A stretch of DNA of 37,291 bases from contig DVHP01000129.1 of assembly GCA_018711945.1 (NCBI GenBank), positions 1 to 37,291 on the forward strand. Reading direction: 5' to 3'. Both the position numbers and the translations under genes were made by a program. Of the stretch, positions 1-37,291 are shown piece after piece (positions within the stretch are counted from its first letter, which is position 1; each line of letters starts with the position of its first letter). The notes beneath the pieces are model-generated. The model searched no databases. It was not told where the DNA came from and saw only the letters and a program-made list of their open reading frames with translations. The stretch is from Candidatus Ventrenecus avicola. GTDB lineage: Bacteria; Bacillota_I; Bacilli_A; RF39; UBA660.

Positions 1-789
1 AACAAATATATTAAATTTGATGTGTTTAAAAAAGAAGCAGAACGTTTAGGCGCTGACTATATGGCTACAGGTCATTATGCACGTCTAGAAAATGGAAAAC
101 TACTACGAGGCAAAGACTTAAATAAAGATCAAACCTACTTTTTAGCGCAATTAACCCCAAACCAATTAAAAGATGTTTTATTTCCAGTTGGCGAATACAC
201 CAAAGAAGAAGTGAGAAAAATAGCCAAAGAAGCTGGTATTAACGTTGCAGAGAAAAAAGATTCTACTGGTATTTGTTTTATTGGAGAAAGAAATTTTCAA
301 AAATTTATCAAAAACTATTTAAAACCAAACCCTGGAGACATCATCGACATCGAAACTAAGAAAAAAATCGGCACTCATACAGGGCTTATGAACTATACAA
401 TTGGTCAACGAAGAAATGTTGGACTTTCCGGATTCCAAGAACGTCATTATGTCTGTGGAAAAAGTGTGAAGAAAAATGAGCTTTATGTAGCGTTTGGTGA
501 AGATAGCAAATATTTAATAAGCGATTCCTGTTTGCTAGAGCAAGTAAATTTAATCAGCGCGACTCACCCAACGTTTTGTACTGCGAAATTCCGTTATCGC
601 GGAGAAGACTATCCAATCCAAATAGAATACTTAGAAAACAATGAAGCCAAAGTGAGCTACCCAGAAGGTGTAAAATCTGTTACTCCTGGCCAATTCTGCG
701 TTTTCTATCTTGGGGAAGAATGTCTTGGAAGTGGCATCATTAAAGAAGTATACAAAAACAATGAACGTCTCTGGTATTTAAGCGATTAA
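1..789 (+). CDS. mnmA: tRNA-specific 2-thiouridylase MnmA (5' truncated by window edge)
   Basis: Frame is open from base 1 (NKYIKFDVFKKEAERLGADYMATGHYAR...); motifs ATGHYAR, KDQTYFL, DSTGICFIGERNF, YTIGQRRNVG are typical of MnmA/TrmU. Confidence 0.95.
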   Translation, partial: NKYIKFDVFKKEAERLGADYMATGHYARLENGKLLRGKDLNKDQTYFLAQLTPNQLKDVLFPVGEYTKEEVRKIAKEAGINVAEKKDSTGICFIGERNFQKFIKNYLKPNPGDIIDIETKKKIGTHTGLMNYTIGQRRNVGLSGFQERHYVCGKSVKKNELYVAFGEDSKYLISDSCLLEQVNLISATHPTFCTAKFRYRGEDYPIQIEYLENNEAKVSYPEGVKSVTPGQFCVFYLGEECLGSGIIKEVYKNNERLWYLSD

Positions 790-803
790 AAACCTCTAAG
801 CGA

Positions 804-832
804 TCTAGTCTCAAAATGACTAGACTTTTTTC
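804..832 (+). terminator. intrinsic terminator after mnmA
   Basis: tctagtc-tcaaaat-gactaga stem followed by ctttttt. Confidence 0.8.
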
Positions 833-912
833 TATTTCTCTTGACTAATACTTGACATAAAAGTGTTAAGTGCATTATAATTAGAATGTAAATTAAAGAG
901 GGTAGGGATAAC

Positions 913-1701
913 ATGAATAAATTAAACGAATTATTGCAAGAATTAGGAATTTCTAAAGTCCGTTTAGCAAAGTATTTAGGAGTGTCAAGACAAATGGTCT
1001 ATAACTATTTAGAACTTGACGATATTAGCAAATGGCCAAAAGAAAAAAAATTACTATTATATAAATTATTTGACATTCAAGATAGCAAAGAATTAGAGAA
1101 TATTGAAGTATCCACTGACTATTTAATGAGCGTTGAAAATCGCTTAAATCAAGGATTAAAAGCTAGTATGGGAGAAGAAAGTTATCTAGATATTAAAAAC
1201 TTAAATAGAGAATCCCAAACACTTCTTTCAGATATTGTAAATTTAATGAAAGAAAAACTTAGCGACGAACGCAAAAAAGAAGAAAATTATTATGCATTCT
1301 TATATCTATATCATATGCTTCAATCAATGTCTAATGTTCCTGAAATCAAGTATATTTTTGGCTATATGTCAAAAATCACAGGCTTTACGGATCCAGACGA
1401 CTTTAAATTTAATGAAGATAAACAATTCATTTTTGAAAGTATTTTGTTTTCCGCCTTAACACTTTATAACAATGGGGGAGCATCTCGTAGCAAATTAGCT
1501 GAGTCTCATCGCCGCTTTGCCCAAGAAATTGAGCAAAAAAAAGAAGAAAAATTAGGCAGAACTCAACAATTATTTTCTATTAAAGATCAAGCCTTAAAAG
1601 AACTTGGATATACAGAACTAAATACACAAAATGCTGAGGAAGTCATCGAAAAGATTGCTGAAATCGAATCACGTGGTTCAATCATTGTAAATGAGGATTA
1701 A
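913..1701 (+). CDS. helix-turn-helix (XRE-like) DNA-binding protein
   Basis: N-terminal LLQELGISKVRLAKYLGVSRQMVYNYLE is HTH-like; preceded by gaggg RBS. Confidence 0.7.
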   Translation: MNKLNELLQELGISKVRLAKYLGVSRQMVYNYLELDDISKWPKEKKLLLYKLFDIQDSKELENIEVSTDYLMSVENRLNQGLKASMGEESYLDIKNLNRESQTLLSDIVNLMKEKLSDERKKEENYYAFLYLYHMLQSMSNVPEIKYIFGYMSKITGFTDPDDFKFNEDKQFIFESILFSALTLYNNGGASRSKLAESHRRFAQEIEQKKEEKLGRTQQLFSIKDQALKELGYTELNTQNAEEVIEKIAEIESRGSIIVNED

Positions 1702-1712
1702 AAAAATAGACA

Positions 1713-1757
1713 ACTCCCCTATCAATACGAATTTTGAAGTAGGGGAGCTTTTTTTGA
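1713..1757 (+). terminator. intrinsic terminator after HTH gene
   Basis: ctcccctat ... gtaggggag followed by ctttttttg. Confidence 0.75.
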
Positions 1758-2046
1758 TTCTTTACCTTTCATATATGATCTCTCTAATTTGCATCGAAAT
1801 ATTTTTAAATGACCAGTTGTTCATCTCGATGCAAAATAAAATATACAGACACCCATAGTTAATGAAAAACTTATCAATAAATCAATTAAAAAAAAATAAG
1901 AAATGATAGCCATGCAGAAATAAATGCCAATAAAATACCAAATAATAAACAATATATGAAATCGTAAAAGAAATAAATAATCAAAAAATATAACAATAAA
2001 ACAAACATATAATATATAAATATAATCTCGCTTTGCTTTAAAATAT

Positions 2047-2529
2047 TTATCCCATAATAGATATTATGTAAACTAAGCAAAAAAAGAACAATGAATCCAT
2101 GCTAGAATTTATAAGCCAATTAATAATCCAACCAACAAATATTAACAAAATAATACCCACAATCCTATTATTTTCTGACAACACATAAGTTAAAACACTA
2201 ACAATCAAAGCAATTAAGGATAATCCTATAGATAATACATTTATTCTAGAACTCGATTCATATCTATTTTGTTCTATGTAAATACTTTTTAAATATCTTA
2301 ATTCTAATGGAGATAAAACCAATGTGTTTTGAGTTTTCTTTTTTGTTTTTAGATTTATAGTTTTTCTGTATGCTTGCAATTCTTTTACAACTTCTGTTAA
2401 TGCTTCTTTATCCTCAAACTCCTCATAAGAAAATTCTTTTCTGAAATTTAAATCATATTCTTGAAAGATGTAATCTAAAATCTTATATATTCTTCCGTGA
2501 TTAAACTGTAGCTTTTCAAATTTAAACAT
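2047..2529 (-). CDS. hypothetical membrane protein
   Basis: ORF with two hydrophobic segments near the C-terminus; start placed at MFKFEKL behind aaggagtg RBS. Confidence 0.6.
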   Translation of the reverse strand: MFKFEKLQFNHGRIYKILDYIFQEYDLNFRKEFSYEEFEDKEALTEVVKELQAYRKTINLKTKKKTQNTLVLSPLELRYLKSIYIEQNRYESSSRINVLSIGLSLIALIVSVLTYVLSENNRIVGIILLIFVGWIINWLINSSMDSLFFFCLVYIISIMG

Positions 2530-2569
2530 ACTTCTCACTCCTTGTATGTGTAATTATAACAAAAAAAAA

Positions 2570-3337
2570 TTAAAATACAAAATGGTTAATTAAGAGAAGC
2601 ACTATCCCTACTCCACTCCCAATCAAAATAAACTTATTTTCATAATACTTTAAGGCCTTAGGTAACAACTCATGAATCGATAAAGTAATCATAATTCCTG
2701 CCACAAAAATTAAGATAAAACTAATCATGGTATCTGTGATAAGGTTTCTTAAAAAAATAAAGGCTAGGATTGCCCCAAGAGGTTCTGCAAGACCAGATAG
2801 AAGTGTTTTTTTGATTGCCTCTTTCTTAGAACCAGTAGCATAATAAATTGGTACTGCAATACTAATTCCCTCTGGAATGTTATGAAGCATAATTGCAATA
2901 CTAATTTTGATTCCTAGTTCTAAATTCTGATAACTACTTAAAAAAGTTACGATTCCTTCTGGGAAATTATGGAGCATTAATGCAAGCATAGATAAAATAC
3001 CTAAACGATATAAAGAAGCATCATGACTCCCCTTCTCTTCTATTTTTTTATTAATAAAATAAATAGATATGACTCCAATCATAAAAGCAAGTATTGCCAA
3101 AAATACTCCTTTAGCTAATTTAAATTCCGTTAAAATAGCGAAACTAGCATCAGGAATTAATTCCGTAATAGAAATACCTATCATAATGGTTAAAGAAAAA
3201 CTTAAACAAAAGGTAATAAATTTATTAATATTTTCCCTTTTCCATTTAAAAAAAATTACAAAAGAACCCAAAGCAGTAGATAATCCAGCAATACTAGAAA
3301 TTATAATAGGAATTAAAAAATCCATAGAATCACCCAC
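2570..3337 (-). CDS. zupT: ZIP-family metal transporter (ZupT-like)
   Basis: Hydrophobic, with paired motifs HNFPEGIVTF and HNIPEGISIAVPIYYATGSKKEA typical of ZIP/ZupT. Confidence 0.9.
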   Translation of the reverse strand: MGDSMDFLIPIIISSIAGLSTALGSFVIFFKWKRENINKFITFCLSFSLTIMIGISITELIPDASFAILTEFKLAKGVFLAILAFMIGVISIYFINKKIEEKGSHDASLYRLGILSMLALMLHNFPEGIVTFLSSYQNLELGIKISIAIMLHNIPEGISIAVPIYYATGSKKEAIKKTLLSGLAEPLGAILAFIFLRNLITDTMISFILIFVAGIMITLSIHELLPKALKYYENKFILIGSGVGIVLLLINHFVF

Positions 3338-3373
3338 AAAATTCTATGAATCAACTATACAAAATAGAACGAT

Positions 3374-4378
3374 TTAATACTTTCTAGTCTCTTGTTTTTG
3401 TTTGGCCCGTAGATAATCTAAATAATCTTGTTCTGATATTATACTAGCCCGTAATAAATCTTCCATAGAGCATGAATAAATATCATTCGCATCCATATTC
3501 TCTAGAATCGCAGTTGTCCCTCCAGAAAAATACCAATGTTCTAATTCCTTATTTTGAAATGGTTCCCTTTTTATTTTATCAATTTTGGCATAAAGCTGTA
3601 AATCTTGAGATAATGTCGGATATTGAGTAAGATGTTCCGTAAAAAAATGTTTTTGAGGATCATGATTTGCATTATCCCAAGTAATATAAAAGAAATCAGA
3701 ATAATCAAAAATACGACTAGAATATAAAGAATGGAATCGATTAGTCTTCTTTTCTCTTTGCAGTTGTTTTTTAAAATACTTGTACTCTAAAAATAATCCT
3801 CTAATCTGTTTATAAGATTTTAATTCATTTAATAATTGAGGATAAATATAATTATAATAGTTCATAGAATTATAGTTACTAGGAAGAGAAAGTTCACGTA
3901 AAAGATTCATAAAATGATCGTTTAAAAAGCTCTTTCTCTGAATAATGGAGTATAAAAAGGTAGAGTTGCCAAGAAGACCATCTAATAGAAAATGTGCAAT
4001 GCGCTCAAATTCTAAAGCATCTTTTACTTCAATACTTTGTTTAGCTTCCCCTTTCTCTTTAAAAAGATTATGATAAACCCTGTTATGACGTTCCAGCGCT
4101 AAATCAGAAATGCTGATTCCTGGGCTTTTAAAAATACATTCATAAAACTTAAGTTCATAGGTATGATTTGCCCTTTCCCGAACCCTGGTAATATAAATAT
4201 CACAATCTTGTGCTTTTTCTGCATCAATTTTTGCAGATTCTAACACCTCTTCTCGTGTCATGTTCATGGTAAGTAAATCAATATCAGAAATGTCAGCATA
4301 TGGCGTATGAACATCATCCAGAAAAAGAGTATCTGCTTTTTTATGATAATTCACAACAAGAAAATATTTAGATTTCAT
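3374..4378 (-). CDS. hypothetical protein
   Basis: 334-aa ORF with ggggtgag RBS; no family recognised. Confidence 0.6.
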   Translation of the reverse strand: MKSKYFLVVNYHKKADTLFLDDVHTPYADISDIDLLTMNMTREEVLESAKIDAEKAQDCDIYITRVRERANHTYELKFYECIFKSPGISISDLALERHNRVYHNLFKEKGEAKQSIEVKDALEFERIAHFLLDGLLGNSTFLYSIIQRKSFLNDHFMNLLRELSLPSNYNSMNYYNYIYPQLLNELKSYKQIRGLFLEYKYFKKQLQREKKTNRFHSLYSSRIFDYSDFFYITWDNANHDPQKHFFTEHLTQYPTLSQDLQLYAKIDKIKREPFQNKELEHWYFSGGTTAILENMDANDIYSCSMEDLLRASIISEQDYLDYLRAKQKQETRKY

Positions 4379-4402
4379 TATAACTCACCCCGTATATAAG
4401 GT

Positions 4403-4431
4403 ATTTTACACAATATACCAAACATTGGCAA
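4403..4431 (-). promoter_or_regulatory. sigma-A-like promoter for the 334-aa ORF
   Basis: Minus strand TTGCCA-17 nt-TAAAAT. Confidence 0.6.
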
Positions 4432-4498
4432 TGTTTTTTTCTATTTCTTTGTATGGTTCTAGTCATTTTAACCATAATACTAATGGGAGGGAAAAATA

Positions 4499-4606
4499 AT
4501 GAAAAAGAATAAACAAGAAAATCGTTCTAATTCTAGACAAAACAATCAAAAGAGACAAAATTCTAGAAAAGAAGAACAAAAAAAAGAAAACAATAGAAAT
4601 TGTTAG
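4499..4606 (+). CDS. unannotated 35-aa K/N/Q/R-rich small protein
   Basis: gggagg RBS 8 nt upstream of ATG; MKKNKQENRSNSRQNNQKRQNSRKEEQKKENNRNC*; followed directly by an intrinsic terminator. Confidence 0.65.
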   Translation: MKKNKQENRSNSRQNNQKRQNSRKEEQKKENNRNC

Positions 4607-4609
4607 TTT

Positions 4610-4643
4610 AAAAAAGAATGATGGTTGTATATCATTCTTTTTT
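4610..4643. terminator. bidirectional terminator between small ORF and xer gene
   Basis: aaaaaagaatgat-ggttgtat-atcattctttttt, symmetric A/T tails. Confidence 0.8.
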
Positions 4644-5522
4644 ACTTCTTGGATGACTACTAAGATACTCTTCTTTCTCTCGTTCTTTAGAAACGTGCGT
4701 GTAAATTTGAGTGGTAGAAATATCACTATGGCCTAAAAGCTCTTGAATTACTCTTAAATCAGCTCCACCATTTAATAAATGAGTGGCAAAAGAATGTCTT
4801 AAAACATGAGGACTAATTTGTTTAGAAATCCCTGTAGTGATACAAATATTTTTTAATATTTTAAAGAAGCCTTGCCTAGAAATAGGAGTACCACGATTAT
4901 TTAAAAAGAGTTCTTGGTAATTTTTTCCTTTTTTTACTAACATAGGCCGATACTGGTTCAAATAAAGTTGCAAATACTTTTTACTTGTTTCATTAAAAGG
5001 AATAATTCTTTCCTTACTGCCCTTTCCTTCTACTCTAACAAAATCATTATCAAAATCCACATTAGTATAACGAAGACTTAAAAGCTCACTAACTCGCATT
5101 CCTGTAGCATATAAAAGCTCTAACATTGCCTTTGTTCGATAATCATAAGCCGTATTCAAAGGAATATTAAGAAGTTTATCTACTTCCTCATACGTTAAGT
5201 ATTCGGGGATTTTTTTAATAAGTCTCGGCATTGGAATTCCCTCACACGGATTATAATTTGTATAACCTTCATCGATGCAAAATAAATAAAAACTATTTAA
5301 AACAGTCAAATAATGTGCTTTTGTAGTTTCAGTTTTCTCTTGTTTACCCAAAAACTCTTCAATATCATTTTGCTTAATTTCAAAAATAGATTTTCCCTTT
5401 ATAAAATCCAAAAATATTTCTAAATTTTCTTCATAAGATTTTATAGTATTAGGACTTAATTTTCTTTCATATTGCAAAGTATTCAAATATTTTTTTATTT
5501 CTTCAGGATACTCTTTCTTCAT
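4632..5522 (-). CDS. xerD: site-specific tyrosine recombinase XerC/XerD family
   Basis: 296 aa; LLYATGMRVSELLSLR and HVLRHSFATHLLNGGADLRVIQELLGHSDISTTQIYTHV with catalytic R..HxxR..H/Y. Confidence 0.9.
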   Translation of the reverse strand: MKKEYPEEIKKYLNTLQYERKLSPNTIKSYEENLEIFLDFIKGKSIFEIKQNDIEEFLGKQEKTETTKAHYLTVLNSFYLFCIDEGYTNYNPCEGIPMPRLIKKIPEYLTYEEVDKLLNIPLNTAYDYRTKAMLELLYATGMRVSELLSLRYTNVDFDNDFVRVEGKGSKERIIPFNETSKKYLQLYLNQYRPMLVKKGKNYQELFLNNRGTPISRQGFFKILKNICITTGISKQISPHVLRHSFATHLLNGGADLRVIQELLGHSDISTTQIYTHVSKEREKEEYLSSHPRSKKE

Positions 5523-5559
5523 ATACTCACCAAAACTAGTATAAACAGATTCAAAAAAA

Positions 5560-5588
5560 TTGTCAAACGATAGTTTGTTTGATATAAT
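5560..5588 (+). promoter_or_regulatory. sigma-A-like promoter of rarA-gpsA
   Basis: TTGTCA-17 nt-TATAAT directly upstream of the rarA start. Confidence 0.8.
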
Positions 5589-5603
5589 GTTTCTGGTGAT
5601 TCT

Positions 5604-6803
5604 ATGGAAAATTTAGCCAATATCATGCGACCTACCAAACTAGATGAAATTATTGGTCAAAGCCATCTAGTCGGACCAGATAAAGTAATTACAAACCTAG
5701 TAAACCATAACCATTTATGTTCTATGATTTTATATGGTCGCCCTGGAACAGGAAAAACATCAATTGCAAATGCTATCGTTGGCGAATCAAAAAAGCCTTA
5801 TCGCTTCCTAAACGCAACTATCAATAACAAAAGCGATTTTGATATAGCGATTGAAGAAGCAAAAATGCACGGAGATATGATTTTAATTATTGATGAAATT
5901 CATCGAATGAACAAGGATAAGCAAGACCTCCTCCTACCCCATATCGAGTCAGGCCTTATTACCTTAATTGGTCTAACAACTTCAAATCCGTACCATAAAA
6001 TTAACCCGGCTATCCGCAGTCGTGTACAAATATTTGAATTAAAAGATTTAACGAGTGAAGATATTATAATTGGCCTAAAAAGAGCAAGCGAAAAACTACC
6101 AGATATCACTGTGGATGAAGATGCGTATACCTTTATCGCAAACTCATCAAGTGGCGATGTTAGAAGTTCTATGAATTTATTAGAAACTGCTTATTATGCA
6201 TCAAAAGATTATCATATTACACTAGAGCTTTTAAAAAAAATTCATTCAAAACCAGTTTTCTTTCACGATAAAAACGAAGATGGACACTATGATGTATTGT
6301 CAGCTTTTCAAAAATCAATTCGTGGTAGCGATGTAGATGCCTCTCTCCATTACTTAGCAAGGCTCATTGAAGCCGGAGATTTAGATAGTATCTATAGAAG
6401 AATGAGCGTAATTGCCTACGAAGATATCGGCCTTGCAAATCCATCCATTGGCCCTAAAGTCATGGCAGCGATTTCCGCAAGTGAACTAGTAGGTCTTCCA
6501 GAAGCAAGAATTCCCCTAGGAACTATTGTCACAGAGATGGCTTTATCTCCAAAATCGAATTCAGCACATACGGCCCTAGATGAAGCATTAAATGATTTAC
6601 ATAAAGGAAATACAGGTAATGTTCCAAATCATATCAAAACAAATTCAAAAGATTACCTATATCCACATAACTATCCAAATTCTTATGTAAAGCAAGAATA
6701 TATGCCTGCGAACTTAAAAGGCAAAAAATATTACCATCCACGTAATAACAAATACGAAAATAATTTAAACAAATTATGGCAAGAAATGAGGAATGACAAA
6801 TGA
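5604..6803 (+). CDS. rarA: replication-associated recombination protein A (RarA/MgsA AAA+ ATPase)
   Basis: MRPTKLDEIIGQSHLVG, YGRPGTGKTSIANAI, DEIHRMNKDKQDLLLPHIE, MAISASELVGLPEARIPL. Confidence 0.95.
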   Translation: MENLANIMRPTKLDEIIGQSHLVGPDKVITNLVNHNHLCSMILYGRPGTGKTSIANAIVGESKKPYRFLNATINNKSDFDIAIEEAKMHGDMILIIDEIHRMNKDKQDLLLPHIESGLITLIGLTTSNPYHKINPAIRSRVQIFELKDLTSEDIIIGLKRASEKLPDITVDEDAYTFIANSSSGDVRSSMNLLETAYYASKDYHITLELLKKIHSKPVFFHDKNEDGHYDVLSAFQKSIRGSDVDASLHYLARLIEAGDLDSIYRRMSVIAYEDIGLANPSIGPKVMAAISASELVGLPEARIPLGTIVTEMALSPKSNSAHTALDEALNDLHKGNTGNVPNHIKTNSKDYLYPHNYPNSYVKQEYMPANLKGKKYYHPRNNKYENNLNKLWQEMRNDK

Positions 6804-7768
6804 AAATAACTTGTATTGGCTCTGGTGCTTTTAGCCTAGCCATCGTAAATTTATTAAAAGAAAAAATAGAAAATCAAATTTATGTTTGGTCTCACGATGA
6901 AAAATGGATTCAAACAAGTATCAAAAAGAAAAAAATAACGATAGAAGATATAGAAATGCCTATAAGTGATAATATCCATCTTACTGCTAGCTATGAAGAA
7001 GCCTTAACAGATACAGATGCCATTTTTATCCTAGTAAGTAGTAAATTCTTTGTCGATGTGACAAACGAACTTCAGTATTATCCACTTAAAAAGACACCAA
7101 TCTACATTGGAACAAAAGGAACACTGGATGTTTCTCCATATTTTCTAACAACGTATGCAAAGAAAACTTTAAAAGGCAAACATATTAATTATATTGCTGG
7201 TCCAAATATGGCAAAAGACTTGCTTCAAAATAGCCCTTGTGTTCTTTCTTTAACAACGAGAAAGAAAAGCGACTTTATTCTTTTAAAATTATTACTTCCT
7301 GAATTCGTAAATATAGAAAAAATAGAAGAACCAAACGTTCTAGAAATCTCTAGCGTATTAAAAAATATCTATGCAATTGGAGCAGGAATCATTTATGAGA
7401 AATATCCGTATTCTTCCACTCTTCTTTCCTACTCGGCAGAAAGTTACAAAGAATTGTCTAATTTACTATATCAAAAATTTGATTTTGAAGATACAGAACT
7501 GTGTGCGGGAATTACAGGAGACTTTTTTCTAACAACTTCCATGTTGGAATCAAGAAACTTTATGTATGGTAGAAAAAGAAGCATCAGCGCAAATGAAGGC
7601 TCAAAATACTTAAAGAAGAATACCGTGGAAGGCTATGAAAACATTGATAATATTATCTTGTATTTGGGTAGTCAAATAAAAAAATATCCAATATTAGAAG
7701 CAATTTATCTCATTTTATATAAAAACGAAAATGTAGAGATCCTATATAATATTTGTTTCAAAAAATAA
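6800..7768 (+). CDS. gpsA: glycerol-3-phosphate dehydrogenase GpsA-like (divergent)
   Basis: N-terminal GSGAFSLA dinucleotide fold, GTKGT, YIAGPNMAKDL, SSVLKNIYAIGAGI, SRNFMYGR; ATGA overlap with rarA. Confidence 0.75.
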   Translation: MKITCIGSGAFSLAIVNLLKEKIENQIYVWSHDEKWIQTSIKKKKITIEDIEMPISDNIHLTASYEEALTDTDAIFILVSSKFFVDVTNELQYYPLKKTPIYIGTKGTLDVSPYFLTTYAKKTLKGKHINYIAGPNMAKDLLQNSPCVLSLTTRKKSDFILLKLLLPEFVNIEKIEEPNVLEISSVLKNIYAIGAGIIYEKYPYSSTLLSYSAESYKELSNLLYQKFDFEDTELCAGITGDFFLTTSMLESRNFMYGRKRSISANEGSKYLKKNTVEGYENIDNIILYLGSQIKKYPILEAIYLILYKNENVEILYNICFKK

Positions 7769-7800
7769 AGAATAAGAGCGAGTTTCTTATTCTTTTTCAG
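7768..7800. terminator. bidirectional terminator between gpsA-like gene and tcdA
   Basis: aaagaataaga-gcgagt-ttcttattcttttt. Confidence 0.75.
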
Positions 7801-8467
7801 TTTTTATAATGTCTCGAATCACAAAAGAAGCAAGCAAACTTCCAGCACTCATAGGAGTCATACACAAGGTTCCCAATTTTCTTTGCTTTTTAGGAGTTTC
7901 CCTACTCCATACCACTTTTGTCTGAAGTGCTTTAAAATCCCCTTTTAATAACGTTCTTATTTTCTTTGCTAAAGGATCATTATACGTTTTCTTTAATGTA
8001 GTAATTTCTAACATTTCAGGACACATCCGATTTGCAGTTCCCATGCAAGAAATCAATTTTACATGATAAAGAGCACAAGCCTTCATGAGTTCTACTTTTA
8101 CTAGTGTATCATCACAAGCATCCAAAATATAATCATATTCCGTAACAAATTCCTTCGTAATATCGTTCTCACAAAGTTTTTTGTCCAAACAAGTAATCTT
8201 AGCCTCAGGATTAATTTTCAACGCTCTAAGGGCCACAATTTGAGCTTTATTTTTATTTAATGAATCTATTGTTGCATAAATTTGACGATTGAAATTACTA
8301 TTCTCAAAAGTATCAAAATCGATTACCGTAATAAACTTTATTCCACTTCTTACTAAAGCTTCAAAAGTATAACCCCCTACTCCACCAAGGCCAATTAATA
8401 AAACCTTGGCATTCGCTATCTTTCTAAAATTCTCTTCACCAATATAATCTATAATTCTTTCATTCAT
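7787..8467 (-). CDS. tcdA: tRNA threonylcarbamoyladenosine dehydratase (ThiF/E1-like, TcdA/YrvM)
   Basis: MNERIIDYIGEENFRKIANAKVLLIGLGGVGGYTFEALVRSGI, DFDTFENSNFNRQ, DACDD; start moved to the ATG behind gggag RBS (the track ORF runs into upstream ncRNA). Confidence 0.9.
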   Translation of the reverse strand: MNERIIDYIGEENFRKIANAKVLLIGLGGVGGYTFEALVRSGIKFITVIDFDTFENSNFNRQIYATIDSLNKNKAQIVALRALKINPEAKITCLDKKLCENDITKEFVTEYDYILDACDDTLVKVELMKACALYHVKLISCMGTANRMCPEMLEITTLKKTYNDPLAKKIRTLLKGDFKALQTKVVWSRETPKKQRKLGTLCMTPMSAGSLLASFVIRDIIKTEKE

Positions 8468-8482
8468 AATAATTACTCCCAC

Positions 8483-8656
8483 AAAAAAACCAAAGTTAAG
8501 CAAGTGTGATAAAAAGCCCGCTCGCTCGCAGGTGGGCATCTCATCTATATTTTAGGATCCTAATACACTTAATGGATTAGTATTCTACACCATATAGAGT
8601 TCTGACTCCCAATCATCACCATAGTCGGTTTTTATGAAACTAACTTATCCTTTGGT
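8483..8656 (-). ncRNA. ssrS: probable 6S RNA (ssrS/bsrA type)
   Basis: Minus strand promoter TTGTGT-17 nt-TATCAT; ~174-nt rod-like RNA closed by ACCAAAG...CTTTGGT plus TAAG/CTTA, inner CTCTATAT/ATATAGATGAG and apical CTAAT/ATTAG pairing, ends in U7. Synteny with B. subtilis 6S-1 RNA, which lies just upstream of yrvM (tcdA). Confidence 0.75.
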
Positions 8657-8662
8657 ACTTTA

Positions 8663-8691
8663 ATGATATCATAAAATAGACAAATACACAA
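8663..8691 (-). promoter_or_regulatory. promoter of the putative 6S RNA
   Basis: Minus strand TTGTGT-17 nt-TATCAT. Confidence 0.6.
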
Positions 8692-8761
8692 TAGAAATTA
8701 TACATTTCTGTAAAGAAACAGAAAATCTAAATCTTGCTTTAAATAGCTTTTTAATAATCAG

Positions 8762-9661
8762 TTATTTTTTATATTGTAAAATCAGTTGCTCGTATTTTCC
8801 TTCAAAACAACTAACATAATAATCAATCTCCTCATTAGTTGCTTCTAATAAAGAAAATTTTCCTCCTAAATTTTTTAAAACACATATTAGCTTCTTACTA
8901 TCGTCTCTAACCAAAAAGAAATCAATAATATCAGGATTGTCTTTTACACGATAGAAAGTTTGGATCAATACTTCACTTCGTTCATAGGCAGTAAACAAAT
9001 TTCTTCCTAAATAACTTAAGTAAAAGTCTGTATCATGAAATCTCTTTATCTTTTTTGTGCTATTAATTAAAGTTTGAATTAGAGATATTTTATAGTAAAG
9101 CTGTGAATAATCAAATGGTTCCAAAAAATTTTGATTATGAATATAGTTTTCTTTTCGAAAATCTTCATTTATATGCTTAATAGCTTCATCGGCATATATT
9201 TTTTCTTTATAGCCTATTAAAGTATCTGCTAAAGTTAGGCATTGTTTAAAGGAAAAATCAGAAGTAATTGGATAAAAGCCATTTGTAGAACACCCGATTT
9301 TTACACGCGAAAAATCATATCCTTTCGTAGCATCTGCTTTATAAATTACATCATTCAATTTAAATAAAACATAACAATGAAGGTTAGGATCGGCCTTAAT
9401 CCAAGCTTCAACGCCTATCAACGAAAGCAACTCGATAAAAAGATGACACCAAGTACTGCAGATAATATCAGTCTTATTAATTTGTTCTATATTCAATTTT
9501 GATTGATATATTCTCATTTTTTCTTCTTTAGAAACATAAAAATACTGCCAATCATAGCTAAAAATAATACAAGTTTTTAAGTATATCCAACGAACCTTAG
9601 TAAATAAATCCCATTCAGGATGTAAAGCTAACGTTGTGAGAATTTCTTCTTTTAAATTCAT
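8762..9661 (-). CDS. hypothetical protein with possible transglutaminase-like (Cys-His-Asp) core
   Basis: ggagggg RBS before MNLKEE; ICSTWCHLFIELLSLIGVEAWI ... LHCYVLFKLNDVIYKADATKGYD resembles transglutaminase/papain-like catalytic spacing. Confidence 0.55.
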   Translation of the reverse strand: MNLKEEILTTLALHPEWDLFTKVRWIYLKTCIIFSYDWQYFYVSKEEKMRIYQSKLNIEQINKTDIICSTWCHLFIELLSLIGVEAWIKADPNLHCYVLFKLNDVIYKADATKGYDFSRVKIGCSTNGFYPITSDFSFKQCLTLADTLIGYKEKIYADEAIKHINEDFRKENYIHNQNFLEPFDYSQLYYKISLIQTLINSTKKIKRFHDTDFYLSYLGRNLFTAYERSEVLIQTFYRVKDNPDIIDFFLVRDDSKKLICVLKNLGGKFSLLEATNEEIDYYVSCFEGKYEQLILQYKK

Positions 9662-9714
9662 GGAAATCCCCTCCAATAAAGGCTATTCTATCACATTTTT
9701 CATAAAAGAAAAAG

Positions 9715-9740
9715 AAAAACTATGCTTTCGCATAGCTTAT
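9715..9740 (-). terminator. terminator after HerA-like gene
   Basis: Minus strand aagctatgc-gaaa-gcatagttttt. Confidence 0.8.
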
Positions 9741-11674
9741 ATAGTCGCACTAGCAGGCATTTCTATATTAGTTGGTGCCGGCATCATTTCTGTGCTTGTT
9801 GGCATAACAGGCTGCCCCATCATTCCTCCATTCATCGGAATAGTATCATTAGGCATCATAGGCTCTCCACCACCAGTATTTGGCATACTAGGCGGCGTAT
9901 TGGGTTGTGCATTTTGTATAACCGGAGTAGTCCAGCAACCAGAAACATCACAGTTAGAGGAATATGGAGGTGGATCTGGCATATTCATTTTAACAATCAT
10001 TGGTATTTTAAATGCACTTCCGAATGCTACACAAGTACCAGGCTGTAACGTTTTTTGTTTCTCAATAACGTCTTGACTAATATTTGGAAGCATCTCTTCA
10101 ATATACTTCAAATCCTTTGGGTGAGTCATCTTAAAGATTAAGAAATTCGATATCTGAGCAATAACCGTATCACTAATCTCTACTGGCCGTTGAGAAATTA
10201 CACCCAAAATAGCCCCGTATTTACGTCCTTCCTTCGCAATTCTATCAAAAATATTATAACCAAGCAAGAACGTATCATTATCTTTTTGAATATAACGGTG
10301 TGCTTCCTCTAAAATTAAATGCATTGGCATCGAAGCACGATTTTTCAAAGTCTTAGTATAATCAAATAAAATTCTACATACAATCTTTACGATAACCTTA
10401 GCATAAACGTCATCTACATCTTCTAAGTTAATATTAATAATTTGAGCTTTCTTACCATTCATATTTACTAACGTTTTGACAAAATCTTCACTAGTTACAT
10501 ATCCAGGATTCGTAAAATAAGTACCCACTTTAGTATTTAAAATACTAGATAAACGAACCTTTATCATAATCGCGTCATCATAGACTTTACTGTTGTTTTG
10601 AAATCCTTCACTAATTAAAGTAAATTCCAAAGCTTTTGAAAAATCTAACATCGAATAAGAATAAATAGCTGGTTCTTTTGTTTCTTCTAATTCATCATCT
10701 ACATGTTTTAAAATATAATCCGTAATTAATACAGACTCTCCAAAATTACCGTTGGAATCGATTTCAAAACATTCAGAGAAACTTCTAGAATAACCGAGTC
10801 CAGCAATTCTAGAGTCAAAGTTAAAGTCTGGTGTATGACATACTTCAATAATAGTAAATATTTCATTCTTCTTATGAGCGGTTGTCTGATTACTAAACAA
10901 AATAGCCAAAAGAGCTTTTGCAATCAAATGGTTCTTATAACGTTCACTCTCTTCATTATTTTGACTAAAGATTTTAGCCAGTCTAATAGTTCTTTCAATA
11001 ATTGGTAACTGACTATGACTACTCGCTTGTAAAAGTAAAGCCATGTCATCTAATTTTAATAAAGAAACAGGTATTTGAAGAGGAAAATCAGTTGCTTCTT
11101 GTTGATTAGAAGTAATAAATTTATAACAATACTTTGGATTATACTTACTAATATCTCTTAAAGCATTTTTATACTCTCCATAAGCATCAAACAAGAAAAG
11201 ATTAGCATTCTCATTTACAACATCTTTATCACCAAAAACATTTTGGATAATTCTAGAAATACCATGTGTTTTACCAGCACCAGAGTTACCACAAATAAAG
11301 AAGTGATTAGAAAAGAACGAATTAATCCTTGGATAAACCGTATAATTCTTATAAATTGCACTAACACCTAATTCAAAAGACTTATTGTCTTTTGTACCAA
11401 TCAGTTCTTTTAATTCCGCTTCGTTAATAATTCGAATCTTACTAGAAAGAAGTGGTTTTCTAATAACACCATTAACATACCTTCCATCAATATACTCACC
11501 TAAAAAACGAATTTTAATAATATCCGGATTAATTTCTGAAATCTCTCCTAAAATTCTCTGATTTGGTGCTTCAAATATAACATGGACGTTCATAAAATCC
11601 ATAGATTCATCATTTTTTAAAGTATTCTCTAAGTGTGCAACACTTTCACTAATAAAAATAATTTTACCAAACAT
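9737..11674 (-). CDS. HerA/VirB4-like (DUF87) P-loop ATPase with Pro/Met/Asn-rich C-terminal tail
   Basis: FFICGNSGAGKTHGISRI Walker A, MHLILEEAHRYI Walker B, GRKYGAILGVISQRPVEIS; C-terminal tail PDPPPYSSNCDVSGCW...MNGGMMGQPVMPTSTEMMPAPTN. Confidence 0.85.
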   Translation of the reverse strand: MFGKIIFISESVAHLENTLKNDESMDFMNVHVIFEAPNQRILGEISEINPDIIKIRFLGEYIDGRYVNGVIRKPLLSSKIRIINEAELKELIGTKDNKSFELGVSAIYKNYTVYPRINSFFSNHFFICGNSGAGKTHGISRIIQNVFGDKDVVNENANLFLFDAYGEYKNALRDISKYNPKYCYKFITSNQQEATDFPLQIPVSLLKLDDMALLLQASSHSQLPIIERTIRLAKIFSQNNEESERYKNHLIAKALLAILFSNQTTAHKKNEIFTIIEVCHTPDFNFDSRIAGLGYSRSFSECFEIDSNGNFGESVLITDYILKHVDDELEETKEPAIYSYSMLDFSKALEFTLISEGFQNNSKVYDDAIMIKVRLSSILNTKVGTYFTNPGYVTSEDFVKTLVNMNGKKAQIININLEDVDDVYAKVIVKIVCRILFDYTKTLKNRASMPMHLILEEAHRYIQKDNDTFLLGYNIFDRIAKEGRKYGAILGVISQRPVEISDTVIAQISNFLIFKMTHPKDLKYIEEMLPNISQDVIEKQKTLQPGTCVAFGSAFKIPMIVKMNMPDPPPYSSNCDVSGCWTTPVIQNAQPNTPPSMPNTGGGEPMMPNDTIPMNGGMMGQPVMPTSTEMMPAPTNIEMPASATI

Positions 11675-11741
11675 AATCATACCCTCTTAATGATAAAATT
11701 ATAGCAAGAAAACATAAAAAAATCTAGATATTTCTAGACTT

Positions 11742-12467
11742 TTAAGCGAAAATGATTCGATTGATCGCATGGGATACTAAATTACTAATAATTTCAAGAT
11801 CATTGACAATCGTGTGTTTACAAAAAAAGGAATCATGAGTCCTTAGTAAAGCCGGATATCCAATGGACAACACGGGAATATGAAACGTTTCAAATGTAAT
11901 TTCTTTATTACTCCGTAGTTGATCAGCAAAAACAATTCCACAATCATTGATTTCTAAAGACATATCCAAATATTTTTCTTCCTTCGTAATAAAACTATCA
12001 ATTAAAACGATCACGTCTGGCTTTAAATATCCGACAACCATTTCAATAAGTCGAAAAGAAGAAATTCCCGTTTTAGAAGTCGTTTCAGGCGTAAATAAAG
12101 CCACTTTCGGAATCGTTAAAAAATCATTATATTGATTGGTTGCAACAAGACGTTCTAATACTTTAGAGCCAAAAGAATCACCAATAATAGAAGAATTACC
12201 AAGCCCAATAATTAAAATTGTTCCGCCTTTATGATATTTTCTTAAAAATGTTTTAAATGTCTTAGTAAATACTTTTTCTAAAACAAGGGAATCTTGATAC
12301 AGGACTGTCGCATCAAAAGAAAGGGTAAAATGATCTCCCTTGCGAATATCTTTTTCATCCTCTTTAATTTTATAATGTTTAATTTCAACATTTCTTTCTT
12401 TTTTAGTTGCAATAAGTTCCTCTGAATCTAAAGATTTCCCAGCATCTAGTAAAAAATTTTGTTTCAT
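11742..12467 (-). CDS. GPR/YyaC-family spore germination-protease-like protein
   Basis: ILIIGLGNSSIIGDSFGSKVLERL, KTGISSFRLIEMVVGYLKPDVIVLIDSFI, INDCGIVFADQLRS, FHIPVLSIGYPALL parallel GPR (A25) conserved blocks; start at ATG behind gtgagg RBS. Confidence 0.7.
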   Translation of the reverse strand: MKQNFLLDAGKSLDSEELIATKKERNVEIKHYKIKEDEKDIRKGDHFTLSFDATVLYQDSLVLEKVFTKTFKTFLRKYHKGGTILIIGLGNSSIIGDSFGSKVLERLVATNQYNDFLTIPKVALFTPETTSKTGISSFRLIEMVVGYLKPDVIVLIDSFITKEEKYLDMSLEINDCGIVFADQLRSNKEITFETFHIPVLSIGYPALLRTHDSFFCKHTIVNDLEIISNLVSHAINRIIFA

Positions 12468-12513
12468 ACGCCTCACCATACTTAGTATGGTTTTATCAAT
12501 AAAAATTTATGAA

Positions 12514-12741
12514 TTATTTAATTAAAAAATCGCCAGAAAATGTTTTAGTAAAATCCTGTTTCATTTGATTTAAATAAAACCGATTATGAAAGATATGATG
12601 GTGATTATTTATAACAACTCGATCCACACCATAGTCCTCCACAACCCGAAAAATTCTAGCCTTTAATAAATGATACTCTTCTAATGATAATCCATCTGCT
12701 ATATCAATATATAATGTTTCATTTTGATAATACATATCCAT
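12514..12741 (-). CDS. hypothetical 75-aa protein
   Basis: Short ORF; LYIDIADGLSLEEYHLLKARIFRVVEDYGVDRVVIN is faintly STAS-like. Confidence 0.5.
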   Translation of the reverse strand: MDMYYQNETLYIDIADGLSLEEYHLLKARIFRVVEDYGVDRVVINNHHHIFHNRFYLNQMKQDFTKTFSGDFLIK

Positions 12742-12785
12742 ATAATCACCTTCGAGTATAATTTAACAAAAATTTGACACAAAAA

Positions 12786-12826
12786 AAATGCTTTCGACAA
12801 AATATGTCATTTTATCCGAAAACATT
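12786..12826 (-). terminator. terminator after yqeY
   Basis: Minus strand aatgttttcg...cgaaagcattttttttt. Confidence 0.65.
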
Positions 12827-13268
12827 ATTGTAATCTTGCTTTCACTTTAGAACTTACAACACTCATATCTGCTTGGGTACCAATTTTAGAAGTAAGTTCC
12901 TTCATAACTCGTCCCATATCTTTGATACTTTGTGGTTGTATTTCATCAAATACTTGATTAATAATTTCTTCAATTTGTTCCTCGCTTAATTCTTCTGGCA
13001 AATACTTCTTTAAAAGTTCAATTTCTTTCTCTAAATTTTCTACTTCATCTGTTTTGCCAAACTTTTGAAATTCTTCCATAGAATCTTTTCTTTGCTTTAC
13101 ATTTCTTTTAATAACAACCATAACTTCGTCATCTGTTAACTCTTTTTTTAATTGAATTCCTTCCAATTGTAATGCACTCTTAAGCATTCTAAGTACAGAT
13201 AAAGAAAACTTATCCTGGCTTTTCATAGCCGCCTTCATATCATTTGCAATTCTTTCATTTAAACTCAT
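12825..13268 (-). CDS. yqeY: GatB/YqeY domain protein
   Basis: SLNERIANDMKAAMKSQDKFSLSVLRMLKSALQLE ... IKDMGRVMKELTSKIGTQADMSVVSSKVKARLQ. Confidence 0.9.
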   Translation of the reverse strand: MSLNERIANDMKAAMKSQDKFSLSVLRMLKSALQLEGIQLKKELTDDEVMVVIKRNVKQRKDSMEEFQKFGKTDEVENLEKEIELLKKYLPEELSEEQIEEIINQVFDEIQPQSIKDMGRVMKELTSKIGTQADMSVVSSKVKARLQ

Positions 13269-13318
13269 ATTATCCCTCTTTCTATAATTTTATAAATAAA
13301 AAGAATACATATAGTATC

Positions 13319-13510
13319 CTAATAATTACGATGTTTACGAGAATTACGAATATTTTTCTTTTTTTCTTCTCTTCTCTTTACTCCTGGTTTTTCATAATGT
13401 TTTCTTTTTTTAAATTCAGAAGGGACACCACTTTTAGCAACCACTACTTTAAATCTTCTTAAAGCCTTATCAATATCGCCATCTTTTACGATTACTTTAT
13501 TAGAATTCAT
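13319..13510 (-). CDS. rpsU: 30S ribosomal protein S21
   Basis: VIVKDGDIDKALRRFKVVVAKSGVPSEFKKRKHYEKPGVKRREEKKKNIRNSRKHR. Confidence 0.95.
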   Translation of the reverse strand: MNSNKVIVKDGDIDKALRRFKVVVAKSGVPSEFKKRKHYEKPGVKRREEKKKNIRNSRKHRNY

Positions 13511-13648
13511 AACTATTTCCCCTCCCTTCGTGCTTTTCTATAAATGATTATAGCACCACTTTTGTGGAACCTCAAGCAAAAACGCAAAATAAATCGAAAA
13601 AATCACGATTTTTTCATATATTTTTACCATATCAAAAAAAGAGAACTC

Positions 13649-14176
13649 TTAAATTTCCATAAGTTCTGCTTCTTTTTCTTTTCCTTTTTCATCAACAATT
13701 TTATTATATTTTTGAATAAGTTCTTGAACATCTTCTAATTCTAATTTTTCTTCGTCTTCAGGTAATCCCATTTTTTTAATCTCGTTATTCGCGTCTTGCC
13801 TGATATTTCTTAAAGCAACTTTTGCATCCTCACACAAAGCTTTCGCTTGTTTCACATATTCTCTTCTTCGTTCTTCTGTAAGTTCTGGCATTGGCAAAAG
13901 AATCACTTCTCCGTTATTAATTGGAGCGATTCCTAAATTTGCTTCATTAATTGCCTTTTCAATATCCTTTAAAGAACTTCTGTCAAACGGCTTTACCATT
14001 AATTGTTTCGCATCTGGAACTGTAATATTTGCTACACTTTGAATAGGGGTTGGTGTTCCATAATAAGACACCATTACTTTACTAAGAAGTGCCGGATTTG
14101 CTCGACCTGCACGAATCGTCACTAATCTACTTTCTAAATTTTCAATTGCTTTTTGCATTTTTTGTTCTGTATTCAT
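13649..14176 (-). CDS. frr: ribosome recycling factor
   Basis: ESRLVTIRAGRANPALLSKVMVSYYGTPTPIQSVANITVPDAKQLMVKPFD. Confidence 0.97.
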   Translation of the reverse strand: MNTEQKMQKAIENLESRLVTIRAGRANPALLSKVMVSYYGTPTPIQSVANITVPDAKQLMVKPFDRSSLKDIEKAINEANLGIAPINNGEVILLPMPELTEERRREYVKQAKALCEDAKVALRNIRQDANNEIKKMGLPEDEEKLELEDVQELIQKYNKIVDEKGKEKEAELMEI

Positions 14177-14189
14177 AATATCCTTCTTT

Positions 14190-14759
14190 CTATATTTTAT
14201 TTTCTTCTAAATTATTTCGCTCTAAAAACTCATAAATTTCATTTGCTTCTTGACTACCAACTAATTCATCTTGCAAATCTCCATTTTCAAAATACATCAC
14301 ATAGGGTGTATATTGCATGTTTTGCTGCAAGTCCTCATGAATTGCAACAAACTCCAAGTAATCTTCATTTGTCGAGTCATAGAAACTGCGATTAATATAA
14401 TATATGGAAATATTATACTTAGTAAGTTCCGTTTTGAGTAAAGGAACGTACTTTTTGCAGGTATAACAGTTTTCTCGCATCGATAATAATAAAAAACTTT
14501 CTTGTGCTTCAATCTTCTCTAAAACCTCTTTCAAATTTACCTCTACAAAAGGAAAATAATCTAAACTTGTAGAATGTTCTGATCGAGAAATACTAGTATT
14601 TGGGTTAGGCTGTTTTTTTAAAAAACGCATGGCAATTTGATCACCAAACGCCAAAAATAGTAAAATAAGAAGAAAAAGCACACAGTAAAGAGCATCTCTT
14701 CCTTTCTCACTTAAAATAATTTTATCTTTTCCATTAATTCGGTTAATTTTCTTCGGCAT
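14190..14759 (-). CDS. membrane-anchored thioredoxin-like protein (CxxC)
   Basis: One N-terminal TM segment, then LLLSMRENCYTCKKYVPLLKTEL ... MQYTPYVMYFENGDLQDELVG. Confidence 0.7.
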   Translation of the reverse strand: MPKKINRINGKDKIILSEKGRDALYCVLFLLILLFLAFGDQIAMRFLKKQPNPNTSISRSEHSTSLDYFPFVEVNLKEVLEKIEAQESFLLLSMRENCYTCKKYVPLLKTELTKYNISIYYINRSFYDSTNEDYLEFVAIHEDLQQNMQYTPYVMYFENGDLQDELVGSQEANEIYEFLERNNLEENKI

Positions 14760-15375
14760 CGGTCACATCTCCTAGATAACTTTCCATCATGACTCCCAAC
14801 TCTACCATCTTCTTTTGACGTACGTCTTGTGTCCAATAATCAGCAACAGTCACATCACCGCTAACAATGGCAGTTTCGTCATCATACATTGTAACAACTC
14901 CATCTTTAATCATAATCATAGAAGGTGCATACAAGTCAATTTCACCTGTATCCAAAACAGGAAGATATGCTTCTAACAATCGGACGATATTATTATAGTA
15001 ATAATTGTCATTGGTACGATCATTTAAAAAATTATAATACCAAATTTCTTCAATCCCATAACGTTTTGCCACTTCATTTAAAATATCAGCATAAGCATGA
15101 CTCCACTCATTATCCGGAAAAGCAAAAAAAACAATCCCACTACCTGTATTCATCAGTTCTAATACTTCTTTTGCTGTTTTATAAACATATAAATTATCGC
15201 TAGTAATACCAAATTCTTGAGTAAAGCTTTCTTGATCAGTCAATTTACGAATTGGTGCATTAAAATTCTTTGTTCCAAGGTAAATAAATGCAGCAAACAG
15301 AAAAATAAAACTAATAGTATAAAACACTTTTTGATACCAAGGCATTGGAGGCTTTTCCTTAATTTTAATCATCAT
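14743..15375 (-). CDS. membrane-anchored thioredoxin-fold-like protein lacking CxxC
   Basis: N-terminal TM, then GSGIVFFAFPDNEWSHAYADILNEVAKRYGIEEIWYYNF ... LYAPSMIMIKDGVV; overlaps the next thioredoxin-like gene by 17 nt. Confidence 0.55.
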   Translation of the reverse strand: MMIKIKEKPPMPWYQKVFYTISFIFLFAAFIYLGTKNFNAPIRKLTDQESFTQEFGITSDNLYVYKTAKEVLELMNTGSGIVFFAFPDNEWSHAYADILNEVAKRYGIEEIWYYNFLNDRTNDNYYYNNIVRLLEAYLPVLDTGEIDLYAPSMIMIKDGVVTMYDDETAIVSGDVTVADYWTQDVRQKKMVELGVMMESYLGDVTDAEEN

Positions 15376-15415
15376 GAATCACTCCCTGATATGATTATAA
15401 CAGTTCTAGCCTAAG

Positions 15416-15444
15416 AAAAAAAGACACTTTGTTTAAAAAGTGTC
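15416..15444 (-). terminator. terminator after tsf
   Basis: Minus strand gacacttt-ttaaac-aaagtgtc-ttttttt. Confidence 0.85.
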
Positions 15445-15450
15445 AAATTT

Positions 15451-16326
15451 TTAATTTCCTTTTACTTGGCTCATAACTTCAGCAGCAAAATCATCATTTC
15501 TTTTTTCCATACCTTCGCCAACTTCGTAACGAATAGCACGAACAACTTCGCCACCATGATTTTTAACATAATCACCAACAGATACATTGTTATCTTTAAT
15601 AAATGTTTGTTCTACTAAACATACTTCTTTATAGAATTTTTTCATTCTACCTTCAACCATCTTTTCAGCAATATCTTGAGGTTTTCCTTCATTCATAGCA
15701 AGTTCTTTTTGAATTTCTCTTTCTTTTTCTAGAACATCCTCAGGAATATCACTAACAAAAGTGTATTCTGGACGCATTGCTGCTTGTTGCATTGCAACAT
15801 CTTTTGCAACACTTTCGTCAGCACCTTTTAAAACTACTAAACTAGCAATTTTACCACCCATGTGTAAGTAAGAACCAAACACTTCATCAGCATTTAAAGA
15901 AACAATTTCAAAACGTCTTAAAGATAATTTTTCACCAATTTTAGCAATTTTAGCAACAATTAAATCTTTAATCGTACCTTCTTCACATGGAACTTCTTCA
16001 GCTTCTTCAATTGTTTTTGCATCACTTTTTAATAAAGCTTCGCCAATTGTATCAATCATACTCTTAAATTCTTCATTTTTGCTAACAAAGTCAGTCTCAG
16101 AATTCACTTCTAAAATAACAGCTTTTGTTCCATCAACATAGATATTTGCTAGTCCTTCTGCTGCAATTCTACTTTCTTTCTTATTTGCTTTTGAAATACC
16201 TTTTTCTCTTAGGTAATCTTCAGCTGCAGTCATGTCTCCATTCGTTTCAGTCAATGCTTTTTTACAGTCCAACATTCCTGCACCTGTTTTTTCTCTTAAC
16301 TCTTTTACCATTTGAGCTGTTACCAT
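15451..16326 (-). CDS. tsf: elongation factor Ts
   Basis: VTAQMVKELREKTGAGMLDCKKALTETNGDMTAAEDYLREKGI; LEVNSETDFVSKNEEF. Confidence 0.98.
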   Translation of the reverse strand: MVTAQMVKELREKTGAGMLDCKKALTETNGDMTAAEDYLREKGISKANKKESRIAAEGLANIYVDGTKAVILEVNSETDFVSKNEEFKSMIDTIGEALLKSDAKTIEEAEEVPCEEGTIKDLIVAKIAKIGEKLSLRRFEIVSLNADEVFGSYLHMGGKIASLVVLKGADESVAKDVAMQQAAMRPEYTFVSDIPEDVLEKEREIQKELAMNEGKPQDIAEKMVEGRMKKFYKEVCLVEQTFIKDNNVSVGDYVKNHGGEVVRAIRYEVGEGMEKRNDDFAAEVMSQVKGN

Positions 16327-16345
16327 ATTATCGCCTCTTTCTTAA

Positions 16346-17323
16346 TTATTTAGATAAAACTTCAATAAGTTCATCTTTTTTCATAGTAGAGTATCCTTTA
16401 ATACTCTTTTCTTTTGCAACTGCTTTTAACTCTGTTAAAGTCATTTTACTATAATCAGTTTCTTCTTTCTTTGCAGGCTTTTCTTCTTGCTTAGGTTCTT
16501 CTTTTTCTTCGACTTCTACAATTTTTTCTACTTTTTCAATCTTAGTTTCTTTCTTTTCTTCTTTTGCTACTTCCTTTTTTGATTCTTTTTTAGAAACTTT
16601 TTCTTGAGCTTTATCTTCTTCAGTAGTGTAATCTACTAATTCAAGATTATTTACTTCACAAATTGCATTAGTAAGCGCACCTAGAACCACCTTAATAGAA
16701 CGAACAGCATCATCGTTACCAGGAATGACATAGTCAACATCATCTGGATCACAATTTGTATCAATAAGTCCAAAAACTGGAATATTTAACTTCTTTGCTT
16801 CTCTAATTGCGTTTTCTTCTTTTTTAGAATCCACGATGATCATTGCTTGTGGTAACTTCTTCATACCACGAATACCTTCTAACAAACGATTTAATTTTTC
16901 GTATTCCTTCTTTAATTTAATTACTTCTTTTTTAGGTAATACGTTGAACACTCCGTCTGCTTCCATTTTCTCAATTTCTTCCAAACGATTTACACGTCTA
17001 CGAATAGTACGGAAATTAGTAAGTGTTCCACCAAGCCAACGTTCCGTTACATAGTAAGAATTACTTCTAGTTGCTTCTTCTTTGCATACTTCACCAGCTT
17101 GTTTTTTGGTTCCTACATATAGGAATGTTCCACCATTTTCTGCAATAGACTTCATTGCTTCATAAGCAGTTTCCATTCCTTCTACAGTTTTATCTAGATC
17201 AATAATGTAAATATCATCTCTTGATCCAAAAATATAAGGTTTCATCTTTGGATTCCATCTTTTTGTTTGGTGTCCAAAATGAACTCCAGCTTCTAATAAA
17301 ATACTCTTAGAAACTACGGCCAT
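16346..17323 (-). CDS. rpsB: 30S ribosomal protein S2 with C-terminal extension
   Basis: [25 protein letters not shown] core plus K/E-rich linker and [33 protein letters not shown] tail. Confidence 0.97.
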
Positions 17324-17349
17324 AAAAACATCCTCCTTCGTTATACTTC

Positions 17350-17415
17350 TGGCTGGATCTATTCACATACTTCACTCTACGCCGAGAGCACTCGAAATAC
17401 ATAATCCCCAGTCCA
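17350..17415 (-). promoter_or_regulatory. structured 5' leader of rpsB (candidate S2 autoregulatory element)
   Basis: Nested pairing on minus strand: TGG(a)CTGG(gg)AT with ATCCAGCCA; ATGTATTTC with GAAGTATGT (9 bp incl. G-U); CTCT with AGAG. Confidence 0.55.
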
Positions 17416-17444
17416 TGTTTATTTGCTTTTACAAAGCCAAGTAT

Positions 17445-17473
17445 ATTTTATCAAAAGAATGAGAAAAGAACAA
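17445..17473 (-). promoter_or_regulatory. sigma-A-like promoter of rpsB
   Basis: Minus strand TTGTTC-17 nt-TAAAAT. Confidence 0.6.
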
Positions 17474-17514
17474 GCAATAATAAAGACTTTTTTATGATAA
17501 AATACCCTAAATTT

Positions 17515-17913
17515 CTATATTTCAACCATTTCTTTATTATATTCCAAACACTTTTCTTCTAAAACTAAATAATTACAACATCGATTTTTTACACGGAACG
17601 ATAATTTATCTTCCTTATATAGATGATAAAGCAATAGTGATTTTTTATAAACCTCTTCCTTATGCTTATTAAGCCATCTTAATTGATTTTTTAATAATTC
17701 ATATCTAAAATATTCGCCCATATCATCAGGCACTTTATTTAACGGAATCTCTTGATAGTTAGCAGGTGTAACAGGGATCATATTATTAAAGTTTATTGCC
17801 CCTAGCACTCCATGATCAATCTTCATAAAATCAATGGTATCATTCATCCTTCTATGTTTTGTTTTTGGGCTAGATAAAGGCGCAAAATAGTCAATATCAT
17901 GAACTCGAAACAA
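17515..17913 (-). pseudogene. ToxN/AbiQ-family type III toxin, apparent 5'-decayed copy (or TTG-initiated short form)
   Basis: FRVHDIDYFAPLSSPKTKHRRMNDTIDFMKIDHGVLGAINFNNMIPVTP is the ToxN/AbiQ signature. Track start is TTG; in-frame upstream reads LTVKKLRPFIGI then TAA stops, with no full N-terminus. Confidence 0.75.
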
Positions 17914-18069
17914 AATACCAATAAAAGGTCGAAGTTTCTTTACTGTGAGTTAATCGTTACAAATTTAATTTTAGTATATTGTGTGAACTGTAACAAAATA
18001 TTCACCTGCCTTTTCATTAGTAGATTGTATAAGAAAAGATAAGGATATTTTGTCGATTTCTGTCACAAC

Positions 18070-18098
18070 AAAAAAAGATTAGAGTTTGCTCTCTAATC
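18070..18098 (-). terminator. terminator between antitoxin repeats and toxN
   Basis: Minus strand GATTAGAG-agcaaa-CTCTAATC-TTTTTTT. Confidence 0.9.
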
Positions 18099-18109
18099 CT
18101 GCATTTTTC

Positions 18110-18184
18110 ACTGCCATATATAGGGCTGGCTTCACCCACTTTTTTTACTGCCATTTCTAGGGGCTGGCTTCACCCCACTTTTTT
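18110..18184 (-). ncRNA. type III antitoxin RNA (ToxI-like), two tandem pseudoknot repeats
   Basis: Minus strand units AAAAAAGTGGGGTGAAGCCAGCCCCTAGAAATGGCAGT (38 nt) and AAAAAAAGTGGGTGAAGCCAGCCCTATATATGGCAGT (37 nt). Each can form an H-type pseudoknot: GGGG/CCCC or GGG/CCC plus GCCA/TGGC. Confidence 0.85.
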
Positions 18185-18211
18185 AAACTTTACAATTTCT
18201 TGTACATCCAT

Positions 18212-18240
18212 AATCTAACATAAAAATATTAATTTGTCCA
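18212..18240 (-). promoter_or_regulatory. promoter of the antitoxin RNA
   Basis: Minus strand TGGACA-17 nt-TAGATT, ~30 nt upstream of the first repeat. Confidence 0.6.
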
Positions 18241-18252
18241 TTATTTTTTACA

Positions 18253-18372
18253 CTATTTTATATAATGAGAATCTCTTTCCATTTCTTCATCAGCTCTTTT
18301 AGCGAGCTTTAAAGCAGAAAAAGTAAATGTTAAAAAGAAGCCTAATAAAATGAATCCAATAACAAAAAACAT
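18253..18372 (-). CDS. unannotated 39-aa single-TM small protein
   Basis: gaaggggg RBS then ATG; MFFVIGFILLGFFLTFTFSALKLAKRADEEMERDSHYIK*. Confidence 0.65.
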   Translation of the reverse strand: MFFVIGFILLGFFLTFTFSALKLAKRADEEMERDSHYIK

Positions 18373-18401
18373 ATATCGTTTCCCCCTTCGATATATGTAT
18401 A

Positions 18402-18650
18402 TTATTCATTTTTTAAAATATCACAACAAATTCGACAAAATAGGATAAAATTTTCTAAAACTAAAAATCTAATTTCTCCAGCTCCTAATTTTATCTCAAT
18501 AACACCTACTTTATCATTTTGTTTTCAAAATGCAATCTACTTCAAAATCATTCTTATCTCTATAATAGGATAAAGTTGCGTCTATTATATCCGCATAAAC
18601 CTTTAAATCACTCATATATAAATTTTTAAATAGGTTGTTTATTGAAAAAT
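18402..18650 (-). pseudogene. remnant of a DUF4143-type AAA ATPase C-terminus
   Basis: Frame 1: NNLFKNLYMSDLKVYADIIDATLSYYRDKNDFEVDCILKTK*; shifted frame continues NDKVGVIEIKLGAGEI. Matches the FENLVVRDLRVYA...YRDKxGxEVDxII...IEIKLG pattern. Confidence 0.65.
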
Positions 18651-18784
18651 AATTCTTGCCTATAGATTAAAATGATTAATGATATAATTGAGTCTAAAAA
18701 AGATAAATTCAATTAAATAGCAGATTAATCATCTTAGCATAATGTTTATACCGCGTATTATTTTAATATAGCTAATTTATTATT

Positions 18785-20194
18785 TTATCTTTTTATTAAA
18801 CCAACTAATTGTTTAAAAGATTTTCTGTTAAATACTATGACATATACAACGACTATCATAAAATTTAAAATATTTATAGGTGGTATATTAATATAATATA
18901 GTAAACATGTAATTATAAAAATCAAAATTACTCTTAGCGAAAATAAGAAGTTTATTTTAATTCTTACATATTTTTGAACATCTATATATCTGTATACTGC
19001 CATAATAAAATATGCAAATAAAGTTGACAAGCAGGCAGCATATAAACCAATAGTTTTAATTAATGATAAATTAAATATTAAATTGATTATTGCAGAAACA
19101 ATAGTAGTATTCATTATCTTTTTTGTTTCTTTTTTTGCAATATATATGCCACCAATTAAATTTATTAAAATGTTAAACATGTTCGCAAATAATAATATAG
19201 GTATGTAAAAATAGGATTCAATATAATTACTTCCTACAATATAATTATAAACTAGAGGTAAAGTGGCAATTATTATTACAGAAACTGTTGAAAACAAGTC
19301 TAACATTTTATTAATTATAGTTGTAAAAAAGATATCTTTATCATTATCATTATCATTTATATGCATTGAGGCACTTTCTTGCCACGACATATTAAAAATT
19401 GAAAAAATACTATTAATTATGTTGGAGAATTTACAAGATATGGTATATATCCCATTCATAGCCGTTCCTAAGATAAATGTGATAATACTTCTGTCACTAA
19501 CATTAACTATCCACCATGATAAAGAATTTGGAATCATTGGTAAAGAATATTTCAAGTATTCTAAAATTCTTTTTTTACTTAAAAATCGTAGCTCTATCAT
19601 GTTAAATATTTTATTTTTTAACGCAATATACATAGAACATAAAACATTGGCAATACAAGTTGATACTAAAATACTACTTGCCCCCATCTTAAATATTATT
19701 ATGAAAATAACATTTAAAATTAAGGTTGTTATTCCAGTAATGACACAAGCAATAGAGTATTCCTTGTTTTTTCCTAATCCACGTGATATTTGAAGTAAAA
19801 TATTTGAAAACATTATTGCAATCACTGTAAATAAAAGTAGCCAAAAATATTTTATCGAAACAAAAAAACCAATCAATATATAAATAAAAGAAACAACAAC
19901 TGCAACACAAAAAACAGTAATAACAATATTAGTTATAACTATTTTTTTTCCATCAACATTATCTTTGTTTTTTCGTTCATCAATTAGAAACCGAAAAACA
20001 GCACTATCAAATCTAAGAATTAAAACAGGAACGAACAAGCTAACATATGTTTGAATTAAATCTATTAAGCCATAATCATCTGCATTTAAGAAATGCGTAT
20101 ACAAAGGTATGAGTAAAAATGTGATAAATTGAGTAGTAAACTTTCCTAAAAACAAGATGAATGTATTTATAGCGAATTCTTTATTTCTATTCAT
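18785..20194 (-). CDS. polysaccharide flippase (Wzx-like, MATE/PST superfamily)
   Basis: 469 aa, ~12-14 hydrophobic segments; LIPLYTHFLNADDYGLIDLIQTYVSL N-terminal signature. Confidence 0.85.
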   Translation of the reverse strand: MNRNKEFAINTFILFLGKFTTQFITFLLIPLYTHFLNADDYGLIDLIQTYVSLFVPVLILRFDSAVFRFLIDERKNKDNVDGKKIVITNIVITVFCVAVVVSFIYILIGFFVSIKYFWLLLFTVIAIMFSNILLQISRGLGKNKEYSIACVITGITTLILNVIFIIIFKMGASSILVSTCIANVLCSMYIALKNKIFNMIELRFLSKKRILEYLKYSLPMIPNSLSWWIVNVSDRSIITFILGTAMNGIYTISCKFSNIINSIFSIFNMSWQESASMHINDNDNDKDIFFTTIINKMLDLFSTVSVIIIATLPLVYNYIVGSNYIESYFYIPILLFANMFNILINLIGGIYIAKKETKKIMNTTIVSAIINLIFNLSLIKTIGLYAACLSTLFAYFIMAVYRYIDVQKYVRIKINFLFSLRVILIFIITCLLYYINIPPINILNFMIVVVYVIVFNRKSFKQLVGLIKR

Positions 20195-21177
20195 ATAGCC
20201 ATGTCCCTTTCTTTATCTATATTTAAGCCAAGGAATTTGAGATTAATCTTGTTTGATTTAAAGCACTTTGCTATACATAATACAATCAATATCTCAAAAA
20301 TAAATACAAATATACCTGATAGCTGATAAATTAAAGAGGAAACGTTCAAAATTTTGCGTAAACATATTCTAAAAAATAAATGTGTACACATTATAAATAG
20401 AGTATTATTAGAGATTATCTTTATTAAGCGATTCTCTTTCGTACAAGACAAAGCTAATAAAAACAATATACACTCAGCTGCAGAAAAAAGGATATACACT
20501 ATAATATTATTTATATCATTTCCATTTATAGATATTGGATTGCCTTGATTTATCGTTCCATAAACAATTAATGTCAAAATAAATAAAATGAATGAAATTA
20601 TTGCCGTTTTATTATTTTTATGAAGACTTACTTTTGTAAAAACATTTTTTAATAAATATCCTAAGCAACAATAATTATATAATAAGATACACTTATTTAA
20701 CCCAAAATATCTTAAGGTATCATTATAAAAAAAGAAAATACTGATTATAATGCTAACGATTAAAGTTACCCAAATTTTATCTTTAAATAACCGTAATAAG
20801 ATGCTCATTAAATTCATGACGATATAATAACAAGGTAAAAACCATAATACTGAATTCCATAAATCCAATTTTCCGTCAAAATAAAATATATCTAATAAAA
20901 TGCTTACTGGTTTATTGTCTAAAATAATCACTAGAATGGAAGATACAAGGTAATAAAAAATATATGGTATAATGATTCGTTTAAAAAGTTTAGTAAATGA
21001 ATTTTGTTTAAAAAGTATGCCAGAAATCAAGAAAAAAATTGGTACATGAAAAGAATACAACATTATTCTTAAGATATGCTCTTCTTTTAAAAAATGAGCA
21101 ATCACTATAAAAAAGATTGATAAGGCCTTAGCCCAATCTATATAATCTAACCTCTTATTTGTGATTGTTTTTTTCAT
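20191..21177 (-). CDS. acyltransferase family 3 membrane protein
   Basis: RLDYIDWAKALSIFFIVIAHFL ... FHVPIFFLISGILF. Confidence 0.85.
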   Translation of the reverse strand: MKKTITNKRLDYIDWAKALSIFFIVIAHFLKEEHILRIMLYSFHVPIFFLISGILFKQNSFTKLFKRIIIPYIFYYLVSSILVIILDNKPVSILLDIFYFDGKLDLWNSVLWFLPCYYIVMNLMSILLRLFKDKIWVTLIVSIIISIFFFYNDTLRYFGLNKCILLYNYCCLGYLLKNVFTKVSLHKNNKTAIISFILFILTLIVYGTINQGNPISINGNDINNIIVYILFSAAECILFLLALSCTKENRLIKIISNNTLFIMCTHLFFRICLRKILNVSSLIYQLSGIFVFIFEILIVLCIAKCFKSNKINLKFLGLNIDKERDMAI

Positions 21178-21598
21178 GAATTTTCTCCCTTAACAAAGTA
21201 GAAGATATTCCATCAGTGTGGGGTAAATATACAACGTCAACATTAATTTTCTTTAATTCGTTCTCAATTGTATTCCATTTTTCTGTATTTTTCCAATCAT
21301 CGCCAACAAACATTACATCTATATCATTAATTTTTGCAGCCTCAATTTTTCCTTCAATAGTATATGAATTTTGCGGAATTGCTCTATCTACATATTTAAT
21401 AGCCTCTACAATTTGAATCCTCTCCGAAAAAGGAATTATAGGTTTCTTATTTTTATTTTGTTCTACCACTTCATCAGTAGATACCCCAACAATTAATTCA
21501 TCACATAATTTTTTGGCGTTTTTAAAAATATTCAAATGGCCTATATGAAACATATCATATACTCCTGCTGTATAACCTCTTCTATAATTTTTCATCAT
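21155..21598 (-). CDS. tagD: glycerol-3-phosphate cytidylyltransferase-like (TagD family)
   Basis: GYTAGVYDMFHIGHLNIFKNAKKLCDELIVGVSTDE ... FVGDDWKNTEKW ... YLPHTDGISSTLLREKI. Confidence 0.85.
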   Translation of the reverse strand: MMKNYRRGYTAGVYDMFHIGHLNIFKNAKKLCDELIVGVSTDEVVEQNKNKKPIIPFSERIQIVEAIKYVDRAIPQNSYTIEGKIEAAKINDIDVMFVGDDWKNTEKWNTIENELKKINVDVVYLPHTDGISSTLLREKIHEKNNHK

Positions 21599-22781
21599 TA
21601 CACTCTCTTTCTACTACCTCAGCAACCATTTTACTAGCATTTCCAGTTTCAAATAATTGAATTCTATTTTTAAATTTTAAACAATTTATCTTATATTCTT
21701 TATGAGGAAAATTTTCTAACAAATTTGCAAGTTCTTTTTCATTTTCTGCTTGAGGAAATGGAAGTTCCTCTAACGAAAAATATAAGTTTCTTTCTTTTTT
21801 AAAATACTCTTTTTTATCTTTGGTAAATAGTATACATGGCCCTCCTTTAATTAACATATCGAAACAACATCCTGAATAATCAGTAATTAAAAAATCGCAT
21901 ATCGAAATTAGTTCCTGCATATCTGGATAGTCAGTAACATTTATTATGTTTTTGTTATCAATACTATAATTTGATATGGGATGAAATCTAATCAACAAAT
22001 TATACTGATCATGCAGATAATGTAATAATTTTTCGTAATTAATATATGTATCAATTTCATTTAAATTTTTTCTAAAAGTTGGAGCGTATAATACAATTTT
22101 TTTTGATGGATCAATATTATACTTATTGCACAAATTTTCTTTGATACTAGTCATTTTTTTTGTATTAAAAAATATATCACATCTAGGTGTTCCACAATTT
22201 AATATTTTACCATCATACCAGAAAGAATTTCGATATATATTTGTACTAAATTCACAACCAGATATAATTAAGTCAATCATTTTTGAATCAGCTTTACATG
22301 TTTTTATATATTGAGGATTTAAAGACTCTTCAGCATCTTTTTCTATTTTTTTAAGTCTTAAAGAACTATGCCATGTTTGAATATAATATTGTTTATTTCG
22401 CTTTCTGGTTCCGTAAACAAATCTAGAATTATTTATCCATACTTTGGCAGTGCTTAGATGATATAAATAATTAATAGAGTTCATTTTAGTATAATGTATA
22501 TCAGGAGGTAAAGAATTCTTGTATTTTTCTGTTGTTGCCCAATATATTTTTAAATTGTTATTTCTTTTAAGTAGTTCCTCAGCAATGTATTTCCCATTAT
22601 CACTATAGCCTTTTCCTGAATAGCTAATTATTACGATTTTATGATTATCTATAAATCTTAATGAAAATATCATCATAAAAAAACTATTATATAATCCTAT
22701 TAAATTAAGCTTTATAAAACTAAGAAAATTAAAAATTAGTGGATACTTGGACAATTTTCTTTTTAATTTTACTAAAAACAT
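21582..22781 (-). CDS. CDP-glycerol glycerophosphotransferase family (TagB/TagF)
   Basis: YYIQTWHSSLRLKKIEKDAEES ... VLYAPTFRKNLNE ... LITDYSGCCFDMLIKGGPCILF. Confidence 0.85.
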   Translation of the reverse strand: MFLVKLKRKLSKYPLIFNFLSFIKLNLIGLYNSFFMMIFSLRFIDNHKIVIISYSGKGYSDNGKYIAEELLKRNNNLKIYWATTEKYKNSLPPDIHYTKMNSINYLYHLSTAKVWINNSRFVYGTRKRNKQYYIQTWHSSLRLKKIEKDAEESLNPQYIKTCKADSKMIDLIISGCEFSTNIYRNSFWYDGKILNCGTPRCDIFFNTKKMTSIKENLCNKYNIDPSKKIVLYAPTFRKNLNEIDTYINYEKLLHYLHDQYNLLIRFHPISNYSIDNKNIINVTDYPDMQELISICDFLITDYSGCCFDMLIKGGPCILFTKDKKEYFKKERNLYFSLEELPFPQAENEKELANLLENFPHKEYKINCLKFKNRIQLFETGNASKMVAEVVERECNDEKL

Positions 22782-22795
22782 ACTTCTATTCTCCT

Positions 22796-23764
22796 TTAAA
22801 TTTTTATTAATCCTTTATTTTTCAAAAAATTATATATTTTTAAAATGTATATCCCTGTTTTTTTACCAAAAGTATTAAATAGACGATTACATAGTCTTAC
22901 TTTGTTATTTTCGGAATAATTCAATAAATCTTCTAATGCATATATTTTACTTTTTAATTCTTTATCGCAATTATACTTATTTATTAACATTAAAAGAATC
23001 ACGTAATGATATGCAAGATAATTATAATATGCTATTTTAAATTGTTCCTTCTCATATTCATAATGATACCAATAATATAAAATATTGTATAAATCCAGAA
23101 TGTTTTTTTTACCAATTTTATTTGTGATTGATCCTTTTCTCTGCTGGCGATAAACATAGATATCCTGATTAATATCTTGTATGGATTGTATTTTTAAATA
23201 CAATCTTAAAGACCAATCCAAATCTTCGGATAAAATGCCTTCCTTAAAAAAAAGTTTATTATCTATAACAATTTTTCTACGTACAATCTTATCGCAAGCA
23301 GAGACAGAAATTGTACCATCTCGAATCTTTTTCCTTAAAATATTAGCAATACTTCCTTTATACTGATTATGATTAGAAAAATATACATATTTATTTTTAT
23401 TTTCATAATAATAGATCCATTTATATTGCGTAACATCGCAATTTAATTTTTCAATAACATCATTTAACTTTATATCTTTCGAAATAAAATCATCACTGTC
23501 TACAAACATTAAAAATTCGCCTTCTGCATGCATTATTCCAGTATTTCTTGCACCAGATAGTCCTTTGTTTTCCTGATGAAACACTTTAATCTCATTATAC
23601 TCATTGGCATATTTATTACATATTTTTCCACTGCTATCTGTGGAACCATCATTAACCAGTATTATTTCATAATTCTCTAGATTCTTCTCTAAAATACTAT
23701 TCAAACAATTATCTAAATATTTTTCAACGTTGTAAACTGGTATTATAATACTTAATTTTTTCAC
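22796..23764 (-). CDS. glycosyltransferase family 2
   Basis: LSIIIPVYNVEKYLDNCLNSIL ... LVNDGSTDSSGKIC ... FVDSDDF. GTG start behind ggagg RBS preferred over the track start. Confidence 0.9.
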   Translation of the reverse strand: MKKLSIIIPVYNVEKYLDNCLNSILEKNLENYEIILVNDGSTDSSGKICNKYANEYNEIKVFHQENKGLSGARNTGIMHAEGEFLMFVDSDDFISKDIKLNDVIEKLNCDVTQYKWIYYYENKNKYVYFSNHNQYKGSIANILRKKIRDGTISVSACDKIVRRKIVIDNKLFFKEGILSEDLDWSLRLYLKIQSIQDINQDIYVYRQQRKGSITNKIGKKNILDLYNILYYWYHYEYEKEQFKIAYYNYLAYHYVILLMLINKYNCDKELKSKIYALEDLLNYSENNKVRLCNRLFNTFGKKTGIYILKIYNFLKNKGLIKI

Positions 23765-24944
23765 CTTTCTTGCCTCCTTCTTCATAACAAGCTAATCCCA
23801 TGCATAAAGTTAATGCCATTGAAGGTAAACCAACTCCGCCAAAACTGTAAAGTATTGTATTCATATTAACATACAGCAAAATTAATAACAAATTGATATG
23901 TAACTTATTTTTGTTTGAATTACTTTTAAAGAAAGCTCGTAATAAGATTATTAAATAAATAATTAGAGCTATATATCCATAACGAAATGCAAAATCTACC
24001 AGCGAATTATGTGTGTTTGAGTTTGCAAATCCAGCTTCTCTTAAAACAGAAGAAATAGAATCAAACCCATAGCCAAATATTGGCGAACCTTGTAAATAAT
24101 TAAGTGCATATATTATCATTTCGCTTCTTCCATGACTACCTTGATCTAGTCGTAAAAAAGGTATATTCTCTATATTCTTAAAAAACATTATTGCTGCAAT
24201 TATTACTATTGAAACTAATAGCCCTTTTTTTATTATATTTTTATTAGAATACTTAATAAAAATATAATAAATCAAGCATATTACAAGACTAAGCATTGTT
24301 CCTCTAGAACCACTTACTATTATACCAGATAATGAAAGTAAAAAAATTAATAACAGTGCTATTTTATTAGATTTTTTTCTTTTTATTCTAAATATCAATG
24401 CACATGGTAGAGCAGATATAATCGAGAAAAAATTAGAATCAAAGTATATGGAGCCGCTTCGATTTCCTTCCAACGAATATCCTAAAAATCCATTGTTAAA
24501 GTAAAGGATTATTCCGAATATAATAATAGGGATAATTAGAATTAAATACAGTCTTATAAAATTATCAGAGAATTTTTGATTGTTTCTAAAATATATGGGT
24601 AATACTAAAAATAAAGTTATTGTATTTATTATATATAATAAAACTATAAAAATACTACTAAAAGAAGCATAATCAAAAAACAATAATGATAATAATGTAC
24701 TTAAAATCATGATAATAAACAAAGGAATTATAACTAAATTATGCTTTAAATTATTTGTAAACTCTTTCATATAGGCTTTATTTTTCAAAATGATAGCTGT
24801 TGCAAGAAACAATAAAGCAAAAAGAATTGCTTGAGTATATGTGTAATACGAATATAAATGATTTTCATATGCCAATAAAGAAATTAACAATATTAAATAT
24901 AGTAGTGCATTAACAATTTTAGACTCTCTCATAAATACCCTCAA
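23724..24944 (-). CDS. O-antigen ligase/polymerase-like (Wzy/WaaL) membrane protein
   Basis: Polytopic; IIVSGSRGTMLSLVI and GYGFDSISSVLREAGFANSNTHNSLVDFAFRYGYIALI. Confidence 0.8.
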   Translation of the reverse strand: MRVFMRESKIVNALLYLILLISLLAYENHLYSYYTYTQAILFALLFLATAIILKNKAYMKEFTNNLKHNLVIIPLFIIMILSTLLSLLFFDYASFSSIFIVLLYIINTITLFLVLPIYFRNNQKFSDNFIRLYLILIIPIIIFGIILYFNNGFLGYSLEGNRSGSIYFDSNFFSIISALPCALIFRIKRKKSNKIALLLIFLLSLSGIIVSGSRGTMLSLVICLIYYIFIKYSNKNIIKKGLLVSIVIIAAIMFFKNIENIPFLRLDQGSHGRSEMIIYALNYLQGSPIFGYGFDSISSVLREAGFANSNTHNSLVDFAFRYGYIALIIYLIILLRAFFKSNSNKNKLHINLLLILLYVNMNTILYSFGGVGLPSMALTLCMGLACYEEGGKKGEKIKYYNTSLQR

Positions 24945-26034
24945 TTTTATTCATAATAGATTTTAAAGCAAATTTTTTCGACATACCCAGTGATTTCTTC
25001 GACATATATTCATATAAATCTTTATTAGAATAAATTTGTACTATTTTTTCTTTCATATTGTCAATATCATTTATACTAACTAAATATCCATTCTCACCAT
25101 CTTTTACAATATCTTTGTGACCCCTGTTATTAGTTGCTACAACAGGTAACTCACATCTATTGGCTTCAATAAGGTTTAAGCCTAACCCTTCTCTAATACT
25201 TGTTGAAATTGCTAAATCAGATGCTCTAAGAATATTAGGAATATCGTTTCTAAACCCAAGAAAATGAATGTTTGAAGTTAATAGTTCGTTCTTTACTATT
25301 TTTTGATAATATCCATTTCGCTCATCTTTTCCTACAATTAATAAATGAATATTGTTAAATTCTTTACATATTTTCTTCATAACTTTAATAATCATAACTT
25401 GATTCTTATTTTTATCTAATCTAGCACTATATACTAAAACAAAATCATCTTTCTTTAGTCCTAAAGATTTTCTAAGTTCCAATTTTTCTTTTTCACTCAT
25501 CTTAAAATTAAATTTTTCTTCATCAATTCCTACACCAGGAACATATTCGATATCCTTACACTTCTTAAATTTCTTTTTAGCCCTCTGATAATCCTCTTGA
25601 TTAATTAAAATTAAAGTATCTGTATATTTGGATAAATACTTCTCTACAGGATAAAATAAACACCAATTAAGAAGAGGAGCTCCTTTAAAAAAATGAAAAC
25701 CATGAGCGGTATAAATCACTCTAGTACCGTTTTTTCTAGCCTTTTTAGCCGCAAGTCTTGTCACAACGCTTCCCATCGGTGTATGAGTATGAATCATATC
25801 ATAATGTTCTTTCTGAACGACTTTTCTAAGCTCTTTAATAGCCTTTAAATTATTAATTTTAAAAGGACTTCTTTCAAATGGAATAATAATTTTCTTATCA
25901 CAATAAGGAATTTCTTCAGTTCCATTCGTAGCCACATGAACAGTGTAACCTAAAGTTTTTAACTTTTTCAAATATGGTATATGAAATGCAAGAATATGTT
26001 CATCTACAGTTGCCGTAAATAATACTTTTCTCAT
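24919..26034 (-). CDS. glycosyltransferase family 4 (EpsD-like)
   Basis: HTHTPMGSVVTRLAAKKARKNGTRVIYTAHGFHFFKGAPLLNW ... SIREGLGLNLIEANRCELPVVATNNRGHKDIV. Confidence 0.92.
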   Translation of the reverse strand: MRKVLFTATVDEHILAFHIPYLKKLKTLGYTVHVATNGTEEIPYCDKKIIIPFERSPFKINNLKAIKELRKVVQKEHYDMIHTHTPMGSVVTRLAAKKARKNGTRVIYTAHGFHFFKGAPLLNWCLFYPVEKYLSKYTDTLILINQEDYQRAKKKFKKCKDIEYVPGVGIDEEKFNFKMSEKEKLELRKSLGLKKDDFVLVYSARLDKNKNQVMIIKVMKKICKEFNNIHLLIVGKDERNGYYQKIVKNELLTSNIHFLGFRNDIPNILRASDLAISTSIREGLGLNLIEANRCELPVVATNNRGHKDIVKDGENGYLVSINDIDNMKEKIVQIYSNKDLYEYMSKKSLGMSKKFALKSIMNKIEGIYERV

Positions 26035-26036
26035 TA

Positions 26037-26669
26037 TTACACTACCCCTTTATTCATTGCAGTTTTTTCTTTCTTTAATGCATCCAACTCATTCTTAATT
26101 GTCTCTTTTCCGGCATCTGCACCCTTCCCAGATAATACCGTAACAATTGTTAAAAAGACAACTTTACAATCCTCAAAGAAAGTTAAATTTTCTACATAAT
26201 GCACATCAAATTTAATCTTTTCAAATATCGTAAGACCATTTCTTCCTTTTGCTTGAGCGAGTCCCGTAATACCTGGACGAACATTGACTCTTTTTCTCTG
26301 TGTCTCGTTCATGTTCTCATAGTAATCCGTAATCCAAGGACGCGGTCCAATAAAACTCATTTCCCCTTTTAAGATGTTAAATACTTGAGGAAGTTCATCT
26401 AACGAAGTCTTTCTTAAAAAACTTCCTACTTTCGTATGTTTATCTGCACACTTAAAATCATGAACATCATTATCTACTTTCATACTTCGAAACTTAATAA
26501 GTCGAAATACCTTCCCATAACGACCAGTTCTATATTGTTTAAAAAATACAGGTCCATGATCTTCTAATTTAATAGCTATTGCAATCAATATCATTGGAAT
26601 AGCAAAAAGAACTAGTAATAAAATTGCTATCAAAACATCTAAAACTCTCTTTACAAACTTCCTATACAT
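26037..26669 (-). CDS. undecaprenyl-phosphate sugar transferase (initiating)
   Basis: MYRKFVKRVLDVLIAILLLV ... VFFKQYRTGRYGKVFRLIKFRSM ... LRKTSLDELPQVFNILKGEMSFIGPRP; start at internal ATG behind aggagtg RBS. Confidence 0.92.
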   Translation of the reverse strand: MYRKFVKRVLDVLIAILLLVLFAIPMILIAIAIKLEDHGPVFFKQYRTGRYGKVFRLIKFRSMKVDNDVHDFKCADKHTKVGSFLRKTSLDELPQVFNILKGEMSFIGPRPWITDYYENMNETQRKRVNVRPGITGLAQAKGRNGLTIFEKIKFDVHYVENLTFFEDCKVVFLTIVTVLSGKGADAGKETIKNELDALKKEKTAMNKGVV

Positions 26670-26679
26670 ACAAACACTC

Positions 26680-27411
26680 CTAACAAACATCTCTATCATA
26701 CAAAATATAATCAAAATTTTCAACAAATAATTGATGAACAATTTTTTTATCTTTTACAATCTTCAAAACTTTCTTAGCAGCCTTCTTTAAATCATAAGCT
26801 TCCACGTGATGCATGTCACTTGCTAAAAACGAAATCATTCCTTTTTGTAATAATTTTTTAAGCCGTCTTTCAGCACCTTTCCCATACTTTCCAAGCAAGC
26901 TTTTATAGTTTCCCTGTAACAAAACTCCCATATCAATTAAAGACTCAAAAAAAGTAGAATCCTCAGAGATATAATGATATCTTTCTGGATGAGCAAGAAT
27001 TGGAATATATTCATGATTAATAAGTTCAAACAAAATATTCTTCACATTTAAAAGTTCATTGTTCATGGGAAGCTCTACCAAAACATAACGAGAGTGATTC
27101 AACGTCATACATTCCCCATTTTCTAAAAGTTCCAAAATATTGTCACATAGTAAAATTTCATTCCCCAAATAAAGTCGAATTGGCAAATTTCTTGTTTCCA
27201 CAAGTTCTTGCAACACTTCAAACCGAATTCTTTTATCCTTATTATTACAAGCATAGTTACTTCCATAAATATAATGGGGTGTCAAAATAATATCTGACAC
27301 CCCTTCCTCTATTGCAAGTTTCAATATTTTCATGCTCTCTGTAGCCGAACTACTACCGTCATCAATGCCAGAAAGTATATGACTATGAATATCTTTCAAA
27401 TTACTGTTCAT
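26680..27411 (-). CDS. tyrosine-protein phosphatase (CpsB/CapC PHP family)
   Basis: DIHSHILSGIDDGSSSATESMKIL ... PILAHPERYHYI ... LASDMHH. Confidence 0.9.
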   Translation of the reverse strand: MNSNLKDIHSHILSGIDDGSSSATESMKILKLAIEEGVSDIILTPHYIYGSNYACNNKDKRIRFEVLQELVETRNLPIRLYLGNEILLCDNILELLENGECMTLNHSRYVLVELPMNNELLNVKNILFELINHEYIPILAHPERYHYISEDSTFFESLIDMGVLLQGNYKSLLGKYGKGAERRLKKLLQKGMISFLASDMHHVEAYDLKKAAKKVLKIVKDKKIVHQLFVENFDYILYDRDVC

Positions 27412-28093
27412 AGTACTCATAATATCCATAACCTTTCTTATGTTTTAACTCTACCTTATTTAAAACAACTCCAGTAAGCTCTGCATTCGCTTTTTCAAAA
27501 GCTTTCTTTACATCATTAAGCATTTCTACTTTCGTCTTCTTTGCCGAAACTACCACAATATTTGCATCAGAATATCTTGTCATAATCAAAGTATCCGATA
27601 GTCCTAAAGCCGGTGGACAATCCAAAAGGATAATATCAAACACTTGATCCAACTTTTGCAAAATCTCCCGATTTGTCTCCGAAGCTAAAAGTTCAATTGG
27701 ATTTGGTGGAGTCGGTCCCTTCGGAATCAAAGAAACATTTTCAACATCAGTTTTTACAATATATTTCGCCAAATCCCTTGGTTCATCATAATTTAAAATT
27801 AAATTAGAGTATCCTCGGCTTGAAGAATTTTTTACATGAAAAATTTTATGTTGTCTGCCTCTTCTCAAATCACAATCGATAATCAAGACCTTCTTATCTT
27901 CTTGAGCATAAGCTAACGCAAGATTAGCTAAAATAAAGCTTTTCCCATCTCCCATTTCAGCACTAGTAAGTAAAATGATTTTCATTTCAGAATCTACAGC
28001 CGAAAACTGTAAATTTGTTCGAATCGTTTTAATTGCTTCACTAAATGCAGATTTTGGCTTTACATTTACGATTAAGTCACTACTCTGGTTCAT
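27401..28093 (-). CDS. CpsD/CapB-family tyrosine-protein kinase (BY-kinase)
   Basis: EAIKTIRTNLQFSAVDSEMKIILLTSAEMGDGKSFILANLA ... VLIIDCDLRRGRQHKIF; C-terminal Tyr cluster YGYYEYYEQ. Confidence 0.92.
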   Translation of the reverse strand: MNQSSDLIVNVKPKSAFSEAIKTIRTNLQFSAVDSEMKIILLTSAEMGDGKSFILANLALAYAQEDKKVLIIDCDLRRGRQHKIFHVKNSSSRGYSNLILNYDEPRDLAKYIVKTDVENVSLIPKGPTPPNPIELLASETNREILQKLDQVFDIILLDCPPALGLSDTLIMTRYSDANIVVVSAKKTKVEMLNDVKKAFEKANAELTGVVLNKVELKHKKGYGYYEYYEQ

Positions 28094-28096
28094 AAA

Positions 28097-28762
28097 TTAA
28101 CCCCTCTTTTCTACATATGGTACGTTTCCTAAAACGACCAAACCAAATTTCTCTTCAATTTCTGTACTAGATTTAATAGAAGTATCAAAATAATACATAA
28201 TAAACACAATCACACATCCAACAATAATACCAATCATTAAATATAAAACAATTTCTTTAATGATATTAACATTGTATGGACTACTTTCAACGATGGCCTC
28301 ATCAAGAACAGATACATTCTGTAAATTATAACGAGTTTTAATATCCGCCATAAATACTTCAGCAATCTTATTTGCAATCTGAGCAGCTAATTGATTACTT
28401 CGATCAGAAACAGAGATTTTAATAATATCTGTATCCGTAATTGCCGAAACACTAACCCTACTAGCTAATGTTTCTTCACTATAAGAAAGCCCTAACCCGC
28501 TAATCACTTCAGATAAAATTTTTCTACTTTTAATAATTTGTGTATATGTCTCCACCAGATTACGATTTACCTGAATATCACTATTTGTAATCTCTGTATT
28601 TTGACTCACGAGCACAATTGAAGTAGTACCATGATACATCGGTTTTTTAATCACAACCGAATAAATACAACCAACAATAAAAATAACAGCCATCACACCT
28701 AGTATAATTGTAATATGAGAAAGAAAATAAGTTCCTAATTCCTTCAAGTTGATTTCTTCCAT
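28097..28762 (-). CDS. Wzz/CpsC-family chain-length/kinase-activator protein
   Basis: Two TM segments flanking the Wzz domain, YHGTTSIVLVSQNTEIT. Confidence 0.85.
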   Translation of the reverse strand: MEEINLKELGTYFLSHITIILGVMAVIFIVGCIYSVVIKKPMYHGTTSIVLVSQNTEITNSDIQVNRNLVETYTQIIKSRKILSEVISGLGLSYSEETLASRVSVSAITDTDIIKISVSDRSNQLAAQIANKIAEVFMADIKTRYNLQNVSVLDEAIVESSPYNVNIIKEIVLYLMIGIIVGCVIVFIMYYFDTSIKSSTEIEEKFGLVVLGNVPYVEKRG

Positions 28763-28793
28763 ATAAAAACATCCCTTCTTCTACTCTAAGAAT

Positions 28794-28822
28794 AGTGTAA
28801 TAAAAAAGACTACATTTGTCAA
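28794..28822 (-). promoter_or_regulatory. promoter of the polysaccharide operon
   Basis: Minus strand TTGACA-17 nt-TACACT upstream of the Wzz gene. Confidence 0.65.
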
Positions 28823-28862
28823 TGACTTTGACATTCAAAATTCTGTCATTTTCACTTACCGA

Positions 28863-29690
28863 TTACGGTAAAACCTCTTTCTTCTTTTTTCGCTTTAAAA
28901 CAAGCACTTTTCCGAGCAGTGAACTAAGAAGTCCTAAAATCAAAAAGAAAAGAGTAACGCCCAAAATACATGAGCTAAGACTAGAATAAATAGTCTTCAT
29001 CAAATTAGAAAAAGCAGTATTATAAACATAAAAATTTTGCATATCCAAAGAATTCGAAAGATAAAAGAAAAGTCCTCCATAAAGCATACCACTCGTTAAA
29101 AATGGAATTCCAAGCACATTTCTTCTCGTACCAAATTTAAGAATGAGAGAAATTAAAACAATCGTAATTCCTAAAATCAACAACATGATAGGTAGCATAT
29201 TCTTAATTTTAATAAAAGGTGTTTGAATCATGCCAAACAAGAAAGAATCCTCCATATTCTTTTGATAAGTATTTAAAATCTCATCTACAAACAAATCTAA
29301 GGAACTCTCGTCACTGACTGTTAAATGATTCTGATTTAAATAAGCAACAATATTTTCCTCCAATTGTATTTTTAATTGTTCTGTCGAAACAGCAAGAGAA
29401 CCTCCCTCATAAAAATTATGGAGATAAGTAAACAATTCCTCTCTGATCTTATCTTCAGAAATAAGTCCATCTAAAACCTCTTCCGATAAACCAGACTGCA
29501 AAATATAATAAGAAAATTCTTCCTCGGTTGTCTCATACAAATCTTTGACAAAATTACTTTTTTCAATTGCACTTATCATAAAACTTTCTTGAAATATTGT
29601 GCATTGTAGTAGCAAAATTCCTGCAAAAAGAAAAACTAGAATTGCTAATAAAAACCCGCCAACATAATAACTAATTGTTTTCATTTTCAT
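28863..29690 (-). CDS. hypothetical membrane protein linked to sortase
   Basis: N-terminal TM plus ~3 C-terminal TMs; start at ATG behind aaggagc RBS. Confidence 0.65.
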   Translation of the reverse strand: MKMKTISYYVGGFLLAILVFLFAGILLLQCTIFQESFMISAIEKSNFVKDLYETTEEEFSYYILQSGLSEEVLDGLISEDKIREELFTYLHNFYEGGSLAVSTEQLKIQLEENIVAYLNQNHLTVSDESSLDLFVDEILNTYQKNMEDSFLFGMIQTPFIKIKNMLPIMLLILGITIVLISLILKFGTRRNVLGIPFLTSGMLYGGLFFYLSNSLDMQNFYVYNTAFSNLMKTIYSSLSSCILGVTLFFLILGLLSSLLGKVLVLKRKKKKEVLP

Positions 29691-30312
29691 AACCAGCTCC
29701 TTTGAGTTTTGCATATACCACATAACGCTCATTGGTTAGTCCAACGTATCCCGGAGGATAGCAAGTATAAAGCATTAACAACTCTTCTTCTGTTTTTACC
29801 GGAAGTGCTTCTTCATCAGTATTACGAATAATTTTAGATTCCGTCATTTCATAGGTATATGTTCCATAAATGGTATCCAAAATAATCTCGTCCCCAACAG
29901 ATAAATTAGGAAGAGTTCCAAAATACGCTTCATTATTATGCGCATCTAACACGATTCCTCCACCTTCTCCTGGAAAATAACTGCCAGCCAAATGTCCAAC
30001 TCCATAACGTAAAATATCTAAAGTATCACCATGATAGACTGGTAATTCCAAAGAAAGCGTTGGAATTTTAATCGTGGCCCAGACAGTCCCGTAATTCGGA
30101 TAATCCGTAAGGCGCTTTTTTACTTGATCAAAAGAAATTGTTTGATTTTCAGTCTTTACCTCAGAATAACTCAAATTACTAATCAAAGTAAAATATGGTC
30201 TTACTTGTCTTTCAACAAACAGGTAAAACAAAAAGACAAGAAAAGCCGTAAAGAAAAAGGAAACTGCGATATTCTTCGCAATTCCCTTTAAAACGTTTTG
30301 TAATCTATGCAT
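29671..30312 (-). CDS. class D sortase
   Basis: LPVYHGDTLDILRYGVGHLAGSYFPGEGGGIVLDAHNN (catalytic His), LLMLYTCYPPGYVGLTNERYVVYA (TCYP...R). Confidence 0.9.
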   Translation of the reverse strand: MHRLQNVLKGIAKNIAVSFFFTAFLVFLFYLFVERQVRPYFTLISNLSYSEVKTENQTISFDQVKKRLTDYPNYGTVWATIKIPTLSLELPVYHGDTLDILRYGVGHLAGSYFPGEGGGIVLDAHNNEAYFGTLPNLSVGDEIILDTIYGTYTYEMTESKIIRNTDEEALPVKTEEELLMLYTCYPPGYVGLTNERYVVYAKLKGAGYENENN

Positions 30313-30829
30313 GTTTTCTTAGAAACATTCCTACAGCAATTGCTAATCCAACTAATGAAATAACACCAGTAATTAGAAGGACATTATTTGTACCTGTTTG
30401 TCGAATTGCTTCTTTTGTTACACGAGCAAATTCTGTTCCATCAATATTTTGAATAGAAAGAACGCCACCAGATAACACAGTTGCCTTAATTGCCGTATTA
30501 TCAGAAATGTCACTAACAAGAGCAACTAACTTATTTTTATCTGCAGTAGATAAATCATTTACATTAGTCACATTTGCATTTCTTAAAATAGCAATTGCTT
30601 CGTCTACTTTTCCTGCGATGTAATCGGCATCAGATTCACTAATCTCATTTTTAGCTAGATACTGTTCTACTAAAACTTTTTCAGTATCTCTTAAAGAAAT
30701 TTCATTGCCATTAACATCATAAGTAGCTGTTAACTTTGATGCCAATTCATCTTCTGTCATCGCATTAGCAGAAACAGAAAAACCAAACATTGCAAGTGCT
30801 ACTAATAAAAGCATGCTACATTTCTTCAT
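30305..30829 (-). CDS. secreted acidic protein with C-terminal sortase-like sorting signal
   Basis: Signal peptide MKKCSMLLLVALAMFGFSVSANA; C-terminal IRQTGTNNVLLITGVISLVGLAIAVGMFLRKHA; 8-nt overlap with sortase. Confidence 0.75.
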   Translation of the reverse strand: MKKCSMLLLVALAMFGFSVSANAMTEDELASKLTATYDVNGNEISLRDTEKVLVEQYLAKNEISESDADYIAGKVDEAIAILRNANVTNVNDLSTADKNKLVALVSDISDNTAIKATVLSGGVLSIQNIDGTEFARVTKEAIRQTGTNNVLLITGVISLVGLAIAVGMFLRKHA

Positions 30830-30875
30830 AAACTCTCCACCTTTCTAAAGAACATTTTACTATAATATTTTTTTC

Positions 30876-31367
30876 TTAGCAACCTTTTTTTCTTAGATTT
30901 GACATTCCATCACATTTCTGAATAAACAGTTTTACAAGTTTCACATATTTTTCTGCAGAAACCACTCCTACATCCCCTATTTTATAAAGCAACTGACATC
31001 TTTCTACTTTTAAAGGCAATTCAATACGAACAAAAGACTCTTTTTGTAGTCCCAACTTTTTATAATGAGCAATACGAATTCGTTGATAAGAATCTTTTTG
31101 AGAAGTAATTTTTAACACATAATAATTTTTCCTATCATGTTTAATAAAATGCTCGCGGGTATCGTCCACCACCAAAACAGGTCGAGACATTGTCTCGAAT
31201 GTCACTTCCCCATCATTTACAATTAAAATAGGAATTTGACAAATCCAAACCTCACCAAATCTAGGCCTAGAAAAACTCCGAGTTTCCTCTTCTAATAAAG
31301 AGAAAGAAAAAAGGCTTGCAATCTCTTGAATTTCTTTTTGTAATTCTTCTTTTAAATATAGTTCCAT
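30876..31367 (-). CDS. PemK/MazF-like fold protein
   Basis: RPRFGEVWICQIPILI ... MSRPVLVVDD ... YYVLKITSQ ... KLGLQKESFVRIELPLKVERCQLLYKIGDV. Confidence 0.5.
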   Translation of the reverse strand: MELYLKEELQKEIQEIASLFSFSLLEEETRSFSRPRFGEVWICQIPILIVNDGEVTFETMSRPVLVVDDTREHFIKHDRKNYYVLKITSQKDSYQRIRIAHYKKLGLQKESFVRIELPLKVERCQLLYKIGDVGVVSAEKYVKLVKLFIQKCDGMSNLRKKGC

Positions 31368-31419
31368 AGTTAACTATTTTATAAAAAAGACAAGAAAAAA
31401 ACAAGTAATTTCAAACTTG

Positions 31420-31716
31420 TTATTTCAAAGAATCCATCCAACTTTCTAGTTCTTCTTTACTCATAAAGCCCACAGTTTTTCCAAGCTGCTTCCCATTATG
31501 AAACAAAATAAGGGTTGGAATAGACATTACTCCAAAAGACACTGCAAGATCCGTATGGTCTTCCGTATTCACTTTTAACACTTTAATATCATCTAATTCT
31601 TCTAGAATTGGCGCAAGAGCTTTACAAGGGCCACACCAATCGGCATAAAAATCCACCAAAACAAGACCTTCTCTAATTTCTTCTTCAAAATTTTCATTTT
31701 CTAAATGTTTTACCAT
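31420..31716 (-). CDS. trxA: thioredoxin
   Basis: LVDFYADWCGPCKALAPILEEL ... VMSIPTLILFHNGK. Confidence 0.97.
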   Translation of the reverse strand: MVKHLENENFEEEIREGLVLVDFYADWCGPCKALAPILEELDDIKVLKVNTEDHTDLAVSFGVMSIPTLILFHNGKQLGKTVGFMSKEELESWMDSLK

Positions 31717-31734
31717 AATGAAATTCCTTTCTAT

Positions 31735-32442
31735 TTATTCATATTTTTCTAAAATGCCATCTGCGTTTGGGATTTCTAATTTTCCTCTGTTAATTAAATC
31801 CCTAACAGAATCTGCATCCACAATATTGTATTTTAATAAAATATCCAAGCTTTGTCTATTGTATTCCGCCTTATCATGAAGGTTTTGATCTTTAATACTA
31901 ATGATCTCTTCAAATGCCTGAAAATAATTTTCTGAAATCCCAGAAAGTATTGGACTAGAATTTGCAATTTTCTCAGCTACAAAACTTTCCTCTATATAAG
32001 GATTTGTCGCTGGTATTTGAGCGAGCAAAAAAAGTGCAACAAAGACAAATAAATAAGTTTCAAAAAAACCAAACAATGCTCCTAAAAGTTTTGACGGAAT
32101 TCCTAAAACAATTGTAAAATTAAGAACTTTTTCAATAACTCCAGTAACACCAATTAAAATCTGTAAAATACTCATCAATATAATGTAAACAATTACAAAT
32201 GCTAAAGCTTCATAAATGACAATATTTAAAACTGTCAACCCTTCAAAGTCGCCCGCAAAATTAAAAAACGGTAGATACGTATACATTAATTTTGATACAG
32301 GATTTTTCAAATAAAAAGCTAACACAATGACAACAATAGCCCCAATAAATGTGACAGCACTTTTGATCACACCTCTTTTAAAACCAATTACAGCCCCCAT
32401 TAATAAAATAAGTACAATAATTACATCAATTGTTAATGCCAT
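31735..32442 (-). CDS. CvpA family protein
   Basis: MALTIDVIIVLILLMGAVIGFKRGVIKSAVTFIGAIV; start at internal ATG. Confidence 0.85.
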   Translation of the reverse strand: MALTIDVIIVLILLMGAVIGFKRGVIKSAVTFIGAIVVIVLAFYLKNPVSKLMYTYLPFFNFAGDFEGLTVLNIVIYEALAFVIVYIILMSILQILIGVTGVIEKVLNFTIVLGIPSKLLGALFGFFETYLFVFVALFLLAQIPATNPYIEESFVAEKIANSSPILSGISENYFQAFEEIISIKDQNLHDKAEYNRQSLDILLKYNIVDADSVRDLINRGKLEIPNADGILEKYE

Positions 32443-32533
32443 ATTTCTAATGATTTCCTCCTTACTTAGTATTATAGTATAAAAAACTAGGAAATGCAAA
32501 GAATTTATGATACACTAAATATGGTGATGTTTT

Positions 32534-33466
32534 ATGACAATTGTTTTTAAAGTAAGTGACAAGCTAAAATCAAAGATGGTAACCTATTATGAGGATAAAA
32601 AAAGAATGAAAACTCCTCCCTATGCCGTATTTCAAGCCGATGATGCAGATACAATTATTACATTATATGAATCAGGGAAAGTAATGTTTCAAGGTATCAG
32701 TGCAGATATTGACGCAAAAATGTGGGCCGAAATGGAAGAAAAATTAACCGGCAAAAAAATCAATATTTACGAAACCGAAAAAAAAAGAGAAAAAAGTAAA
32801 ATAGAAAGAAAAGAATGGCAATCAAAATCAACAATTGGTTCCGATGAAGTTGGTACTGGCGATTATTTTGGGCCGATTGTTGTCACCGCGTCGTTTGTCT
32901 CAAAAAATGATGCAGATTTTGTCGAGCAATTAGGAGTCCGAGATTCTAAAGTATTAACGGATGAAAAAATCAAAGAAATCGCTCCTGTTTTAATCAAGAA
33001 AATACCCTACTGCACTTATATTCTAAATAATAAAGATTACAATAAATACCAGAATATGGGTTACAATATGAACAAAATCAAAGCCATTTTACATAACAAA
33101 GTACTAGTAGAAATGAAAAAAAGATGTCCAGATTACGAAGCCATCGTTGTGGACCAATTCGTTTATCCCAAAAAATATTTTGAACATATTAAAGAAGCAA
33201 CAGAAAAAGTAACCAATATCGACTTTACTCCAAAAGCAGAAAGTTTATGTTCTTCTGTTGCAGTCTCTAGCTGTATTAGTCGTTATATTTTCTTACAAAA
33301 AATGGACGAACTAAGTAAAGAAATAGGCATGCCTCTACTAAAAGGAGCAAGTGAAAGCGTTGATAAAGAAGCAGCAAAAATCGTAAATACTTTTGGGGAA
33401 GAAAAATTAACGGAAATTGCCAAGCTAAACTTTAAAAATACAGAAAAATTACAAAAATATTTATAA
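32534..33466 (+). CDS. rnhC: ribonuclease HIII
   Basis: STIGSDEVGTGDYFGPIVVTASFV; RDSKVLTDEKI; LLKGASESVDKEAAKIV. Confidence 0.95.
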   Translation: MTIVFKVSDKLKSKMVTYYEDKKRMKTPPYAVFQADDADTIITLYESGKVMFQGISADIDAKMWAEMEEKLTGKKINIYETEKKREKSKIERKEWQSKSTIGSDEVGTGDYFGPIVVTASFVSKNDADFVEQLGVRDSKVLTDEKIKEIAPVLIKKIPYCTYILNNKDYNKYQNMGYNMNKIKAILHNKVLVEMKKRCPDYEAIVVDQFVYPKKYFEHIKEATEKVTNIDFTPKAESLCSSVAVSSCISRYIFLQKMDELSKEIGMPLLKGASESVDKEAAKIVNTFGEEKLTEIAKLNFKNTEKLQKYL

Positions 33467-33503
33467 AAAAGATAGGAGGTATTGAAATCCTCCTATCTTT
33501 TTT
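33465..33503. terminator. bidirectional terminator between rnhC and holA
   Basis: aaaaaa-gataggagg-tattgaaat-cctcctatc-tttttt. Confidence 0.9.
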
Positions 33504-34440
33504 AGTACTCTAAATTCTCAACCAAAAAAGTATATAATGCTAAATTCTTATCATATTGTCCACTTTTAATTTTATAATCTATTTTGGATAATTCAATCAA
33601 ATAATCTTTTAAATCGTCTTGATGATATCCACTGGCATTCCTCATAACTTTTTGTAATTGCCAATCCTGCAATTTCAACTCGTTCATCATGTCTTTGGAT
33701 GACTTTCTTTGACGTTCTAAAATTTTATAGTAATACATTAAGCGATATTCTCGTGCAAGCATATTAAAAAGTTGAATAGCATCAATCTTTACCGAAAGAA
33801 ATTCTTCTAATAAATGAATCGATTCATTCAAATCTTTTTTTATCACTGCATCAGTAAACCTGAAAAGATTATCCGAAACATTAGAAGCAACAATCTGTCG
33901 CAAAGCCTCTATAGAAATAGACTCTCCCTTTTGAAAACATAAAGGAAATTTCTCTAATTCTTTCATTACTAAATCATAATTCCCTAAACAAGCATCTGCT
34001 AAAAATTTAACAGAAGCATCCCCTATTTTATAAGCATGTGTCTGCTTCTTGATTTCCTGCAGCAATTCATAGTTTTTAGGAGCCTTCAACTCAAAAACAG
34101 CATTCATATCATCCAACTTTTTAGTAAGATTCTTTCGTTTATCTATTGATTCATACGTTGTAAAAATTAAAGTCGTACATGGATAAGGTTGTTCCAAATA
34201 TAGAAGAAGCCGCGACTCCTCTTTCTGATTAAGCTTTTTCTTTCCAAAAATATTTGCATTTTTTACAATTAAATATTTCATTTCATCAAACAAAGAAACA
34301 TAAGATGCCTCCTCTAAAACATCTGTTAAACTGCACTCATCCATATTATAAGAAATAACAACAGAACTATTCCCAACAATTTCTTTTATTTTTTTTTCTA
34401 ATAATACTTTGGAATCTGACGTAATTAAAAGAACTTGCAT
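33502..34440 (-). CDS. holA: DNA polymerase III delta subunit
   Basis: 312 aa HolA/YqeN-like; ...YVSLFDEMKYLIVKNANIF..., C-terminal LIELSKIDYKIKSGQYDKNLALYTFLV; next to comEC. Confidence 0.9.
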   Translation of the reverse strand: MQVLLITSDSKVLLEKKIKEIVGNSSVVISYNMDECSLTDVLEEASYVSLFDEMKYLIVKNANIFGKKKLNQKEESRLLLYLEQPYPCTTLIFTTYESIDKRKNLTKKLDDMNAVFELKAPKNYELLQEIKKQTHAYKIGDASVKFLADACLGNYDLVMKELEKFPLCFQKGESISIEALRQIVASNVSDNLFRFTDAVIKKDLNESIHLLEEFLSVKIDAIQLFNMLAREYRLMYYYKILERQRKSSKDMMNELKLQDWQLQKVMRNASGYHQDDLKDYLIELSKIDYKIKSGQYDKNLALYTFLVENLEY

Positions 34441-34496
34441 AACACCACCAGAAAAATTATATCACGATTTTCTAAAATCCGTAAAGACTAGAACAC

Positions 34497-36542
34497 TTAT
34501 TGTAGGCGAAAAGCTTTCATCCATTTATCAGTAATCTCAAACCAAATAGTCTTATCCTGACTCGTTAAAAAATAAGGAACTCCAACTTTTTCTAACGTTT
34601 CAATTGTACGAATAGAAGGATGTCCGTATAGATTATTTTCTCCAACACTGATAATAGCATAAGAAGGCTTTATCTTTTTTACAAACGCCATCGATGTACT
34701 TGTACTAGATCCATGATGAGCCACTTTCAAAACAGTACTTTGAATATTTTCATTTAAAAGTTTTTTCTCTATATTTTGCGAAATATCTCCAGTCATCAAA
34801 AAAGAGTTTCCATAAATAGAAATTTTTAAAACGAGACTGGCATCATTTTCATCATAAACCTTATCAATAGTAAAATCTTCAATTTGAAAAAATTCAGAAG
34901 AGATAGAATCCTCAACTTTTTGAGAATACTCTCCTTCAATCTCTTTCTCAAGAGCATTCTTACTATTTCGATTCATAACAATCTGAGAGACCTCCATCTG
35001 CTGTAATAAAGAAAGAGCATTTCCTGCATGATCCACATCACCATGACTTAAAACCATAATATCAATTTTAGAAATTCCCAAAGAATTAAGAAAAGTTTTA
35101 ATCGTCTCTCCTTGATCTATTCTTTGGCTCCGTACTTCCCATTCTTCTTGATGATAAGTTATTTTCCCACCAGTATCAATTAAAATCACTTCCTGTTGAT
35201 GAGAGGATATAAAAACGCTTGCGTCTCCTTGTCCTACATCCAAAAAATAGACGTAAGCATGATTTGAAAATTTCACTTGATATTTTAAAACCAAAAGAAA
35301 TATTATCAGAAAAATAAAATAAGAGACCTTTTTTTGGTAAAAGCACAACCCTAGTAACACACTATAGAAAACCCACCAAACCAAAGGTACTTTAGGAAGT
35401 ACTAACATTCCAAAAGACACACTAGCACACCAAACATTGACACATTCAAAAATAGTGATGCACCACCCTAAAAGCCATTCCATAAAAGGAAATAACAAAG
35501 AAAGAAAACAACAAGGATAAAATACAAAAGAAACAAAAGGTACAAAAAACAAATTCCATATAATAGAAAGAACATTAACACTATAAAAATTAGAAGCAGT
35601 AATAGGAAGACTTACCAAAAAACTCACAACACTAATTTGCAAACTACTTTTTAAATAATTCTTATAAAAATGCATCTGCATCAATACAAAGCTAATCAAA
35701 AAAGAATATTGAAATCCTAAATCCATAACCGCAAAAGGTTGAAAAAAAAGTACTGTACATAAAACAAATACAAAAATTTGGTTACGACTAAGCTTCAATT
35801 GAAATTTCCGATTAAATTGTTGATACGACCAAAACAAAACAGCTCTTAATACCGATGGCGTAAACCCAACCAAAAATGCATAAAACCACAAAAGGAAAAA
35901 AATTCCTATCTCCTTTTTAGAACCAAATCGCTTTAATAATTTAGAAAGAATCTTAGCAAAAAGAGTTATCTGCATTCCAGAAATAGCAAATAAGTGACTA
36001 ATACCATTTTGTCGAACCATAGAATGATCTAAAAAATCTGTATTTCCTAAAACCATCGCCAGAAGATAATCCCCATATTTTTTATGATACAAATACTGAT
36101 AAAGAGAATTTTTAAAAACATAGATTCCATGAGCCTTCTCTGTAATCTCTATAAAATCCGCATTTAGAATACGGGTAATATTTTGATAATACAAATATTC
36201 TTGATAATTAAAAGTATTAGGAATAGAATTGCTTTCCGGACTTTCCATAATTCCTTCTACCTTTACTGTTGTCCCATATCCTAAATGCTCTAAAAAATAT
36301 AATTTTTTCTCTTCTGTCTGAAAGTAATAAAATGTTTGTACTTTCTCTTGTGCTTCTACAATCATCGAGAGAAAATTACCATCTATCTTATAATCAATGA
36401 CTTTTCCCTCTATTGTAACAGTTCCTAAAGAATACTCACTTTTTCGTGGAACGAAAAAAGAAACGAAAACCACGATAAAAGTAATTAATAATATTCCGAA
36501 ATAAAACCGATTAGACTGTAATATAGCTTTCCAATTTTGCAT
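34497..36542 (-). CDS. comEC: DNA internalization competence protein ComEC/Rec2
   Basis: Polytopic; GISHLFAISGMQITLF; FTPSVLRAVLFWSYQ; metallo-beta-lactamase part VYFLDVGQGDASVFIS, LSHGDVDHAGN, VAHHGSSTS. Confidence 0.95.
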   Translation of the reverse strand: MQNWKAILQSNRFYFGILLITFIVVFVSFFVPRKSEYSLGTVTIEGKVIDYKIDGNFLSMIVEAQEKVQTFYYFQTEEKKLYFLEHLGYGTTVKVEGIMESPESNSIPNTFNYQEYLYYQNITRILNADFIEITEKAHGIYVFKNSLYQYLYHKKYGDYLLAMVLGNTDFLDHSMVRQNGISHLFAISGMQITLFAKILSKLLKRFGSKKEIGIFFLLWFYAFLVGFTPSVLRAVLFWSYQQFNRKFQLKLSRNQIFVFVLCTVLFFQPFAVMDLGFQYSFLISFVLMQMHFYKNYLKSSLQISVVSFLVSLPITASNFYSVNVLSIIWNLFFVPFVSFVFYPCCFLSLLFPFMEWLLGWCITIFECVNVWCASVSFGMLVLPKVPLVWWVFYSVLLGLCFYQKKVSYFIFLIIFLLVLKYQVKFSNHAYVYFLDVGQGDASVFISSHQQEVILIDTGGKITYHQEEWEVRSQRIDQGETIKTFLNSLGISKIDIMVLSHGDVDHAGNALSLLQQMEVSQIVMNRNSKNALEKEIEGEYSQKVEDSISSEFFQIEDFTIDKVYDENDASLVLKISIYGNSFLMTGDISQNIEKKLLNENIQSTVLKVAHHGSSTSTSMAFVKKIKPSYAIISVGENNLYGHPSIRTIETLEKVGVPYFLTSQDKTIWFEITDKWMKAFRLQ

Positions 36543-37143
36543 AAATAGCTTCTCCGATGCCCTTAATATACATCAATTCTTCCTTACTTGTAAAAGGGCC
36601 ACAATTTTCACGGTACTGAATAATTAAATTAGCTTTAGATTCCCCAATACCAGGAAGTAACATCAATTCTTCAACATCTGCTGTATTTAAGTTTACTAAT
36701 GTTGTAAGCTCTTCATTCAAAGAAGAATCATCATCATTTTTCTCTTCAACGATTGCTTCAGCTTTTTTTTGATTCGCTACTTCATCTTTCGTATAAATAG
36801 TGATCATCATTTCACTACTAACCACTTTACTGAGATTAATATTGCTTGTATCAGCTTCTTCCAAAAGTCCACCAGCTAAAACAATGACATCATTCACAAT
36901 ACTATTTTTAGTAACACGATATACACCAGGATTTACAACTGCACCTTTAATATCTACCGTTACAAATTCATCTTCTACTTCTTCCACAACAGTATTTGCA
37001 ACTTCTTCCTTAGGACATACATATGCTTCTTCAGCAGTGACTTCAGATATATAAAGAGTCATAAATACTGCACTAATAGAAAACAAAAAAAGAAATCCAC
37101 ATAGTATTTTTCTTTCTTTTAACCATGTAATAACTTGTTCCAT
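36511..37143 (-). CDS. comEA: competence protein ComEA (SLBB + helix-hairpin-helix)
   Basis: VTVDIKGAVVNPGVYRVTKNSIVNDVIVLAGGL; LVNLNTADVEELMLLPGIGESKANLIIQYRE. Confidence 0.95.
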   Translation of the reverse strand: MEQVITWLKERKILCGFLFLFSISAVFMTLYISEVTAEEAYVCPKEEVANTVVEEVEDEFVTVDIKGAVVNPGVYRVTKNSIVNDVIVLAGGLLEEADTSNINLSKVVSSEMMITIYTKDEVANQKKAEAIVEEKNDDDSSLNEELTTLVNLNTADVEELMLLPGIGESKANLIIQYRENCGPFTSKEELMYIKGIGEAIYAKLESYITV

Positions 37144-37291
37144 CTTTCCTCCTTTCTAAGAAGAGTTTTTCTCTTCTACTATAATTATTACAGGATAAAA
37201 GAAACCTTCCTTTTAAGTGAAACAAAATTGTTACAAAAAAAACAAAAACTTCAATTTCCATAATATTTTTAACTTAAAAATACAAACTGTG

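Follow-up and report, generated by a model that had tools for sequence, protein, structure and literature searches.

A ToxIN-family antitoxin array beside a frameshifted toxN in Candidatus Ventrenecus avicola: a type III module that has probably lost its toxin

The nearest described systems to the locus reported here are the ToxIN modules of Bacillus thuringiensis (4ato), Pectobacterium atrosepticum (2xd0) and E. coli (7d8o), in which a promoter, tandem pseudoknot units, a terminator and ToxN follow one another in that order, and in which the antitoxin unit is an H-type pseudoknot with a guanine between its stems. ToxI-Pa, ToxI-Bt and antiQ have the same gene order and units of 34-36 nt, those of antiQ being 35 nt long in 2.8 copies (PMC5086642). 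CptIN of Eubacterium rectale likewise combines type III gene order with a pseudoknot antitoxin. Finally, phage PhiTE carries a pseudo-ToxI, a set of ToxI-like repeats without a toxin gene, for which slippage has been proposed as the route of unit-number change (PMC3475682). The window, by which we mean the whole analysed stretch of 37,291 nt from this uncultured gut member of the Bacilli, holds on its minus strand a candidate promoter, two repeat units, a terminator and a ToxN homologue, in that order (Table 1) and with the same guanine between the stems. The toxin body matches the chains of all three ToxIN toxins (4ato ToxN, 2xd0 ToxN and 7d8o, of the ToxN/AbiQ family) and, more weakly (E 7.6e-5), that of Lactococcus AbiQ (4glk). 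The locus differs from the three ToxINs and from AbiQ/antiQ in the same ways: its toxin is frameshifted, it has two units only, and these are of another class (GUGAAGCCAGCCC). Unlike CptIN, it has units of ToxIN length, and CptIN was set aside as a family assignment when the search of the window toxin against PDB sequences returned ToxN/AbiQ chains only and no CptN. With the PhiTE element it shares ToxI-like repeats without an intact toxin gene and, probably, a change of unit number by slippage, but the phage element is a mimic under escape selection, whereas the window locus is a chromosomal remnant. The array is thus a genuine ToxIN-family type III antitoxin RNA, of a known kind, in a module in decay, and our main reading, to which we give a probability of about 0.84, is that this module has lost its toxin.

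Table 1. Features of the antitoxin-toxin locus, in window positions
Feature	Position	Strand	Remarks
Candidate sigma-70-type promoter	18212..18240	(-)	TGGACA-17-TAGATT, TG before second hexamer; consensus match
Antitoxin unit 1 (38 nt)	18147..18184	(-)	AAAAAAGT GGGG TGAA GCCA G CCCC TAGAAA TGGC AGT
Antitoxin unit 2 (37 nt)	18110..18146	(-)	AAAAAAAGT GGG TGAA GCCA G CCC TATATA TGGC AGT
Intrinsic terminator	18075..18100	(-)	stem GATTAGAG/CTCTAATC, then T-run; between antitoxin and toxin
toxN 5' fragment	17940..18017	(-)	ATG...KFVTINSQ-TAA; stop at deletion junction
toxN body, other frame, 144 codons	17515..17949	(-)	first usable start TTG at 17913

The two tandem minus-strand repeats claimed by the first-pass annotation were recovered at 18184-18110 both by TRF, for which they form the best-scoring tandem repeat of the window (18104-18184, period 37, 2.1 copies), and by a direct-repeat search, which gave a spacing of 38. 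At 38 and 37 nt the units lie within the range of about 34-38 nt expected of tandem arrays upstream of such toxins. Each runs from an A-run and a G through the 5' side of stem 1 (GGGG or GGG), UGAA and the 5' side of stem 2 (GCCA) to a single G, the 3' side of stem 1 (CCCC or CCC), a 6-nt loop and the 3' side of stem 2 (UGGC), so that stem 1 pairs as GGGG/CCCC in unit 1 and GGG/CCC in unit 2, and stem 2 as GCCA/TGGC in both. A single unit is modest evidence for a pseudoknot, since equally strong patterns arose in 13 of 3000 base shuffles of unit 1 (0.4%) and in 114 of 3000 of unit 2 (3.8%); the firmness of the assignment comes from comparative covariation. We took the best 80 of 420 related loci from the genome collection, nearly all of which have an array of the same kind upstream of ToxN, the few exceptions being arrays cut by contig ends, and aligned 50 distinct units. 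Standard pairs fill 96.3% of cells in this alignment, against 78.3% when partners are shuffled, and sliding the partners by 1-3 columns lowers pairing to 18-51%; covariation scores 0.485 (0.140 shuffled), and 5 of the 7 pairs show two-sided changes. Relatedness inflates the shuffle statistics, but the slid controls retain that relatedness and still fail. Among relatives stem 1 occurs as GGG/CCC, GAG/CTC and AGG/CCT, and stem 2 as GCCA/TGGC, ACCA/TGGT, TCCA/TGGA and GGCA/TGCC; in the extra middle unit of one sister species (G012) a compensatory GCCG/CGGC replaces GCCA/TGGC. The loss of pairing in homologous loci that would have spoken against the structure is therefore not what the relatives show, and the H-type pseudoknot proposed earlier for each repeat, with the stems given for it, is strongly supported by sequence covariation. 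The suggestion that the repeat might be a new antitoxin variant did not survive the comparison, as uncultured gut Bacilli carry GAAGCCAG-type units ahead of many intact ToxN genes. Rfam returned no match in the window at the gathering threshold and only chance-level matches at E<=10; a canonical ToxIN paralogue elsewhere in the same genome (contig C2) is equally without a match at gathering. Some relatives elaborate the unit: loop 2 carries an insert in L111, L121 and L058, which in L111 and L121 is about 20 nt long, possibly a small hairpin, and yields 58-nt units, while two unit types alternate (ABAB) in L148, L194, L195, L209 and L223, the last with six units.

The flanking signals are of unequal value. 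The promoter candidate matches 9 of 12 consensus positions and is one of 11 such sites where 6.7 are expected, so that a site of this quality is commonplace by chance; both hexamers and the distance between them recur unchanged in the sister species G012 and G030. The terminator that had been placed after the repeats is there, between array and ToxN homologue, as a 10-pair stem (18100-18075) followed by a T-run; the region has 3 terminator-like sites against 0.4 expected from shuffles, and the terminator is conserved in most relatives. The last unit and terminator of the window score 69.5 bits (E 3.2e-14) against covariance model R1, a model that includes the window among its 35 sequences. From this arrangement, a single promoter would transcribe the two-unit pseudoknot antitoxin RNA, with most transcription going no further than the terminator. 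The little ToxN that the intact ancestor made would have come from read-through; this ribonuclease presumably cleaved the transcript at the unit boundaries, and the single units so freed would have held it in a ring-shaped complex until its release on, for example, phage infection. Elsewhere in the window, ORF translations at 18785-32499 read as a polysaccharide-type gene cluster (flippase-like, acyltransferase-like, glycosyltransferases, sugar transferase, chain-length regulator, kinase-like).

The downstream ORF proved to be the ToxN/AbiQ homologue that had been predicted: besides the PDB chain matches, its body matches Pfam PF13958 (ToxN_toxin) at E 3.8e-35, at profile positions 28-159 only, the first ~27 positions being missing from the ORF; NCBIfam has no model matching the toxin fragment. 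The cause of the truncation, which the first-pass annotation overlooked, is visible against the intact orthologue of G012. The window toxN lacks 52 bp, at about 17941-17943, so that a TAA falls at the junction and the remainder of the gene is shifted to another frame; direct repeats flanking the junction are absent. With the intact reading frame lost, the locus is a ToxI antitoxin with a toxN pseudogene, and not a complete ToxIN system. Hence the type III reading stands for the antitoxin, the terminator and the ToxN homologue downstream, but not for a working two-component system. The residues conserved for the fold of E. coli ToxN (Phe3, Tyr10, Ile11 and Leu14; PMC8860590) have their equivalents in the part of the window protein that is separated or deleted, and the truncated toxin is presumably inactive. 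Few codons differ between the toxin bodies of the window and G012 (about 8 synonymous and 6 replacement changes); these few differences, in which the two kinds of change are about equally common, suggest that the toxin was under constraint until recently.

Of the two sister species, G012 has a complete toxN, split over two contig ends, with a full N-terminus and three antitoxin units. G030 retains the promoter, two units and the terminator, and its toxin is a C-terminal scrap with two TGA stops; relative to the window its antitoxin differs at 6 of 177 sites and the scrap at 13 of 108. At this G030 locus (L007 1500-1800) the toxin deletion extends from just past the terminator to near the 3' end of the gene, and similar C-terminal scraps lie directly after the terminator in L295 and L298. 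The window genome itself has a second ToxIN, with an intact ToxN, adjoining ffh on contig C2 (L003 6684-7462), with three units of a different class (GGTGATTCCCACC...GGAA), each 34 nt long. In other genomes, two complete ToxN loci stand in direct tandem at L176 (G371:C16), L189 (G109:C14), L223 (G361:C10) and L227 (G409:C51), and a 177-aa ToxN_toxin-family protein (L038 1307-1812, G023:C51) has no recognisable antitoxin repeats upstream.

ToxN is present in 100 of 386 genomes of the order, and there the number of units goes with the state of the toxin. Among 85 intact toxins, 66 have three units, 8 have four, 8 have two, and one each has six, one and none, so that 75 have at least three; among 21 broken toxins, 10 have one unit, 6 have two and 5 have three. 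Two units or fewer thus accompany 10 of 85 intact toxins and 16 of 21 broken ones (Fisher p = 1.7e-8), a p-value to be taken as indicative, since ambiguous loci were curated by eye from their sequences, unblinded as to the state of the toxin, and shared phylogeny keeps the loci from being independent. Automatic unit counters had erred through chance A-runs or strict pairing, and the locus scored with no units (L130) has an array about 600 nt further upstream. In the set of 80 loci, which overlaps the 386-genome set, the corresponding fractions are 6 of 69 and 3 of 4 (p = 0.005). Two units are indeed low for the family, as had been remarked, most intact relatives having three; the low number in the window is accounted for by this pattern, as broken loci mostly have one or two. 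The window array probably went from three units to two by replication slippage, after the death of the toxin or just before it. Once the toxin is dead the array may be free to shrink; alternatively, selection may favour a dead toxin once units have been lost.

Several other explanations deserve weighing against toxin loss. The deletion may vary between strains or reflect faulty assembly; were it an artefact, the window would hold an ordinary working two-unit ToxIN. The MAG is fragmented (144 contigs, 77% complete) and the toxin body looks constrained against G012, yet short-read errors do not typically leave a 52-bp gap that has no direct repeats at its sides, the unit number is reduced here as in other broken loci, and the toxin of G030 was lost at this very site; we regard an artefact as improbable. 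More improbable still is that re-initiation at a start codon within the body frame yields a shortened, active ToxN that the two-unit antitoxin keeps in check. A 132-aa ORF does begin at the TTG, the catalytic-strand residues (APLSSPK) are retained, and 1.8 antiQ repeats are enough to inhibit AbiQ (PMC5086642), but such a product would be short of ~40 residues at its start, among them the N-terminal strand and the R equivalent to Lys33. That the array is a structured regulatory RNA unrelated to toxin-antitoxin function, for example a leader of rpsB, upstream of which it lies on the same strand, is hardly credible given that it has its own terminator, followed by ToxN, and that ToxN genes in many other genomes have the same units upstream.

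A less remote alternative to simple decay, though in our judgement still an unlikely one, is that the antitoxin is purposely kept as a solitary RNA that neutralises the ToxN of phages or plasmids, in an anti-addiction or anti-abortive-infection role; the stand-alone ToxI-like RNA of PhiTE can block ToxN (PMC3475682). A covariance model of the last unit plus terminator, run on the 386 genomes, matches 160 of them, and of the 148 distinct strong matches listed, 93 have ToxN within 1.2 kb downstream and 55 do not; a few of these 55 are cut by contig ends, and toxin scraps were seen at 3 of 40 inspected. Units in solitary arrays still pair, with stem 1 formed in 94.7% of cells (81.6% shuffled) in one class and 79.4% (55.0% shuffled) in the other. 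At two sites shared by sister-species pairs the last unit and terminator are 95% identical and the next 60 nt 58%, and in G030 the antitoxin has diverged from the window less than the toxin scrap. On the other side, the remaining shared sites show a smaller conservation contrast or none, about half of the solitary arrays counted have only one or two units (21 of 39, the other 18 having at least three), the toxin loss in the window looks recent enough that selection is not needed, and the other antitoxin of this genome is of a different class, with cross-talk probably absent. Since the arrays were found by similarity, a search that favours well-kept ones, their conservation suggests retention but falls short of proof. 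Service to another toxin was considered and rejected, as Pfam showed no common partner among ten downstream genes: seven are housekeeping genes (RNase P protein, SpoU methylase, ribosome-binding GTPase, LemA, CTP transferase, class I tRNA synthetase, UPF0004), and the others are one AbiEi-like gene, one helix-turn-helix protein and one without a Pfam match. At L274 (G129:C63) a solitary type III antitoxin unit lies directly upstream of an AbiEi-like (type IV antitoxin) gene.

Toxin loss from a ToxIN-family module thus remains our reading of the window, and the parts worth following are how unit number relates to the state of the toxin and how often arrays occur without one. We found no description of either in the open-access literature, searched mostly by title and abstract, and a title-and-abstract search of that literature found no orphan type III antitoxins. 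Unit number, usually three with an intact ToxN and low with a dead one, appears tied to whether the toxin is present, and roughly a third of the strong antitoxin arrays in the order stand without a toxin; among related genomes, arrays of this kind frequently outlast their toxins. A speculative extension, which we think doubtful, is that toxin-less chromosomal ToxI arrays form a standing RNA-only class in small-genome gut Bacilli, selected to disarm incoming or resident ToxN, with the freshly broken locus of the window and the deleted one of G030 as early stages. Should solitary arrays be able to disarm ToxN, the pseudo-ToxI of phage would have a chromosomal counterpart in them.
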